Source: Kovacikia minuta CCNUW1 (GTDB taxonomy: Bacteria; Cyanobacteriota; Cyanobacteriia; Leptolyngbyales; Leptolyngbyaceae). From it: a stretch of 64,000 bases of DNA. The notes under the pieces were generated by a model that worked only from the letters and a program-made list of their open reading frames with translations, was not told the origin of the DNA and searched no databases. The stretch spans positions 2,480,001 through 2,544,000 of the forward strand of contig NZ_CP083582.1 of the NCBI RefSeq assembly GCF_020091585.1, read 5' to 3'. Made by a program: the position numbers and the translations under genes. Below are positions 1-64,000 of this stretch, piece after piece. How positions within the stretch are numbered: position 1 is the first letter of the stretch; every line of letters begins with the position of its first letter.

Positions 1-125
1 ACCGAGACATAATCGGAGAGCTGCAATGAGTAGTAGGGAGATCCCTGGCTGTCCGCACTGGTTAGTTTGGCAATGACATCAAACCAGGGAGTCGAAAAAA
101 CAGTGTTGCGATCGACAATTTCCAC
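1..125 (-). CDS. Nudix hydrolase family protein, N-terminal fragment cut by window edge
   Basis: Minus-strand reading from a GTG at 125 (an in-frame stop lies just upstream) gives about 41 residues beginning MEIVDRNTVFSTPWFDVIAK and containing PYYSLQLSDYVS. The pattern 'PWF.V..K......YY.L...DYV' is what I associate with the N-terminal strand region of Nudix (ADP-ribose pyrophosphatase-like) hydrolases. The Nudix box itself would lie outside the window, so the family assignment is by resemblance only. Confidence 0.45.
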   Translation of the reverse strand, partial: MEIVDRNTVFSTPWFDVIAKLTSADSQGSPYYSLQLSDYVS

Positions 126-412
126 GCGGTTTCCTTTTTATTCTCAGTAACGTAACGGGGGGCAGGGGGCAGGGGGTAGGAGTAAGGAACGAGGAGCTAG
201 AAGAATTCATTCCCCATTCCCCATCTCACACCCTACATCCCATCCCCTATATTTCCCCATCTCCTCCCCCTTCCCATCGTTTTCCTATTCATTCTGTCTC
301 CTTATAGAATAGATAGCGATAGTTACAAGGGTTATACATTTTGATCTGACATGCTTTACCGCTGACACCTGACACCTGACACCTGGCACCTGAGACCTGA
401 CACCTGTTACCC

Positions 413-1634
413 ATGCTGCCGACTGATCTTCTAATTCATCGTTACAACGGGGAAGAGGTGGTGCCCAAGCGATTGGCACTCAATCCCAAGAATTTGGCAA
501 TGGCAGCAGATCTGATTGCCCTGTTTGCAGAATGCCAGGGGTGGGATTCGGAGTGAGTTAAACCGCCAGCTTCAAGAACTAGAGGGCGAAGATACGGATT
601 ATCGGATCAAACGGGGATTGGCTCATTTGCTGAATAGCGAAGCATTTAGCAAATTTGAAACGGTCAGTCCTCTGGAACCATCGGCCTTACGGCAGCGGGT
701 CTTTGCGCTTTCTGCTCAGTCTGCTCCTGCACCTCAGGCAACTCAAGCCACACTGCAACGCCTTGCCCAAACCCTGACGCAGGAACTCGATCGCGAAATA
801 CTCCCGATTCAAATTCAAACCGGGCTTTACGCTGATTTGTCTGAGAACCAGATCCTGACCAGTTTTGATGCTCCTACAGGCGAGGCATTGTTGCACCGCT
901 ACAACCTGTCTCAGGTGCAGGGCATTTTCTACCGTGCCAGCCATGTCATACTCAATGCCCATCGGAATGACCCTGGGGAGTACAAACTGCTGTTTCGTTA
1001 TCTCAAACTATTTAACTTGATGACCTACATCGAAGGGGATGCCGATCATGGGTTCACTCTGACGATCGACGGTCCCACCAGTCTGTTCAAACCCAGTACT
1101 CGTTACGGCTTGAAACTGGCAATGATGTTGCCTGCCCTATTACACGTAACAAAATGGAGCCTGACTGCAACCCTCCAGATGCGAGATGCTTACTCTGGTA
1201 AAGTGCGATCGGGGCGGTTTGCCCTTGACGCTAACTGTGAATTGGTTACCCACTACCCACCCGGCAAAACCTACGACAGCTTGCTGGAAGCAAGTTTTGT
1301 CGATCGCTGGGCAAAAACCAAAACCGAGTGGCAATTGGAGCGGGAAGTTGATCTGATACCCATTCCTGGGAGCGTCATGATTCCCGACTTTCGCCTGGTT
1401 CACCCTGATGGGCGCACCTTTTTGTTAGAAATCGTCGGTTACTGGCGTCCTGAATATTTGCGCAAAAAGTTTTCCCAGGTGCGTCAGGCAGGACGAAATG
1501 ACCTGATCCTGGCAGTTTCGGAACGGTTAAACCTGGAAAAGGCAGGCGTCAAAATTAGCGATGCCCCTGCTCGAATCGTCTGGTTCAAAGACCAGTTGAT
1601 GCCCAAAGCGGTACTGGCGGAAATTGAGGATTAA
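413..1634 (+). pseudogene. DUF790 family nuclease-like protein, single frameshift
   Basis: The natural start is the ATG at 413 (MLPTDLLIHRYNGEEVVPKR...), which reads to a stop at about 554. The rest of the family sequence (SELNRQLQELEGEDTDYRIK to the end) is in the next frame up to 1634. The switch falls in the G-rich run around 535-548, where one extra base restores the frame if removed. The rejoined protein is about 406 residues. The C-terminal part has 'PDFRLVHPDG...LLEIVGYW', matching the PD-(D/E)xK-type core expected for DUF790, the family of archaeal Bax1, which partners the XPB helicase. No helicase gene is visible next door; its usual partner could be elsewhere. This may be a true pseudogene or a sequencing error in a homopolymer. 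Confidence 0.8.
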
Positions 1635-1725
1635 GAATTGAGGATTAAGAATTGAGGATTAAGAATTGAGGATTAAGAATTGAGGATTAAGAATTAAGAA
1701 TTAAGAATTAAGAATTAAGAATTGA
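1625..1725. repeat. Tandem AT-rich repeat after DUF790 gene
   Basis: Units GAATTGAGGATTAA and then GAATTAA are repeated head to tail, starting inside the last codons of the DUF790 gene. This kind of simple repeat is common in the spacers of this window. Confidence 0.85.
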
Positions 1726-1806
1726 GCCAGGGGAAATTCCTCTAACGTGAAGCAGTTCATCGTTCATCATCTATGACTCAAATCCCCTTCTCTCTGCGTG
1801 CGGGTA

Positions 1807-2033
1807 CTAAGGATTGCGAATTAAATAACCTGCGTAGGTTGGGTTGAAGTATGAAACCCAACATCTGCGGGGTGTTGGGTTTCGCGAACTCTACAAAAGT
1901 CGATGTGATTTAATTCTTGTTCCTAAGGATTGCGAATTAAATAACCTGCGTAGGTTGGGTTGAAGTATGAAACCCAACACCCTGTAGATGTTGGGTTTTG
2001 CGAACTCAACCCAGTCATGGAAAAAGTCGATGT
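1807..2033. repeat. Two tandem copies of a dispersed TAGGTTGGGTT palindromic repeat
   Basis: Two copies of about 110 bp start at 1807 and 1923 with the same left edge (GGATTGCGAATTAAATAACC). Each contains inverted TTGGGTTgaagtatgAAACCCAAC and a second GTTGGGTTTcGCGAACT arm. A shorter relative lies at 33391-33460. This is a non-coding palindromic element; the open frame across it on the minus strand (1891-2154) looks spurious. Confidence 0.8.
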
Positions 2034-2154
2034 TACCCTTTCCCCTGCGGGATAAATTTCCTCTATCAAAGACTACCTGGGAAAAATAGATCGTTTGGCG
2101 TAAGGGTAAGCATTCGATAAACAGTCCTTTGAGCATCATGACGACAGATAGCAA

Positions 2155-3067
2155 GGCGCTTTGCCCTTAGATCTCAAGGGTTTGAACCACAACTTTTCAG
2201 GTAACGGCTTAATTCAGCAGAATCTTTTTTAAAGAAGATTTATGTTGCGTGTATTTCTTTACCAGTTCCTTATTTTCTCATTCTAGGCTGAAGAACAAGA
2301 AATCATAAACGAGCCACAGGAGTAGTAAACGCTCCCCTTTAAGGAGGATGGAGGATTTCGTCCTATGTATTCCAATAAAAAGTTTCTATGCTTTCGGACC
2401 GTTGTTATAGAGGTTTTAAATTGTTCGCGAGAGTGAACCGTTGTGTAGGGTAGTTCCCCAGAGGGAAGGATGGTAAGCGGGAGGAAGAGTACGAAATGCC
2501 CACATTCGCACCATCGCTCCTTAATCCCGATCCCTTCCCCAGTAGGGCTATCTATAGAGGCTCTCCAGAATCCTTACCTTCCTTCCAGGAACAGTCAGTT
2601 TAGATAAAGCATACTTGTCAGTTCTATAAGCCAATTAAATACTGTAATTAAAAGAAAACTGTCATTCTGGTCACCGACAATAGCGGTCAAGTCAGACAAC
2701 ACTTATCTAAACTTTTTCCGAGGACGTTGCTTTAGAACCGATAAATCAGGAGAAGTCAACAAATGCAAACCGTTTAAGGGCTGAGGTTTTTAGTTAGTCA
2801 AGAGGAATGCAAGCCTTAAGTTAAGGAGTTTACAGAAAGATGGTCCAGAAGACATAGACATTGAAGCTTCTAAAATTACCCCGCGCGGGGTATGTGCACT
2901 TTGTCAAACAGTTGTTATATTCTGTAATACGAAGGAGTTGTTGGATTTTACTTTTAGGGAATTCTTGAAATAAGCCAGCAACTGTTGATGAGCAGCCACG
3001 GTTTCTGAATTTCGGGAGCTTTGGCAAACGGATTACTACTCTCTCTCTCTCATATTGGAGTCGAACA
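2155..3067 (+). other. Long nblA upstream region, with candidate structured RNA
   Basis: About 900 bp without a credible gene precede nblA. Around 2463-2539 nested complementary arms can be read: GGGAAGG with CCTTCCC, CGGGA with TCCCG, and CGAAATG with CATTCG. This could be a hairpin RNA or part of a long 5' leader. I see no clear NtcA box (GTA-N8-TAC). Confidence 0.35.
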
Positions 3068-3265
3068 ATGGATAAACCTGTTGAACTATCACTAGAGCAG
3101 CAATTCAGCATTCGATCGTTTGAAACCCAGGTCCAGAATATGAGCCGTGAACAAGCACAAGATTTTCTGGTGAAACTCTACGAACAAATGGTGCTGCGTG
3201 AAAATATGTACAAGCACTTCCTGAAGCATCAGTGGGGATTAGAACCCGGTCCTCAGTTCCAGTAA
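3068..3265 (+). CDS. nblA: Phycobilisome degradation protein NblA
   Basis: A 65-residue protein with the NblA signature 'ELSLEQQFSIRSFETQVQNM' followed by 'QAQDFLVKLYEQMVLRE' and 'LKHQWGL'. NblA is a small helical adaptor that marks phycobilisomes for degradation by Clp protease when nitrogen or other nutrients run out. Length is normal for the family (about 60 residues). A GGAG sits about 8 bases before the ATG. It is monocistronic here, with a long upstream region that probably carries its stress-responsive promoter. The identification is by strong sequence resemblance. Confidence 0.95.
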   Translation: MDKPVELSLEQQFSIRSFETQVQNMSREQAQDFLVKLYEQMVLRENMYKHFLKHQWGLEPGPQFQ

Positions 3266-3572
3266 GTTCGCAACTTAGCGGACGACCTCAATCTCTTGCT
3301 TAGGTTCCTGCGGGAAAAGGAGCTGGGGATGTTGGGGCGTCAGCCAAACTTAAATCGTTAAATTGTGACTGCACTTGATTTTTGTACTAGCGCTCAAGCT
3401 CATATAATCTGCTATCCAAAGCTTTATTGGACTTTAGACGATCGCTTTTGGACTAAGGAGCAGCAGGCAGCTAAAACTTTTGTCAATTCAAAACTATTCA
3501 AGATCCAGGGTTCAAACCCGCAGCCTTAATTTCAGACGCTCTAAACGCCACATCTGCGTGCTGGATTCCAAG
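3266..3572. other. Spacer between convergent nblA and aminotransferase
   Basis: No coding frame of note and no clear terminator. A tRNA-like GGGTTCAAACCC at about 3508 has no matching acceptor or anticodon arms. Confidence 0.5.
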
Positions 3573-4742
3573 CTAAGCCGATCTCAAAAAGTGAGAAATT
3601 CTTTCAACTGCCCGCTCAAGCTTTGGCGGCTCATGAACCAGGGCAAACCGGACATACCCCTCGCCTGATTTACCAAATCCCGCCCCAGGGGAAACAGCAA
3701 CGCCTGTAGACTCAACCAGTTGGGTGCAGAACTGAACCGAGTTGGTTGCCCACGGTGGAGGAAGCTTTGCCCAAACATACATCGTGGCGGGAGGAGTGGG
3801 AACTTGCCAACCCATCTGGTGGAGTGCGTTGACAAAAGCATCCCGTCGTCGTTGGAAAGTTTCAACGACAATTTGAACCCCCTGCTGAGGTCCGCTTAAT
3901 GCTGCTATCGCGCCGTTCAAAATGCCCTGATACTGATTGAAGTCAATAGCTGCTTTGACACAACGCAACGCCCGGATTAAAGTGGCATTTCCGATGGCAT
4001 AACCAACCCGAAAACCACCCATGTTATAGGATTTGGACAGAGTGAAAAACTCGATCGAGCAGGTTTTCTGGGGATCTGCTTGCAACACTGAAGGCGGTTT
4101 CTCTCCAAAGGTCAAATCTGCATAGGGGAAGTCGTGCACCAGCACCAGATCGTGCTGCTGGCAGAAGGCAACGGCTTCCTGAAAAAAGGAGAGCGGAGCG
4201 ATCGCCGTTGTTGGGTTGTGGGGATAGCTCAAAACCATCATGCGCGCCTGCGCCAGTACGGGAGCTGGAATATCCTGAAACACAGGCAAAAACCCCCGCT
4301 CTGCCACCATCGGCATAGCATACACCTGCCCACTAGCCAAGTACACACCGCCCGCATGGGAGGGATAACCAGGGTCAAGCAACAGCGCGAAATCTCCCGG
4401 ATTGAGAATTGCCAGTGGAAGATGGGCCGTGCCTTCCTGAGAACCAATCAGGGGAAGCACCTCGGTTTCAGGGTCAACGGAAATACCAAATCTCTGGGTG
4501 TACCAGGTGGCTGCTGCCTCGCGAAAGGTGCGGGTGCCATGAAACAGGAGATATCCGTGTGTGCTGGCATCGGTCAAAGATTGGGCGATCGCATCCAACA
4601 CATGGGACTGGGCAGGTAAATCTGAAGATCCTAACGATAGATCAATGATTTCCTGTCCAGCGGCTCTGGCTCTGGCTTTTGCCTGATCCATATCCGCAAA
4701 AACGTTGGAGTGAAAGCAGTCTAAGCGTTGGGCAAATTGCAT
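3573..4742 (-). CDS. PLP-dependent aminotransferase class I/II (LL-DAP aminotransferase-like)
   Basis: A 389-residue fold-type I aminotransferase. Visible elements are 'SYPHNPT' (Asn176, which contacts PLP), 'VHDFPYAD' (Asp204, for the pyridine nitrogen), 'TLSKSYNMGGFRVGY' with the Schiff-base lysine at 237, and a C-terminal 'GEGYVRFALVHEP' carrying the carboxylate-binding arginine. The SKSYNMGGFRVGY form is typical of the group containing LL-diaminopimelate aminotransferase and alanine/aspartate transaminases, so the exact substrate cannot be fixed. It is convergent with nblA and has no obvious operon partner. The start is the first ATG and gives a normal N-terminus. Confidence 0.85.
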   Translation of the reverse strand: MQFAQRLDCFHSNVFADMDQAKARARAAGQEIIDLSLGSSDLPAQSHVLDAIAQSLTDASTHGYLLFHGTRTFREAAATWYTQRFGISVDPETEVLPLIGSQEGTAHLPLAILNPGDFALLLDPGYPSHAGGVYLASGQVYAMPMVAERGFLPVFQDIPAPVLAQARMMVLSYPHNPTTAIAPLSFFQEAVAFCQQHDLVLVHDFPYADLTFGEKPPSVLQADPQKTCSIEFFTLSKSYNMGGFRVGYAIGNATLIRALRCVKAAIDFNQYQGILNGAIAALSGPQQGVQIVVETFQRRRDAFVNALHQMGWQVPTPPATMYVWAKLPPPWATNSVQFCTQLVESTGVAVSPGAGFGKSGEGYVRFALVHEPPKLERAVERISHFLRSA

Positions 4743-5029
4743 GGGTTTGAGCTATCAGCGACAGCAGGTGTCAATGTCAGGGAGCGGATGTTTGGTGTCT
4801 ACAGCACAAAATTGGGGATCTCAATTCTATAAACTGCCTACTCCTTAAGGCTGTTGCCATAACCCAGTACAGGGAGCACCTATCAGCGAAGCAATAACCG
4901 CTGGTAAAGTTGAAGCTCCACAAACGGTTTGAACCCCTGTGACTATGCCTGTATTGAGAGAATTGAGGTTTCTAGAAGCAGTGTAGAGGGTTGCACTTCC
5001 AGTTTACCTAATCGCTGATCACGCAACCG

Positions 5030-5356
5030 CTAGCCTAAATGATTCCCCAAAAGGCTTTCGAGTTTTTGCTTACTGATTGCCCCCTCGGTTGCCTCAATAA
5101 CTTCTCCCGACTTGAACAACCGAAAGGCTGGAACTCCTTCTATTCCACACTTTGCAACTGACTCTGGGTTGGGATCAACCTCTAATTTCACCACCTTGAG
5201 CTGATCGCCGTATCCCGAAGCAAGGCTATCCACAATTGGAGCCATCAGCCGACAGGGACCGCACCAGGGTGCCCAAAAATAGGCAAGTACAGGCTGAGTT
5301 GCCTGCAAAACCTCGCCCTCAAATTCAGAATCGGTAATGGTTAACACGCTACTCAT
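5030..5356 (-). CDS. Thioredoxin-family protein
   Basis: Classical single-domain thioredoxin with the active site WCGPC. Starting at the internal ATG (5356, MSSVLTITDSEF) gives 108 residues and puts the redox cysteines at 32 and 35, the standard thioredoxin numbering; a start four codons upstream (5368) is also possible. The cis-proline loop 'GIEGVPAF' and the final 'LF.SGEV......G' are present. It would reduce protein disulphides in the cytosol. It is monocistronic, downstream of and in the same direction as the DUF4912 gene but separated from it by a strong terminator. Confidence 0.9.
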   Translation of the reverse strand: MSSVLTITDSEFEGEVLQATQPVLAYFWAPWCGPCRLMAPIVDSLASGYGDQLKVVKLEVDPNPESVAKCGIEGVPAFRLFKSGEVIEATEGAISKQKLESLLGNHLG

Positions 5357-5474
5357 ACCTATTCCCATGACTCCGGTTGGATATAACTCCCTTCATTATT
5401 CTGCCGTGTTTTGACACTTCAAGGCAAACATGGTGGAAACACGGGTGGAAGGATCAGGAACAGAACCAGTAACC

Positions 5475-5507
5475 CGAAAAAAATCCCCCCGCGATCGCGG
5501 GGGGATT
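5475..5507 (-). terminator. Intrinsic terminator of the DUF4912 gene
   Basis: A 26-bp perfect palindrome (AATCCCCCC, the HIP1 octamer GCGATCGC, GGGGGGATT; 5482-5507) is followed on the minus strand by a run of T. It lies 35 bases past the DUF4912 stop codon. A HIP1 octamer forms the tip of the stem. Confidence 0.85.
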
Positions 5508-5541
5508 CAGGGGGTTGTTCAAGGGCAACGAAGCGGATGGA

Positions 5542-6798
5542 TTAGGCAATCCATTCTTCGACTGCTTCTTCCTTTGTGTTGGTGCGCCGTTCTGGAGTTT
5601 CGCGGGTGAACTTCATATGGATGGCGCGGTTTTGTTCACCATCGGCAGCAACCGCCAGAATTGGGAAGTCGATCAGACCATCCTGGAATGACATCTGGAA
5701 GCGGAAGGTGCCATCGGGATTTAGCTGAATGGGACGACCACCAATCGTCACCGTTGCGTCTGGTTCAGTTGCACCGTAGACAATTAATTCGGCATCGGCG
5801 ACCAACCAGAATTTGCGGGGACGATGAACCGGCAAGGAAGCGGAGAAGCCAAGCCCCACACCGGACATGGTTAACCCAGACATGGTTGGAACCGCGCCCC
5901 ACATCCCCACACCTGAGGGGAACACATAGGAGCTAATGGATTCAACCATTTGCACCGAACCATAGATAGAGCCTGCAACGTGCTGCATCGACCCATACAG
6001 GGAGCCTGCAACCCGTTGAGCTTCAGCAGACTCGGCCAGTCCAAAGATTTGGTCGTAAATGGCATTGCCGCCCGGTGCTCCTAATCCCAACTTTTTGCTG
6101 GGGGGCACCAGTTCCAGGAAGGTCTTGCCCACCAGGGGTTCATCCCAACTGATCGTCAAGAAGTGATCTTCAATCCAGTCAGAGGGATAGACGGGAGGAA
6201 TGCGCACTGGCGCAGAACGTGCCAGCAGCAACCAGCGACCATCAGCAGCACGATAGCCAAGGTCGATAACGTAATCACGATCGCTGACCGGAATGGGCAA
6301 ATACCACTCCCGCGCCAGTTCATCAGCAGGATATTCCTGAATGCTGTGGGGACTCTGGTGGACCAAGCTAATCTCGGTTACGTCATAGAGACGCAGGGCA
6401 AGTTGCTGTCCACCCTGTTGCCGCAACTCTTCCTTATGTTCATTTGTGACATCCCAATAGGCATAGGCCCATTGGGGATCACGGGGCATCAAAACAATCC
6501 GGCTATCTCCGTATCCATCCGGTAAATCGGGCAAACCCTCATCAACGGCTGCTAATGAACCTCCTACTCGATCGTTCTGTCCCAGATCAAACTTCGCGGC
6601 TTCCACCTCTTCCTGTGCCTCCAATCTACGAGTTGTTGTAGGGGTTGGCGTTCCCTGAAGTCGTTGCTGAATCTCCTGGATTGAAGCCAGAAGTTGGTCC
6701 TTACGCATGCGGCTATAGCGGGAAACACCGTATTCACTTGCGACCTTACGCAGTTGTCGCAGGGTCATTTCCTCCAAAGGGGGACGTTCTTTTGCCAT
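5542..6798 (-). CDS. Rho N-terminal domain + DUF4912 protein
   Basis: A 418-residue protein. Residues about 8-45 (LEEMTLRQLRKVASEYGV...KDQLLASI) match the SAP-like N-terminal domain of transcription terminator Rho. Residues about 100-205 (DSRIVLMPRDPQWAYAYWDV ... ) match DUF4912. A Gly/Ser/Met-rich middle follows, then a C-terminal beta-rich segment (about 335-395) with 'LIVYGATEPDATVTIGGRPI' resembling an Ig-like/IPT fold. There is no signal peptide. This architecture is familiar in cyanobacteria, but I know of no established function; the Rho_N part hints at nucleic-acid binding. It is divergent from the DUF2993 gene across a 400-bp region holding two operator-like palindromes. Confidence 0.8.
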   Translation of the reverse strand: MAKERPPLEEMTLRQLRKVASEYGVSRYSRMRKDQLLASIQEIQQRLQGTPTPTTTRRLEAQEEVEAAKFDLGQNDRVGGSLAAVDEGLPDLPDGYGDSRIVLMPRDPQWAYAYWDVTNEHKEELRQQGGQQLALRLYDVTEISLVHQSPHSIQEYPADELAREWYLPIPVSDRDYVIDLGYRAADGRWLLLARSAPVRIPPVYPSDWIEDHFLTISWDEPLVGKTFLELVPPSKKLGLGAPGGNAIYDQIFGLAESAEAQRVAGSLYGSMQHVAGSIYGSVQMVESISSYVFPSGVGMWGAVPTMSGLTMSGVGLGFSASLPVHRPRKFWLVADAELIVYGATEPDATVTIGGRPIQLNPDGTFRFQMSFQDGLIDFPILAVAADGEQNRAIHMKFTRETPERRTNTKEEAVEEWIA

Positions 6799-6998
6799 AA
6801 CAATTCACTCTCCGGGTTCATCTATGAGATCAAGCTCACTTCGTAGTTCGGTTGACTTCGAATCGACATTTTAATAATTCTTTGGGATCTGGGGATCAAT
6901 TTCTTAAGTTTATCCTGCCCGAAACTCCCCCTCTGGTCAAGGGCTGAAGCGACTAAATTTAGGCATATGTACGCATTTCCAGGGAGGATGGGGATCGT

Positions 6999-7020
6999 AA
7001 TGTCATGAAATTATGACATT
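6999..7020. promoter_or_regulatory. Operator-like inverted repeat 1
   Basis: Perfect AATGTCAT-(6)-ATGACATT. It lies in the divergent region between the DUF4912 and DUF2993 genes and its centre is 41 bp from a second, related palindrome. Confidence 0.5.
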
Positions 7021-7038
7021 AATTCTGGGTGCTTTAGA

Positions 7039-7062
7039 AAATGTCAGAATTTTGTGACATTT
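7039..7062. promoter_or_regulatory. Operator-like inverted repeat 2
   Basis: Perfect AAATGTCA-(8)-TGACATTT. It shares the TGACATT half-site with the palindrome at 6999-7020. The 41-bp centre spacing is close to four helical turns, which suggests two sites on one DNA face. Confidence 0.5.
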
Positions 7063-7200
7063 GATCTCATTGCTGTTTTTGCCTCCTGCCGTTGTCTTTT
7101 ATTCTTGAGCCTGCGTCCTTTATTCTGATCTCCTCCCACCCCCTGCTGTATACTCAGGTTTGATTTGCCGCAGTAGGAATGGGAACCGCTTCCAGCACTT

Positions 7201-7944
7201 ATGTCTAAACAAAGCCGGGTAATTACGACTGTGCTGACTCCAGCCGTGCGGTTTTGGTTGCGATCGCAACTGGAACAGGTGGAGGACTTACAGCTGATGG
7301 TTGAGGCGGGCGATCGCGAGATTCTTGGCGGGTGCATCCGGCGAGTTTCTGTTTCTGCCCAAAAAGCCGTTTACCGGGGTTTATATCTGAGCCAGGTTTC
7401 TATTTTGGGGGAACAAATTCGTACCAATCTACGCCAGGTGCTACGGGGGCAGCCACTCCGGTTATTGGAGGCTTTTCCGATCGCGGGTGACGTTCTGATT
7501 AGTGAAGCGGATTTGAACGCTTCTTTGCAGGCACCGCTTTTAGGAGATGCCGTCGCCAATTTTTTATTGTCCCTATTGTCGAATAGTGGAACTGACTGCG
7601 ATCGGTTCCGGGGTGCTCAAGCCCTTCATCTCCAAGATCCCAAAATTGCCATTCAAGATGGGAAACTGACCTTCACCGCTACCCTTACCTGTGCCAATGA
7701 GCTTGACAGTGAGCCGCTTCCCATTATTCTTTGGACTGGGCTTTTATTAGAAAATAACCGCCTTCTCCGACTGCACCCACTTCGTTGGCAACGCGCTGAC
7801 AAAGATCCACCGGACCTGCCTCAAAACCATCCAACCGATTTGGCCTTTGACCTGGGATCGGAAGTTTCCCTGGAAGAACTGACCCTAGAAACTGGGCAGA
7901 TTCGTTGCCGAGGACAAATTAGGGTGACTCCGGAGGAAGAGTAG
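7201..7944 (+). CDS. DUF2993 (LmeA-like) protein
   Basis: A 247-residue protein with the DUF2993 layout: 'VEDLQLMVEAGDREILGGCI' and 'VSVSAQKAVYRGLYLSQVSILGEQI' near the N-terminus, then 'SEADLNASL' and a C-terminal beta-rich half. Relatives such as mycobacterial LmeA are lipid-binding, envelope-linked proteins. No clear signal peptide is visible here, so location is uncertain. The start ATG has only a weak ribosome site. It is divergent from the DUF4912 gene and probably controlled by the paired palindromes just upstream. Confidence 0.8.
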   Translation: MSKQSRVITTVLTPAVRFWLRSQLEQVEDLQLMVEAGDREILGGCIRRVSVSAQKAVYRGLYLSQVSILGEQIRTNLRQVLRGQPLRLLEAFPIAGDVLISEADLNASLQAPLLGDAVANFLLSLLSNSGTDCDRFRGAQALHLQDPKIAIQDGKLTFTATLTCANELDSEPLPIILWTGLLLENNRLLRLHPLRWQRADKDPPDLPQNHPTDLAFDLGSEVSLEELTLETGQIRCRGQIRVTPEEE

Positions 7945-8121
7945 AGTTCTATAGCGGGTGATAGGTGTTAGGTGGCAGGTGTTAGGGAAGAAATAGCCAT
8001 TGCCCAAGGGTTTCGGCATATTCAAGTGTCCTAACCTTCATGGCGATGACTATAAGTTTTAGGTTTTGAGTTTTAAGTCGAAATCATCCGATCCCCCACA
8101 CCCCACACCCCACACCCCTAT

Positions 8122-8994
8122 CTACCCCGGCAATTTCGGTAGTACGAGGGTGACGAAGTAGTACACCAGGGGTGCGGTAAAAACGTAACTATCTGCCCGA
8201 TCCAAAATTCCGCCATGACCGGGGATGAGTTGTCCAGAGTCTTTGACTCCGGCATCTCGTTTCATCATGGATTCGGTTAAATCTCCCAGGAGGCTGGCAA
8301 TTCCAATCAGCAGACCCAGGGCGGCTCCGGTTACAGGTGAACCAGGCCAATCTAGATACCAGGAACCTGCGATCGCGACTAAAATGCTGGCTGTAACGCC
8401 AAATACGGCACCTTCTACCGTTTTCTTGGGGCTAATGTCAGACAGACGGGTGCGCCCAAAAAATTTGCCAAAGACATATGCGCCAATATCCGCAGCCCAG
8501 ATGCAACTAAAGGCAAGCAGGGTATGGGTCAAGCCTTGGGGCAAGCTACTAAGGAGATTGGTCCAGGTGGCGGGAAAGTAGCCCTCAAAGGGGAGGTTGC
8601 TGACTTCTGCCTGACCCAGCGATCGCAAACGTACCCAGTAACTCGGCAAATAGCCACCATAAAATAACCCCATCACGGAGGTTGAAATATCTGCAATGGT
8701 GGCAAACTTGGGTTGAAACAGCAGATAGAAGCAAATAAACGTTCCGGCTACAGGAAAAACCGCGTCTGCCCCGGTTGAAGAAATGTTGGAAATAATCAGC
8801 AATGCTTGGCTGACGGCAAGGGTGGTCTTGGCTGCGGGAGCAATTCCCTTCGCTCGAGCAAGTTGGAAGTACTCCAGTTGCCCTAAGTAGATAATCACCC
8901 CAAAACCAGCGGTAAAGTACCATCCCCCTAGCAAAATCATGGCTAGAGCCAGGGCGATCGCTACCACTCCACTAACAACACGGGTCCAAGGCAT
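8122..8994 (-). CDS. cdsA: Phosphatidate cytidylyltransferase CdsA
   Basis: A 290-residue integral membrane protein with about eight hydrophobic segments. The C-terminal signature 'LLGDLTESMMKRDAGVKDSG...PGHGGILDRADS' (residues about 234-269) is the diagnostic CDP-diglyceride synthetase motif. It makes CDP-diacylglycerol from phosphatidic acid and CTP, the precursor of phosphatidylglycerol, which photosystems need. Length is normal. The start at 8994 (MPWTRVVSGVVAIAL) fits the first membrane helix. It stands alone, convergent with the DUF2993 gene. Confidence 0.95.
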   Translation of the reverse strand: MPWTRVVSGVVAIALALAMILLGGWYFTAGFGVIIYLGQLEYFQLARAKGIAPAAKTTLAVSQALLIISNISSTGADAVFPVAGTFICFYLLFQPKFATIADISTSVMGLFYGGYLPSYWVRLRSLGQAEVSNLPFEGYFPATWTNLLSSLPQGLTHTLLAFSCIWAADIGAYVFGKFFGRTRLSDISPKKTVEGAVFGVTASILVAIAGSWYLDWPGSPVTGAALGLLIGIASLLGDLTESMMKRDAGVKDSGQLIPGHGGILDRADSYVFTAPLVYYFVTLVLPKLPG

Positions 8995-9436
8995 AGAATT
9001 TGCTTTTCTTGAAGAGAACCCAAACTATCTCCACACCACTTTCCTTTAAAGTCAGGACAACACCCTTTTGCATAAACGCATAGTGAATTTGGAGAATTGG
9101 TTCCGACCTGCAATTCTTGCTAACCGGATGATAAACAGTCAATTTACTGCAATCAAGATTTCCAAAGGCTTCTTGCTTATAAAAGGTTAGCTGGAGATTA
9201 AGAAGGTTAAGAATCCTTTGGAACACTTTAACCGAATCCGGTCCCTCCTTAATCAGTAAGACAATGTTTGAAAAGTCCTATTGCCTATAGCAAAACGTTC
9301 AGATCCCCCTAAATCCCCCTTAAAAAGGGGGACTTTGAGGTATTTTCCCTCCTTTTTAAGGGGGGTTAGGGGGGATCACTGAGTGCTTAACATTACAAGC
9401 GATACATTTTCAAACAACCTCTAAGACAAGAAGTCT
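8995..9436. other. Spacer between cdsA and cbiT
   Basis: This 440-bp spacer has no supported gene. The minus-strand frame across it (8972-9226) shows no recognisable protein features. It holds the palindromic repeat at 9302-9377. Confidence 0.5.
9302..9377. repeat. Dispersed GATCCCCCTAAATCCCCC palindromic repeat
   Basis: Left arm GATCCCCCTAAATCCCCCTT and right arm AAGGGGGGTTAGGGGGGATC form a long imperfect inverted repeat. Each arm also holds an internal CCTTAAAAAGG-type pairing. It looks like a common cyanobacterial MITE-like element. Confidence 0.8.
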
Positions 9437-10039
9437 CTAATCTAATTTCTCTCCACTTAGAACAAAGATGGGGTCGATCGCCGCAAAAGTTTGGCTGGTG
9501 CCCCGTTTTTCCAGACGGTTAACAGCAGATTGAACCACTTCAATATTACGAACCTGTAACTCGGCAAAGCTTTCGGAAATTTGATAAAGCCCTTCGAGGC
9601 TTGCTGCCGTTGCAACGATGCGCCCTTCGGATGATAGGCGCTGCCAGACCTCCTTCAAAATTAATTTGATTGAACGCCCACCTTCAATACAAACCCGTTG
9701 GGGATTTTGGGATAGCCCCACCAGACATTCTGGCGCACTGCCTTCGATGATTTCGACATTGTTAACCCCAAAACGATCGCAATTTCGCCGGATCAGGCTG
9801 GCAACCTCTTCATCCCGTTCGATCGCAAAAATTCTTCCTTGGGGACAAAGTAACCCCACCTCAACCGGGATTGTCCCCGTTCCTGCCCCAATATCCCACA
9901 GTACAGAATCTGCCTTAAGCCTCAACGCAGAAATTAGCAACAACCGAACCTCTCGTGGACTCATAGGAATTCCTGGCAGCCGCTCGAACAGGTCATCCGG
10001 AATGCCAGGAGTAACGTAAGACCAAAGGGGGGAAGGCAT
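9437..10039 (-). CDS. cbiT: Cobalt-precorrin C15-methyltransferase/decarboxylase CbiT
   Basis: A 200-residue class I SAM methyltransferase. Motif I is 'VLWDIGAGTGTIPVE' (about residues 46-60), followed by 'IFAIERDEE' and 'NVEIIEGSAPE'. The N-terminal 'GIPDDLFERLPGIPMSPREVR' is characteristic of CbiT, the decarboxylating C15 methyltransferase of cobalamin synthesis. In many bacteria this is fused to CbiE as CobL; here it stands alone. No cobalamin riboswitch is visible upstream. cobO lies about 12 kb away at 22002-22670 and is the only other cobalamin gene in the window. Confidence 0.9.
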   Translation of the reverse strand: MPSPLWSYVTPGIPDDLFERLPGIPMSPREVRLLLISALRLKADSVLWDIGAGTGTIPVEVGLLCPQGRIFAIERDEEVASLIRRNCDRFGVNNVEIIEGSAPECLVGLSQNPQRVCIEGGRSIKLILKEVWQRLSSEGRIVATAASLEGLYQISESFAELQVRNIEVVQSAVNRLEKRGTSQTFAAIDPIFVLSGEKLD

Positions 10040-10255
10040 AGGAATTAGGAATGATGAATTTTGAATTTTGAATTGACGCGAAATGGGGAGTGGGGAGTGG
10101 GGGAAGAGTTTCGAGTTCTAAGTTCTAAGTTTTAGATAAATGTTGACCCCTGACTCCTGTCTCCTGGCTCTTCTCTTCTGCCTCCTGTCTTCTGCCTTCC
10201 GCCTTTCTCTCCTCCATCCCCGCGTCTCCATTTCTTCGTGTCTCCGTGTCCTCTT

Positions 10256-10325
10256 CTAGCTCCTAACTCCTAACTCCTAACTCCTAACTCCTAACTCCTA
10301 ACCCCTAACTCCTAACCCCTTCTTC
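10256..10325. repeat. Tandem CTCCTAA heptamer repeat
   Basis: About nine head-to-tail copies of CTCCTAA/CCCCTAA sit within a low-complexity 290-bp spacer (10040-10327). The rest of the spacer is made of GGGGAGT, TCTCCTGTCT and similar motifs. No gene is seen in it. Confidence 0.9.
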
Positions 10326-10327
10326 TC

Positions 10328-11884
10328 CTAATTCTGAACAACTTTTAGCGTTTTAAGGGTGGGGTCTGCACAACCACTAATGGTTCCACCGATCGCCAGA
10401 ACCTGTTGCAAGTATGTTAACGCTTCTAACGTAATCACCTCACCCGGCATCACTACTGGAATTCCAGGGGGATAGGGGCAAACCAGTTCAGCGCTGATCC
10501 GGTTCACGGTTTCTGCAACTGGAAGGCTTGTGGTGGGAGAAAAGAAGGCATCGCGGGGAGAGTGGGGAGTGGGGAGTGGGGAGTGGGGAGTGGGGAGTGA
10601 GGGAGAATTTTGAATTTTGAATTTTGAATTTTGAATTGAATCTGACGCCTGACGCCTGACGCCTGGCTCCTGGTTGCTGATTGCGTCCCCTCTTCCTCCA
10701 CGGGTTCTTTGCCTTTCTGCCAATGTCCTTAGTGCCTGAATTAGGCGTTCTATGTCCCCATTTGTATTTCCCAAACTGACTATAAATGTTAAATGCTGTA
10801 ACGAGGGAAGTTCACAGGTGACACCGAATTCCTGATGCAGGATGGCGTCAGCGGTGAAGCCGTCAATCCCCAAGTTAGAAACTGTGACCGTCAGACGGGT
10901 TCTGTCCAGGGAAAAAAATCCAGGGCTACCTGCCTGTTCTGGATCGAGCGTGGAAAGTCCTGGAATTTGTGCGATCTGCGATCGCGCCCAATCCGCTCGT
11001 CTGATGGTTTGCTGCATCAGTTCCCTGCCCTGGGTTGCCATTTGATACCGGGCTGCATCCAGGGCAGCGAGCAACAGATAACTCGGACTGGTGGACTGAA
11101 CCAGGGATAGGGCTTTGCTGAGGAGATCGGCGTCCACGAGACTTCCCCGCGTGTGGAGCATTGCCGCCTGGGTCATTGCTGACAAAACCTTGTGGGTCGA
11201 TTGCACACTCAAATCTGCACCTGCTGCCAGGGCTGGCATGGGCAGGTCCAGATGGAAGGCAAAATGGGGTCCGTGAGCTTCGTCTACTAGCAGGGGAATG
11301 GTGTGCTGGTGAACAATAGCCGCGATGGATTCTAAATCTCCACAGACGCCATAGTAGGTGGGATATACCAGGAACACGGCTTTAGCGTCAGGATGTTGTG
11401 TTAGCGCCTCAGCGACGGCAGTGGGCGTGATGCTGTGGGCAATGTCCAGGGCACGATCGCACTCCGGCTTCAAAAACACGGGAACTGCACCGGAGAGGAT
11501 CAATCCAGAAATCGCTGACTGATGCACATTTCGAGGCATCACAATCTTGTCACCAGGGGCGCAGGTTGCCACGATGGCAGCTATCACACCACTGGTAGAG
11601 CCATTTACCAAAAACCAGGTGCGATCGGCTCCAAATGCCTCTGCTGCCAATTCTTGAGCCTGCTGAATCGCGCCTTCCGGTGCAAACAAATTATCCAGTT
11701 CTGGCAACTCTGGCAAATCTGCTTGAAAGAGCTGGGAACCGAGAAAATCCCTTAACCTGTCTGGAATGCCCTGTCCCCGCTTATGCCCTGGGGCATAGAA
11801 CGGCACATTTTGGGTTCGCGCAGCGATTTGCAGGGCATCCAACAAGGGCGTAGAGGCTTGGGGGCACTCAGGATCAATGGGCAT
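10328..11884 (-). CDS. Orn/Lys/Arg decarboxylase family protein with an in-frame repeat insertion
   Basis: A 518-residue fold-type I PLP enzyme. 'PFYAPGHKRG' near residue 30, 'LVDEAHG' (Asp201) and 'STHKVLSAMTQA' with lysine 232 fit the bacterial Orn/Lys/Arg decarboxylase family, whose cyanobacterial members are often near 480 residues. It likely decarboxylates a basic amino acid for polyamine synthesis, with substrate unknown. Residues about 393-443 do not belong to the family: they are translated repeat sequence (SIQNSKFKIQNS, PTPHSPLPTPHSP) identical in style to the surrounding spacers. The C-terminal domain resumes in frame at 'DAFFSPTTSLPVAETVNRIS'. The insertion falls between the large domain and the C-terminal subdomain, so the protein may still fold. 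Confidence 0.9.
   Translation of the reverse strand: MPIDPECPQASTPLLDALQIAARTQNVPFYAPGHKRGQGIPDRLRDFLGSQLFQADLPELPELDNLFAPEGAIQQAQELAAEAFGADRTWFLVNGSTSGVIAAIVATCAPGDKIVMPRNVHQSAISGLILSGAVPVFLKPECDRALDIAHSITPTAVAEALTQHPDAKAVFLVYPTYYGVCGDLESIAAIVHQHTIPLLVDEAHGPHFAFHLDLPMPALAAGADLSVQSTHKVLSAMTQAAMLHTRGSLVDADLLSKALSLVQSTSPSYLLLAALDAARYQMATQGRELMQQTIRRADWARSQIAQIPGLSTLDPEQAGSPGFFSLDRTRLTVTVSNLGIDGFTADAILHQEFGVTCELPSLQHLTFIVSLGNTNGDIERLIQALRTLAERQRTRGGRGDAISNQEPGVRRQASDSIQNSKFKIQNSPSLPTPHSPLPTPHSPRDAFFSPTTSLPVAETVNRISAELVCPYPPGIPVVMPGEVITLEALTYLQQVLAIGGTISGCADPTLKTLKVVQN
10556..10708. repeat. Intergenic-type repeat inserted inside the decarboxylase frame
   Basis: Direct repeats GGGGAGTGGGGAGT, GAATTTTGAATTTT and CTGACGCCTGACGCC of the kind found in spacers elsewhere interrupt the gene. 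The length keeps the reading frame open (about 51 codons). Confidence 0.85.
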
Positions 11885-11974
11885 GGCTGTAGTTGGATGT
11901 CGGTAATTAGGAAGAGGTCAATTGGGGGAAGGGGCATCTACGCTGAAAGGGTTGAGTCTGTTGGCAAAAATATC

Positions 11975-12184
11975 ATGGTTTATACACCCGAAGTTCCTGC
12001 GCCTCCGGTTCCCAATCCTTCCCCGGACCCTTCACCAAATCCGATACCAGAGCCAATCCCCGGTCCTGTTCCAGAACCCGTACCCAGTCCTGCGCCCCAA
12101 CCTGTGCCTGCACCGGAACCAGAACCAGTCCCAGCACCCATCCCGCAAACAGTGCCAGGACCGATTCCCCAAACGGTTCCTTAG
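11975..12184 (+). CDS. Small proline-rich protein
   Basis: From ATG 11975 (MVYTPEVPAPPVPNPSPDPS) a 69-residue peptide runs to the TAG at 12184. It is almost entirely P-x and P-x-P repeats with Glu, Ala and Val, and has no hydrophobic segment. A GC-rich simple repeat could give this by chance, but the composition keeps strictly to codon phase (third positions vary), which favours a coding sequence. It overlaps the 3' end of gdhA by 4 bases, convergently. Function unknown. Confidence 0.5.
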   Translation: MVYTPEVPAPPVPNPSPDPSPNPIPEPIPGPVPEPVPSPAPQPVPAPEPEPVPAPIPQTVPGPIPQTVP

Positions 12185-13470
12185 TGGCTATTCAAGTAAT
12201 AATCCCGTGTCCCTTTTGCACTAATTGCCTCCCCCAGGCGACTCAGGGCATGGACATAGGCAGCCGTTCGCATGGGGATGGAGAGGTCACGGGCGATCGC
12301 CCAGATTCGTTCTGCCTCTTCAACCATCTTAAATTTCAACCGCTGGTTAATTTCATCCAGCATCCAGTACAACCCACTTCGGTTCTGAACCCACTCAAAG
12401 TAACTAACTGTAACGCCCCCTGCGTTAACAAGGATGTCGGGGAAAACGTAGATTCCCTTTTCATCCAGGATTTTATCTGCGGCTGAGGTAATCGGTCCAT
12501 TTGCCACTTCAAAGACCATCTTTGCCCGCACATTTGCCGCGTTGGCTTCAGTAATTTGGTTTTCCAAAGCAGCAGGCACCAGCACATCCACATCCAAAGC
12601 CAGAAGCTCTTCATTACTGACTACGGTTTCGGCGGCGGTGTGGCAAACTGTGTCGTCACAATAAAGTGCCTGAATGCGGCGACTGGAGTCTTTGAACTGA
12701 CGAATATTGGGAATGTCCAGTCCGTGTTTGGAATAAATTCCTCCTTGAGAATCGCTCACAGCGACTACTTTGTAGCCAGCCCGAAATAGAAGTTCTGCTA
12801 GAATTGCCCCCGCGTTGCCAAACCCTTGTACAGCAACGGTTGTTACTTCAGGGATTTGGTCAAACTTGGGCATCATTGCCTGAATGACGTAAAACGCACC
12901 CATTGCGGTTGCCGTTTCCCGACCCAGGCTGCCACCCATAGTAATGGGTTTGCCGGTAACCACCGCTGGACAAATTTGGCGTTTAATAATGCTGTATTGA
13001 TCCATCATCCAACCCATGATCATGGCGTTGGTGTATACATCTGGTGCCAGGATGTCAACGTCAGGTCCAATGAAATCGGCGATCGCGTCAATATACCCGC
13101 GACTTAAGCGTTCCAATTCCATCCGGGAAAGTTCCTTGGGATTAACCGTAATCCCTCCCTTCGCTCCCCCAAAGGGTAAGCTCAAAGCGGCACATTTAAA
13201 GGTCATCCAAAATGCTAGAGATTGCACCTCATCCAGTGTCACGCTGGGATGGTAGCGAACCCCTCCTTTGCCAGGACCTCTGGTATCGTCATAACGCACT
13301 CGATAGCCCTGAAAAACCTTGAGGGAACCATCGTCCATGCGCACAGGAATGGAAACGGTCAGACTAGTCTGAGGGAATTTTAAGGATTCAACCGCATCCT
13401 CCGAAATGGACGTGTATTTCAACGCCTGTTCCAACCGTTGACCCGCATCAGATAATAACGAACCTGCCAT
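12181..13470 (-). CDS. gdhA: Glutamate dehydrogenase (Glu/Leu/Phe/Val dehydrogenase family)
   Basis: A 429-residue enzyme for reversible amination of 2-oxoglutarate. 'GPGKGGVRYHP' (Lys68) and 'KCAALSLPFGGAKGGI' (Lys92, catalytic Lys104) form the substrate site and 'APDVYTN' has the catalytic Asp144. 'VAVQGFGNAGAILAELL' is the dinucleotide fold, and the second strand ends in Asp240 ('VAVSD'). An acidic residue there usually favours NAD, so cofactor choice is uncertain. A strong AAAGGAAAGG ribosome site lies before the ATG. No neighbour suggests an operon. The leucine/phenylalanine dehydrogenase relatives are shorter. Confidence 0.93.
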   Translation of the reverse strand: MAGSLLSDAGQRLEQALKYTSISEDAVESLKFPQTSLTVSIPVRMDDGSLKVFQGYRVRYDDTRGPGKGGVRYHPSVTLDEVQSLAFWMTFKCAALSLPFGGAKGGITVNPKELSRMELERLSRGYIDAIADFIGPDVDILAPDVYTNAMIMGWMMDQYSIIKRQICPAVVTGKPITMGGSLGRETATAMGAFYVIQAMMPKFDQIPEVTTVAVQGFGNAGAILAELLFRAGYKVVAVSDSQGGIYSKHGLDIPNIRQFKDSSRRIQALYCDDTVCHTAAETVVSNEELLALDVDVLVPAALENQITEANAANVRAKMVFEVANGPITSAADKILDEKGIYVFPDILVNAGGVTVSYFEWVQNRSGLYWMLDEINQRLKFKMVEEAERIWAIARDLSIPMRTAAYVHALSRLGEAISAKGTRDYYLNSH

Positions 13471-13757
13471 ACTGCGTACCTTTCCTTTCAGTAAGTCTTT
13501 AGAAGGCAGAAGGCAGAGGGCGGAAGGCTGAGGGCAGAAGGAGATGGGGAAGGTGAGGGTGATGGGGTGATGGGATGATGAGGTAAGGAGTAACCTTCAC
13601 CCTTATACCTACCAACTGACACCTGACACCTGACACCTGACACCTGACACCTAACCCCTCCCACCTCGCCTTCTTTCTCTATCGTGCCCGAATATTTGGG
13701 TATTTGGATGCGGAAATGCATATCTTACTGAAAAGAATTGTGTATTTTGCTACAAAA

Positions 13758-14087
13758 TCAACGGATCGGGATGAAGGGAAAGAATGTCTTTATAAATTTT
13801 CGGAGTCTTAGCAACCGAATTTGTTTGCGGATAACAGGAGCCAGCACAATTTTTTCGGGTGGGGCTTTGGCAAGCTCTGCCCGCAGTTGGGCGTATTCGG
13901 TGGCGGTTAGGGGTTTGCCATCCAGGGGAGACCGCGCTCCCGTAATAATTTCAGTCCGCAACATCTCCTCTGGCACATCCTCTAAAGGCGGCAGCGCCAG
14001 CGCTGATTCGGCTGTAACCAGGGCAAACCCAAAGGCAAGCGCGAGGGATTTGAGATTGTAGATTGTAGATTTTTGATTCCTTTTCAT
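13758..14087 (-). CDS. Small secreted protein of unknown function
   Basis: A 109-residue protein with a basic N-terminus and a hydrophobic stretch (about residues 14-31, LALAFGFALVTAESALA) that looks like a cleavable signal peptide ending ALA. The mature part contains 'LRTEIITGARSPLDGKPLTATEYAQL', a pattern I associate with a conserved cyanobacterial family of unknown role, and ends in a basic helix. The spacer upstream of gdhA (13488-13720) is simple repeats. Function not recognised. Confidence 0.65.
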   Translation of the reverse strand: MKRNQKSTIYNLKSLALAFGFALVTAESALALPPLEDVPEEMLRTEIITGARSPLDGKPLTATEYAQLRAELAKAPPEKIVLAPVIRKQIRLLRLRKFIKTFFPFIPIR

Positions 14088-14144
14088 TCCTCTAGTTCCT
14101 AGCCCCTAGCTCCTGATTCCTGCTTCTGCCCTCTGCCTTCCCCA

Positions 14145-15401
14145 CTAATAGTCGTTATGCCACATCGTTCGAGAAGATTCGGTTCTGACTAATAGTTTGC
14201 CTTGGGAAATAACATAATGAACCGTCGCACGACGGCGGATGGCGTCGTAGCGATCGCGGGCATTCAAAACAATCAGATTGGCAGGTTTGCCTACTTCAAT
14301 CCCATAGCGATCGGTTAAGTTAAGGGTTTTCGCCCCGTTCCAGGTAACCATATCGTAACAGGCATCAATTTCGGCAATTCCAGTCATTTGGCAGACATGC
14401 AAGCCCATAAATGCCACATCCAGCATATTTCCAGTGCCCAAAGAGTACCAGGGGTCCTGAATACAGTCATGCCCAAAACTGACATTCATATTTTGCTGCC
14501 AGAGTTCCTTCACACGGGTAACGCCTCGGCGTTTGGGGTAGGAGTCGGTGCGCCCCTGGAGGGTAATGTTGATCAGAGGATTGGCAATGAAGTTAATTTG
14601 GGTACGACGTAGAAACCCCAGTAGCTTAATGGCGTAGGCGTTGTCGTAGGAACCAAAGGCAGTGGTATGGCTGGCAGTGACCCGCGCTCCCAAGTCGGTG
14701 TGGATGGCATTGGCAGCAACCACTTCCAGAAACCGGGATTGATGATCATCCGTTTCGTCGCAGTGGATATCGATCAGGCGATCGTATTTCTGTGCCAGTT
14801 CAAAAATGCGATGAACGGACTTGACGCCATCCTCCCGTGTTAACTCGTAATGGGGAATGCCACCGACCACATCCGCCCCCATATCCAGGGATTTTTCTAT
14901 CAGGATATCGTTCTGGGGGCTGCCATAAATGCCATCCTGGGGAAAGGCAACCACCTGTAGGGTCATCCAATCCTTAACTTCTTCGCGAACTTCCAAAAGT
15001 GCCTGGAGCGCGGTCAAACTAGTTTCACTGACATCGGCATGGCTCCGAACAAACAGAACTCCCTGAACTGCCTGCTGCCTCAGGGTTTCAATGGCACGAG
15101 CTTTAACATCTTCCAGGGACAGGTTTTGTTTCCGCTCCCGCCAAATTTCAATTCCTTCAAATAGGGTGCCGCTCTGGTTCCAGCGGGGTTCTCCAGCGGT
15201 CAGGGCAGAGTCCAGGTGAATGTGGGATTCGACGAAGGGAGGGCTGACGAGTTGCCCCTGAATATCCAGTGTGAGCTTGGCAGATCCGGTAATGTTGGGA
15301 GCAATTTCGACGATCGCCCCACCCTTAATCGCAACATCAACCTCAGCGATCGTCCGGTCTGTTTGCAGCAAACGGCACTGGCGCAGAAGCAAATCGTACA
15401 T
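14145..15401 (-). CDS. codA: Cytosine deaminase-like amidohydrolase
   Basis: A 418-residue metal-dependent hydrolase. Metal and catalytic residues are visible as 'ESHIHLD' (His60, His62), 'DIHCDETDD' (His213, Glu216), 'ASHTTAF' (His245) and 'SFGHDCIQDPW' (Asp312), matching the cytosine deaminase/isoguanine deaminase group. It would deaminate cytosine to uracil or act on a related base. The start ATG lies 3 bases past the cpcT stop, with AAAGGGAT as ribosome site, so both genes are probably co-transcribed although their roles are unrelated. Confidence 0.88.
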   Translation of the reverse strand: MYDLLLRQCRLLQTDRTIAEVDVAIKGGAIVEIAPNITGSAKLTLDIQGQLVSPPFVESHIHLDSALTAGEPRWNQSGTLFEGIEIWRERKQNLSLEDVKARAIETLRQQAVQGVLFVRSHADVSETSLTALQALLEVREEVKDWMTLQVVAFPQDGIYGSPQNDILIEKSLDMGADVVGGIPHYELTREDGVKSVHRIFELAQKYDRLIDIHCDETDDHQSRFLEVVAANAIHTDLGARVTASHTTAFGSYDNAYAIKLLGFLRRTQINFIANPLINITLQGRTDSYPKRRGVTRVKELWQQNMNVSFGHDCIQDPWYSLGTGNMLDVAFMGLHVCQMTGIAEIDACYDMVTWNGAKTLNLTDRYGIEVGKPANLIVLNARDRYDAIRRRATVHYVISQGKLLVRTESSRTMWHNDY

Positions 15402-15404
15402 ACG

Positions 15405-15995
15405 TTATCCCTTTACTTCATCGGCAAAGCTTGTTTTACGCACAAAATGAAACGGTCCTGCAATGCTTCCCCAAATTAATTCATCGGTTTCCGGATCGCG
15501 CCCCCGATCGTAGCTGAAGAGTTTTTCTGCATCAATTTCAAACTCGTTATCCAGGTAAGTGGTTTTATCTTTACGAACCACAATGCATCCCCTACCCGGT
15601 TCTACCTTGCCTTTGAAGCTGTGCCCGGTCCACTCAACATGCATATTGCATCCCGGCATTTTTTCCAGCTGGTCTGCTTCAAGGGTGGACAACTGCTCCA
15701 GGTTACGAGAAGCCCCGTAAAACTTCTCTTCCCCCTGAATCTTATAGTTCTCTAGCTCAATCCGTCCGTCCTGGACAAACAGATTCATGACTCGAACCCG
15801 GTAAGGTTCATTCAGCATGAAATCATAGGCCTGTTCCAAGAATAACCCTACCCCAGACAGCAGTTTCATGGGCAGGGGACGCATACAAACTCGAATATGG
15901 GCATAAAGGGGAGGGTTCTCATAGGCCTGAGCCTGGTTGCTAAAGTCGGCTGCCATCCAGCGCACCAGGGCTGTCAAATCAGTGGAATGGGACAT
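15405..15995 (-). CDS. cpcT: CpcT-type phycobiliprotein lyase
   Basis: From the ATG at 15995 (MSHSTDLTALVRWMAADFSN) the product is 196 residues, the normal length; an upstream in-frame ATG at 16031 would add 12 non-conserved residues. 'ADFSNQAQAYENPPLYAHIRVCMRPLP' across residues about 16-42 and 'YRVRVMNLF' identify the CpeT/CpcT family. CpcT attaches phycocyanobilin to cysteine 153 of the phycocyanin beta subunit in phycobilisome assembly. It is the first gene of a pair with the cytosine deaminase. Related CpeT acts on phycoerythrin, but the close match is to CpcT. Confidence 0.9.
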   Translation of the reverse strand: MSHSTDLTALVRWMAADFSNQAQAYENPPLYAHIRVCMRPLPMKLLSGVGLFLEQAYDFMLNEPYRVRVMNLFVQDGRIELENYKIQGEEKFYGASRNLEQLSTLEADQLEKMPGCNMHVEWTGHSFKGKVEPGRGCIVVRKDKTTYLDNEFEIDAEKLFSYDRGRDPETDELIWGSIAGPFHFVRKTSFADEVKG

Positions 15996-16308
15996 AGGAA
16001 GGGGACAGGGTGTAGGGACGAGTAAACCCAAAGATACAGGTTCAATCTTCTAAATATTACACCGACCCATCCAATGATTGCTGGGACAAAGGCATCTCAG
16101 GTGAATCGCAGGGACACGATCGTCGCCCCTTACTCCTGGTTTCTGACTCCTGAATTCTCATACTAAATTAAATAATCTTCGTGGCACATCAACATCCTGT
16201 AAGGGCGTTTGACCACCCCCCCCTACCCGATCTGTCACGTTTTCAATTCAAATTTGTATGAAGAACGTACTTCACTCAATTGAGAATTACTACGACACCT
16301 GCTCCCCC

Positions 16309-16878
16309 TTAGGATTTGGTTGAGCGGCGGCGGGGTCGCTTCCATACTGCCCGTTCTGCCTTTTCCCGTTCATAGGCAATCAATTTGCCGTAGTACTCAT
16401 GTTTGCTTAGATTCATTGACAGAAACACATGCTTGCGCATGTTACCAAACCCTTTACGACCAAAAAACTTTACAGCTGGAATATTCTCAGGATCGGTATC
16501 CACCATCATGAACCGTGCGCCGTCATCGATCATGCGCTCCACCAGCTTATCCACCAGGCGATCGGCAATCCCTCGTCGCTGAAACGCAGGACTGATCCCC
16601 AGCCAGATAATGTAGCCATAAACCCAGGATGCTTTATTGATAATCGTCCCTAGAATAAATCCGGCTAGCTGATCATCCACCTCTGCTACCAGACAATACT
16701 CCGGATCGGTATTGTATAGCCCAATTACCTCCCACTGATCCCATGTCCGGTAAATGTAGGGATACAAATCACTGGTGAACAGCGTTTCCCCCAGATGGTA
16801 AACCGGCGCAATGTCATCAATATCCATATCCCGAATCGTGATCGGGAGTGATTCGTTGCTTTTAGGTGCTTCAGTCAT
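16309..16878 (-). CDS. GNAT family N-acetyltransferase
   Basis: A 189-residue acetyltransferase. The acetyl-CoA loop is 'ISPAFQRRGIADRLVDKLVE' (Q/RxxGxA form), followed by 'MMVDTDPENIPAVKFFGRKGFG', the usual GNAT motif B. The N-terminus 'ITIRDMDIDDIAPVYHLGE' is typical. The C-terminus is strongly basic (RPRRRSTKS). It resembles the archaeal/cyanobacterial RimI-like group, but the substrate is unknown. Monocistronic. Confidence 0.85.
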   Translation of the reverse strand: MTEAPKSNESLPITIRDMDIDDIAPVYHLGETLFTSDLYPYIYRTWDQWEVIGLYNTDPEYCLVAEVDDQLAGFILGTIINKASWVYGYIIWLGISPAFQRRGIADRLVDKLVERMIDDGARFMMVDTDPENIPAVKFFGRKGFGNMRKHVFLSMNLSKHEYYGKLIAYEREKAERAVWKRPRRRSTKS

Positions 16879-17156
16879 GGAATTTCGGAGAGAGAAACAG
16901 GGAACAGAAACCAGAGGAGGAAAACCAAATCCCCACTACCCATTACGTAAATTAAACTCCTCGTTGCCTGTCACCTATTGCCCATTTTTACACCTACCAC
17001 CTATTTTCCCCTCAATAATCCTTTACAAAATTCTCTGGGTATCCGCATATTCCCCCAGACTCCAACCCGGCGATCGACCGAAAATCCCAGGATTCACCGT
17101 AGGGATAACGCTTAGGAATGAAGTTAAATCAGGTCATCCTGCACGAGGAGTTTTCT

Positions 17157-17474
17157 ATGTCACTAGAGTTTACAGCAGAGTTGACGGCAGATGATTTACT
17201 GATTCTGGAGCAGCACCGTTTGGAACGCCTGCGTTCTTTCTTTGGCGAGACATTGCGTCTCTGTTTTATTTACTTAGATAAAAAAAATACGTTAGCGATT
17301 CATTGTTCAGAACCCTGGATTGTCGATCAGTTATTAAATGAAATGAATGAACTTCGCTGGTATTCCTGGATGGTGGTGGGTGCCAGTCAAATTTCTATCT
17401 GTTTTGCCCAGGAAGAAATTCACAAGACCAAGACCCGGAAACCCGGCAAAAAGTCTCTGCGCGTCCACACTTGA
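17157..17474 (+). CDS. Conserved small protein of unknown function
   Basis: GAGGAG six bases before the ATG at 17157 decides this start (MSLEFTAELTADDLLILEQH), giving 105 residues; an upstream in-frame codon at 17118 lacks a ribosome site. The sequence is soluble with no membrane segment, has 'LAIHCSEPWIVDQLLNEMNELRWYSWMVVGA' in the middle and a basic tail. I do not recognise a family. It is convergent with the large histidine kinase gene. Confidence 0.65.
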   Translation: MSLEFTAELTADDLLILEQHRLERLRSFFGETLRLCFIYLDKKNTLAIHCSEPWIVDQLLNEMNELRWYSWMVVGASQISICFAQEEIHKTKTRKPGKKSLRVHT

Positions 17475-17529
17475 TTGCCCTCTGCCTTCTACCTTAGACC
17501 CCAAAATTTGCCTCTTACTCCCAGAGGGA

Positions 17530-20500
17530 TCAGATCGGCTGATGAGGGAGTGGTAGGAATACGGTAAAAATGGTCCAACCATTCTGGCTTTCGACCTGAA
17601 TCTTGCCTTGTAGTTGCAGAACCAATCGCTGCACGAGTGCCAGCCCTAAACCTGTACCTCCTTGCTTCCAGGGATCTGCATTGGGAACTCGATAGAATTT
17701 TTCAAAAATACGGGGTAGCTCGGTCGCTGGGATTTCTGCCTGATTACTGACGCGAAGCACCACCTGAAGAGAACCACTGGCAAGGTCTTCCTGAGAAGAG
17801 TGGGCGGTAAGTGCCACTTCATTACCAGGGGGAGTATATTTGCAGGCATTGTTCAGTAGCTCTGCTAAAATCCGCTCCAGGGCTGCTTTATCCGTCTCCA
17901 GGCTGGGCAGGTTATCCGTCAGGTGAATGGTAAGAATTTGTTGCCGATCGTTCGCCCGAGATCGAAATGGTTCAATGGTTTCTAGCAGAAAAGGCTTCAA
18001 GTGAATGGCTTCGGGTGAAACCGGATAGGAAGAAGCTTCCAGACGTTGCAAGTCTAGCAAGTCGTTAATCAGTTCAATTTCGCGAATACATTCCGCTTGC
18101 AAAATCTCCAGGTAACGTTCCTGGCGCTCTGGGCTAGTGACATTTCGCAACATATGGATTGCCATTTTCATATTGGACATGGGCGTCCGCAATTCATGGG
18201 AAACGGTGCTGAGAAAGTCATCCTTGAGCTGATTGAGTTCCTCCAACGCAGCGACCTGTGCCTGAGCAGCCTGATAAAGACGAGCCTGTCGGATGGCGAT
18301 CGCACACTGGTTTGCGACCTGCTGCACTACTCGAATCTCTAGATTGTTAAATTCACTCTCGCAGGGTCTAAACAGCCACAAATCCCCCATTACGCCCTGA
18401 TCGTTAACCATAGGGCAGGACAAAACAGCAAACTTGTTTTGAATCGGGCGAACGGGTTCTGGGGCAATTTGACAGAACTGAAAGCACCACTCTTGCAGAA
18501 GTTGCTCATGAATTTCGAGCAAATGGGACATGTGAACGGTGGTTCCCTTCGCAGGGGGCAAATCAGAGCGAATATATTCATAGCAAATGACGGCAATTCG
18601 TCGTTCAGTATCATACAGAGCTGCATCACAGGCAAAAACGTTCAACCCAAGCGCTAACTCCTGTACGGCTGTTTGCAGGATCTTTTCTTCATCCAGGCTG
18701 TCTCGCACTGAGTCTGTAATTCGCTTCAGCATCGCTTCAAACTGCAATGCCTGCTGCAATTGTGCAGTTCGTTCCTGCACCTGAACTTCCAGTTTTGTAT
18801 TGAGTTGTTGTACCTGGCGATAGAGTTCTGATTGTTGAATGGCGATCGCAACCTGAGTGGCCAACTGTTCTAGCAAACTAATTTCAAGTGGCTCCCAATG
18901 GCGCGCTTTAGAGCATTGATGCACTCCCACCAACCCCCAAAGTTGGTTCCCATGAAGGATTGGAACTACCAGCAATGCCACGATTTGGGCATTATTCAGA
19001 AATTTCTGACAAGCTTGAGCATCTGGAATTTGTTGAGCATCATCAATGACCAGGTTCTTCCCCTGGCGGTAATCTTTCTGACGTTGTTTGAACCAGTCCT
19101 CTTGTAGTCTAAAACCCATTAAGGAGGTCCATTTTGCCTCTACCGATTCTGCTGTTACAAGCCCGTCGCCATTCGGTTCAATCCGGTAGATGACGACCCG
19201 TTCCGCCCGCAAAAACTGACGAACCTCTAAAGCAGTTGTATCCAGAATTTCTTCTACATCCAACGAGTTACGAATGCGGCGGGCGATCGCACTCATCAAC
19301 CGTTCCCGTTCTGCCTGCTGGCGTAGAGTTTCTTCCGCCTGCTTGCGTTCCGTAATGTCTTTTGTAAAACAGTGATGCCCAATCAGGCGATCGTGCCAGT
19401 CATAGGCAGCTACCATCACAACTTCGTGATAAATTGCAGAGCCGTCCTTGCGTAACATCCTGACTTCGGCTTCGGCTTTACCTTCCGTTAGCATTAGTTG
19501 ATAGGCAGTTTCCAGGGTGGAAATATCCTCAGGATGGAAGGTCAGATGCCAGGACATTCCCATCATTTCCTGCTGCTGATACCCAAGGGCAGACGCATAG
19601 GCTCGATTCAAGGCAATATAGCGGCTGCTGGTGTCCAATCGGGCAATTCCTTCCACCGCATTGCCCAGGGCGGTGCTCATTTCCAGCAGTTCCGCCTGAG
19701 ATTCCCGACGCTCTGTAATGTCTAGCAAAAAGATAGATAAACCCTCAAAGGAGGGAAATACTCTAACTTCAAACCAGGTGTTTAAGGAAGGATAGAATTC
19801 TTCAAACGTGATGGATTCCTGCTTTTCGATCGCCTGATAATATTGACGCTCAAAGGTGGAACCCCGCACTTCTGGAAACGCTTCCCAGAGCTGTTGACCT
19901 AAAAGTTCTTCCTGCGATCGCTGAAAAATTTGGGCAGCCCGCTGGTTCAAATAGGTAAACCGCCACTGGGTATCCAGCGACATAAATGCATCCGTGATGC
20001 TTTCCAAAATATTGACAATCTGGCGATTCGCTGACAGCAGTGCCCCTTCCGCCTGTTTACGCTCTGTAATGTCGTGGCAATTGATCACCACCCCACGGAT
20101 TGCAGAATCATCGAGAAGGCTGGTTGCAACAGCCTCGAACGAGCACCAAGAGCCATTCCGGTGACGAACCCGATATTCGGCTGAGGGTTGGCTAATCTGG
20201 GGATGCTGAATCGCCTCCTGAAGGACTTTCAGAATCAAGGCAGTGTCTTCTGGATGGACAAAGTCCGTCGCAGGTCGCCCCACCACTTCCTTAATCTTGT
20301 AGCCTAAAACCCTTTCCGTTGAAGGGCTACAGTAGCGAAAGATACCTTTCTCATCCAGGATTGCAATGATGTCGATCGCATTTTCAATTAAGGAGCGAAA
20401 TCGTTGCTCGCTTTCCTGAAGTGCCTGCTCTGCCCATTTGCGATCGGCAATCTCCTGGCGCAGACGTTTGTTAGTATTCAGTAAATCATTCGTTCGTTCT

Positions 20501-20712
20501 GCAATCAGGTTTTTAAGAGAATCTTGGTATGCTTCGGGTTCTGCTGCAATGACCGTTTGACGCACCTGCTCTCCCATCAAAGACTGGCGAAGGGCATTCA
20601 GCTCCACCTGCCGTTGCTCTGTCTCAGCCATCAACAGGATCTGTTGCATTCGCTCAAAGGCTGCTTCGCTCTGGCAGCATTCTCGCAAACCTTCGAGATA
20701 TTCAGGTCTCAT
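17530..20712 (-). CDS. Multi-sensor histidine kinase (3 PAS, 2 GAF)
   Basis: A 1060-residue soluble sensor kinase. After an N-terminal coiled coil (about 60-105) there are three PAS domains (about 105-225, 228-345, 348-470), each ending in a 'DITER' PAC motif. Two GAF domains follow (about 485-640 and 675-825). HisKA has 'VSHELRTPMSNMK' with phospho-acceptor His839, then HATPase_c with 'NNACKYTPPG' (N box) and 'GGTGLGLALVQRL' (G box) to the end. No transmembrane segment is seen, so it senses a cytosolic signal. The GAF domains lack an obvious cyanobacteriochrome chromophore cysteine motif. No response regulator is adjacent. Confidence 0.93.
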   Translation of the reverse strand: MRPEYLEGLRECCQSEAAFERMQQILLMAETEQRQVELNALRQSLMGEQVRQTVIAAEPEAYQDSLKNLIAERTNDLLNTNKRLRQEIADRKWAEQALQESEQRFRSLIENAIDIIAILDEKGIFRYCSPSTERVLGYKIKEVVGRPATDFVHPEDTALILKVLQEAIQHPQISQPSAEYRVRHRNGSWCSFEAVATSLLDDSAIRGVVINCHDITERKQAEGALLSANRQIVNILESITDAFMSLDTQWRFTYLNQRAAQIFQRSQEELLGQQLWEAFPEVRGSTFERQYYQAIEKQESITFEEFYPSLNTWFEVRVFPSFEGLSIFLLDITERRESQAELLEMSTALGNAVEGIARLDTSSRYIALNRAYASALGYQQQEMMGMSWHLTFHPEDISTLETAYQLMLTEGKAEAEVRMLRKDGSAIYHEVVMVAAYDWHDRLIGHHCFTKDITERKQAEETLRQQAERERLMSAIARRIRNSLDVEEILDTTALEVRQFLRAERVVIYRIEPNGDGLVTAESVEAKWTSLMGFRLQEDWFKQRQKDYRQGKNLVIDDAQQIPDAQACQKFLNNAQIVALLVVPILHGNQLWGLVGVHQCSKARHWEPLEISLLEQLATQVAIAIQQSELYRQVQQLNTKLEVQVQERTAQLQQALQFEAMLKRITDSVRDSLDEEKILQTAVQELALGLNVFACDAALYDTERRIAVICYEYIRSDLPPAKGTTVHMSHLLEIHEQLLQEWCFQFCQIAPEPVRPIQNKFAVLSCPMVNDQGVMGDLWLFRPCESEFNNLEIRVVQQVANQCAIAIRQARLYQAAQAQVAALEELNQLKDDFLSTVSHELRTPMSNMKMAIHMLRNVTSPERQERYLEILQAECIREIELINDLLDLQRLEASSYPVSPEAIHLKPFLLETIEPFRSRANDRQQILTIHLTDNLPSLETDKAALERILAELLNNACKYTPPGNEVALTAHSSQEDLASGSLQVVLRVSNQAEIPATELPRIFEKFYRVPNADPWKQGGTGLGLALVQRLVLQLQGKIQVESQNGWTIFTVFLPLPHQPI

Positions 20713-21207
20713 AGCTTCGGGTTAGCGTAGAACGATCGCAATACTCTACCTTTTTAACTTTTGTTTAAACCTTAGGCAAAGTTGCAGGCGACTTATAGGA
20801 AAAAAATGTGCTGTTGGGGCAGGTTTTTCCATTGGTTTGTGGGCTAAAGTCATTTCCTGTCAAATTTACCTCAACGAATGGAGTATCTTATTTCTCAAAA
20901 ATCTCCCATTGTCAAACCACACCCTAAAAAATGTAAATTTCTGGAGAACTAGTTCTGTAGAGCTGTTTTTTACCAGTTTACAGGGACACCCAACGTTGTG
21001 AACACTCCCCAGTATTACCACCTGAAATAATTGAATCGGGTGCTTGAAATTACTTAAGTTTGAACAGGAACTCTCGAAACGCCTCAATTCAATCCGTCCT
21101 GGAAACTTTCAACAGGATGATTCTCACAATCCTTTAAAAGGGGAAGAATTTCCATCCAGCCCATCCTAACGATTAGGGTTAAGGTCAGTCAAATATGGGA
21201 AAATGAC
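20713..21207. other. Spacer upstream of the histidine kinase
   Basis: About 495 bp with no supported gene; AT-rich, with no obvious repeat or strong hairpin. It presumably contains the kinase promoter. Confidence 0.5.
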
Positions 21208-21828
21208 TCAAACCGTAGATTTAAGCCACTGACGAATCGCCTGAGTCAAAACCTGGAGATTGGTTTCAGGAAGGGCGAGGGGTTTTGTCGCAAAAATATA
21301 GTAGATATCTCCCTGCTCATTCACCTCGAAATCTGCATCAAATTCCTTTGCCCAGTTGTCCATATGACGCCGGGCGATGGCCGGTTCTAACCGGGTTGCT
21401 GTAGCAAAGTCTAGAACAGACAACCGCCCCTGACTGAGGGCTAATAGTTGAAAAAACTGCTCTCGAATCGCACGCTGCTCTGCCTGGAAACTGGTGTACA
21501 AAATCCACCATCCTAACAAAGCTGGAACCAGCCCAAAAAATACCATCAGGGTCCACAGAAATGCCAGTAGCCCCCCTGCTGCTTGACTCGCAAAAATTCC
21601 TGCCAGCAACCCTACAGAAACCGTTCCGCCCCCAAACAGGAACAGACTGCCCAAAATTCTGCCAACTTTGCTCCAAATTCGGTTCATTTCCCAATCGGTC
21701 CAAATTGCTGAACTGTAGTAGGTGCGAGATGGCGAGGGCAAAACAACGGGTTTGGGACGCCGTTGTTGCCGATCCTCATCCTTCACAGCTACTCTACCCA
21801 CATACCTTAGGTTAGCTCGTTTCCCCAT
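21208..21828 (-). CDS. Two-helix membrane protein with winged-helix-like tail, unknown function
   Basis: A 206-residue protein. A basic, proline-rich N-terminus (about 1-45) is followed by two hydrophobic helices (about 56-82 and 85-112), then a cytosolic C-terminal part with 'QFFQLLALSQGRLSVLDFATATRLEPAIARRHMDNWAKEF'. That pattern (helix, 'tvldvA..t.l....a...L...') resembles a small winged-helix fold seen in cyanobacterial conserved membrane proteins. I do not recognise a named family. Monocistronic. Confidence 0.7.
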   Translation of the reverse strand: MGKRANLRYVGRVAVKDEDRQQRRPKPVVLPSPSRTYYSSAIWTDWEMNRIWSKVGRILGSLFLFGGGTVSVGLLAGIFASQAAGGLLAFLWTLMVFFGLVPALLGWWILYTSFQAEQRAIREQFFQLLALSQGRLSVLDFATATRLEPAIARRHMDNWAKEFDADFEVNEQGDIYYIFATKPLALPETNLQVLTQAIRQWLKSTV

Positions 21829-22001
21829 TTGCTAACAGGTGCGGTCATCCGATAAATCATTCCAGGGATTCTGCCCTTGGGGTAGAAAGTAGAATTTAGC
21901 GACCCAGAGATTAGCATCAAAAACCGCTAATTCTTCTAACTTCTGAAACCATTTTTCAAGTTTGAGGTTTGGCAAAAGCCCTCGGAAGCTGTTTCTAGCA
22001 T

Positions 22002-22670
22002 TCAAAATTCAATTCCAGCTTGAGCCTTGACGCCCTGGGTCTTAAAGGGATGCTTCACCAGGGTCATCTCTGTCACCAAATCAGCTCGGTCGATCAATGG
22101 CTGGGGCGCGCCTCTGCCCGTCAGGATGACATGGGAATCGGCAGGTTTCTGATCAAGTCCTAAAAGCACTTGTTCAATACTCAGATAACCTAGCTTCAAC
22201 GCGATATTGACCTCATCCAGTAAAACAAGCTTAAAGGTGGGATCACCGATAAACATTAAGGCTTTTTTCCAGGCTTCCTGCGCTTTTTGGGTATCGCGTT
22301 CCTTATCCTGGGTTTCCCAGGTAAACCCTTCCCCCATCGCATGGAACTCTAACTGATCCTGCCACAGGCTGAAAACTTTTTTCTCGGCAGGTTCCCATGC
22401 TCCCTTAATAAACTGGACGATCGCCACCCGATACCCGTGCCCCAGCGATCGTAACACCATTCCCAGGGCAGCCGTTGTCTTTCCTTTCCCATTCCCTGTA
22501 TGGACAATGATCAACCCCTTTTCTGGCGTCATCTCTGCCAGGCGTTGTTCCTGCACCTCCTTTCGGCGCTGCATCTTTTGGCGGTGTCGTGCTTCCGTCA
22601 ACCCCTGTTTACTGGTTGCACCGCTTTCCGAAGGAGATTCCATTTCTGCCTGATCTACCACTTTTTCCAA
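22002..22670 (-). CDS. cobO: Cob(I)yrinic acid a,c-diamide adenosyltransferase
   Basis: A 222-residue CobO/BtuR/CobA-type ATP:corrinoid adenosyltransferase. The modified P-loop 'HTGNGKGKTTAALG' sits at residues about 57-70, followed by 'VAIVQFIKG', 'KLVLLDEVNIALKLGY' and 'VILTGRGAPQPLIDRADLVTEM', all family hallmarks. It transfers the 5'-deoxyadenosyl group from ATP to cobalt in cobalamin synthesis. The charged N-terminal 45 residues are typical of cyanobacterial members. It is not in an operon with cbiT. Confidence 0.95.
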   Translation of the reverse strand: MEKVVDQAEMESPSESGATSKQGLTEARHRQKMQRRKEVQEQRLAEMTPEKGLIIVHTGNGKGKTTAALGMVLRSLGHGYRVAIVQFIKGAWEPAEKKVFSLWQDQLEFHAMGEGFTWETQDKERDTQKAQEAWKKALMFIGDPTFKLVLLDEVNIALKLGYLSIEQVLLGLDQKPADSHVILTGRGAPQPLIDRADLVTEMTLVKHPFKTQGVKAQAGIEF

Positions 22671-22773
22671 CTCTCTTTACAAAATAGGGGCTAGGAATTA
22701 GGGGTTAGGAACCAGGAGCCAGGGTTCTGGGGGCTACCTCAGCCCCCAACCCCTAGCCCCCAGCCCGTAGCCT

Positions 22774-23070
22774 CTATTCAAACGGAAACAGACCCAACGG
22801 TTCTTTGGCAACCTCCGATCGCGCCATGTCTCCCTGATAATTGGCATTGACAAATGCTGCGCGTTGTTGCAAGTGTTTTGGTACATAATCCAAATCCACG
22901 GGCAATCCGTGCCATAGAAAAAACTCCGCCAATTGATGCGGATGGATATAAATACCCTCATGGTGCAACCGTTGCAAAATCTCAGGGAACGTGTGCCAGG
23001 GCAATTTTTGCTTGATTGTCTCAGCGTGTTGCAGTGAGGATCTGGAACTGCTAGGGAAACTTTTTGGCAT
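22774..23070 (-). CDS. Conserved hypothetical protein
   Basis: A 98-residue protein with 'LPWHTFPEILQRLHHEGIYIHPHQLAEFFLWHGLPVDL' and 'VPKHLQQRAAFVNANYQGDMAR'. It is His- and aromatic-rich with no membrane segment. Its codon use and motif density look like a real gene and I think it is conserved in cyanobacteria, but no function is known to me. It is downstream of the long spacer at 23071-23957, divergent from the deoxyhypusine synthase-like gene. Confidence 0.6.
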   Translation of the reverse strand: MPKSFPSSSRSSLQHAETIKQKLPWHTFPEILQRLHHEGIYIHPHQLAEFFLWHGLPVDLDYVPKHLQQRAAFVNANYQGDMARSEVAKEPLGLFPFE

Positions 23071-23957
23071 CTGACAAACAGCGGAAGAGCAACATGTCCA
23101 TACACTGCTCTTATAGTAGTCTCCTAATCGTGGTAGTCACAACGATTAAGGCAAGGTTGGGATGGTGAGGCGTAAGGGATGGAGCCGGGTGGCGGAGGGC
23201 TGCGACTGCCCACGAAAGACGGGATGCTGATTACGACTTCTTTACTCCTACCCCTGAATAAATTCCATCGTTTATGGAGAAACCTTTGGGAGATTGATGT
23301 TAAATTGATAGGGTCAGCGTTTGAAGGTTATAGATAGAGCAATTGAAACTTCTTTACCTGACTGGGTACCACCTCCTCTGGTATCTGGAAATGAAGCTAA
23401 AACGGAAGCGCCAGTGCGATCCTGCCCTGTCTTGGGCAGATCGTTGTGAAGCGCCCAGTATGAGCTGACCGACCTGTAACTTAAGGTTTGCAGCCTGGAG
23501 AGATTGACCTCAATCTCATTTCTCAGGTTGGTTTTTCTAACGCCTGCAAACTGGGTCGGTCATCTTCTCTTAAAAGAGAATTTCTTAATTAAATAGGATT
23601 CAGCTTTGCTGATTCGAATGATGTACCGCTGTCATCGTTTCTTTGAGGCAAGGGGTTTCTCAGGTTTCAAATTGCGCTGAAGCAGTCAGGTTAGATGGCG
23701 ATCGCTGTTCTACCTTGGGGCAGGATAAGGCTGTCGATTTGTCTCAATTCCCCTACTAAAACTGGGAAATCTAACAAATGTAGTTGGAGTAACGGCATGG
23801 ATCGTTACCCTTTTAACCTGCCCTCAAATGCCTGATTGCACTGCGAAGCAGCGCTAAAACCAGCACCTCCACGATCGGGAGGTGCCAATGATCCTGAGGC
23901 TCTGTTTGTTCACTTCCTCAATTTATTTATGCTTTTCACTTTTTCTGGAGTGCAAAA
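23071..23957 (+). other. Long 0.9-kb intergenic region
   Basis: No convincing coding frame. It holds a GC-rich stretch with a GGGC/GCCC hairpin (about 23190-23215), the hairpin cluster at 23366-23580, and the promoter and ribosome site of the downstream gene. Confidence 0.6.
23366..23580 (+). ncRNA. Candidate structured non-coding RNA (hairpin cluster)
   Basis: Successive hairpins can be read by eye. The first pairs GGTACCA with TGGTATC (about 23369-23390). The second has CTGCCC(6)GGGCAG inside outer GCGC arms (about 23406-23455). The third is a nested long stem: TGACCGACC (23466-23474) with GGTCGGTCA (23554-23562), GTTTGCAG with CTGCAAAC, and GAGATTGA with TCAATCTC. Last is TTCTCTTAAAAGAGAA (23565-23580), which could act as a weak terminator. 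No known riboswitch consensus was recognised. It could be a free small RNA or a leader of the downstream gene, whose start is 380 bases further on. Confidence 0.45.
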
Positions 23958-25166
23958 ATGTCCAACCTTCTCAGTCGCAAAATCGCACCCTCCCCCATGC
24001 CTGCCGAAATCAGCGTGGTTGATTTAATTGATGGCTACTTCACCGCCTACAACTCTGCCCGGTTGCGAGAAATCTGTCACCTGCTGAGCCGTGAAGTGAT
24101 GCAGGAAGGTGTAACCGTTGGGCTAAGTTTATCCGGTGCCATGACTCCTGCGGGTTTTGGGGTTTCTGTACTCGCTCCCTTGATGCGTAATGGGTTTGTT
24201 GATTGGATCATCAGTACGGGAGCGAACCTTTACCATGACCTTCACTACGGTTTGGGGTTGGAACTGTATGCCAGCAATCCTTTTGTCGATGATGTCAAGC
24301 TGCGTCAGGAAGGTCGAATTCGGATTTACGACATCGTGTTTGGGTATGATGTTCTGCTTGAAACGGATGCTTTCATTCGCGAAATTCTTAAAGCAGAACC
24401 GTTTCAAAAGCGCATGAGTACGGCTGAGTTCCACTATTTGTTGGGTAAGTACGTGCATGAAGTTGAAAAGCAATTGGGTATTAAAAATTCCTCTTTGCTG
24501 GCAACTGCTTACGAATGCGGGGTTCCGATTTATACCTCCTCCCCAGGTGATAGCTCGATCGGGATGAACGTCGCCGCCATCGCCCTGGAAGGTTCCCAAC
24601 TGGTGCTAGACCCCTCGCTGGATGTGAACGAGACGGCTGCGATCGCCTATAGCGCCCGCGAAACCGGAACTCCTGGCGTGGAAGGCAAGAGTGCAGCTCT
24701 GATTATTGGCGGGGGTAGCCCCAAAAACTTCTTGCTGCAAACCCAACCTCAACTCCATGAAGTTTTGGGATTGGAAGAGCGGGGCCATGACTACTTCATT
24801 CAGGTAACCGATGCCCGCCCTGACACTGGTGGGTTATCGGGGGCCACCCCCAGTGAAGCGGTTAGTTGGGGCAAGGTTGACCCGGACGAATTACCCAGCA
24901 CCATCGTTTGCTATACCGACAGCACGATCGCCCTGCCGATTATGACTGCCTATGTGGTTAACCAGTGCGCCCCCCGTCCTCTAAAGCGGCTCTACGATCG
25001 TCGCGACACGATGATGGCAAAACTGCGGGCGGATTATGAAGCAGCTAAGGCGAATCCGGCTCACCTCCTATCAACGCCGATTCCAGTGGTTGAACCAGTG
25101 GAGCGGGAATTGGTTGCAACCTATCCCTGCGGCACACCCATCCGCAATGGGCATCGCAAGGGTTAA
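23958..25166 (+). CDS. Deoxyhypusine synthase family protein
   Basis: A 402-residue homologue of deoxyhypusine synthase. The N-terminal '[23 protein letters not shown]' and '[14 protein letters not shown]' form the NAD-binding start of the family. 'AVSWGK' keeps the catalytic lysine (306), equivalent to Lys329 of the human enzyme. Bacteria lack eIF5A, so the bacterial homologues act on polyamines instead, for example as homospermidine synthases or in alternative spermidine routes; the substrate here is unknown. The start at 23958 has GGAGTG upstream. It ends just before a palindromic repeat shared with a convergent gene. Confidence 0.9.
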
Positions 25167-25180
25167 ATACCCCAAAACTC

Positions 25181-25207
25181 GTAGAGACGCGATTAACGCG
25201 TCTCTAC
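25181..25207. repeat. GTAGAGACGCG palindrome between convergent genes
   Basis: Perfect 11-bp arms GTAGAGACGCG / CGCGTCTCTAC with a 5-base loop. It is a widespread cyanobacterial repeat type and could serve as a bidirectional terminator here, although no T-run follows. Confidence 0.75.
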
Positions 25208-25231
25208 TGAAATTGCATCTCTACCGTGCCC

Positions 25232-25492
25232 TCAGGCGTGTTGATTGACCTGCTCTTGTAACCAGGGATCAACGGGCTGTCCATCCTTACGGCGCAGTTC
25301 GATCTCGATTACTATGACCTCGCCTGATCCCGGAGGAGCAGGTTTTCGATGAAACAAAACCTCGTAGGCATTGGGATCTTCCTGCCGCTCCTTCAGCCAT
25401 TCTTGCACTTTCGTTGTGGCAAAGAGCGATTGTCCCTGCTCAAACATGCGAGTAATCTGCATTTGTAAGGTATAGGGATTAAACCGGGGCAT
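25232..25492 (-). CDS. Conserved hypothetical protein
   Basis: An 86-residue soluble protein starting MPRFNPYTLQMQITRMFEQG and carrying 'EWLKERQEDPNAYEVLFHRKPAPPGSGEVIVIEIELRRKDG'. No signal peptide or membrane helix. It looks like a genuine conserved small cyanobacterial protein, but I cannot name a family. It lies downstream of the rhomboid gene on the same strand. Confidence 0.6.
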   Translation of the reverse strand: MPRFNPYTLQMQITRMFEQGQSLFATTKVQEWLKERQEDPNAYEVLFHRKPAPPGSGEVIVIEIELRRKDGQPVDPWLQEQVNQHA

Positions 25493-25631
25493 GATAGAAA
25501 TCTCCTGCTCAGCAGGGTTAATTCTAACCTGGTTGAGGGAAGTGAGGAGTAAGAGAGTTTTGAGTTAAGTCTGTTCTCTAGCTCCTAGTCTCTACCACCT
25601 GATGACATCTGGCACCTGACACCTATTCCCT

Positions 25632-26327
25632 TTAGTCCTCCGAAAATAACCCCATCGGCGGACCCAAAATTGCCCCAAATACGAAACCACCAGCGTGCGC
25701 CCAATAGGCAATGCCACCCCCTTGCATACCAATATTCATAGGGGCATTGAGGCTTAGCACACCGTAAAGGGCTTGTTGTAGAAACCAGATACCTAGAAAG
25801 AAAACAGCTGGAATCCGCAGTGGGAAAAGGATGATCCCCAGCGGAATTAACGTCAGAATTTGCGCTTTGGGATAGCGGAGGATATAGGCCCCCATGACAC
25901 CCGCGATCGCCCCACTGGCACCCAAGGAAGGAATGGTGGAGTAGGCTGAGAAAAACCATTGGGTTAAGGCTGCCAATGCCCCACAAGCGAGGTAAAAAAT
26001 GAGGTATCTGAAGTGCCCTAACCGATCTTCCACGTTGTTTCCAAAAATGTAGAGGAAGAGCATATTTCCAGCGATATGCAAAAACCCTCCATGCAGAAAT
26101 TGCGAGGAAAACAACGTTACCCATTCTGGAATCGGTTGGGGTGGCAGCTGACCGGAAAAACTGGCAGTGAGTTGGGCAGGGACAACTGCCCAGGTTTGCA
26201 AAAATTGCTCCAACTCACCAGACGGCAAACTCAGTTGATAGATGAATACCAGGATGTTGGCGATGATCAGCCCGTAATTGATGTATGCAGTTCTACGGGT
26301 AGGGTTGTTGTCACTAATAGGAACCAC
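25632..26327 (-). CDS. Rhomboid family intramembrane serine protease
   Basis: A GTG start at 26327 (MVPISDNNPTRRT) gives 231 residues and begins 5 bases after the petJ stop. A longer reading from 26375 would overlap petJ and add a non-conserved leader. The catalytic dyad is visible: Ser in 'LGASGAIAGVMGAY' (about residue 138) and His in 'YWAHAGGFVFG' (about 211). The oxyanion motif is 'HIAGNMLFLYIFGN'. At least six hydrophobic segments are present. Rhomboids cleave membrane-protein helices; the substrate is unknown. It is probably co-transcribed with petJ. Confidence 0.92.
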   Translation of the reverse strand: MVPISDNNPTRRTAYINYGLIIANILVFIYQLSLPSGELEQFLQTWAVVPAQLTASFSGQLPPQPIPEWVTLFSSQFLHGGFLHIAGNMLFLYIFGNNVEDRLGHFRYLIFYLACGALAALTQWFFSAYSTIPSLGASGAIAGVMGAYILRYPKAQILTLIPLGIILFPLRIPAVFFLGIWFLQQALYGVLSLNAPMNIGMQGGGIAYWAHAGGFVFGAILGPPMGLFSED

Positions 26328-26331
26328 GAAA

Positions 26332-26679
26332 TCACCAACCTTTTTGCGACTGCTCCAAAACATAGGATGCCACATCCTCGATTTGGGCTTTTGTTAAGCG
26401 CGCTGCAAAAGCAGGCATGGCGCTTTTGCCGTTGGTGACCTGGGCTTTAATTTTCTCCAGAGAATTCATCTCATACTTCTCTAGAGCTTCCTTCTTAAGG
26501 GTCTTATTCGCAATAATTACATTGTTGCCGCCTACATGGCAGGCTGAACAATTGGCATTAAAGATTTTTGCGCCATTGGCAAGATTGGCGGCATTAGTGG
26601 GGCGGGCGGAAAAAACGGTGACGATCGCGATCGTCAGCAAACAAACAAGCAAGCGTAGTGCTTTCAAAAGCGTGTTCAA
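26332..26679 (-). CDS. petJ: Cytochrome c6
   Basis: A 115-residue exported c-type cytochrome. The signal peptide ends near residue 31 ([10 protein letters not shown]), the haem motif is CSACH (Cys44, Cys47, His48), and the axial methionine is in 'GKSAMPAF' (Met88). '[16 protein letters not shown]' is the classic cytochrome c6 C-terminus. It carries electrons from cytochrome b6f to photosystem I or the terminal oxidase in the thylakoid lumen, replacing plastocyanin when copper is scarce. It sits 125 bp downstream of petE, its functional alternative, on the same strand. Confidence 0.97.
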
Positions 26680-26804
26680 AACGGGTCTCCTCTGTCTAAC
26701 TTAAGCAACGAAGTACGAAAACACTCAGGCAAGAAAACTCCTTTAACTCTCCAAAAGCGTTTTGCAGAAAGAGGAGAACCCAAGAACGATTCAGCTAACC
26801 GATG

Positions 26805-27224
26805 TTAACCGCCAACAATCAACTTACCAACCATCCCAGCACTACGGTGAGGCGCACAAAAATAGGTGTACTCCCCAGCCGCCAGATCCTTGGGAAGAGT
26901 GACCTCAATACCTGCACCGGGCGTCATTTCAAGTTGAGGATGGGAAAGGGATTTTGCCAGAGCTTTGTCTTGTCCTGGAATGGCCTTGTCATCAAACATG
27001 ACATTGTGGGGAGGAACTTTGTTGACCACCCACTTCACAGTATCACCAGGCTTAACATCCAACTTGGCAGGATCAAACACCAACATCCCATTATCACCGC
27101 CCATTTTGACAGTGTAACTTGCCGCATGAGCAGGAGCAGCAGACAGGAAAAAGCTGCTAACTACCAATAGAGCAGCAACCAATGTCAGGCAGAGGCTTCT
27201 CGTAACAGAGGTGAACAGTTTCAT
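26805..27224 (-). CDS. petE: Plastocyanin
   Basis: A 139-residue exported cupredoxin. The signal peptide ends AHA at residue 34, and the mature protein starts ASYTVKMGGDNGML. The copper ligands are His73 ('PPHNVMF'), Cys123, His126 and Met131 ('YFCAPHRSAGM'). It moves electrons from cytochrome b6f to photosystem I in the lumen. In cyanobacteria petE and petJ are usually controlled reciprocally by copper (PetR/PetP in Synechocystis); no regulator gene is in this window. It lies between psbV2 and petJ. Confidence 0.98.
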   Translation of the reverse strand: MKLFTSVTRSLCLTLVAALLVVSSFFLSAAPAHAASYTVKMGGDNGMLVFDPAKLDVKPGDTVKWVVNKVPPHNVMFDDKAIPGQDKALAKSLSHPQLEMTPGAGIEVTLPKDLAAGEYTYFCAPHRSAGMVGKLIVGG

Positions 27225-27275
27225 GATTTTGTTAAGGGTTTACGCTTACATACACCTCCAGATTTTAGAACAAAT

Positions 27276-27785
27276 CTACGACAGCTTGTCGAATAACTTA
27301 GATCCCCATCCTGGTGCAGTCTGGGCCGCCCTTAGGACAAAGCCAGCTAAACTTTCAACCTGTTCCTGGGTCAGCCAGGTTTCTGGTACCTGACGACACC
27401 AATTACTTTCTTCGCTGCCGTCGTAGGTCATCGGTTGCCTAAAGAACCCTACCAAACTGTTAATCGTATTGCGGGGTGGGGTTGCTCCCTTTAAGTCGGA
27501 TAAGGACAGGGAAACCGTAGGATCGGGCAGAGTTGCTCCGCCCACATGGCAATTCAAGCAGTTGTTTTCGAACAATTGCTTGCCCGCAGACAATTCCTCT
27601 GGGGAGAACAGCCGACTTTGACCCTGACTGTCTACTTCCAGATTAATTGGCTCTGTGACTTTCAAGTAACGCGTAATATATGGGTCAACATCTGCCCAGG
27701 CAGCGGGACTTACCATCCCCAACGACAGGCAGAGTACGAGAACAATGACTAGTAGGCGAACCCACCAGAAAAAGCAATATTGCAT
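27276..27785 (-). CDS. psbV2: Cytochrome c-550-like protein PsbV2
   Basis: A 169-residue exported c-type cytochrome with a hydrophobic leader to about residue 31 (AWA), haem motif CLNCH (Cys76, Cys79, His80) and the PsbV-like 'ATPPRNTINSLVGFFRQPMTYDGSE'. It lacks PsbV's usual C-terminal GGGKIYY. This matches PsbV2, a paralogue found beside psbV in several cyanobacteria, whose physiological role is poorly defined. It is located between psbV and petE, 51 bp from petE. Confidence 0.9.
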   Translation of the reverse strand: MQYCFFWWVRLLVIVLVLCLSLGMVSPAAWADVDPYITRYLKVTEPINLEVDSQGQSRLFSPEELSAGKQLFENNCLNCHVGGATLPDPTVSLSLSDLKGATPPRNTINSLVGFFRQPMTYDGSEESNWCRQVPETWLTQEQVESLAGFVLRAAQTAPGWGSKLFDKLS

Positions 27786-27802
27786 GGATGTGATGACGAA
27801 AC

Positions 27803-27877
27803 TAAAAAAACCGGACTTTGGAGTTTGATCTACGGACTAGACAAAATTCTGCTGTCTGTAGCTTCAGTCCAAAGCCC
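27803..27877 (-). terminator. Possible terminator/attenuator after psbV
   Basis: On the minus strand a GGCTTTGGA arm pairs with a later TCCAAAGTCC arm, followed by seven T. It sits between psbV and psbV2 and may let only part of the transcription continue. Confidence 0.5.
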
Positions 27878-27907
27878 TACTAACTGGTCGCTGGGTTAAT
27901 TGGCAAT

Positions 27908-28399
27908 TTAGTAATAGATTTTGCCGCCGCCCCACTTTTCACCCACAACTTTGGGTTGAAGCAGAATATGACCCGCGATCGCCACCAGGTCATCTCTTGT
28001 TAAATTTCGCATTTCTGGAAAATTGTCTTTGCTCTTCAAGCTGGGGTGAACTTCTGCGATCGAGGTCTCGCCATCGTAGCTGGTTGGAGCTTCCATGTAG
28101 TCCACCAAGGCTTCAATATTATTGCGAGGAGGGGTCGCAAGTGAGAGAGATTCTGGATCAAGCCCAACGTTTGGATCGGTTTTAGTTACACCTCCAACAT
28201 GGCATTGAGCACAGGCATATTGGAACAGTCGTTTTCCTTCTTTAACTTGTTTCAGACTTAATACGACTGTGCCTCCCTTATCGTTCAGTGGGACCGTCCG
28301 GGTTGCTTTGTCAAGTTCAGCCGCAGAGACGTTTCCTACAAACAACTGAAAGGTGAAAAATACAGTGGCTACAGCAAGCCAAATGTATCTCTTAAGCAT
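27908..28399 (-). CDS. psbV: Photosystem II cytochrome c-550
   Basis: From the ATG at 28399 (MLKRYIWLAVATVFFTFQLF) the protein is 163 residues. The signal peptide ends ASA at 26, the haem motif is CAQCH (Cys63, Cys66, His67), the second axial ligand is His118 in 'SIAEVHPSLKS', and the C-terminus GEKWGGGKIYY is diagnostic. It is an extrinsic lumenal subunit that stabilises the oxygen-evolving cluster. An upstream in-frame start at 28471 would add a non-signal leader and is rejected. It is the first gene of the electron-carrier cluster. Confidence 0.97.
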   Translation of the reverse strand: MLKRYIWLAVATVFFTFQLFVGNVSAAELDKATRTVPLNDKGGTVVLSLKQVKEGKRLFQYACAQCHVGGVTKTDPNVGLDPESLSLATPPRNNIEALVDYMEAPTSYDGETSIAEVHPSLKSKDNFPEMRNLTRDDLVAIAGHILLQPKVVGEKWGGGKIYY

Positions 28400-28863
28400 G
28401 GTTCTCCTTAGTGTGGCTTCGGGTATCTGGGTTTTCAATAGGATGACTGACTCAATCAGCTGAACCTGCAAGTTAGCAGAGTTTGCAGCACCTATAGCAA
28501 TATTTATCCAGTTGGATTGAGTCTTTTCAATATGAATATCATGCCACTGTGCGTGCGCTTTCCCAAGTCGATCGCAAGATTCAAATCGAATTACTTTTGT
28601 TTTAGTTGAAATAAGGACACTTTTTTATTGTCCTAAAGCAGCTTTCATAAAAATGAGTTTTGGATCGGTGATAGATGTCGAGTGTCAGGTAATTGTAAAT
28701 AGTGAATTTTGAATTCTCCACAATCCTCCACCTGACCCTCCATGCTGTGCCCACACTCATTTTTTGTGCGGTTTCCACAGTTAATGGTCAGTTAATGGAG
28801 TTTTCGCCAATAACCAATTTCTAATGATTGATTCCAGTGTTCTCCCTGGCTATGCTTCAGCGA
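28400..28863 (-). promoter_or_regulatory. psbV upstream region
   Basis: About 460 bp without genes between accD and psbV, AT-rich near the psbV end. It presumably contains the promoter of the psbV cluster; I cannot single out a -10 box with confidence. Confidence 0.4.
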
Positions 28864-29790
28864 TCATTCAGAAGGAATCGTACTAAACGTTCTAACTTCC
28901 TGTAAGTGGGTGGGGAAACTGGCAGGAGAGGTCACAGGTTGGTGCAGGCGAATCAATTGCGCTAATGTTTTTTTTAGTTGAGTGCGCGGCACGATCGCAT
29001 CAACAAATCCATGTTGCAGGAGATATTCAGCCGTTTGGAAGCCATCGGGCAACTTCTCCCGCAGGGTTTGCTCTACTACCCGGCGTCCCGCAAAACCAAT
29101 GGTTGCCTTTGGTTCTGCCAGGATGATATCACCTAGCATGGCAAAGCTGGCAGTTACCCCCCCCGTAGTAGGATGGGTCAAAATTGGGATGTAGAGTAAC
29201 CGGGCATCACGATGGCGATCCAGTGCGCCTGAAATCTTTGCCATTTGCATCAGGCTCAGCATCCCCTCCTGCATTCTGGCTCCTCCAGAAGCACAAACAA
29301 TCACAACAGGCAGGCGCTCGCGGGTTGCACGTTCAATCAGGCGCGTGAGTTTTTCACCAACCACAGACCCCATGCTGCCGCCCATGAAGCGAAAATCCAT
29401 CACACCCAGCGCCACGGGCAATCCTTCTAATTGACCAATTCCAGTCTGGACTCCATCAGGTAGTTTTGTTTTTTCCTGCATTTCTCGCAGGCGATCGCTA
29501 TAGGACTTGCGATCCCGAAACTTTAAGGGATCGACGCCATACAAACCCTCATTGAGCGGTATCCAGGTATTGGCATCAATTAATTGACGGATACGCTCAT
29601 CACTATAAACGCGGATGTGGTGAGCGCATTCCAGACAAACCATTTGATTAGCCCGCAAATCTTTTGTGTAGGCGAGAACCCCGCACTTTTCGCACTTAGA
29701 CCAAAGCCCATCGGCAATTTCCCGCTCTTGCCGCTCTTGGTTCGTTGGACCAGATTTTTGTCGATTTGCAAACCAATCAAATAGAGACAT
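28864..29790 (-). CDS. accD: Acetyl-CoA carboxylase carboxyltransferase subunit beta
   Basis: A 308-residue protein. The N-terminal zinc ribbon is present as CEKC (33, 36) and CLEC (52, 55). The carboxyltransferase core has '[27 protein letters not shown]', '[15 protein letters not shown]' and '[33 protein letters not shown]'. It transfers carboxyl from biotin-BCCP to acetyl-CoA with AccA, the first step of fatty acid synthesis. Length and motifs are standard. Other acc genes are not in the window. Confidence 0.97.
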
Positions 29791-30114
29791 GGGTACGGTT
29801 TATTCCTCTGTGATAAAAAAGAATTCAGAAGCCAGGAGTCAGAATCCAGAATGTTACTTCCACTTGACCCCGGTCTCTTATCTTTCATATTTAGGGACTG
29901 GCGCGAATGGTAAGGGCGACAAGTCCGTTGCGTATGTAATTTGATTATCTTACATCCAGATTTGACCGGATATGGAATCAACCACCCGAATGTTGCCTCT
30001 GTTCGCAGGGAAGGAGCAGTCGGAGTAGATAGTGGAAAATCAGTGAACAGTTACCAGCAAATAGCGAACAGTTCATAACCAGGAACTGATAGCTGATAAC
30101 TGGTCTACAAAGCT
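29791..30114. other. Spacer upstream of accD
   Basis: About 320 bp with simple repeats (CCAGGAGTCAGAATCC; AACAGTTACCAGC/GAACAGTTCATAACC). No gene seen; the accD promoter is probably here. Confidence 0.45.
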
Positions 30115-30345
30115 TTAATCCTCTGGCTCAATGGATGAGGAATCCTCCTCAACCGGGCTTAGCAATAAAAGCGCAGTCCATTGATCTTCGGAGTGAACTT
30201 GGAGTGCAGTTGGACTACCTAGCCCCGTATACGGCATCACACCCAGATCAATAATCCGGGCTGAAATTTGGTGGGCCGCCAACACCTGCTGCATGAGTTC
30301 TGCTTCCCACCGAAAACAAGTGGTTCTAAGGGTAATCCATGCCAC
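30115..30345 (-). CDS. DUF2007 domain protein
   Basis: A 76-residue protein with 'MAWITLRTTCFRWEAELMQQVLAAHQISARIIDLG' and 'ALQVHSEDQWTALLLL', the compact alpha-beta layout of DUF2007 (putative signal-transducing, GlnB-like fold). The C-terminus is acidic (EEDSSSIEPED). Function unknown. It is divergent from the next gene with only 58 bp between the starts. Confidence 0.75.
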   Translation of the reverse strand: MAWITLRTTCFRWEAELMQQVLAAHQISARIIDLGVMPYTGLGSPTALQVHSEDQWTALLLLSPVEEDSSSIEPED

Positions 30346-30403
30346 AACGTTAATTCTACCAAAAGTTGGGAACTCTAAATTCAGGTTGGGTAATTAAAGC
30401 TAC

Positions 30404-31483
30404 ATGAACACATCTGCAATTTCGGACTTAATTGGGTCCTCTCAGTACCAGGCAGTTGCCGATGATTCTCTTAAGGATGAGGATAATGCTGCCTGGGTAA
30501 TGGAGTTAGAGAGTCGTGTCAAAGAGGAGTGGATAGAGCGGATCAGTTGGATTCGACTGGTTGATCGTTTAGCTGAAAATGAACTTGTAGACAGTAGTAG
30601 CTCTGAGTTTCGCAAATTTTATACGGGCTGGAAAGAACTCTTAACTAAAGGGCGAATTGGATCGGAATGTACTTACCGGGATGTGTTGATTAGTATCCGC
30701 GATCGCTGGTTTAAAGACAGCACAAACTCTATCCACCGCCTTTCAATTCACTCCTGGGATCGGTTTCTGGAGGCAACCGCCCGTTATCACCGGAGCAATT
30801 TGGTGATTGAAACCCTGGAACAATATACCACCATGTTGGAGGCGCTCTCAGGTTCGTGCTTTCAAGTTCTCCCTACCCTACCCGAAAAATATTGGCAGGC
30901 TGCCGCTGCTTTTGGTGCCCTCGATCAATTTTTTAATAATTTGCGAGATATGCGAGAAGACGCAGAGCAAGGAATCTGCTATTTGCCCGCAGAATTACTT
31001 TCTGAATTTGAGGTCAGCCGAGACGAAATTTTGAACTTAACAGCCTGCCAGAATCCTAACTACACCGCGATGATGCGATTTTGGATCGATGGTTACCTAC
31101 CCAGGCTCCGTCAAAAAACCTACGATTTGATGGTTGCTGAAGATTTGCCACCTTCCTGGGAAATCTGGCGTGATTGGTCCTTTCATCGCTATCGCCGAAT
31201 CGAACGTGTATTTCGGGGGTGCCAGTTCAATTATTCACTTTTTCCTCATGTTTACTGGTATGAAGTACAACGGGATTTGCCCTTCCTGCTGTCCCAGGTG
31301 CGTCAAGAACTCCAGTCTCTTGCACATGAAGCTGCCTACCACCCTGCACACAGCCAAGAAGAGTTCATGATTCCAGAGGCACTCCTGGGAATTGGTAAGA
31401 AAGCAGTCAACGTCGTAGAGAGCGTTTTGAATACCTTTCACTGCCAAAATACCAGGCGCATTCAGCCCAGCGAGATTTACTAG
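30404..31483 (+). CDS. Squalene/phytoene synthase-like protein, first aspartate motif degenerate
   Basis: A 359-residue helical protein. 'LDQFFNNLRDMREDAEQGICYLPAELL' (residues about 173-199) closely follows the second aspartate-rich motif of squalene/phytoene synthases (lqltN.lRD...D...gr.YlP), including Asp182 and Asp186. It is preceded by 'MLEALSGSCFQVLPTLPEKYW', similar to the 'sG....vlp' helix of the family. The first DxxxD motif expected near the N-terminus is not evident; the region 'IGSECTYRDVLISIRDRW' replaces it. It may bind prenyl diphosphates without the usual head-to-head reaction. No carotenoid or hopanoid gene is near. Confidence 0.6.
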   Translation: MNTSAISDLIGSSQYQAVADDSLKDEDNAAWVMELESRVKEEWIERISWIRLVDRLAENELVDSSSSEFRKFYTGWKELLTKGRIGSECTYRDVLISIRDRWFKDSTNSIHRLSIHSWDRFLEATARYHRSNLVIETLEQYTTMLEALSGSCFQVLPTLPEKYWQAAAAFGALDQFFNNLRDMREDAEQGICYLPAELLSEFEVSRDEILNLTACQNPNYTAMMRFWIDGYLPRLRQKTYDLMVAEDLPPSWEIWRDWSFHRYRRIERVFRGCQFNYSLFPHVYWYEVQRDLPFLLSQVRQELQSLAHEAAYHPAHSQEEFMIPEALLGIGKKAVNVVESVLNTFHCQNTRRIQPSEIY

Positions 31484-31545
31484 TTACAGCGGTTTTCATC
31501 AGTAAGCCATAGTCTTGTGAAGTGGGGTGTGGGGTGTGGTTAACT

Positions 31546-31663
31546 CACATCTTGCACCATTCTCAACAAGGGTAGAGAAACCGGGTTTCTAAATCAAATA
31601 TCAAGGGTTTCACGCATTGATTCTCGCAAGAAACCCGGTTTCTGAGGCTGCTGCACTGGCTGT
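31546..31663. repeat. MITE-like element (GAAACCGGGTTTCT family, subtype B)
   Basis: Contains GAGAAACCGGGTTTCT and, about 50 bases later, AGAAACCCGGTTTCT. It shares the outer 'CACCATTCTC ... CTGC' context with the copy at 53521-53635. Confidence 0.7.
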
Positions 31664-31889
31664 AGGATTTCTGCAAAGCTTTTATAGATGGCTTAGTAAT
31701 GGGTAATGGGCAAGGTTCAATTGGGCATTATCCATCACCGATTAGGGACTCGCTGAGAAATAACGTCCCGCTTTTATCCACCCATCCACTCCCTTCAACC
31801 TGGGATTTTATTTGTCTGCTTAGCCCTTACCTGTGTAAGTCCTAAATCAGCACCGTGCCCGCTCCACCCGATCGCCTCAAACGGTGGAC

Positions 31890-31917
31890 TTGCGTCAGAA
31901 CTAAATTACGCTATACT
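31890..31917 (+). promoter_or_regulatory. Sigma-70-type promoter for NTRC gene
   Basis: TTGCGT (31890) and TATACT (31912) are separated by 16 bp, 32 bp before the ATG. CAGGAG is the ribosome site. Confidence 0.55.
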
Positions 31918-31949
31918 ATGCGTAGTCGTTATGAGTTCGTTCAGGAGTT

Positions 31950-33320
31950 ATGACAAATCCAACCGTTGAAAACGTCGTAATTATTGGTTCCGGTCCAGCC
32001 GGATATACGGCTGCGATTTATGCCGCACGCGCAAACCTGAAACCATTTGTGTTCGAGGGGTTTCAAGCTGGGGGATTGCCTGGTGGACAGCTCATGACAA
32101 CAACCGAAGTGGAAAACTTTCCCGGTTTCCCTGAGGGCATCACTGGTCCCAGGTTGATGGATCGGATGAAAGCCCAGGCGGTTCGTTGGGGGGCAGAGCT
32201 GGTAACTGAGGATGTTACGTCGGTTGATTTCAGCCAGCGTCCCTTCGTTATTCGTTCGGACGAATACGAGGTGAGGGCACATAGTGTCATTATTGCAACG
32301 GGAGCAACCGCAAAGCGCCTGGGGCTTCCCTGTGAAGGGCAATTTTGGAGCCGGGGAATTTCTGCCTGTGCGATCTGTGATGGCGCAACTCCCATTTTCC
32401 GGGGGGCGGAACTGGCGATCGTCGGTGGTGGGGATACGGCAGCTGAAGAAGCGATGTATTTGACCAAATACGGTGATCATGTGCATATGCTGGTGAGATC
32501 GGACAAAATGCGTGCCAGCAAAGCGATGCAGGATCGGGTCTTGAACAATTCCAGAATCACAGTCCATTGGAACACTGAACCATTAGATGTGATTGGAGAA
32601 GGGGATGTGATGACCGGGATTAGAGTCCGGGATACGCAGACGGGTAAAGAAAGCGACCTGGCTGTTAAGGGTTTGTTTTATGCGATTGGTCACAAGCCCA
32701 ATACCGACCTGTTTAAGGGACAAATAGAATTGGACGATGTGGGATACATCGTGACCAAACCTGGTTCTGTGGAAACGAATATTGCAGGGGTATATGCGGC
32801 TGGCGACGTGCAAGATCACGAATACCGTCAGGCAATTACAGCGGCAGGTACTGGTTGTATGGCAGCCATGCTGGCAGAACGGTGGCTTTCCATCAATGGC
32901 TTAGCCCAGGAGTTCCACCAAACAGAGGCGTCTGAAAAGCCCGCTGAGGCGGCGGTTGCGAAGAAGACAGAAGCCGAGCAAGCTGAAGGATTTGATGTAG
33001 CCGTGACCCGGCATGAAGGGGGCTATGCGCTTAGGAAGCTTTACCACGAAAGCGATCGCCTGATCATCGTGAAGTATGCTTCGCCTCAATGTGGTCCCTG
33101 CCACACTCTGAAACCCATTCTGAATAAGGTGGTTGATGAGTTCGATGGCAAAATCCATTACATCGAAATTGATATTGAGGCAGATCCTGACATTGCAGAA
33201 GCGGCTGGAATTGTTGGCACACCGACCATTCAGTTCTTCAAAAACAAAGACAAGGTGAATGAACTGAAAGGGGTGAAGCAGAAGAGCCAGTATCGGGAGG
33301 TGATTCAGAGTCACTTGTAA
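31950..33320 (+). CDS. NADPH-dependent thioredoxin reductase C (TrxB-thioredoxin fusion)
   Basis: A 456-residue fusion. Residues 1-320 are thioredoxin reductase: FAD motif '[20 protein letters not shown]', redox motif CAICDG (Cys140, Cys143), NADPH motif '[10 protein letters not shown]' (159-168) and '[16 protein letters not shown]'. After an Ala/Glu linker (about 325-345), residues about 350-456 are a thioredoxin domain with 'CGPC' (Cys381, Cys384). This is the NTRC layout of cyanobacteria and plastids, which uses NADPH to reduce 2-Cys peroxiredoxin and other targets. It is monocistronic with its own promoter. Confidence 0.95.
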
Positions 33321-33390
33321 GGAGTCAGGAGTCAGGAGTTAGGAGTCAGGAGCCAGGAGAAGACAGCCTTTCTGGCTCTTGGGAGCGTGG

Positions 33391-33460
33391 ATTAAATAGC
33401 CTGCGTAGGTTGGGTTGAGTTTGCGAAACCCAACCTACAAAAGCCGATGTTATTTAATTC
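33391..33460. repeat. Short copy of the TAGGTTGGGTT palindrome
   Basis: ATTAAATAGCCTGCGTAGGTTGGGTTGAG followed by inverted CGAAACCCAACCTAC, ending TATTTAATTC. Related to the tandem copies at 1807-2033. Flanked by AGTCAGGAG and ATCCTTT simple repeats (33321-33390, 33475-33515). Confidence 0.75.
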
Positions 33461-33522
33461 TCATTTCTTGGCTCTTATCCTTTATCCTTTATCCTTCATC
33501 CCTCATCCTTCTTGCGCCCCCC

Positions 33523-35430
33523 CTACACTGCCCAGGTGTCGCGCCATTTTACAATTCCTTCGTCTGCCAGCAACCAGCGACGGCAGACGAGGTTTTCGCG
33601 GAGGGGAGGGTTGGTGTCATTGCCATTGTCATCCCTGTAGAGAATGGCATATTTGTAGGCGATCGCCCTCCCAGCACTTTCATTGAAGGGAATTTCACCA
33701 AACCAGGTATTGGAGTTGATGTATTCCAGGGCATAGGCTTGGTGAATATCCCACTCACCCAGTTCGGGGCAGTCACCAGTGACAACGACGGTTTCACCGG
33801 GTTGAGTTGCCAAGCCATTTAGCTGAATCCGGACGATGGTCTGTCCTCTGACTCGCTCTCCCATGTGGCTAATTACAACGGCATCTCTGGCATCCAGTTT
33901 GAGGTTGTAAATTTTGCCATTTTTTACCTCAAACTTGCGACGGCTAAGAACGCAGGTATGTTCGCGATCGGGGAGTTCCGTCTCTACTGCTTCCAGGGTG
34001 ATTGCCTCTCCCCGATTGAGGGCAACGAAACAGCGCGAGTCCCGATAGCGGCGGACATAGCAGTACACATCGGTCGTCAGGTGTTTGTGCCATTGACTGC
34101 CCAAAGATACGGCTGGATTTAATCGGCGCAACCCTGAAAGTAAGCGCATATCCTGATAGATGTCTGTTTCCGTATCCCAGTTTGTCATCATGGGACGGTT
34201 GTAGGGGTCATTGTTGCCATAGATATTATCGTCAGCGTTGGTGTCGTCATGCAGGTATTGTTCGGTGCCATAGAAGATGCAGGGAATTCCCCGTGTTGTC
34301 ATTAAAAAGTTAATCGCCAGTCGCAGCAGATCCGGGTCGGGGTTGAGACTCTGGAAACGATGCATGTCGTGGTTGTCTATGAAGGTAATTAACTCGGTGG
34401 CACAGTCGTAGCGGTAATCTTTGTCCAGGAGTTCTTGAATCAGGTGGAACCCGCTTTCATCCATTGTTCCAAGGACCTGCCGGATCGCCATGCATAGCCC
34501 AAAGTCAAGGATGGTCATACCGGAGTGGTTGGCAAAGTTAACAGAGCGATCGTCATCGGGGCTGCTGTAGATCCACTCTCCAAAGATGAAAACATCGGGT
34601 TTGTGGGTTTGAATATCGGCGTTAAACTCCTGCCAGAACCAGATCGGCATGTGCTTAACGGTATCGACCCGGAGCGCATCCACTCCCCGATCGAGCCAGA
34701 GTTTGATTGCTGAGCGAATGTATTTGCGATAGTCGGGATTATTTTCGTTAAAGGTTGCCAACCCTGCCAGTTCGCAGTTTTGCACCTGCCATTCATCTTC
34801 CCAGTCGGTGACTTCGCCATAGTGGTGATACCAGTTGTCCACATCGTTGTTGAAGTCGGCAATCAAAACCCCATCATCAAACAATTGTCCCTTTACCCCG
34901 CCTGCGTTTGGGCTACTGTGGTTGCAGACAATATCCAAAATGAACTTCATGCCGCGATCGTGGAGGGCAGCAATTAACCGATCAAATGCCGTCTCCTTTG
35001 CCTGAAATAGGGAAGGGTTATCATTTTGGTCGATATAGCGAGCATTGATCCGTTTAAAGTCCTTTGCCCAGTAGCCATGAATCGCTGCGTACTGTTCAAA
35101 CACGAGCCGTTCTACCTGCTCAAACAGGGGCGTCAACCAGATGGCGGTGACTCCCATGTGCTGAAGATAATCCAGTTTTTCGATAATTCCTTGCAGGTCA
35201 CCGCCCCAGTATTTGCCCCACTCCTGACGAGTTGGATCGTAAAGTGCTGCGTTGCTGCCGCCACTGTTGTGTGGATCACCATCGTAAAAGCGATCGACCA
35301 CAATGAAGTAGATCGTTTCCTGGCGAAACTCAATGTCGCGGGTAAACAGAAACTCAAACGACGGGGTTCGGTCTACCTGCTCAGACGCTACGGCAGTCCC
35401 AGCAACTAAAGGCGCAATGGGCGGTTCCAT
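33523..35430 (-). CDS. Alpha-amylase family (GH13) enzyme with C-terminal CBM20
   Basis: A 635-residue protein. The GH13 conserved regions are visible: 'DIVCNHSS' (about 166-173), 'DALRVDTVKH' with nucleophile Asp256, 'FIFGEW' with acid Glu285, and 'FIDNHD' with Asp355. The last 110 residues (from about 525, 'TIVRIQLNGLATQPGETVVVTGDCPELGEWD') are a starch-binding CBM20. No signal peptide, so it probably acts on glycogen or related glucans in the cytosol. CBM20 amylases resemble cyclodextrin glucanotransferases, so transferase activity is possible. Monocistronic. Confidence 0.92.
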   Translation of the reverse strand: MEPPIAPLVAGTAVASEQVDRTPSFEFLFTRDIEFRQETIYFIVVDRFYDGDPHNSGGSNAALYDPTRQEWGKYWGGDLQGIIEKLDYLQHMGVTAIWLTPLFEQVERLVFEQYAAIHGYWAKDFKRINARYIDQNDNPSLFQAKETAFDRLIAALHDRGMKFILDIVCNHSSPNAGGVKGQLFDDGVLIADFNNDVDNWYHHYGEVTDWEDEWQVQNCELAGLATFNENNPDYRKYIRSAIKLWLDRGVDALRVDTVKHMPIWFWQEFNADIQTHKPDVFIFGEWIYSSPDDDRSVNFANHSGMTILDFGLCMAIRQVLGTMDESGFHLIQELLDKDYRYDCATELITFIDNHDMHRFQSLNPDPDLLRLAINFLMTTRGIPCIFYGTEQYLHDDTNADDNIYGNNDPYNRPMMTNWDTETDIYQDMRLLSGLRRLNPAVSLGSQWHKHLTTDVYCYVRRYRDSRCFVALNRGEAITLEAVETELPDREHTCVLSRRKFEVKNGKIYNLKLDARDAVVISHMGERVRGQTIVRIQLNGLATQPGETVVVTGDCPELGEWDIHQAYALEYINSNTWFGEIPFNESAGRAIAYKYAILYRDDNGNDTNPPLRENLVCRRWLLADEGIVKWRDTWAV

Positions 35431-35510
35431 GAATTCACACTCCGGATGCGAATGGGCACCAGTGTAAATTCTAAACCCTTATCGAGGTCAGCGTTTCTTC
35501 TACTCCTGAT

Positions 35511-35699
35511 TCACCGTTTTCCCAGGGTTGAGGCACCTTCTGGTAAGGGTCTGCCTTTCGGTTCTGGGAGAGCGGGGCGGCGATCGTAAGGGATGGGAAT
35601 GTATTGTCCAGAAGGTCTGCCACCTTGAGCCTGGGGGTAGAGTTCCATCAAGTAGTTCACAGGCGGCAGATTTCCATACTGAAACACACGACTTGTCAC
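35511..35699 (-). CDS. Possible small proline-rich protein
   Basis: A GTG-started frame of 62 residues with 'VFQYGNLPPVNYLMELYPQAQGG' and 'YIPIPYDRRPALPEPKGRPLP'. Composition looks protein-like (Tyr/Pro-rich) and there is no overlap with other genes, but the ribosome site is poor and I recognise no family. Confidence 0.35.
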   Translation of the reverse strand: MTSRVFQYGNLPPVNYLMELYPQAQGGRPSGQYIPIPYDRRPALPEPKGRPLPEGASTLGKR

Positions 35700-35755
35700 C
35701 TGCGATTATTTCAGTTTCAGCGAAGAAAGTTGTCTATCTGAAGGTGGTTGTCTGT

Positions 35756-36361
35756 TTACAGGTGGGAGACATTAACCGGTAATCGACGATCGTCTGCACT
35801 GGCGTGAAGCACCCGTTCAGCACAGGTAATTTCGGCTTCTGTCCCCTTCACCACGAGTAGCAAATCACCTTTTGTTAAGCGCCTGGCATCTTCCTGGGCT
35901 TGTCGTGTGGAGAAATGTAAGCCAATCAGTGCTCCAGCTAGACCAACAAAGACAGTACAGATGCCCATGCTTAAACAAAGAAGGGCGATCGTATAAACTT
36001 GCCCTGCATGAGAAGCATGGGACAACATCAGGATACTCAGCCCTAACAGTAACCCAATGGTACTGCCTGCCAAACTTCCCACGATTAAGCCCTGCTTTAA
36101 GTCCAGGGGCGTTCCGGCGATCGCGCCCCGGCGAACTTTAGCGACCAGTTCATACAGCCAATTAATGTCCCATGCTTCGGCATTAATGAAATCTTCCCCA
36201 ACCAGGAAAACTTTCTGAACTGGAAACCCTGAAAGCACAAGTTGGTCAAAAGCTACTGCTGCTTCCGTTTGAGTTGGGAAAATGCCAAGCACACGCTCAT
36301 TAACTGCCCGATTGCCCATAGCACGACGACTCGCCGCACGATTTTGTTGACTGTGAATCAT
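35756..36361 (-). CDS. Two-helix membrane protein, general-stress-like
   Basis: From ATG 36361 the protein is 201 residues. The N-terminal part 'RVLGIFPTQTEAAVAFDQLVLSGFPVQKVFLVGED' is an alpha-beta fold like that of small stress proteins (YflT/DUF1269 type). Two Gly/Ala-rich membrane helices (about 90-117 and 122-148) follow, then a C-terminal 'GDLLLVVKGTEAEITCAERVLHA' strand-helix. The layout matches cyanobacterial proteins of unknown function whose Gly-zipper helices sit between two ferredoxin-like halves. A perfect 18-bp palindrome lies 31-48 bp upstream of the start. Confidence 0.65.
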   Translation of the reverse strand: MIHSQQNRAASRRAMGNRAVNERVLGIFPTQTEAAVAFDQLVLSGFPVQKVFLVGEDFINAEAWDINWLYELVAKVRRGAIAGTPLDLKQGLIVGSLAGSTIGLLLGLSILMLSHASHAGQVYTIALLCLSMGICTVFVGLAGALIGLHFSTRQAQEDARRLTKGDLLLVVKGTEAEITCAERVLHASADDRRLPVNVSHL

Positions 36362-36391
36362 ATTCAACCCATCCTACTTACCCTTCATAAG

Positions 36392-36409
36392 AATAAAGAT
36401 ATCTTTATT
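36392..36409. promoter_or_regulatory. Perfect palindrome AATAAAGATATCTTTATT
   Basis: An 18-bp perfect inverted repeat in the promoter region of the stress-like membrane protein gene (35756-36361). It has the look of a repressor operator. Owner unknown. Confidence 0.45.
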
Positions 36410-36759
36410 TCTGTTACGACTTTATCCTATATCGCCGATTTTCAGCCCCCCTCCTTCGCTCGAAGGAAGTCCTTCTGTCCCCAAAAGATGAAGCGGTGGT
36501 GGAGGGCGTAACGCTTTTTAGTGACGTTCAATGCATCCGTTAAACCAGACCCTTACCCATACAGGGCTGATGGGTTTTGACTTAACCGTCGCAGGTCTAA
36601 ACCACGGAACTGGTTACGGTGCTTGATGCTTGGTTTAAAGACTAAGGACCTCCAAGGTTGGCGTCAGTCTTGAAGGATGAGCGGACACATACAATTCCAG
36701 GTTGTGGGGGATGGGGGGATGTTGTTTCTTGGCGAGTTCTTAAAGATGTTTATTCAACC

Positions 36760-36794
36760 TGTCGCGATATATCGCGACATATTCCGATATATCG
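36760..36794 (+). promoter_or_regulatory. PadR-type operator
   Basis: A perfect 20-bp palindrome TGTCGCGATATATCGCGACA (36760-36779) is followed directly by a second CGATATATCG (36785-36794), ending 31 bp before the ATG of the PadR-family gene. ATATCGCGATATAT-like sequences are typical of PadR regulator operators, so autoregulation is likely. Confidence 0.75.
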
Positions 36795-36825
36795 TATAGT
36801 GGAGAAAGTTAATCGAGGATTTTCA

Positions 36826-37485
36826 ATGCATAGACAGTTTTGGTCACGCTTTCATACGCCTGCCTGGGCGGGAATTGACGCGGAAGAAATGGAGGATAGG
36901 GTGTCGGACGATCGCTTCTTGCGGCACTGGTTTCGACATGGGGGTCGGCGTGGGGGTCGGCAGGGCGGCGATCGCAGCAAACAGTTTGTTGAGGATTTGT
37001 TTGGGCGAAACTGGGGCGATGAGTTTCGCAACCGTCGGGGAGACATTAAATACCTGCTGCTGGAACTATTGGCTGAAGGCTCCAGCCACGGTTACGACCT
37101 GATTAAAACGATGGAAACTCGCTATGGGGGATTTCGCCGCCTTAGCCCTGGCTCTGTCTACCCGACCCTCCAAATGCTGGAGGAAGGGGGCTATCTGACT
37201 AGTGAGGCGATCGGGGGCAAACGGGTTTACACCATCACAGAGGAAGGCAGGCAACTCCTGGCAGAGCGAACCCAGCAGGGATCTTCCGATGCTCCCTGGG
37301 ACGACTTCAAAAGTTTCATGAAAGGTAAACCCCAGGAGTTTACGGATCTGCGTAATGAAGCCACCGAATTAGCCACGGTTTTGTTGCAGGTTGCCCGTAG
37401 CGGCGATCCAGAACGGATGAATCGGGTGCGGCAATTACTGGAGCAGGTGAAACGTGAAATTTACGCTATCCTGGCTGAAAAGTAG
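36826..37485 (+). CDS. PadR-family transcriptional regulator
   Basis: From ATG 36826 (MHRQFWSRFHTPAWAGI) the product is 219 residues. A Gly/Arg-rich N-terminal segment (about 40-55) precedes the winged helix: 'IKYLLLELLAEGSSHGYDLIKTME', 'LSPGSVYPTLQMLEEGGYLTSEAIGGKRVYTITEEG' (residues about 75-140). The C-terminal helical part would dimerise. The operator lies directly upstream. The same-strand neighbour is a Fur-family regulator after 220 bp of simple repeats. A longer frame from 36658 would run across the operator and is rejected. Confidence 0.92.
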   Translation: MHRQFWSRFHTPAWAGIDAEEMEDRVSDDRFLRHWFRHGGRRGGRQGGDRSKQFVEDLFGRNWGDEFRNRRGDIKYLLLELLAEGSSHGYDLIKTMETRYGGFRRLSPGSVYPTLQMLEEGGYLTSEAIGGKRVYTITEEGRQLLAERTQQGSSDAPWDDFKSFMKGKPQEFTDLRNEATELATVLLQVARSGDPERMNRVRQLLEQVKREIYAILAEK

Positions 37486-37694
37486 GGAGAAGGCAGAGGG
37501 CAGGAGGCAGAGGGCAGGAGATAGGGGGGGGAGGGGAGATGGGGACGATGAGCGCAGTGGGAGCAAATCAATCACCGATTGCCGATTACCCCTTGCCAAC
37601 CAACTACCTCAAAAATCAAACCTTTCTTTTTCTCCCCTCGTCCCCCCTTCTTTTCCCCTTCCCCCTTCCCCTTTTCCCCTTCCCCCCCATTCTA
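37486..37694. repeat. Simple-repeat spacer between PadR and Fur genes
   Basis: Low-complexity GGCAGAGGGCAGGAG and CCCCTTCCCCTTTT runs. It may have expanded inside an ancestral two-gene unit. Confidence 0.7.
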
Positions 37695-37708
37695 AAAGGA
37701 GGAAAACA

Positions 37709-38194
37709 ATGGTCAATACCACTCCTTTCACAACCACATCGCTCAAGGCTGAGTTTCATGAGTATGGTTGGCGGCTGACATCGCAGCGACAAACCATTCT
37801 GGAAGTTTTTCAAAATCTCCCCCAGGGCAACCATTTGAGTGCGGAAGCTCTTGACGAGATTCTCCAAAACAAAGGTCAGGACATCAGTCTGTCTACTATC
37901 TACCGAACGCTTAAATTGATGGCTCGGATCGGGATTCTGCGGGAGTTGGAGCTGTCAGAAGGTCACAAATTGTATGAACTGAACCAACCCCATCCCCACC
38001 ATCACCATCACCTGGTTTGCGTGTTCTGTCACAATACGATCGAATTCAAGAGTAATCCGACTTTGCAAGTGGGGTACAAAACCGCTCAAAAACAGGGATT
38101 TCACCTGCTTGATTGTCAGTTGACGATTCACGCTATTTGTCCAGCGTGTCAGAAGGGTGGGGGGGAAAGGGAAAGGATAAAGGATGAAGGATAA
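37709..38194 (+). CDS. Fur-family metalloregulator
   Basis: AAAGGAGG six bases before the ATG at 37709 decides the start, giving 161 residues. 'YGWRLTSQRQTILEVFQNL' and 'ISLSTIYRTLKLMARIGILREL' form the winged helix. 'PHPHHHHHLVCVFCHNTIEF' and a later CPAC supply the metal-binding His cluster and the CxxC pair of the structural zinc site. It could be a PerR-, Zur- or Fur-type protein; the sequence does not decide. The last dozen residues (GGGERERIKDEG) are translated AAAGGATAAAGG-type repeat, so the natural C-terminus has been replaced or extended. Confidence 0.88.
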   Translation: MVNTTPFTTTSLKAEFHEYGWRLTSQRQTILEVFQNLPQGNHLSAEALDEILQNKGQDISLSTIYRTLKLMARIGILRELELSEGHKLYELNQPHPHHHHHLVCVFCHNTIEFKSNPTLQVGYKTAQKQGFHLLDCQLTIHAICPACQKGGGERERIKDEG

Positions 38195-38228
38195 AGGATA
38201 AAAGGGAGTAGGTGGTGGGAGCTAGAAG

Positions 38229-40397
38229 TCAATTTCTTTGGGGAGCGCCATTGCTGGCGTTTTCGGTTCCTGTTTGTTGAGCCAGCAACCTTTTGCAGCG
38301 ATCGACCAGGGAAATAAATTCGCTGCGGTAGCCTTCCTGATCCTTGCCCCTGGCTTGATTGGCAAGTTGCGATACGGTGTTAATGTTGGCTGCACCTTTG
38401 AATTCTGAGTCGCGTAGTAGCATGCCAAACATCACGACTGCCGCGGAGAATTTTAGATTGTTGGAAGCAGCATTCACCTGGGTATTTCGATCTAGAATCG
38501 GTTGGGAAATCAGTTGGCTGGTGGAGTCTTGGGGATTTTTGTAGCGCAGTTTAACCTGCATTAGCTCGTTGCTGGATGTTGTCGCAGCGGGATTTTGTTG
38601 GTATTTCAGCGGATCGATCGACGGTAGTTTGACATCGCTCTCCATCCCTGTGGGAATGACTTCGTACAATGCGGTTACGGTATGTCCAGCACCAATTTCG
38701 CCTGCGTCTTTGGTGTCGTCGTTAAAGTCCTGGTCGCGCAAGAGCCGATTTTCGTAGCCAATCAACCGATACGCCTGAACTTTTGCTGGGTTGAATTCGA
38801 CCTGAATCTTCACGTCCTTGGCGATCGCGAACAAGGTTCCTCTTAAATCATTCACCAGCACCTTTTTGGCTTCCAGCAGGGTATCGATGTAGGCGTAGTT
38901 GCCATTGCCCTTATCTGCCAGTTGCTCCATTTTGGCATCCTTATAGTTTCCGGTGCCAAATCCCAAAACGGTAAGAAAGATACCCCGATCGCGCTTTTGC
39001 TCAATTAACCGCACCAGTTCAGCATCGCTGGAAACACCGACATTGAAATCGCCATCGGTTGCTAAAATGACGCGATTGTTGCCATTCTTCAGGAAACTCT
39101 GCTGTGCCATTTTGTAAGCCAGTTCGATGCCTGCCCCGCCTGCGGTGGAACCACCCGCTTCCAGTTGGTCGATCGCTGCCAAAATCTTTTGCTTCTGATT
39201 TCCAGCCGTGGGTGGCAAGACCAGACCCGCATTTCCGGCGTAAACGACTAGGGTGACGCGATCGCTGGCAGCCAGTTCATTGACCAGCAAGCAAAGGGAC
39301 TGTTTCACTAGGGGCAGTTTGTTTGGCTGATCCATCGAACCGGAGACATCCACCAGAAACACCAGATTGCTCGGTTGGGCTTGCTGCAACTGCCGTCCTT
39401 TTAAGCCAATCTGCACCAGCTTGTGTTTCGGATTCCAGGGAGCAGCGGCAACATCGGTGGTAATCGAAAAGGGTTTGTTGCCTTGGGGCTGGGGGTAGTC
39501 GTAGGGGAAATAGTTGATCATTTCCTCAATCCGCACCGCATCTTTGGGCGGCAGTTGTCCCTGGGTAATGAACCGTCGCACGTTGCTGTAGGAAGCGGTA
39601 TCTACATCGATCGAAAACGTAGACAGGGGATTGCTACCGGGACGCAGGAAGGGATTTTCGTTAATTGGGTTGTAGCCTTCGGTATTGCCTGTCCCAGGTT
39701 GGTTGATCCGGTCTTTAGGCAAAAGACCACCAGGATAAGGGGTTACAGCTTGAACCGGAGGCAATGGTTTTCCAGGTACTGTTTGACGAGTTCGTGCCTG
39801 TCCAAAGTTTTGAGCTGCAATATCTGCAACAGGCGGTGGGGCTGTAGGCTTAGGTATGGATGTGGCGGGTGCTGGATTTGGCAGCGGAGCCTGATTTATG
39901 GGAAAAATGACTTCTCCAGAGAGCTTAGTGCTTGTAGAAAATTGCTGCCTCTCTAAGGTAGATGTTCGGGCTTCTAGGGCATCTACCCTTCCCCCAATCA
40001 GTGCCAGCTCAACCCGATACTTTTCTTGCAACCGCTGTAAGATTGGTAAATCAGTTTTGAGAACAACATCCGTATTTCCAGAAGCAATTAATTCATTAAT
40101 GCGATTTAATACTGCATTTAAGTTTGCTGCAAATTCAAACCGAGTCATCGGTCTTTCACCAACTCCAGTGATGTAAGAACTTGTAACCTTGTAGCGAGAA
40201 ATGAGCGATCGCAACGCCTGCACATCCGGATCATTGGGCTGAAGGACCTCCGCACCTGTACAAGTAGCACCCGTGCGTATGGGGCGAGGGGATGCCTGAG
40301 CCGTCGCAGGGATAACCAGCATCGAAGGAGCCAGAAGCATCGCGATTGCGAGAGATCCTAGCCGTTTCAGCAGCGATAATTGTAAAAAATACGACAT
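38229..40397 (-). CDS. Secreted vWA protein (YfbK-like) with porin-type SLH/coiled-coil N-terminus
   Basis: From ATG 40397 the product is 722 residues with a signal peptide (about 1-35, ending ATAQA). Residues about 48-165 ('DVQALRSLISRYKVTSSYITG', 'MTRFEFAANLNAVLNRINELI', 'LIGGRVDALEARTSTLERQQFSTSTKLSGEVIF') match the SLH domain, coiled coil and first strand of cyanobacterial outer-membrane porins. A Pro-rich linker follows (about 168-245). Then come the vWF_A-N region ('NPFLRPGSNPLSTFSIDVDTASYSNVRRFI', from about 247) and the vWA domain with MIDAS 'DVSGSM' (350-355), then the YfbK C-terminal region. The likely location is the periplasm or cell wall, bound to peptidoglycan through SLH. An alternative start is 40412. 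Confidence 0.88.
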   Translation of the reverse strand: MSYFLQLSLLKRLGSLAIAMLLAPSMLVIPATAQASPRPIRTGATCTGAEVLQPNDPDVQALRSLISRYKVTSSYITGVGERPMTRFEFAANLNAVLNRINELIASGNTDVVLKTDLPILQRLQEKYRVELALIGGRVDALEARTSTLERQQFSTSTKLSGEVIFPINQAPLPNPAPATSIPKPTAPPPVADIAAQNFGQARTRQTVPGKPLPPVQAVTPYPGGLLPKDRINQPGTGNTEGYNPINENPFLRPGSNPLSTFSIDVDTASYSNVRRFITQGQLPPKDAVRIEEMINYFPYDYPQPQGNKPFSITTDVAAAPWNPKHKLVQIGLKGRQLQQAQPSNLVFLVDVSGSMDQPNKLPLVKQSLCLLVNELAASDRVTLVVYAGNAGLVLPPTAGNQKQKILAAIDQLEAGGSTAGGAGIELAYKMAQQSFLKNGNNRVILATDGDFNVGVSSDAELVRLIEQKRDRGIFLTVLGFGTGNYKDAKMEQLADKGNGNYAYIDTLLEAKKVLVNDLRGTLFAIAKDVKIQVEFNPAKVQAYRLIGYENRLLRDQDFNDDTKDAGEIGAGHTVTALYEVIPTGMESDVKLPSIDPLKYQQNPAATTSSNELMQVKLRYKNPQDSTSQLISQPILDRNTQVNAASNNLKFSAAVVMFGMLLRDSEFKGAANINTVSQLANQARGKDQEGYRSEFISLVDRCKRLLAQQTGTENASNGAPQRN

Positions 40398-40520
40398 CCT
40401 TTCAGCCCTCATACCGAAGATAGGGCTGATTGTAGCGGATTGGATGGGGCGATTGATTTTTCGTTGCAAAAAAGGTAACGAAGGAGGGGTGTCAGGTGTC
40501 AGGTGTCGGGTGTTAGTCAC

Positions 40521-40811
40521 CAGTCACAAGATGATCAGTGGCAATGACCAATCACCAATGACCAATAACCAATGACCAATAACCGTAAAGTGTGGGATTA
40601 CACAGAAAATGACTGGGGCACTTTCTATTCTTGAGGCTACTGGTTTATTTTCCGTACCTATAGAGCTGTCGCTATTGATGCTGCGGCATCCTGAATCCCT
40701 AAAACGCCGTGCTACGGGCAATTCAAACCCTGACATCTGACACCTTTTCTCCTTTCTCCTTTCTCCTTTCCTCACACCTGGCACCTGACACCTGTTACAT
40801 AAGATTAAGCG
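40521..40811. repeat. Repeat-rich spacer before the Rieske gene
   Basis: CAATGACCAATAACCAATGACC direct repeats, TTTCTCCTTTCTCC repeats and ACACCTGGCACCTGACACC repeats surround a 150-bp unique middle. No gene seen. Confidence 0.65.
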
Positions 40812-41858
40812 ATGCAAAAAACCGAACAAAAGCCTGCAACCTTACCCCGTGATTGCACTTTTAGCGAATCCGACTGGAATGCCCTTGCTCCCTTCTGGTA
40901 TCCGATCGCCTTTTCCCACGAAGTGACGGCTGAAAAGCCCTTTGGCACCAAACTTTTGGATCAGCGATTAGTGGTTTATCGCCTGTCGGAAGGCTCCATT
41001 GTTGTGGCGCGGGACATTTGTCTGCACCGGGGAGTGCCGCTCAGCCTGGGTTGGATCGATGGGGACGAACTCGTTTGTGCCTATCACGGAGTCCGCTACA
41101 ACAAGGAAGGACAGTGCGTTTGCATTCCTGCCTACTCCGAATCTGCCATTCCATCCCGGCTTAAACTCACCACCTACCCGGTGATGGAGCGCTATGGACT
41201 CGTCTGGACACGGCTGGTGGATAATGGCCCGGTTCATTTTCCTGATTTGAGTGAATGGGACGATCCGGACTATCTGCAAGTTTTACCCAACAGTGTCGCG
41301 ATGAATGCAGCCGCAGGTCGCCAGATGGAGGGCTTTTTGGATGTGAGCCACTTTGCGTTTGTGCATGCCCAGTCGTTTGGCGATCGGAGTAACCCGGAAG
41401 TGCCCAACTATCCTGTAGAACTCACCCCCCACGGATTTCGCGCCGATTACCAGAGCACCGTCAGCAATTATCCACACTCTCTCAAACATCTCAACCCACC
41501 TGGATTTGTCTGGCGCAGACTGTTTGAAGTCTGGCTTCCCTTCACAGCAAAGCTAACGGTCTTCTTCCCCAATGGGGGGCTGTTGCATGTTCTCAATGCC
41601 GCATCTCCCGTATCTGCCCGCAAAACCCGCCTGTTTGTGCCGATCTGCCGTAACTTTGATAAGGACGCACCGCTCCAGGATACGCTCGACTTCAATCACC
41701 AGGTGTTTGCGGAAGATCAGGTAATGGTGGAGGAGCAATATCCCGAAGATCTGCCGATCAATCTTCAGGATGAGGTTCACATTAGCGGCGACAAGAGTTC
41801 CATTACCTATCGCAAAAGGTTGGCAGCACTGGGATTGGGGCGATCGTTTACAGCGTAG
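40812..41858 (+). CDS. Rieske-type oxygenase (aromatic ring-hydroxylating dioxygenase family)
   Basis: A 348-residue Rieske non-haem iron oxygenase. The Rieske ligands are CLHRG (Cys70, His72) and CAYHG (Cys89, His92). The mononuclear iron triad appears in 'EGFLDVSHFAFVH' (Asp177, His180, His185). It resembles vanillate O-demethylase and related single-component oxygenases, with no membrane anchor, unlike pheophorbide a oxygenase. Substrate unknown. No ferredoxin or reductase gene is adjacent. Confidence 0.9.
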   Translation: MQKTEQKPATLPRDCTFSESDWNALAPFWYPIAFSHEVTAEKPFGTKLLDQRLVVYRLSEGSIVVARDICLHRGVPLSLGWIDGDELVCAYHGVRYNKEGQCVCIPAYSESAIPSRLKLTTYPVMERYGLVWTRLVDNGPVHFPDLSEWDDPDYLQVLPNSVAMNAAAGRQMEGFLDVSHFAFVHAQSFGDRSNPEVPNYPVELTPHGFRADYQSTVSNYPHSLKHLNPPGFVWRRLFEVWLPFTAKLTVFFPNGGLLHVLNAASPVSARKTRLFVPICRNFDKDAPLQDTLDFNHQVFAEDQVMVEEQYPEDLPINLQDEVHISGDKSSITYRKRLAALGLGRSFTA

Positions 41859-42003
41859 GAAAGTTGGTCGTTGGTCATTGGTCATTGGTTATTGGTCATT
41901 CCTGCTGATGGCAGGTGACTGGTGACTATCACCTGCTACCTGCCATCTACCACCTGCTATAAAATAGCCTCTGGAGATATTGCTGGGTCTTCAGAGAATC
42001 GCT

Positions 42004-42489
42004 ATGGGCTTAATTACAGGAATTCTTAGTGCGCTGATTGCCGCAGTTGTGTCGCTTGTGGTGGCGCTTATCTCCTACATTTCAAACAGGAACGCTCTGA
42101 AATCGCAGCGTGAGAAATTGGATCGAGAACTGCAAAGAAGTATGACAACTAAGTTATACGATAAAAGGCTGGAAATTTACCCAGAAGCCATTCAGATTAC
42201 CGAAGGGTTGCGAAAGTCGCGCATGGAAATTCAAGGAAAGGACATTTCTGAAGCGTATTTCAGGGAGATCGTCGTCAAACTCGATGAGTGGCACAATACA
42301 AAAGCTTTTTTGTTGCTATCAGAAGACTCCGTACAAGCATTTTATGCCTTGCGCCGAGTCACGCGGGAAAAGCCCGAACTGGAAGGGAAATATTCAAAAG
42401 AGCATCTGGAAAGAATCTGGCATGCTAAAAATGCCTTTCGATACGCCCTCCGATCAGATATTCAACTTTTGTATCGGGAAGAAATATAA
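42004..42489 (+). CDS. Membrane-anchored coiled-coil protein, unknown function
   Basis: From ATG 42004 the product is 161 residues. One N-terminal membrane helix (about 4-26, IAAVVSLVVALISYI) is followed by a charged coiled coil ('NALKSQREKLDRELQRSMTTKLYDKRLEIYPE') and a helical remainder. The codons up to 41980 give a less likely TTG start. 'YDKRLEIYPEA' plus a single N-terminal helix is common in small phage- or defence-linked proteins of unknown role, but I see no such context here. Confidence 0.65.
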   Translation: MGLITGILSALIAAVVSLVVALISYISNRNALKSQREKLDRELQRSMTTKLYDKRLEIYPEAIQITEGLRKSRMEIQGKDISEAYFREIVVKLDEWHNTKAFLLLSEDSVQAFYALRRVTREKPELEGKYSKEHLERIWHAKNAFRYALRSDIQLLYREEI

Positions 42490-42507
42490 GCAAAGCTCGT
42501 TTTTCGA

Positions 42508-43245
42508 TTACGCCTGATCCGGGTCAATTCCCATTGCGCGAAGTCGTTCTGCTAATGCCTGCGATCGCCGCTGTTCCTGTTCTCGTAAAGCCCGTTCCTG
42601 CTCCAGTGAGGTTTCCATCTGTTCAACCCGCTGTTCTAGCTGTGCTTTTGCCTGTCTTTCTTGTTCTAATTGACCAGCAATTTGGACATAGCTCAAAAAG
42701 GGCTGTCCATCGGGACGGTAAATCTGCAACTCCGCTCCAGACAGGTCAAACCGAATGCCCAGGCGGGGACTGGCCCAGTTGTCGATTGGCTCAATCACTT
42801 CCAGGAAATCTTCCGTCCGTCTCCATCCATTAAGGCAATTACCATACGGGTCATACAGGTAGTATTCCTCTACCCCGTGGCGATCGTAAAATAATAGCTT
42901 GCGGTTCATCTCTGCCTTGGTGTTGCTGGGGGAAAGGATCTCGAATACAACCTGAGGGGCAATTCCAGCCTCATTCCACTGCTGGTAGGAGCCACGATCT
43001 CCTTTCGGTCTGCCGAAAACTACCAGAACATCGGGCGCAGTACTCAGGTCGTTTCTGCCTTCCAACGGATACCAGAGCAGATCGCCTGCAATAAACACTG
43101 TGGCATCATTAGCAAACAACCATTCCAGGTTCTCCTTGACCACAACAATCCAGCGAAACTGTTGGGTATTATCTGCCATTGGTTTGCCATCACTTTCGGG
43201 ATAAATGGCTTCCGGTTGTGTAGTGGGTTGTAGCCGCGAAACCAT
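42508..43245 (-). CDS. Uma2 family (DUF820) putative restriction-endonuclease-fold protein
   Basis: From ATG 43245 (MVSRLQPTTQPEAIYPESDG) the protein is 245 residues. 'APDVLVVFGRPKGDR', 'APQVVFEILSPSNTKAEMNRKLLFYDRHGVEEYYLYDP' is the PD-(D/E)xK-like Uma2 core (Asp, then Glu-x-Ile/Val-x-S). The C-terminal 60 residues form a Gln/Glu-rich coiled coil ('EQERQAKAQLEQRVEQMETSL'). The family is hugely expanded in cyanobacteria, of unknown role. The start at 43287 would add 14 non-conserved residues. Confidence 0.88.
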   Translation of the reverse strand: MVSRLQPTTQPEAIYPESDGKPMADNTQQFRWIVVVKENLEWLFANDATVFIAGDLLWYPLEGRNDLSTAPDVLVVFGRPKGDRGSYQQWNEAGIAPQVVFEILSPSNTKAEMNRKLLFYDRHGVEEYYLYDPYGNCLNGWRRTEDFLEVIEPIDNWASPRLGIRFDLSGAELQIYRPDGQPFLSYVQIAGQLEQERQAKAQLEQRVEQMETSLEQERALREQEQRRSQALAERLRAMGIDPDQA

Positions 43246-43304
43246 ATCCCAGAACTCCCTGTCAGAACAGCTATACTGTGTCTTCAAGTTAGCATAGGCT
43301 GCCC

Positions 43305-44570
43305 ATGCGATCGTCCCTCAAACTCCTCTCTTTGCTGACCTTTCTCGTTACTCTAATTGCGATTTTGGTGGCATCCGTTTATTTTCCGATCGCCGCACAG
43401 ATTCAACCGCCACAATCGAACCGCAGCGAAATTCGAGGGGTTTGGGTTACGAATGTGGACAGCAATGTGTTGTTCGATCGCGATCGCCTCAGCCACGCTG
43501 TTCAGGAACTTGCAGAATTAAATTTCAATACCTTGTATCCCACGGTTTGGAACTGGGGCTATACCCTCTATCCCAGTGCCCTCTCAAAATCGGTGATTGG
43601 CGCTGCTTTTGACCCGCGCCCTCTGGGGTTGGAGAACCGGGATGCGATCGCAGAATTTGTGGAACAGGGACACCAGAAAGGAATGGCAGTCATTCCCTGG
43701 TTTGAGTTTGGTTTTATGGCACCAGAAGACTCTGCCCTGGCAATGCGTCATTCCGATTGGCTTACCCAGCGTCAGGATGGAACCCAGGTTTGGCAAGAAG
43801 GAATTTATCCACGGGTATGGCTCAACCCCTTTAAGCCAGAAGTGCAACAGTTTATTACGGATCTGATTCTGGAAGTCGTCACCCGCTATGACATCGATGG
43901 GATTCAATTAGACGATCATTTTGGGTTGCCCTACGAATTTGGCTATGACGACTTCACCGTGCAACTTTACCAGAAAGAGCATCGGGGTAAATCTCCACCC
44001 ACCGATCCAAAAAATCCCGAATGGATACGTTGGCGAGCCAATAAAATTACCGCGTTCCTGACCCAGGTCTTTAAGGCAGTCAAAGCCAAAAAGAGCAAGG
44101 TGCTGATTGGGCTATCTCCTAACGATTACGATTTTTCCTATGGTCATTCCCTGCAAGACTGGCGCACTTGGGAACGACAGGGGCTAATTGAAGAGTTAAT
44201 TTTGCAGGTTTACCAGAGCAACCTGGATTCATTTACCACCAAACTAAAAGCCCCTGAACTTCAAAATGCTCGCCGCCACATTCCCACAGGAATCGGTATT
44301 TTAAGTGGACTCAAACGCCGCACGGTGCCGATGCAACAGATCCAGCAACAGGTTCAGGTTGTTCGTAATCAGGGATTTGCTGGGGTTTCTTTCTTTTTTT
44401 ACGAAACCCTGTGGAATCTGGGTTCTGACCCTGCCCGCGCTGCGAAATACCCGCAAGGGAGCGTTACCCCAGAAGAAAGACTCCGCCAGCGCAAGGCAGG
44501 TTTACAGACATTATTCCCTTCCCCCGCAACCCGACCCAATGTATTACAGGGCTGGATACCCGAAAGATAA
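43305..44570 (+). CDS. GHL10 (DUF187) glycoside-hydrolase-like secreted protein
   Basis: A 421-residue protein with an N-terminal hydrophobic anchor or signal (about 8-31), then 'EIRGVWVTNVDSNVLFD', 'LNFNTLYPTVWNWGYTLYPS', 'VIPWFEFGFM' and 'YDIDGIQLDDHFGLPYEFGYD', all typical of the glycosyl-hydrolase-like 10 TIM barrel. It is probably periplasmic or outer-membrane linked, acting on polysaccharide or peptidoglycan. It starts 60 bp from the divergent Uma2 gene. Confidence 0.88.
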   Translation: MRSSLKLLSLLTFLVTLIAILVASVYFPIAAQIQPPQSNRSEIRGVWVTNVDSNVLFDRDRLSHAVQELAELNFNTLYPTVWNWGYTLYPSALSKSVIGAAFDPRPLGLENRDAIAEFVEQGHQKGMAVIPWFEFGFMAPEDSALAMRHSDWLTQRQDGTQVWQEGIYPRVWLNPFKPEVQQFITDLILEVVTRYDIDGIQLDDHFGLPYEFGYDDFTVQLYQKEHRGKSPPTDPKNPEWIRWRANKITAFLTQVFKAVKAKKSKVLIGLSPNDYDFSYGHSLQDWRTWERQGLIEELILQVYQSNLDSFTTKLKAPELQNARRHIPTGIGILSGLKRRTVPMQQIQQQVQVVRNQGFAGVSFFFYETLWNLGSDPARAAKYPQGSVTPEERLRQRKAGLQTLFPSPATRPNVLQGWIPER

Positions 44571-44640
44571 GTTTTGAGTTTTGAGTTTTGAGTTTTAAGT
44601 TTTGAGTTTTAAGTTTTGAGTTGAGAACCAGCGGACAGTG
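44571..44640. repeat. Tandem GTTTTGAGTTTTAA repeat
   Basis: About six units of TTTTGAG/TTTTAAG directly after the GHL10 stop codon. Confidence 0.85.
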
Positions 44641-44773
44641 GGCAGTGCCCAGTAAACATCCCTGCCCCCTGCTCCAAATCCCTCCAACTCGTCTAAAATC
44701 AATTGCGCCTCACCCCTCACCCCACTCCTCACTGAACTTTCCCCACTCCTGCTACCTACCACCTGCTATACCT

Positions 44774-46351
44774 ATGACCCCAACCCAACCCAATGTCCGT
44801 TCCTATGATCTGATTGGCTTTGGGGATGAAGTTCCCGGAGTCTTGGCACTGGTTGCCGCTGCCAGAGAGTTCAATCGGCGTACTGGCAGAAGACTCAAAA
44901 CTTTGCTGATGTTCAAGGGGAGTTCTTTAGAAGGGGTGGGGGGCCATCTGGTGCGCGGGGGGTTGGCTTATCTCGATCGCAGCAACATTCCCCTGGATGT
45001 TCGCCAAACTTTGGGCTTACCGACTTTTGGAGATCCGGCGGCGATCTATAAAGAATTCTTGCAACGGGCAGGGGTCGCGCAGATTGCCCTTGACCCACGC
45101 AAGGCAGATGCAGCCCTGCGTCGCATGTTGAGCGAAGCTGGGGTTGATATAATCAGCCGCATCCAGATTCAGGCTGTACTTAAAGAAGGTTCCAAGCTCG
45201 TAGGCATCAAGCTCACCAGTGGACAAACCTATCTGGCGAAACAGTTTATTGACTCCACAGTCCATGCGGAACTGGCGCAAATAGCAGGAGTGCCTAAACT
45301 CAAGGGATTTGAAACGTTTGGCTTGCCAGAGTCAGAACTGCCAGTGACGCTGGTGTTTGAAACTGAAGGACTCAGTATCCAACGACTCAAAGATGTTGAG
45401 CTGTCTTTTCTCAAACGCTTTATCAACCGCAACGATAGCGAAGCTCAGCGCTTTATCAACATCGCTGCTGGCTCCAATGCTGCCCTGGCAGAACAATTTC
45501 GGCAAGGACTGGTCACGCCCCAGGGACAACCCCGGACAATGTACGTCGGACAGGATCACATCGATGTCCTTAGCCGTGCCCTGTCGATTGCTTACCACTC
45601 CTTTCGGGGCAAAAAACTGGCGCTGGCTGAAAGTGGTGCCATTCTCGATCAGGCAAATATCGCCATTCTTCCGGGTGGCAGGCTTTCCTGGAATGCGCTG
45701 CTGATTTATACCACAGGTTCCCAGGCGGAAGCACTGGCGCGAGGGGCAGCAAAACCGACCGCTGCCATGCTGGAAGAAATGAAGTTTATTGAGAAGTGGT
45801 TTAAGAGCATTGGGGCAACGGTGGTGCGATCGGCATCAGAGCTGTATATCCGGCATGCAGGCAATGTTACAGGAGTGGTTGAACCCTTAAGTGGTGCCAG
45901 AATGCTGGAAGGGGGAGTCTTTTCCAATGAAGCTCTGGGAACCTTTGGCTACCATCTGGATGTGCGGGGCGGAATTACAGGATTGGGTGCCAGAGCCGCG
46001 GAAAAAGGCATTGCCAGTATTTCATTCCATACGCCACCCTTGTTTAATATTGGCATTCGCCATGCTCTGGTCAGGAGTGTGCCAAATTTGGCTGTGGTCA
46101 GTCCGGCTTCCGGCTTTGATGGGTACGCCTGTGCCGCAGGTCGAATTGTTGAGTTTAATGTAGCGGTTGGTCAGGGCGTCGGAATTGCTGCCAGTCTTGC
46201 CATTATCAGCAATCGAAATCTGGCTGAAATTACCAACCGCGAGGTTCGGCAAGTATTAGAGCAAACCGGGCAACTCTCCCGTATTTATGGCAGAAGCTAT
46301 ATGACCGAAGCCTCTCGCCTGCAAGCATTTGAAACTTCGTTGATTGCTTAG
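44774..46351 (+). CDS. FAD-dependent oxidoreductase
   Basis: From ATG 44774 (MTPTQPNVRSYDLIGFGDEVPG) the protein is 525 residues. 'YDLIGFGDEVPGVLALVAAAREF' is an N-terminal dinucleotide-fold region, although the GxGxxG is altered to GFGDEV. 'LEGVGGHLVRGGLAYLDR', 'TYLAKQFIDSTVHAELAQIAG' and a C-terminal 'SPASGFDGYACAAGRIVEFNVAVGQGVGIAASLAI' fit a FAD-binding oxidoreductase of the FAD-dependent_2/12 type. Substrate unknown. It is followed after 180 bp by the saccharopine dehydrogenase-like gene on the same strand. Confidence 0.75.
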   Translation: MTPTQPNVRSYDLIGFGDEVPGVLALVAAAREFNRRTGRRLKTLLMFKGSSLEGVGGHLVRGGLAYLDRSNIPLDVRQTLGLPTFGDPAAIYKEFLQRAGVAQIALDPRKADAALRRMLSEAGVDIISRIQIQAVLKEGSKLVGIKLTSGQTYLAKQFIDSTVHAELAQIAGVPKLKGFETFGLPESELPVTLVFETEGLSIQRLKDVELSFLKRFINRNDSEAQRFINIAAGSNAALAEQFRQGLVTPQGQPRTMYVGQDHIDVLSRALSIAYHSFRGKKLALAESGAILDQANIAILPGGRLSWNALLIYTTGSQAEALARGAAKPTAAMLEEMKFIEKWFKSIGATVVRSASELYIRHAGNVTGVVEPLSGARMLEGGVFSNEALGTFGYHLDVRGGITGLGARAAEKGIASISFHTPPLFNIGIRHALVRSVPNLAVVSPASGFDGYACAAGRIVEFNVAVGQGVGIAASLAIISNRNLAEITNREVRQVLEQTGQLSRIYGRSYMTEASRLQAFETSLIA

Positions 46352-46532
46352 GAACAAGGCAAAATAAAATCGGTAACCTGTAGGAACTTAGCATTTGGCA
46401 AAGATGCTTTTGGCTAAGGGCAAGGGTTTCTCGAATGCCAAGCCCCTACGACTGGAATTGCCAATAGGATTTAATTCGCGATCCTTAATATCCTTAATAT
46501 TGATCCTGCCTGCTCTCAGGAGAGCCGCTTTT

Positions 46533-47765
46533 ATGACCGATCGTCCCTATGATGTGGTGCTTTATGGTGCTAGTGGTTTTGTGGGCAAACAAACCGTGCA
46601 ATACTTTGCCGACCATGCCCCTCCTGAACAGGTGCGCTGGGCGATCGCAGGACGAAACCGCCAGAAGTTGGAGGCTGTGCGCGACGAAGTTGGCGTCACT
46701 GTGGATGTGCTGGTTGCCGATGGTCAGGATCAGCCGACGATCGATGCGATCGTCGCTCAAACACGGGTAATTCTCACCACCGCCGGACCCTTTGCTCTCT
46801 ATGGGGATGCTCTGGTGGATGCCTGTGTACGCTTCCAGACCCATTACGTCGATATCACCGGAGAAACGCCCTGGGTCAGAACCTTGATCGATCGCTACCA
46901 GACTCAAGCTGCTGCCGATGGTACCCGCATCATTCCCTGTTGTGGCTTTGATTCTGTCCCATCTGATCTGGGCACTTACCTGGTTGTTCGCTATTTGCAA
47001 CGGGAATTGGGTGGGCTTTGCCAACAGGTGAGTGCCTGTTTTCAGGGATATGGAGGTTTCAATGGGGGCACGCTGGCATCTGTTTTTAATCTCTACGATT
47101 TGCCAGGAGCCGCGCAGTTAGGTGATCCGTTTCTGCTGAATCCAACTCGAAACCATGCCCAAGCCGAGATCGATCGCAACCGTGACCCCCAAACTCCGTT
47201 CTTTGACTCCACCCTCAACACCTGGCTCGCTCCCTTCTTTATGGGGGTTGTTAATACGCGCATCGTCCGCCGCAGTTCTGCCCTCTACGAGGAATGGCAG
47301 GAACCCTACGGACCCGACTTTACCTATCAGGAGTACCTCAAGTTTGATGAACCCTTAGCATGGCTAAAAGCGACAGGCGTTACCGCCGGATCTGCCCTAT
47401 TTACGGGAATTCTACAACAGCCTCCGGTGCGATCGCTGCTGCAACCCATGCTGCCCCAACCGGGTAGCGGTCCCTCGGAACAAACAATGAATGCAGGTTG
47501 GTTCTCCTGTGAATTAGTGGGCACCGCTGTAGATGGACACCAGGTGCGGGGGCTGATTCGAGATCAGGGCGATCCTGGCAATCGGGCGACGGTTAAATTT
47601 GTCAGTGAATCGGCATTGAGCCTGGTGCTCCACTTGGATGAACTACCAGGTGGTCGCGGGCGGGGAGGGATTCTGACCCCGGCTACGGGGTTAGGGGACG
47701 TGTTAGCCGAACGGTTACGCCAGGCAGGGATGACGATCACCGTGAACCCCTCATTCATCGGCTAG
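46533..47765 (+). CDS. Saccharopine dehydrogenase NADP-binding domain protein (trans-acting enoyl reductase-like)
   Basis: AGGAG before the ATG at 46533 sets the start, giving 410 residues. 'YDVVLYGASGFVGKQTVQYF' is the NAD(P)-binding motif and 'RWAIAGRNRQKLEAVRDEVG' the second strand region. 'TRVILTTAGPFALYGDALVDACV', 'HYVDITGE' and 'CCGFDSVPSDLGTYLVV' are diagnostic of this family, which includes mycobacterial trans-acting enoyl reductase and mammalian SCCPDH. It may reduce a lipid or polyketide-like intermediate; no such pathway genes are adjacent. Confidence 0.88.
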   Translation: MTDRPYDVVLYGASGFVGKQTVQYFADHAPPEQVRWAIAGRNRQKLEAVRDEVGVTVDVLVADGQDQPTIDAIVAQTRVILTTAGPFALYGDALVDACVRFQTHYVDITGETPWVRTLIDRYQTQAAADGTRIIPCCGFDSVPSDLGTYLVVRYLQRELGGLCQQVSACFQGYGGFNGGTLASVFNLYDLPGAAQLGDPFLLNPTRNHAQAEIDRNRDPQTPFFDSTLNTWLAPFFMGVVNTRIVRRSSALYEEWQEPYGPDFTYQEYLKFDEPLAWLKATGVTAGSALFTGILQQPPVRSLLQPMLPQPGSGPSEQTMNAGWFSCELVGTAVDGHQVRGLIRDQGDPGNRATVKFVSESALSLVLHLDELPGGRGRGGILTPATGLGDVLAERLRQAGMTITVNPSFIG

Positions 47766-47793
47766 GATTGGGTAAGGACGTTTTGATTGAACG

Positions 47794-48060
47794 ATGGCAA
47801 AGCAAGAAAAACCACTCACAGGAGAAGCTCTGGTTAAGGAAGCCTGTCGGCGGATTCGAGTTGCTCGCAGTTATTGGGATGCCCATAATAATGCCGCCTG
47901 TCGGGGAGAGCGCGATCGTGCCCTGACCCTTTACAACACCCTGACGAAGGAACAAAAGGATCAAATTCCACAGCAGCTAAGAGTATGGCTACGCTACCGC
48001 AGTGAAAAGTACTTCGGAGCACACCGCACTCCACCCAAGTCAAAACGCAAATCGAAATAG
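47794..48060 (+). CDS. Conserved hypothetical basic protein
   Basis: An 88-residue, strongly basic protein: 'ALVKEACRRIRVARSYWDAHNNAACRGERDRALTLYNTLTKEQKDQIPQQLRVWLRYRSEKYF' and a KSKRKSK tail. No membrane segment. It looks like a real small gene 28 bp after the saccharopine dehydrogenase-like gene, perhaps co-transcribed. Family not recognised; nucleic-acid binding is conceivable from its charge only. Confidence 0.6.
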   Translation: MAKQEKPLTGEALVKEACRRIRVARSYWDAHNNAACRGERDRALTLYNTLTKEQKDQIPQQLRVWLRYRSEKYFGAHRTPPKSKRKSK

Positions 48061-48158
48061 TTTCGGATGAATGTAGTTTTTTCCCCATCCAGTTGTTATC
48101 TTAACCAATTTTCACTTTTCATCTTCCTCGATAGCCATAGCCATAAAGGTTAGGACAT

Positions 48159-49245
48159 CGCCAATTCAAATCTGAAGTGCACCACCTCTAGAAGCTTCCC
48201 CTAGAGGGACTCAAAAGGGTAACCTGGCATTTATCACAACAACAGGAAACCCTAATGAGCTATACGCAGCTTAGCGCAGATGAGCGCCTGGAACTCTATC
48301 GATTGAGACAAAGGGGTGATTTGTCCCTGCGGGCAATTGCCATTCGAATGGGACGTTCCCACAGCACCATTTCTCGTGAACTCAAACGCAACCAAAGCTC
48401 AGAGCAGATCTATCTACCGGACTTGGCTCAAGCTCAGCAGCACGTTCGTCGGCAGCAGTCCAAGCAACCGTTTGTGGGCATCTCTGAGGGTTGTTTGGCG
48501 AGGGTGAAAGCGCAACTTCGGCAGTACCATAGCCCGCAACAGATTGCCGGTTCACTCAAGCTCAAAGGACTGGAGTGGGTGAGCCATGAGACCATCTATC
48601 AGATGATTTATCACAACTATGCCGATATGGGTGCCTATCGTGGCTATTTACGGCACTCTCACATCCGACGGCAGCATCGGAGCGCCAAGCGACAGAAACG
48701 AGGATTGATTCCCAATCGAGTTGGGATTGAACACAGACCTGTGATTGCAGAACAAAAGAGTGAAATTGGGCATTGGGAAGGCGATACGATCGTCGGGGGT
48801 AATCATTTGGGAGCGATTGCGACGCATGTAGACAAAGCCTCAAAGTTTCTGGTTGCACGAGTGATGAAAGACCGAACAGCAGGGGAGATGAACCGTGTCA
48901 GTATTGCAGCGTTTGAGTCGATTCCAAAAGAGCGACGTAAGACGATGACGTTTGATAATGGCAAGGAGTTTAGCAAGCATGAGCAACTAACAGCGAGGTT
49001 GGGAGTGCAATGTTATTTTGCCAATCCATATCATTCTTGGGAACGTGGGTTGAATGAGCATACGAATGGATTGATTCGACAGTTTTTCCCAAAAGGAACG
49101 AATTTTAGAATCGTCAAGCAAGATGAAGTCGATCAAGTAGTTGAATTGATTAATCATCGACCGAGACAATCGTTAGGTTATCGAACTCCTCATGAGGTAT
49201 TCTGGGGTCAGTCAGGTGATGGTGCACTTCAGATTTGAATTGGCG
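48159..49245 (+). mobile_element. Complete IS30-family insertion sequence
   Basis: A 1087-bp element bounded by 26-bp perfect inverted repeats starting CGCCAATTCAAATCTGAAGT, flanked by 3-bp direct repeats CAT (48156-48158 and 49246-49248), as expected for IS30 target duplication. It lies in a spacer and interrupts no gene. The right repeat overlaps the end of the transposase gene. Confidence 0.93.
48255..49238 (+). CDS. IS30 family transposase
   Basis: A 327-residue transposase. The N-terminal helix-turn-helix 'LSADERLELYRLRQRGDLSLRAIAIRMGRSHSTISRELKRN' is typical of IS30. The DDE catalytic core is intact: Asp177 ('HWEGDTIVG'), Asp234 ('TFDNGKEF') and Glu268 ('ERGLNEHTNGLIRQFFPKGT'), with the 33-residue DE spacing usual for IS30. 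Full length with intact ends, so the element may still move. Confidence 0.95.
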   Translation: MSYTQLSADERLELYRLRQRGDLSLRAIAIRMGRSHSTISRELKRNQSSEQIYLPDLAQAQQHVRRQQSKQPFVGISEGCLARVKAQLRQYHSPQQIAGSLKLKGLEWVSHETIYQMIYHNYADMGAYRGYLRHSHIRRQHRSAKRQKRGLIPNRVGIEHRPVIAEQKSEIGHWEGDTIVGGNHLGAIATHVDKASKFLVARVMKDRTAGEMNRVSIAAFESIPKERRKTMTFDNGKEFSKHEQLTARLGVQCYFANPYHSWERGLNEHTNGLIRQFFPKGTNFRIVKQDEVDQVVELINHRPRQSLGYRTPHEVFWGQSGDGALQI

Positions 49246-49311
49246 CATTCTATACCGTTGAAACCCTTGGTTACTGCTGTTTCTTCCCCGACACCTGACA
49301 CCTGACACCTG

Positions 49312-50007
49312 CTATCTTCCTTTCCGCTTGCGCCAGATTCCTAACCCTAAACCAATCAAACCAGGCAATAGGGCAGGCGTAGGAATAGGATTAGCCAGGC
49401 GCAGTTCACCAATTGCAAAACCGTTTGCCTGGGGTTGGGCGCTAATAATGATCGAAGTCAAGAACTCCGACGGATCATCGGAATAGAACCCAAAATACTG
49501 AGCACCCCCAACCCCATTAATACTTTGCGTAATGATGGAACCATTTGAAGCTGCTGCCGAAATACTATACACACCGAATAAATTGGGTTGGGCGTAGAAA
49601 TCGAAAGCACCAATACCAGCAGGTAGGGTAATGGTCAGCGTCGAAAAAGGAGTTGGGTCTGAAATCGCTTGAGTAAAGTAAACTTCCCCTGTGTAGCCGT
49701 GACTCCAGGAAATCCAACTAGTGGGAACAACCCGTTTGTTGACACTGCGGCTAAAGCTTAAGTTACCTAAGGGTGAATTGAGGGCTGAAACATCACCAAA
49801 TTCTGCCTGGGGACTGTTGGGGACAGAAACCATGTTAAAGCCCAAATTAGAGAGCGTATTTGATCCTGTAGCCCACGAACCCGCATCACTGACACCAATA
49901 ATGGCTGCCTGTGTAGCAGGCACAGAAAAAAGACTGAGTGAAATCAGGGTTGTTCCAACAATAGACAGCGATCGGGTTTTGGCAAAAGATGAAGGGGGCA
50001 TATTCAT
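49312..50007 (-). CDS. Secreted PTPA-CTERM sorting-domain protein
   Basis: A 231-residue protein with a signal peptide (about 10-34, ending TQA), a beta-rich middle ('TLTITLPAGIGAFDFYAQPN'), and the C-terminal tripartite signal 'PTPALLPGLIGLGLGIWRKRKGR': PTPA motif, membrane helix and basic tail. This is the cyanobacterial variant of PEP-CTERM, processed by an exosortase-like enzyme, so the protein is likely anchored or secreted as an envelope component. The exosortase gene is not in the window. Confidence 0.88.
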   Translation of the reverse strand: MNMPPSSFAKTRSLSIVGTTLISLSLFSVPATQAAIIGVSDAGSWATGSNTLSNLGFNMVSVPNSPQAEFGDVSALNSPLGNLSFSRSVNKRVVPTSWISWSHGYTGEVYFTQAISDPTPFSTLTITLPAGIGAFDFYAQPNLFGVYSISAAASNGSIITQSINGVGGAQYFGFYSDDPSEFLTSIIISAQPQANGFAIGELRLANPIPTPALLPGLIGLGLGIWRKRKGR

Positions 50008-50148
50008 TCCAGATGCTCGTTTTCCAAAGATATTTTCTTATACACGAGCCAGTTCCACTATCCAGAAACTTTTTGAGGATGAAAAGAAAGTCTGCCTTTT
50101 GATGGGTAGTTACGGGGCATTGGTCACTGGTTATTCGTTATTGCTCAC

Positions 50149-50254
50149 TAGAACGCCGGTACAGAAACCGGGTTTCTGCTGTGAGATGCTCAATTTTCAC
50201 TGAATATCCTCACCAGAAACCCGGTTTCTCGAAATACTGTACCGATGCTCTAGG
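50149..50254. repeat. MITE-like element (GAAACCGGGTTTCT family, subtype A)
   Basis: About 106 bp with related ends (CTAGAACGCCGGTACAG and, inverted, CTAGAGCATCGGTACAG) and internal inverted AGAAACCGGGTTTCT / AGAAACCCGGTTTCT. Nearly identical to 53380-53485. Confidence 0.85.
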
Positions 50255-50347
50255 CTCCAACTTTTTTGCAAATTCACTCTGATGAAATGAGTCAGGCTCA
50301 ACAAAAAAAGAGGATTTCATTTCCCGTTACAGATTCCAAACAAATGA

Positions 50348-50381
50348 CAAAAAACTGTGGAGATTACAAGTATCTCCACAG
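50348..50381 (-). terminator. Intrinsic terminator of the peptidoglycan-binding gene
   Basis: A 10-bp perfect stem CTGTGGAGAT / ATCTCCACAG with a 7-base loop, followed on the minus strand by TTTTTTG. It lies 87 bases past the stop at 50468. Confidence 0.8.
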
Positions 50382-50467
50382 CAGAGGAAACCAAATGACC
50401 CACAAAAACTTTCCAGGCTCTAAGTTTTAATCTTGATTAACTGATCTTTGACTTTTAAGTCTCAATT

Positions 50468-50860
50468 TCAGGCAGTTGCTGTTAACAGTCTTCTCGCTTC
50501 CTGCTCAATTCTTTGGCGCACGGTCAGGGTTGCGATCCCTGTAACAGGTAAACCGTAAGCTCTTTGAAAAGCCTTGACGGCTTGCAAGGTCCGAGGACCA
50601 TAAAACTCATTGATCGGCAATTGGGCATCTACCGTTAAGTTCAGGCTGTATTGCAAATCTTGCATTACCTTCTCAGCTTTAATGTCGGTAGCGGGGTCTA
50701 GCCTGCCGGTTAGTGGCAACTTGTGTTGATACTGGAACTCGCGGATGGCTGACTGGGTATAGACATCTAGAATATTGCCATTGTTGCCATTCAGCCCGTC
50801 TGGTCCCAGGTGAAACCCTAAACCATCTAATACTTCTTTAAATTGACTGAGTGAATATGC
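50468..50860 (-). CDS. Peptidoglycan-binding (PGB1) domain protein
   Basis: From ATG 50860 (MAYSLSQFKEVLDGLGF) the product is 130 residues. There are two PG_binding_1-like repeats: 'NGNNGNILDVYTQSAIREFQYQHKLPLTGRLDPAT' and 'EFYGPRTLQAVKAFQRAYGLPVTGIATLTVRQRI'. No signal peptide is visible, so export is unclear. An upstream start at 50896 would add 12 residues without improving it. It has its own terminator downstream. Confidence 0.85.
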   Translation of the reverse strand, partial: AYSLSQFKEVLDGLGFHLGPDGLNGNNGNILDVYTQSAIREFQYQHKLPLTGRLDPATDIKAEKVMQDLQYSLNLTVDAQLPINEFYGPRTLQAVKAFQRAYGLPVTGIATLTVRQRIEQEARRLLTATA

Positions 50861-51173
50861 CATCTGTAACGACTCCTGAGAATGAACAACGGGCAACAGG
50901 AAGAGTCGCGACCTACTTGCAAAGCGCTTCTGTGGAGAAACAAAAACGATGGGATAGCTAAAACTAAACTAGGCTGCAAGCGGTCTAAATAAGGGAACAA
51001 CCAGATCATTTGACCAACCGATGCCAATCGGGAAACGAATTCCTGGTGGAAAAGTATAAGCCCTTAGCACTGGGCTACTTCCCAGGGAACCCGATTCCTA
51101 CGTAAATTGAGATATGTCTAAAGTATGATTTGGAGTGGGTTAACCACCTCATCCACCTGGCTCACCCGATCGC
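50861..51173. other. Spacer between divergent PGB1 and gamma-glutamyltransferase genes
   Basis: About 310 bp with no gene, repeat or clear operator that I can see. Presumably two divergent promoters. Confidence 0.4.
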
Positions 51174-52764
51174 ATGATGTTCCAAAATCTGGCGAGTTAC
51201 CCCTATGCTTCTGGTCGGCGCGTCGTATTGGGCAGGCGGGGAGCGGTTGCCACCAGCCAACCACTGGCAACAATGGCAGGTATGGAAATGCTATGGGCGG
51301 GGGGGAATGCGATCGATGCCGCAGTGGCAATGGCGATCGCCCTTACCGTAGTCGAGCCAACTTCCAATGGTATTGGTGGCGATGCCTTTGCTCTGGTATG
51401 GGATGGTAAACTCCACGGCTTAAATGCTTCCGGCAGGAAGCCCCCAGGCTTTGACCCCAGAGTGTTTTGCTGGGCTTAATCAGATTCCTCATTACGACTG
51501 GTTAAGTGTTACGGTGCCGGGAGCCGTATCGGCGTGGCAATCCCTCTGGCGGCGCTGGGGAAAATTGCCCTTCGAACGGTTGTTTGAACCTGCGATCCGT
51601 TATGCCGAAGAGGGATACCCCGTTTCACCAGAAACTGCCCTCGCCTGGAAACGGGCAGAGTCTTTTTTCTTGCCCCTCAAACGACCCGAATTTCAGCCCT
51701 TTAAGCAGGTATTTTTTCCCCAGGGTCGGGCACCCAGAACTGGAGAAATCTGGGGCAGTCGTGTTCATGCCGAGACGCTCCGGACGATCGCCCAAACCCA
51801 CGGTGAAAGCTTTTATCAGGGGAGCCTGGCAGCGCAAATGGCTGCGTTTGCTGCTGAAACGGGAGGGCTGCTGACCCCAGTGGATCTGGCGATGCACCAG
51901 GCAGATTGGGTCGAGCCGATTCGGACGGATTACCGGGGCGTTACAGTATGGGAGATTCCTCCCAGTACGCAGGGCATCGCTACCCTGATGGCGCTCAATA
52001 TTTTGGAAGGCGTTGAACTGGCGAAGTATCCCCGCGAATCGGTGGAAAGTTACCACTGGCAAATTGAGGCAATGAAACTGGCGTTCGCCGATATGCATCA
52101 GCATGTGGCTGATCCAGACTGGATGGAGTTGCCCCACCAGCATTTGTTAGACAAAAACTATGCCAGAGATCGCCGCCAACTCATTCGGGATATCGCCATT
52201 CCCGTAGCAGAACCAGGACTCCCACAGGCTGGAACGGTCTACCTGGCTGCTGCTGATGGGGAACGAATGGTGTCTTTTATCCAGTCCAATTACCTGGGTT
52301 TTGGGAGTGGCATTTTGGTGCCGGGTACGGGAATTGCCCTGCATAACCGCGCCACCGGATTTACCCTAAAACCAGGGCATCCAAACCAAGCCGGTCCGGG
52401 CAAACGTCCATTTCATACCATCATTCCTGCCTTTCTGAGTCGTGAGGATCAACCCCTCGGACCTTTTGGGGTAATGGGGGGTGCCATGCAACCGCAGGGA
52501 CATCTGCAAGTTGTGATTAATCTCGTTGATTACGGTATGAATCCCCAGGCAGCACTGGATGCACCCCGCTGGCAATTTGTCCGAGACAACGTTGTGTTTC
52601 TGGAATCTACCGTACCAGCGGCGATCGCCACTGCCCTTCGCGATCGGGGGCACAAAATCCAACCGGGCAACTTTTTCGGGAGAGGTCAAATTATTCTGCA
52701 AGCGAACGGTGCTCTGATTGCTGCATCTGAACCCAGAGCAGATGGGATTGCATTGGCATTCTAA
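51174..52764 (+). pseudogene. Gamma-glutamyltransferase family protein, single frameshift
   Basis: The first frame from ATG 51174 gives the N-terminus ('RRGAVATSQPLATMAGMEML', 'GGNAIDAAVAMAIALTVVEP', 'GIGGDAFALVWDGK') and stops at 51479. The rest of the enzyme reads in the next frame from about 51430 ('AGSPQALTPECFAGLNQIPHYDWLSVTVPGAVSAW') to 52764. The shift falls in GGCAGGAAGCCCCCAGG (about 51432-51448); removing one base restores a protein of about 530 residues. The processing site expected before the catalytic Thr appears as 'AGTVYLAAADGERMVSF', and 'PFGVMGGAMQPQGHLQVVINLVDYGMNPQAALDAPRW' is the usual C-terminal block. It is YwrD-like. Either decayed or a sequencing error. Confidence 0.85.
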
Positions 52765-52876
52765 GCGGCTAAACTCACCCAATTGGGGGAACAGAAAGCA
52801 TGAGGTAGAAGACCGAACTGGCTCGATAAACTTGCAACAAACTCACTAGCAAATTTTCTTAATGCAGGAGGTGGAG

Positions 52877-53047
52877 ATGTTAAACAGACTTTTTCAAGCT
52901 GCTGTCATTACCTTTCTGCTGAGTTTGATGGTGGGAGGAACTTCTCTGAAGCTATTTAAGCTGGTTCCTCTGTTAGGAAGCTTGTTAGCACAGCATCATA
53001 GCGTTCTGGTTTCCCATGCAGTTTTGAGTCATCGGGAGAGTGAATGA
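52877..53047 (+). CDS. Small membrane protein upstream of DUF952 gene
   Basis: GGAGGTGGAG directly before ATG 52877 is an unusually strong ribosome site. The 56-residue product has a hydrophobic helix (about 7-25, AAVITFLLSLMVGG) and a second weaker one. Its TGA overlaps the next ATG (ATGA), so the two are probably translationally coupled. Function unknown. Confidence 0.6.
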   Translation: MLNRLFQAAVITFLLSLMVGGTSLKLFKLVPLLGSLLAQHHSVLVSHAVLSHRESE

Positions 53048-53517
53048 GCTTAATTCTGCACATTACGGCGCGATCGCACTGGCAGCAAGCACAGCAAATT
53101 GGAGTGTATCGCCCCGATAGCTTGAGTTCAGAAGGTTTTATTCATTGCTCTACGCCAGCTCAGGTTGTCCGTACTGCGAATGCATTCTTTGCTGGACAAT
53201 CAGGGTTACTCTTACTTTGCATTGAGCCTGAATTCGTTCAACCAGAAATTCGCTACGAAACCGCCGATGGGGATCAGTTTCCCCACATCTACGGCGCTCT
53301 CAACCTGGATGCAGTAACCCAGGTTGTTGAATTTGAACCAGAACCAGACGGCAAATTTGAGTTACCTCAAGAAATAGCGCTAGAACGCCGGTACAGAAAC
53401 CGGGTTTCTTCTGTGAGATGCTCAAGTTTCGTTGAATATCCTCACCAGAAACCCGGTTTCTCGAAATACTGTACCGATGCTCTAGGGAATGGCAGAAAGA
53501 TAAAGGATGAAGGATAA
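53044..53517 (+). CDS. DUF952 family protein with MITE-derived C-terminus
   Basis: A 157-residue protein. The DUF952 domain occupies residues 1 to about 112: 'LILHITARSHWQQAQQIGVYRPDSLSSEGFIHCSTPAQV', 'FPHIYGALNLDAVTQVVEFEPEPDGKFELP'. From residue about 114 on, the frame runs through the inverted-repeat element at 53380-53485 and then a GGATAAAGG-type repeat, adding about 43 foreign residues (RYRNRVSSVRCSSFVEYPHQ...). It overlaps the upstream small gene by 4 bases. The family is unassigned biochemically. Confidence 0.85.
   Translation: MSLILHITARSHWQQAQQIGVYRPDSLSSEGFIHCSTPAQVVRTANAFFAGQSGLLLLCIEPEFVQPEIRYETADGDQFPHIYGALNLDAVTQVVEFEPEPDGKFELPQEIALERRYRNRVSSVRCSSFVEYPHQKPGFSKYCTDALGNGRKIKDEG
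53380..53485. repeat. MITE-like element (subtype A) inside the DUF952 gene
   Basis: Nearly identical in length and sequence to 50149-50254. It inserted at the 3' end of DUF952 and supplies codons for its altered C-terminus. Confidence 0.85.
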
Positions 53518-53520
53518 CTG

Positions 53521-53635
53521 AGATCTTCCACCATTCTCGGTAAGCCTTGAGAAACCGGGTTTCTGAACGAAAATCAGGGCTTCCAGGTGGAGCTGATGGC
53601 GAGAAACCCGGTTTCTGGGCACTGCCGCAAGATCT
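53521..53635. repeat. MITE-like element (subtype B)
   Basis: Ends AGATCTT and AAGATCT with internal inverted GAGAAACCGGGTTTCT / AGAAACCCGGTTTCT. Related to 31546-31663. It sits 35 bp from a subtype A copy. Confidence 0.75.
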
Positions 53636-53684
53636 GAGATAAAGGATAAAAGATTATCCTCTTTCCCCTCACTTCCCCTTTCCC

Positions 53685-54296
53685 CTACCCGATCGGGCGA
53701 CACCCTGGATTGACCGCATGAACCTGTTCACTGCCTGATTCGGGCCATCCCCGACGATAGGCTGCCTGCTCTGGTTTACCCCACCCCAGTTGCAGGATCA
53801 TTTCCACACATGGCTCATTCCCTAATTTGCACAAACTTGCCCATTCGGTTCGCTGAACAATGCGCTTTACATCGTCGATCGCGATCGGCTGATGGAATTT
53901 GCCCCCATTCAGGCTCAAGTACAGATCCATCTTCTCTGTCACTTCCTGCCAGAAAGTAATTACCGAATCCTTTGCAGTTCGTAACAGCATCAGATCCTTG
54001 GGCAACCCGATTAGCTGGTCATCCACTTTGGGATAGCGCAGCGTTTTTCCATGCACGGTTAACGTTTCCCAAACAATGCCTGAAACCTCATGGTTGCGCT
54101 GGTACTGGTGAACGGCTGCCCGGAAGTCATTGTAGGCAGTGAACTTTTGAATTCCGTCTTTTTTCAGGAATTGGTCAATGAATGGACTGATTCCCGATGG
54201 ACTGGCTTTCAAGTTCAACCGTTGACCACTGATACAAGCTCGCCGCTCATCAGCCAGAATTTTGATTAAGTCCTCGGTGGTGTAGTCCTTTGACAT
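53685..54296 (-). CDS. Conserved hypothetical protein
   Basis: A 203-residue soluble protein: 'YTTEDLIKILADERRACISGQRLNLKASPSGISPFIDQFL', 'GIQKFTAYNDFRAAVHQYQRNHEVSGIVWETLTV' and 'EWASLCKLGNEPCVEMILQLGWGKPEQAAYRRGWPESGS'. No membrane segments. Motif density suggests a genuine, conserved cyanobacterial protein, but I do not recognise a family. Monocistronic. Confidence 0.65.
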   Translation of the reverse strand: MSKDYTTEDLIKILADERRACISGQRLNLKASPSGISPFIDQFLKKDGIQKFTAYNDFRAAVHQYQRNHEVSGIVWETLTVHGKTLRYPKVDDQLIGLPKDLMLLRTAKDSVITFWQEVTEKMDLYLSLNGGKFHQPIAIDDVKRIVQRTEWASLCKLGNEPCVEMILQLGWGKPEQAAYRRGWPESGSEQVHAVNPGCRPIG

Positions 54297-54661
54297 TCAG
54301 TAATCCCCTGGTCGGAGTTAATCAAGGTTTGATCACTACCAGCAACGGTGATGACACCCACTACTAAACGGCTCAAGGTACTTAATAGCTTATCCTTTCT
54401 TGTTCTCCACGTATGTATCTTGGTTGCCAGTCCGTCAAATGAAGGCAGAGGGCAGAAGGCAGAGGGCAGAAGGGGATGGGTGTAGGTGGTAGGTGTCAAA
54501 GGAAGGATAAAGGATGAAGGTTAAAGGATAAAAAGGCAGAGAGCAGAGGAGGTACCAGTCACCAGTCATCCGTTATCAGTCATTAATTGTTTACTGTTCA
54601 CTGTCCACTGTCCACTGGTTCTCAACTCAAAACTTAAACCTTAAAACTTAGAACTCTTTTC
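54297..54661. other. Repeat-rich spacer
   Basis: About 365 bp of GGCAGAGGGCAGAAGG, AAGGATAAAGGATG, CAGTCACCAGTCATC and AACTTAAACCTTAAAACTTAG repeats. No gene seen. Confidence 0.6.
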
Positions 54662-56263
54662 TTACCCTCCAGAAACAACATAGGGGGATGAAATTGCTTC
54701 AGCTTTGCCTGCGTTGACCAGTGCCTGGTACACAAATGCGGCAACTTCGGCGCGAGTGGCTTCGCGGTTGGGGTTAAGCTGGGTCAGGGTGGGATAGTTG
54801 ACCACAATTTGACGCTGGGTGGCGGCGGCAACGGAGCCAGTTGCCCAGGCGGGAATTTGAGTTGCATCCTGATAGGTGGATAAGGCTCCAGGGTTTCCGC
54901 TGCTAAATCCCAACCCACTGGCTAAAGAAACCAATGCTTGCACTCTGGGGATAGGTTGTTCGGGTTTGAACAATCCTTCTGGATAGCCCTTCAAAAATCC
55001 TCCTCGCACGGCGGATTGGATCGCTTGATAGCCCCAAAAACTGCTGGCAACGTCTCTGAAGGCAGTTGCAGGCTGTTTGGGGTCTGGGGCAAATGCTTTG
55101 GTGACGATCGCCGCAAACTGCACCCGTGTCACCCGATCTCCGGGACGAAATGTACCATCGGGAAACCCGCTGATGATATTCCGTTTTGCCAGGGCTTCGA
55201 TGTATGCCTTTGCCCAATGTCCCTGAACATCGCGAAAGGCGGAGGTTTGTCCGTCCTGGGAGGCAAATTCGATTCGACCTGCAACCTTGCTGCGATCGAG
55301 GGTATTGCCAACGGAGTAAAGCGTTCCCCCTGTGGCATTATCCAGATCATACTGGCGATTATTCCGAATCGTGTTGTTCCCGGCACTCTCGGCATTACCC
55401 AGATCGGGGTTGGCGCGAATCGTAGCCACAATTCCATCCCGGCTGTTGTTTTCAATCAGGTTGTTGCGGAGAACGGGACGGGCAGAATCGTTGATATAAA
55501 TCCCATCCACATTCTGGCTGATCTGGTTACCGATCACTAACGGTGCAGAGTTGCCCCCGATCGCCAGTCCAAACCCCGTGTTCTGAAAGACATTATCGCG
55601 AATTTCCCCTCTGGCATTGCTGGCGATCGAAACCCCGTTGCCACCGTTCTGAGTAAAGACATTTTGCTCCACCTTGGGATTCCCCGTACCTGTAATAAAT
55701 ACGCCCTCCCGGTGGTTTCTAGAAAAGGTGCAATTTCTGATGGTGGGATTGGTAGACTCAACCCAAATCCCCGTTCCCCGGACGTTTGGGTTCAGTACAG
55801 AAATGCCTCGAATGTCGCTATCCTTGCCTGCCAAAATCGTCACATTCTGGCGGGCAAAGGTGGGGCTGATGAAAATTCCGCCGCCGATGATTGCCACCGT
55901 TTGTCCTTTCGATGCTTCTTCGCCGCGAAGAATGACCCCCGGTGGAATCCTGATCGGAAAGACTTCTCCGGTTTCCTGGATATAGCTGCCCCGCTCTAAC
56001 TGCACCACGGTTCCGGGCTGGGCATACTGGAGGGCATAGGTAATGCTGCGATAGGGTCTGGCTTGGCTCCCCGCCCCGGAGGTATCAGTTCCCGCCCCAG
56101 GATTCACATAAATCACCGTTGCGCCAAAGGGAATCTGAGCAATCTGGAATGGCGATCGGGTTGCGGCTAAAGCGACCGATCGAGGCGTCAAAAATCCTAC
56201 CCCTCCCGCCCCTAGCAGCAAACTCATCAGCCCAAGTTTAAGCAATCGAGCAGGAGTCATCAT
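54662..56263 (-). CDS. Secreted right-handed beta-helix protein with three SLH domains
   Basis: From ATG 56263 the product is 533 residues with a signal peptide (about 1-34, ending ALA). 'IYVNPGAGTDTSGAGSQARPYRSITYALQYAQPGTVVQLERG' begins a DUF1565/pectate-lyase-like parallel beta-helix. Repeating coils follow ('GVFITGTGNPKVEQNVFTQNGGNGVSI', 'NQISQNVDGIYINDSARPVLRNNLI'; about 45-330). Three SLH domains follow (about 345-395, 410-460, 470-525), including 'FRDVQGHWAKAYIEALAKRNIISGFPDGTFRPGDRVTR'. It is probably attached to the cell wall through the SLH region and binds or cuts polysaccharide. Confidence 0.9.
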   Translation of the reverse strand: MMTPARLLKLGLMSLLLGAGGVGFLTPRSVALAATRSPFQIAQIPFGATVIYVNPGAGTDTSGAGSQARPYRSITYALQYAQPGTVVQLERGSYIQETGEVFPIRIPPGVILRGEEASKGQTVAIIGGGIFISPTFARQNVTILAGKDSDIRGISVLNPNVRGTGIWVESTNPTIRNCTFSRNHREGVFITGTGNPKVEQNVFTQNGGNGVSIASNARGEIRDNVFQNTGFGLAIGGNSAPLVIGNQISQNVDGIYINDSARPVLRNNLIENNSRDGIVATIRANPDLGNAESAGNNTIRNNRQYDLDNATGGTLYSVGNTLDRSKVAGRIEFASQDGQTSAFRDVQGHWAKAYIEALAKRNIISGFPDGTFRPGDRVTRVQFAAIVTKAFAPDPKQPATAFRDVASSFWGYQAIQSAVRGGFLKGYPEGLFKPEQPIPRVQALVSLASGLGFSSGNPGALSTYQDATQIPAWATGSVAAATQRQIVVNYPTLTQLNPNREATRAEVAAFVYQALVNAGKAEAISSPYVVSGG

Positions 56264-56563
56264 TTCACCCTTCATCCCTTTCCCCATCCTTTATTCCCCT
56301 CCATCATTCCCATTCTTACAGGGGATTTATCGATGGTGACAATCTAAAACAAACAGAAGTTCCCTTGTAGGTGAGGGGTGAGGAGGAGATGGGGGAGATG
56401 GGGGAGAGAAGGAATTGTTTTTTTCTTTATCTTTTCTCTGACACCTACCACCTACCACCTACCACCTACCACCTATCCCCTTGCCTCTAATTCCCCCGCC
56501 AGATGCAGCAACTTATCTCAATCCGCTATCGTCAAACTTGAGGTAACTTCATCAGGTTTAACG

Positions 56564-57109
56564 ATGCGCTTTTTACAGTTCCCGCTATCCCCCCTGGTAG
56601 GGCTGGCTGCCAGCGCTGGTATTCTGCTGAGTGGCAGCAATGGAGTGGCTGCTGAACGAGTTGTTTTGAAATATGGAATTTTGCAGCAGTCAGTTCCTGT
56701 TGCTGCCCTGACTACCTTTGCCGAAACGGGTGAGCTAACGCCAGCACTGGATGGGTATGGTTTATCTGGCAATGATTCCCAAAAGGTGCGGGAAGCGTTA
56801 ACTAAAAAGGTAAAGATTGATGCCCGTACCCTCGATCGCGGTCTCAATAATCCCCTGGGTGAAGCATTACTGGATAATCTTGGGGAAGCCATTCACACCC
56901 CTACGGGAGAGGCCAATCGGCAGGCATTAAGAGCAGCCCTGGTTCTTTCCGCCAGTGATGATGGGCAGGTGTCGCTGCTGGAAGTCGTTCAAAAATATCC
57001 GACGCAGGATGTTCACGTTGAAGGCGATCGTGTCATCAGTGCATACAACAATTTGAGCCGATTTGAACGCCAAATTCGGAAGGTTTTAGATATTGTCAAC
57101 TTCTTCTAA
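56564..57109 (+). CDS. DUF1400 domain secreted protein
   Basis: From ATG 56564 (MRFLQFPLSPLVGLAASAGI) the product is 181 residues with a signal peptide ending near AAA (residue about 29). 'ERVVLKYGILQQSVPVAALTTFAETGEL' and 'LTKKVKIDARTLDRGLNNPLGEALLDNLGEAIHTPTGE' match DUF1400, a domain that precedes alpha/beta-hydrolases in cyanobacteria. Here the hydrolase part is absent, so it is a stand-alone DUF1400. The frame upstream of 56564 is repeat sequence. Confidence 0.82.
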   Translation: MRFLQFPLSPLVGLAASAGILLSGSNGVAAERVVLKYGILQQSVPVAALTTFAETGELTPALDGYGLSGNDSQKVREALTKKVKIDARTLDRGLNNPLGEALLDNLGEAIHTPTGEANRQALRAALVLSASDDGQVSLLEVVQKYPTQDVHVEGDRVISAYNNLSRFERQIRKVLDIVNFF

Positions 57110-57217
57110 AGCCCTGATCCCCCGGGTTATTTGAAGGCAGAGGGTAGAACGCAAAAAATCAGCGGGTAGAGTAATAACTCCTGCCACCCGCTGCCTTTTT
57201 GATGTTGCCTTATTACG

Positions 57218-57460
57218 CTAATACGCCAGGGTTTCGAGGGTTTCGCGGAGGTAGCTGCGAACCAAATTATCGAGCGCTGAACCGGTGAAGGAATTATCTA
57301 CGCTGCGCTCTAAACGCCAGCGTTGAAACCCGGAGCTGGCTGCGATCGCATGTTTTAAGTTTTGCCAAATTTCCGAGTCTTCCGGCAGATGAACGAGGAG
57401 TTCTTTAGAAATTCCTCCCAAATTGGGATCGTTCTCGAAAGGTGTGGAAGAGCTAGCCAT
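57218..57460 (-). CDS. Conserved small hypothetical protein
   Basis: GAGG five to six bases before ATG 57460 sets the start. The product is an 80-residue soluble acidic protein with 'LGGISKELLVHLPEDSEIWQNLKHAIAASSGFQRWRLERSV' and 'NLVRSYLRETLETLAY'. It looks like a real conserved cyanobacterial gene; function unknown. Confidence 0.65.
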   Translation of the reverse strand: MASSSTPFENDPNLGGISKELLVHLPEDSEIWQNLKHAIAASSGFQRWRLERSVDNSFTGSALDNLVRSYLRETLETLAY

Positions 57461-57838
57461 AAGCACCTCAATGAGGATTAATTTCAGAACTACACGGTCA
57501 ACATACTGAAAAACAACATGCCAAACATGAATTCTACCGTGAACCCTGTCAAGCAGAATTCCTTTTTAAGATAACGTACAGATCGAGAGAGAGTGGTACT
57601 CTCTATGACATTTCCAGGGCTTATTGATGAAAAACATCAGCAGTGGGAAGGAAAAACACAGCAGAAACAGGACAATGATGAGGGAAGAATTTTAAGCTTT
57701 AAATTTCGAATCAATGAACAGTCAGCAGTGAATAATGAACAGCGGACAATGAATGAATAACAACGGATAGCTCCATCACTAATGCCTGGTAACTCCTCTG
57801 CTCTCTGCTTTTTCCTCTTCCTCTTTTAACTTTTACCC
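57461..57838. other. Spacer upstream of moeA
   Basis: About 378 bp without a gene. Contains a small hairpin AGAGAGTGGTACTCTCT (57588-57604) and GAACAGTCAGCAGTGAATAATGAACAG-type repeats. Confidence 0.45.
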
Positions 57839-59218
57839 ATGTTAAGCGTTGCACAAGCGGAAAACATCATCCTGGGACTGATTTCTCCCTTGAAGTCAGC
57901 CCACGATGTAGAGATACTGAATTTATTGGTTGCCTTTGATCGCATTCTGGCAGAGCCGGTCATCAGTAATCTGGACTTTCCCCATTGGGATAATTCCGCA
58001 ATGGATGGATACGCCGTTCGCTATGAAGATGTGCAGGCTTGTGCGGGCGATCGTCCCATCACCCTGGAAATTGTGGAGGAAATTCCTGCGGGTTATCAAC
58101 CCCAATGCACCATTCAGCCAGGACAGGCAGCCCGAATTCTGACTGGTTCCGTTATGCCTGCCGGAGCTGACACCATTGTGATTCAGGAGGAAACCCGTCG
58201 GGAAGGGAATCAGGTTGTGATTCTGTCTGCCCCTAAGCCCCAGGCATTCGTGCGCCACCGAGGTGAATTCTATCGGGCGGGTGATGCCCTGTTGCCTGTT
58301 GGAACGCGGCTTAAAGCCCCCGAAATTGCTGTTCTGGCAGCGGCTCAATGTGCCCAGGTAAAAGTTTTCAGACGCCCCCGTGTGGCAATTCTTTCGACGG
58401 GCAGTGAGTTGGTAGATGTAAATCAACCGCTTCAACCGGGTCAAATTGTAGATTCTAACCAGTACGCACTGGCAAGTCTGGTGACTCAGTCAGGTGCTAC
58501 CCCGATTCAATTTGGAATTGTTCCCGATGAACCAGAAGCGCTCAAACGGTCAATGGCAGAAGCGATCGCCGCCGCTGATATTGTCCTCTCCTCAGGGGGT
58601 GTCTCTGTGGGTGACTATGATTATGTGGAAGACATCCTGGCGGAATTGGGTGCAAAAATTCATATTCGAGCAGTAGCCGTAAAGCCAGGAAAGCCGTTGA
58701 CCGTTGCAACTTTTGGAAGCAATAAGACAGAGGGCAGAGGGCAGGAGACAGAAGGCAACGCTCAGCCCTCAGCACTTAGCACTCAACACTTAGTTTCAAT
58801 TCAAAACTTAAAACTCAAAACTCAAAACTCTCTCCTTCCCTCCTCCCCCCTCCCTCCTCCCCATTCCCTCTACTTCGGTCTTCCTGGCAACCCAGTCTCC
58901 GCTCTGGTAACCTTTTGGCGATTTGTGCAGCCCGCCATACGGAAGCTCTCTGGGTTACCAGAACCAGAGTGGAAACCAACGTTTATCCATGCCAAAACGC
59001 GGGTTGAGTTGAGATCGGACGGTAAGCGGGAATCTTATTTATGGGGACAGCTCCACCTGGTTAACGGACAATTCGAATTTGACGTTGCGAAAGGAAGCCA
59101 CAGTTCTGGGAATCTAATTAATCTAGCTGGAACCAGTGGTTTGGCAATTGTCCCAAGCGGGCAAAAGTCAATTGCGGCGGGTGAAACAGTTCAAGTAATG
59201 GCAGTTGGTAATGGGTAA
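57839..59218 (+). CDS. moeA: Molybdopterin molybdotransferase MoeA with in-frame repeat insertion
   Basis: A 459-residue MoeA. 'FPHWDNSAMDGYAVR', 'GQAARILTGSVMPAGADTIVIQEE', 'VAILSTGSELVD' and 'SSGGVSVGDYDYVEDIL' are its conserved blocks. It inserts molybdate into adenylylated molybdopterin. Residues about 296-343 (KTEGRGQETEGN..., SIQNLKLKTQNSLLPSSPLPPP) are translated spacer-type repeat; 'YFGLPGNPVSALVTFWRFVQP' then resumes the domain. Without the insert the length would be the usual about 410. The insertion falls in the loop just before the conserved GLPGNP, so function may survive. Confidence 0.93.
   Translation: MLSVAQAENIILGLISPLKSAHDVEILNLLVAFDRILAEPVISNLDFPHWDNSAMDGYAVRYEDVQACAGDRPITLEIVEEIPAGYQPQCTIQPGQAARILTGSVMPAGADTIVIQEETRREGNQVVILSAPKPQAFVRHRGEFYRAGDALLPVGTRLKAPEIAVLAAAQCAQVKVFRRPRVAILSTGSELVDVNQPLQPGQIVDSNQYALASLVTQSGATPIQFGIVPDEPEALKRSMAEAIAAADIVLSSGGVSVGDYDYVEDILAELGAKIHIRAVAVKPGKPLTVATFGSNKTEGRGQETEGNAQPSALSTQHLVSIQNLKLKTQNSLLPSSPLPPPHSLYFGLPGNPVSALVTFWRFVQPAIRKLSGLPEPEWKPTFIHAKTRVELRSDGKRESYLWGQLHLVNGQFEFDVAKGSHSSGNLINLAGTSGLAIVPSGQKSIAAGETVQVMAVGNG
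58724..58868. repeat. Intergenic-type repeat inside moeA
   Basis: Consists of GGGCAGAGGGCAGGAG, CAAAACTTAAAACTCAAAACTC and CCCTCCTCCC runs, the same families found in nearby spacers. Its length preserves the reading frame. Confidence 0.85.
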
Positions 59219-59348
59219 TTGCGTCATTTGTCGTTTGTCCTTTGTCATTAATGGGTAGAGTTTCAGCGTCTCCCACTCCCCCCTCCCTACTCCCAATTGA
59301 CGGCTGTTCACAGGTTCCCCCATCGCCCCTACCCCCCTTCCTCCTCCC

Positions 59349-60629
59349 ATGATTCAATCGTTTTCTATCATCGTCCCCGTTCTCAACAAAGAGAATGAGA
59401 TTATTCGAACGCTGGAAAGTATTGAGGCGAGTATTGCTTATTTTTATCAGCACCAGGACGCAAGCCATCCCGTAGAAGCAGAGGTGGTGATTGTGAATGA
59501 GGGATCAACCGATCGCACCCTGGAACGTGTCACCCAATTTAGCCAGGACAAGCCCCATTACAAAATCATTAATCATTTCAAAAGTTTAGGCATTGGACCC
59601 GCCAGAAATACAGGCGCAAAGATTGCCAAAGGAGAGATTCTGTTCTTTCCAGATGGGGATGATCTGATTTTCAAAGAACATTTTTATCTCTGTTTCAAGA
59701 TCCTGAATCATCAGCCTGCAACTGCAACAGAAAAATCTTTTGTATTACAAACCGATCGCGGTTCCCTGACTCTCGAATTGCCCAACACATCAGTTGGCAT
59801 TGTGCGAACCGGTGTTCACATGAAAGATCCGCTCCATCCCCATTGGAAATCGGCGATCGAAAATACCATTACCCTTAATTTGTGTGTTCGGCGAGACTGT
59901 CACGAGTTTATGGAAGGCTTTCCCGAAGCCCCCCTTTATAAACAAATTGGCTGCGAAGATATCAGTTATGACCTGTGGATTGATAAGTTTTTCAAAATTT
60001 GCAGAGTCGGGCTGGAAACGGTCGAATATATCCGTTATCCCGGCAATAACTTCGATCGCCAGTTGAAAAAATTTCAAACCCCTCCCGGTCAATTTCAGGA
60101 TGATACACCGCTAGCTGAGCGAGAATTGCATAGCGTTCGTATGAAGCTAGAGCAAGACAAACTGGGCTATCTACTGGATAAATTCAGAAGGATGGAGAAA
60201 ACTCCCGAATTTTTTTCCATTTTGAACTGGCAGAAGTTGGCTCTGGATGCCCTGTCCCAAAACCAATTTTCTGAAACAATCGCCCTGTTTGAGCAAGGGA
60301 TTGCTCTCGAACCAGCGATGCTCAATGCTGTCAAAGATCCATTGGCAGTTGCTTACAACAATCAGGGTTCTGCATTTCGTAAGCAGGGAAACCTGGACCA
60401 GGCAGCGGTTTATTTTAAGAAAGCATTGAACCTGAATCCCAATTTGGTCAAAGCTGACCTTGCCAGAATTTACTTCAATTTGGGGACAGTGCTAAATGCA
60501 CAACATGAGTTTGCACAGGCACTTCCGGTTTTACAAAAATCCCTGGACCTGGAACCCAACTCACCAGAAGCGATCGCAGCATTCAATCAAGTCAAACAAC
60601 AGACCCAAATTCTTAAAGGTAATTTTTGA
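59349..60629 (+). CDS. Family 2 glycosyltransferase with C-terminal TPR repeats
   Basis: A 426-residue protein. The GT-A part (residues 1 to about 240) starts 'FSIIVPVLNKENEIIRTLESIEA', with 'VVIVNEGSTDRT' and 'ARNTGAKIAKGEILFFPDGDD' containing the DxD-like acidic motif. The C-terminal part (about 295-420) has three TPR units, for example 'VAYNNQGSAFRKQGNLDQAAVYFKKALNLNPN'. It would add a sugar to a surface polysaccharide or lipid. A mobile-element end begins 18 bp after its stop codon. Confidence 0.88.
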   Translation: MIQSFSIIVPVLNKENEIIRTLESIEASIAYFYQHQDASHPVEAEVVIVNEGSTDRTLERVTQFSQDKPHYKIINHFKSLGIGPARNTGAKIAKGEILFFPDGDDLIFKEHFYLCFKILNHQPATATEKSFVLQTDRGSLTLELPNTSVGIVRTGVHMKDPLHPHWKSAIENTITLNLCVRRDCHEFMEGFPEAPLYKQIGCEDISYDLWIDKFFKICRVGLETVEYIRYPGNNFDRQLKKFQTPPGQFQDDTPLAERELHSVRMKLEQDKLGYLLDKFRRMEKTPEFFSILNWQKLALDALSQNQFSETIALFEQGIALEPAMLNAVKDPLAVAYNNQGSAFRKQGNLDQAAVYFKKALNLNPNLVKADLARIYFNLGTVLNAQHEFAQALPVLQKSLDLEPNSPEAIAAFNQVKQQTQILKGNF

Positions 60630-60647
60630 AAAGTGTGAAAAGACTCA

Positions 60648-60802
60648 TGTGACTGTAACCATAAGTTGGACAATCATGGAAGCATAAGTTGCACAAATAC
60701 GGCTTCAAAAGCTGATTCTTCGATCCACACGATGAGGTGATTTGGAATTCTCTGAATCATAACTTGAGCAAGAGTCGAAATTTGGGATCATAAGTTGAAC
60801 AA
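60648..60802 (+). mobile_element. Putative Tn7-like transposon end with TnsB-type repeats
   Basis: A TGT-starting end (TGTGACTGTAACCATAAG, 60648) carries four copies of CATAAGTTGNACAA at 60660, 60683, 60758 (CATAACTTGAGCAA) and 60789. Arrays of short TnsB sites at a TGT end are the standard Tn7-like end design, and sequences like AACCATAA-TTGATA occur at ends of type I-F CRISPR-associated transposons. The other end is outside the window, so boundaries and target duplication are unverified. Confidence 0.6.
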
Positions 60803-60807
60803 AATCT

Positions 60808-61115
60808 GTGCGGGGTTAGTCTGGATGTTTTTAGTTACTACGGGGAAGTTCTGAACCCCTTAGGGCGCATAGGTTACAGTCGTCTAACAGGCTCTGCTGA
60901 AAGGAGTAACGCGTACAAGGCGGAGCAAAGTGATACTCTGTCCGGTTGTCGCGGGGACGTTCAGTGTTCAGTTGATTTCTCTTCTAGAAATGACATTTGT
61001 ATTTAGCTGCTGTAGCAAATCTGCTAGACGTATAGTCCGATGGTGCAACTGCTGATCCACAGAGCTAACCTGCATTATTCATGAACCCTTCTGAAAAATG
61101 GCTGAACTGCCCGTC
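60808..61115 (+). other. Structured non-coding stretch, possible 5' fragment of a group II intron
   Basis: Begins GTGCGGGG, matching the GUGYG start of group II introns. It contains blocks such as GGCGCATAGGTTACAGTCG, GAAAGGAGTAACGCGTACAAG, GGGGACGTTCAGTGTTCAG and ATAGTCCGATGGTGCAACTG, which look to me like domain I-III sequence of bacterial group II introns. TAGCAaatcTGCTA and similar small hairpins are present. No domain V or reverse transcriptase follows, so it would be a remnant. Recognition is from memory and unconfirmed. Confidence 0.3.
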
Positions 61116-61135
61116 TAAGAATACTTCTAGCGATT

Positions 61136-61176
61136 TTTCGGTTTTGACAGTGTGTTTTTATACACAAAACCCGAAA
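61136..61176. other. Strong hairpin in the transposon remnant
   Basis: TTTCGGTTTTG pairs with CAAAACCCGAAA (one bulged base) with an inner TGTG/CACA. No T-run clearly follows in either direction. Role unknown. Confidence 0.5.
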
Positions 61177-61320
61177 CGAAACGCGCAGAAGGATCTCAGA
61201 ATTGTCCAAACCTCCGGTGAATAATCCAGGCTAAGTTCGTCGTCAGCAACATGAAGATTGACAGAAGATTGAGCGATCGAGTAAGGATTTTCTCAGAAAG
61301 CAGCCAAACTGGGTGGTTAA

Positions 61321-61676
61321 GAGAAGTCGTTAGCTGGCTTATCAGACGACAATAAGCAGCGTGGTCAAAAATACAAGGAGATTAGGAATGCCTTTCTTGA
61401 TTGCTGCCAATATCAACGGTTCGAGCAGGACCAAATCAAGACAATTCTCGAAAGATGGGACTTCAAGTTTTAGGCTCCTCGCATAAGAAGCTTAATTTGA
61501 AGGAGATTCCAGGCGTTCCTAACCTCCTCTATACCCGCTGTGGAGGGCAGGCTGAACCTTTGTATGAGATGCTACGCCAGATAGCAATTCAAACGTTAGA
61601 TGAACCCAAGCTACAAATCAGTACAGCCACCCTCACAGAGCTATTCACGTCAAAGCGAGTAGCATTAAGCACATAA
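61321..61676 (+). pseudogene. TnsC/TniB-like transposition ATPase, C-terminal remnant with frameshift
   Basis: Frame 1 (61321-61473) reads 'GQKYKEIRNAFLDCCQYQRF' and 'DQIKTILERWDFK'. After a one-base shift near 61465 the next frame continues 'VLGSSHKKLNLKEIPGVPNL', 'LLYTRCGGQAEPLYEMLRQI' and 'AIQTLDEPKLQISTATLTEL' to a stop at 61676. 'G..epL...LR..Ai..L' followed by 'l....L.el' is the helical lid layout found at the C-terminus of TnsC/TniB AAA ATPases, and the gene sits just before tniQ as in Tn7-like elements. The ATPase core with Walker motifs is absent. Confidence 0.5.
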
Positions 61677-61737
61677 ACTCCAGGCTTGCTTTATAGGTCT
61701 ATGCTTTTCTATAACTTGTAGATTTGAAGGGCAAAGC

Positions 61738-62255
61738 ATGTCTGATGAGGCAGACGAAGGATTTGAACTACCACGCTGGTGTCCAGACCCCTTGGAAGGC
61801 GAGAGTATTGCCAGCTATCTCGTGCGTTTCGATCGCAAGAAGTCAGTGCTATGTCTACCATCGGTAGTCTAAGCAGAGCGCTACGACTTGGTACTGCGTT
61901 AGGAAGATGGGAAAAGTTTCGCTTCAATCCGTTTCCTAGCGTTCAAGAAATTGAGCTATTTTGTAACCGTATTGGTCTGGAAGTAGAAAAACTAATGCCA
62001 CCCTTTTTATCTAAAGAACAAAAGATAAAGCTAGAACCGATTCGGTTGTGTGCTTCTTGCTACACTGATGCCCCTTATCGCAGATTAGAGTGGCAGTTTA
62101 AAGCAATAGCAGGCTGTCACAGGCACCAAGTACGTTTGCTTCACAAATGTCCATCTTGTGAGAGACCATTCTCGATTCCGGAATTAATTAACGAAGAGAA
62201 ATGCAAGTGTGGGATGTATTTTTGGCGACTGTCTAGACACCAAAAGCGTTTCTAG
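61738..62255 (+). pseudogene. tniQ: Short TniQ family protein, frameshifted
   Basis: ATG 61738 reads 'ELPRWCPDPLEGESIASYLVRF', then a one-base shift near 61825 moves to the next frame: 'MSTIGSLSRALRLGTALGRW', 'EKFRFNPFPSVQEIELFCNR', 'EPIRLCASCYTDAPYRRLEW', 'CHRHQVRLLHKCPSCERPF' and 'CKCGMYFWRLSRHQKRF'. Rejoined it is about 172 residues, with the N-terminal helix-turn-helix and C-terminal zinc ribbons. The layout and many positions resemble the short TniQ of type V-K CRISPR-associated transposons (about 167 residues). TniQ is the target-selection adaptor of Tn7-like transposition. Confidence 0.85.
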
Positions 62256-62488
62256 AAGAAATTTTTTGTTTGGAAGAATACATTATTTATCCTTCTGATT
62301 GAGTGGCAGTTCATTTTAAGCTGATTTCAGAGTGCGATCGGCACAAGCGCAAACTGCTAATGAAATGCCCAGGCTGTGAGCAGCCATTTCCAGTTCCTTC
62401 GCTTTGGCTAGAAGGAAAATGCCAAAACACAAAGTGCGGCATGCGGTACCCAAGAATGGCAAAGCACCAGAAGTCCCTACTCCATTAA
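62256..62488 (+). pseudogene. tniQ: C-terminal fragment of a second TniQ
   Basis: The frame from about 62303 reads 'KLISECDRHKRKLLMKCPGC', 'EQPFPVPSLWLEGKCQNTKC' and 'GMRYPRMAKHQKSLLH'. A short IEWQF in a neighbouring frame just upstream (62298-62312) shows a further shift. It parallels the end of the preceding tniQ but is clearly divergent in sequence, so it is a remnant of a paralogue rather than a fresh duplication. It keeps the CDRH, CPGC and KCGM zinc ligands. Confidence 0.75.
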
Positions 62489-62586
62489 GGCGTGTAAGGT
62501 TTAATCATTTATTCGCCTATCGTTGACAGACATTCAGACGGCTTTCTTTTCTTAAGAAGGTACGGACGATCGCCCTCTTTCCACTA

Positions 62587-64000
62587 TCACTCTGACTCAA
62601 CAGCCCCCAAAGCAACCAGTGACGCTTTCTGCGCCTCAGTCAGACCTGTAACACCTGTAATGTTCATGCCCTCATAAGGTGCTGGTAAATGCATTGTTTT
62701 CACACAATTAGCAGTTACTATATCCCATAGTTTTATTAGACCATCCCAATCACCGCTAGCAAATAATAATCCATTAGGACTAATGGCAATTGAATCTATG
62801 CTGCTTGTATGAGCATAAAGCGTTCTGATACACTCTCCAGTTTCAGTTTGCCAGAGTCTTATAGTTCTGTCTTGGCTGCCAGTAACCAGTATCAAACCAT
62901 CAGTGCTAAAGGCAATTGATGTAATCCAGTTCGTATGTCCTTGAAGGATTCTAATACATTGTCCTGTTTCGATCTGCCAAACCCTCACTGTCGAGTCAGT
63001 ACCACTGCAACCAGCAAGTAATTGACCATCAGGACTAATGGCAACAGAAATTATCCACTTGGCGGATCCATAAATATTGTTGATGCATTGCCAAGTATTA
63101 ACATTCCAAAGTCTTATTTTGTGGTCTGCACCACTACTTATGAGCATTTGCCCATCAGGACTAAAGCAGAGAGAGTGAACCCGATACTCATGCGCTTGAA
63201 AAGCTTGAATACACTGACCTGTGCTTACCACCCATATTCTTATTGTTTGCTCATTTCCAGCACTCGCAAGTATTTGACCATCAGGGCTAAAAGCAATTGA
63301 CTGTAAAGCATCAGTATGCCCATGAAAGGTTTTAATGCATTGTCCCGTACAAATTTGCCAAAGCTTTACTGTTTGATCATGGCTACCGCTAGCAAGCAGC
63401 TGTCCACAAGGGCTAAACTTAGCTGCTGCAACCCAGTCAATATGACCTTTGAGGGTTCGAGTACATTGTCCCGTACTCACTTCCCAAAGCCTTATTTCTT
63501 CACCGCCGCTACCACTAGCAAGTAACTGCCCACTAGGATTAAAAGCAACTGCCCCTACCATATTTGAATAGCCTTGAATTGCCTTAATACATCGTCCTGT
63601 GCCGACTTGCCAGAGTTTGGCGGTTGAATCCTCACTACCACTGGCTAGAAGTTCTCCATTGGGACTAAAGGCAATTGATGAGACCCAACTAGTATGACCA
63701 GCACAGATCTTCAAACATTTTGCATCACTGACTTGCCAAATTCTTACATTTCGATCCCTACTTCCAGCAGCTAGCAACTGACCATCTGGGCTAAAAGCTG
63801 TTGATAAACCCCAATTAGTACATCCAAGGAAAGTTTGAATACATTCTGCTGTGTTGATCTTCCACAGCTTTACAACATTGTCGTCGCCACTGCTGGCAAG
63901 TAGCTGACCCTTAGGGTGAAATGTGAGTGAACGAACACATCCCTTATGCGCTTGAAAGGACTTGATGGGTTGCCAAGTACCAACTTGCCAGAAGCAGATT
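62587..64000 (-). CDS. WD40-repeat protein, 5' end outside window (likely STAND NTPase-WD40)
   Basis: The open frame runs to the window edge, giving about 470 residues made of ten complete WD40 repeats and part of an eleventh, each about 42 residues with 'GH....V.SIAFSPDGQLLASGS.D.TI.LW...TGQCI'. The C-terminus 'APYEGMNITGVTGLTEAQKA' is a tail I associate with large cyanobacterial NB-ARC/NACHT-WD40 proteins. The domain upstream cannot be seen. High repeat identity indicates recent repeat turnover. It is convergent with the tniQ remnants and may be transposon cargo. Confidence 0.85.
   Translation of the reverse strand, partial: ICFWQVGTWQPIKSFQAHKGCVRSLTFHPKGQLLASSGDDNVVKLWKINTAECIQTFLGCTNWGLSTAFSPDGQLLAAGSRDRNVRIWQVSDAKCLKICAGHTSWVSSIAFSPNGELLASGSEDSTAKLWQVGTGRCIKAIQGYSNMVGAVAFNPSGQLLASGSGGEEIRLWEVSTGQCTRTLKGHIDWVAAAKFSPCGQLLASGSHDQTVKLWQICTGQCIKTFHGHTDALQSIAFSPDGQILASAGNEQTIRIWVVSTGQCIQAFQAHEYRVHSLCFSPDGQMLISSGADHKIRLWNVNTWQCINNIYGSAKWIISVAISPDGQLLAGCSGTDSTVRVWQIETGQCIRILQGHTNWITSIAFSTDGLILVTGSQDRTIRLWQTETGECIRTLYAHTSSIDSIAISPNGLLFASGDWDGLIKLWDIVTANCVKTMHLPAPYEGMNITGVTGLTEAQKASLVALGAVESE

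Follow-up and report, generated by a model that had tools for sequence, protein, structure and literature searches.

A 64.8-kb element in Kovacikia minuta CCNUW1, very probably a type I-D CRISPR-associated Tn7-like transposon, with V-K-type tnsC-tniQ debris inside its left end

Introduction

Passages of PMC11406308 present type I-D CRISPR-associated transposons (CASTs) as very few. McCAST (Tn7575) was described there from Myxacorys californica WJT36-NPBG1. CyCAST (Tn7745), the type I-D CAST of Cyanothece sp. PCC 7425, homes around 30-33 nt downstream of tRNA-Leu according to the parts of PMC10293859 devoted to it. The element reported here is another case of this known, rare kind and is sister to McCAST. 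An I-D Cascade, the TnsAB family, TniQ, TnsD and homing about 30-33 nt downstream of tRNA-Leu are common to it and to CyCAST, as far as those parts of PMC10293859 describe the latter. The same account credits CyCAST with an HD motif predicted to be active and with cas1, cas2 and cas4, whereas here the HD motif is lost and no such genes were seen in the open reading frame (ORF) scan given below. The TnsAB family is also shared with the type I-B2 CAST PmcCAST (Tn7744), from which this element differs in carrying an I-D and not an I-B Cascade.

The window, that is, the whole stretch of DNA that was analysed, comprises 64,000 nt (positions 2,480,001 to 2,544,000) of contig NZ_CP083582.1, called C1 here, from an 8.56-Mb genome in three contigs; its relatives are cyanobacteria. 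Coordinates without a prefix are window positions, and G, C and L numbers are our handles for genomes, contigs and loci (G000 is this genome and G002 that of McCAST). The original prediction, made from the window, read 60648-62488 as the end of one decayed Tn7-like, possibly CRISPR-associated, transposon that might represent an unusual or undescribed branch.

Results

Extension of the sequence past position 64000, which the original prediction had proposed as the way to the opposite end, led to a matching inverted far end at C1:2605474, the absence of which had been named as a finding that would refute the prediction. Because the termini were found at C1:2540648 and C1:2605474, the element measures 64,827 bp. 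The features discussed below are as follows.

C1:2540648-2605474, whole element, 64,827 bp (64.8 kb), both termini; starts at window position 60648 and runs past the window
59349..60629, + strand, truncated host gene (426 aa; glycosyltransferase 2 plus TPR), external to the element
60648..60803, + strand, very probable left end of a type I-D CAST, TGTGAC terminus and four TnsB-type sites
61330..61676, + strand, V-K-type tnsC, C-terminal remnant (Gloeothece V-K TnsC residues 187-298), internal frame change
61747..62255, + strand, V-K-type tniQ, nearly whole (residues 3-163), frameshift near 61848
62264..62488, + strand, diverged second V-K-type tniQ, C-terminal tail, internal stop
62587..64000, - strand, first gene of the cargo, encoding a WD40-repeat protein (1184 aa), continuing to C1:2546141
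C1:2589177-2589527, CRISPR array, five 37-nt repeats
G002:C116:7138-50516 (JAHHHO010000011.1), McCAST, 43.4 kb, 31 nt from tRNA-Leu

A TGT end with four TnsB-like repeats, and an end motif like those of type I systems, had been recognized in the window, and both observations held. The CATAASTTGVRCAA repeats lie at 60660, 60683, 60758 and 60789, and they are the only four matches in the whole window at one mismatch or fewer. The expected number was 0.36 and four were reached in none of 100 shuffles, figures obtained with a pattern composed from these same four sites and hence biased toward them. The bare 9-mer CATAAGTTG is common (33 exact genome copies versus 65 for the reversed control), and the significance rests in the repeat cluster, not in the 9-mer itself. 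TnsB is predicted to bind the four sites. When a terminus-shaped pattern was scanned over 100 kb with up to four mismatches, it picked C1:2540648, upholding position 60648 as the TGT terminus, the far end at 2605455 (terminal base 2605474) and a weak internal site at 2588537. The latter is at chance level, and the identical scan over 80 kb of the sister contig returned three such weak sites. An Rfam scan of window positions 58000-64000 gave no match.

At the far end, a copy of CATAAGTTG lies in inverse orientation at C1:2605454, and 32 nt separate this end from the 3' end of tRNA-Leu. Its terminus, TACAAC, deviates from the TGTGAC/TACGAC of relatives. The terminal site of this end points inward and the next sites are inverted (L015:7430-7475), an arrangement that recurs at the right ends of the named relatives L163, L173, L176-L178, L180, L184, L204 and L207. 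The 5-bp target duplication that had been expected was not found, the flanking sequences being ACTCA at the left and ATACG at the right. Such a duplication marks an undisturbed insertion, not family membership. On the left, the host gene has 426 codons and stops about 20 nt from the terminus; its ten closest relatives have 626-651 open codons, and it is short by about 195 C-terminal residues. A query with the missing part had no match in the genome in a search run without a positive control, and a search for the empty site did not reveal tRNA-Leu beside RNase J or in the host-gene neighbourhoods of relatives.

The tnsAB, tnsC, tniQ and tnsD genes are positioned inside the right end, beside tRNA-Leu. 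Their presence there disposes of the proposal that tnsB had been deleted, since a tnsAB fusion begins 58.6 kb from the left terminus. TnsAB (924 aa) combines a TnsA-like, an rve and a Mu C-terminal domain; it shows 70% identity to the McCAST protein and matches PDB 9bw1, which we take to be a type I-B2 protein (PDB entry title: Integrase), at 1.2e-285. TnsC has a TniB domain, TniQ has 301 aa, and the TnsD-like gene contains one in-frame stop, whereas in McCAST the corresponding frame stays open for 461 codons.

Cascade genes and a CRISPR array had also been named as things to look for beyond the window, and both were found with the tnsAB fusion. Upstream of tnsAB are Cas10d/Csc3 (5.9e-155), Csc2 (1.4e-71) and Csc1 (1.7e-61), all above their NCBIfam cut-offs, together with Cas6, which is above the Pfam cut-off and under that of NCBIfam (53.8 versus 58.65 bits); these are the components of an I-D Cascade. 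In an alignment of 12 Cas10d proteins, taken from 12 of the 17 Cas10d places found in the sample described below, ten read LHDYN at the HD motif, which is FQGYG here and FQNDN in McCAST; the Cas10d of PDB 7sba retains HD. Judged by this loss of the motif, the Cas10d nuclease is probably inactivated, as in the McCAST form. Cas1, Cas2, Cas3 and Cas4 were not among the matches listed in a Pfam scan of 44 of the 45 element ORFs (one of the 44 scanned in part; the left-out ORF overlies the array). Three of the four spacers, the 58-nt first spacer being left aside, had no match among plasmids. The same genome has a second Cas10d-like gene at G000:C2:1094790-1096298, 65% identical over query residues 85-586.

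McCAST, which has been tested in the laboratory, is the closest relative found, and its layout is common to both elements. Identities between the two are 85% for Csc2, 81% for Csc1, 72% for TnsC, 70% for Cas10d, 61% for Cas6, 56% for the C-terminal part of TnsD and 54% for TniQ. They are alike in having tnsAB-tnsC-tniQ-tnsD at the tRNA-Leu end, in the loss of HD and in the spacing of the left end, where the sites lie 12, 35, 110 and 141 nt from the terminus here and 12, 35, 111 and 142 nt in McCAST, and 66 bp are 77% identical. These features match the McCAST form as laid out in passages of PMC11406308. McCAST differs by its length of 43.4 kb, an intact tnsD, a perfect 5-bp direct duplication (CAAGC), an internal end relic and two long arrays of another repeat, whereas the present element, at 64.8 kb, holds additional cargo, lacks a duplication and has its tnsD interrupted by a stop. 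The McCAST relic, a right-type end at G002:C116:44414 with one mismatch to the terminus pattern, lies beside its short I-D array (L080, 44305-44440). McCAST also has a solitary I-D-like repeat between its left end and a TniQ fragment (L080, 49967-50003) that agrees at 29 of 37 positions, with shuffles of the other interval reaching 22 at most; the best candidate in the left-end interval of our element agrees at 18 of 37, which is not above 100 shuffles (mean 19.3).

Inside the left end, the TnsC/TniB-like ATPase tail, the frameshifted short TniQ akin to type V-K and the second TniQ tail that had been predicted were all recognizable. Across two frames (61330-61658), the TnsC tail aligns weakly with residues 187-298 of a V-K TnsC; taken alone, it has no Pfam match and no sound PDB match (E 0.99). 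The first TniQ (61779-62252) reaches 27.7 bits with Pfam TniQ (cut-off 27; E 4.9e-6), and its residues 3-35 are in another frame at 61747-61848. It matches the TniQ of PDB 7n6i at 7.1e-30, while among TniQs of other length classes the best match is at 1.6e-8; we assume that 7n6i, like 7oxd, represents V-K proteins. The second tail (62303-62485) matches V-K TniQ chains at 1.3e-11 to 3.2e-11 although it has no Pfam TniQ match. Unrelated zinc-ribbon families had been named as the finding that would speak against the two TniQ-like pieces. Both match V-K TniQ instead, and for the second tail such families give weak matches only (zf-CCCH_3, its best Pfam match, at 0.0045 and LysW at 0.03). The debris resembles ShCAST and the type V-K element of the Gloeothece verrucosa plasmid Cy782202 in its tnsC-tniQ order and its short TniQ, and differs from a type V-K CAST in having no adjoining tnsB, cas12k or V-K end; neither tnsB nor a V-K end motif was found beside it. 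We read the pieces as what is left of a V-K-type tnsC-tniQ module that came from another transposon and is now dead.

The element's TnsAB and Cas10d were searched in 386 cyanobacterial genomes with an E cut-off of 1e-60 and no more than two scored candidates from each genome. Twenty genomes had TnsAB, 16 had Cas10d and five had both. Among these five, the two are on one contig within 65 kb in G000 and G002, more than 1 Mb apart in G177 and G369, and on separate contigs in G161. An I-D Cas10d within one element with this TnsAB was thus seen in the sample only in this genome and in McCAST, the contigs of G161 being separate. No Cascade genes were found near tnsAB in 49 named loci with up to 10 kb of flank, a search that is uninformative since it also missed the McCAST Cascade, 25 kb off. 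A V-K TniQ occurs within the flank once in the same 49 loci (L199). In a 5.1-kb relative at G018:C8:5682-10780 (L082), two end-like sites enclose a disrupted tnsAB, and a matching 5-bp duplication is lacking.

Discussion

What was directly observed comprises the two ends, tnsAB, tnsC, tniQ, a stop-bearing tnsD, the Cascade genes, the array and the V-K-type debris. Because the core transposition genes are accompanied by an I-D Cascade, an array and the loss of HD, we classify the element as a type I-D CAST with McCAST-form features. The original prediction was right in seeing a Tn7-like, CRISPR-associated transposon end at this place, as the far end with its core genes, I-D Cascade and array attests. 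In our view, 60648-60803 very probably forms the left end of a type I-D CRISPR-associated Tn7-like transposon, 64,827 bp long, with V-K-type tnsC-tniQ debris inside. The flagged stretch contains signals from two elements, the second one dead. The combination is most readily explained as one known kind nested within another; a new branch, as had been suggested, is not demonstrated.

The initial reading joined this end, the tnsC and the tniQ into a single decayed element that had lost tnsB, and the pieces do adjoin the end in tnsC-tniQ order. However, the far end has its own tnsAB-tnsC-tniQ-tnsD of another family and McCAST shows an identical left-end layout, so that the single-element reading is largely ruled out and retains hardly any probability. 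The end belongs to the type I-D CAST, and the tnsC-tniQ pieces are V-K-type debris within it. Where that debris came from is less settled. The best plasmid match of its TniQ (45.5%) is the TniQ of a Gloeothece plasmid, located between a tnsC-like gene and cas12k, and TnsC tail and TniQ jointly match tnsC-tniQ junctions in two sampled genomes, G276 and G177, the second with cas12k-like genes on both sides. These matches to G177 and to the Gloeothece V-K CAST speak against a source in a relative of V-K elements outside the CRISPR-associated ones (tnsB-tnsC-tniQ without cas12k). For such a source speaks the TnsC tail, which is nearer to a Trichormus tnsB-tnsC pair (48.5%, neither tniQ nor cas12k being annotated in the stretch displayed) than to Gloeothece V-K TnsC (31.6%). 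Moreover, no cas12k was found in 18 kb around G276, the best joint match, nor in the element loci L012-L015, and the TnsC tail matched four other genomes, in two of which (G079 and G414) no V-K TniQ adjoins the tnsC concerned. On the other hand, cas12k may lie more than 18 kb off, as it does at about 28 kb in this genome's own V-K set. We regard the non-CRISPR source as a tentative proposal, somewhat on the doubtful side. We use the label V-K-type, and not V-K CAST, because no cas12k or V-K end is nearby, the TnsC tail is nearest to Trichormus, and tnsC genes without V-K TniQ occur in G079 and G414. Derivation from the genome's own V-K element is unlikely, its TniQ being 34% identical.

The two ends themselves could derive from different insertions at one site, fused by deletion or recombination in a stack of at least two elements. 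The flanking 5-mers differ at the two termini and the internal right-type end relic of McCAST points to stacking in this lineage, but a flank deletion alone suffices to account for the host gene breaking off some 20 nt short of the left terminus, and the sole internal site here (C1:2588537) is no better than chance; a fusion thus seems rather unlikely to us. We prefer a deletion of the left flank that ends in the host gene, because this gene is truncated at the left end and ACTCA stands against ATACG, and such a deletion is, somewhat more likely than not, the cause of the missing duplication. McCAST also holds a C-terminal fragment of a V-K TniQ, in the same orientation and 562 nt inside its left end (our debris begins 682 nt inside), and the fragments in both elements may stem from one ancestral insertion or from two separate ones. 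The two TniQ fragments share 33 of 74 residues, fewer than each has in common with other V-K TniQs (47 of 72 and 36 of 61), and a tree does not join them (weak support). When the two left-end intervals were aligned locally, tniQ gave the highest score (49 versus 31 as the best of 200 shuffles), and blastn at 1e-4 returned the end repeats only. That the McCAST lineage had a V-K-type tnsC-tniQ at its left end before the split, as an ancestral hybrid CAST with a pair of target-selection modules (an I-D Cascade-guided one and a V-K-type one, the latter since dead in both), strikes us as quite improbable.

By analogy with McCAST and CyCAST, TnsAB of the type I-D CAST would bind the repeats of both ends. 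TniQ would recruit TnsC on a nuclease-dead I-D Cascade directed by the array of the element, or else TnsD would do so at the tRNA-Leu gene, and TnsAB would then excise and insert the element by cut-and-paste. Because of the in-frame stop in tnsD, homing through TnsD at tRNA-Leu has probably been lost in this copy. With two close relatives to compare, the conserved traits (end layout, tRNA-Leu site, HD loss) can be told from those free to vary.

Stacking of elements seems to occur at these tRNA sites. In three of the 49 named loci (L180, L184 and L207) a terminus TGTACAGTGACTAATTATT lies between tRNA-Val and the right end of a TnsAB-family element, with none in one shuffled 804 kb copy, and similar motifs are beside V-K genes in two of six V-K stretches scanned (L017 and L112). 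The sites at L180:9796, L184:15354 and L207:15124 look as if a second element had landed in the end of the first. The V-K-like termini, together with the debris, suggest that two CRISPR-type transposon kinds meet at shared tRNA sites, and in the present element their physical contact is directly seen.

Other V-K-type genes were encountered in the course of the analysis. This genome's own V-K set (C1:4211-4247 kb; L087, L017) has tnsB, tnsC and a tniQ of another lineage at C1:4240-4245 kb, a V-K-like end near 4246482 and, about 28 kb from the genes, a Cas12k ORF that matches the C-terminal part of the NF038191 profile at 2.4e-96, with insertion-sequence debris between genes and Cas12k. A V-K-type locus in another genome (L084, G411:C1:3989.9-3996.7 kb) includes tnsB, tnsC, a TniQ match to the C-terminal half only and cas12k-like sequence upstream of tnsB. 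Conflict-system genes abound in the cargo at C1:2542587-2578000 (L012, L013). Among its products, six match EAD10 (four above the curated cut-off), several with NACHT and one with a caspase domain, and the region also encodes TIR-EAD9-FHA, nSTAND1 and WD40 proteins and a VWA/MoxR-like pair.
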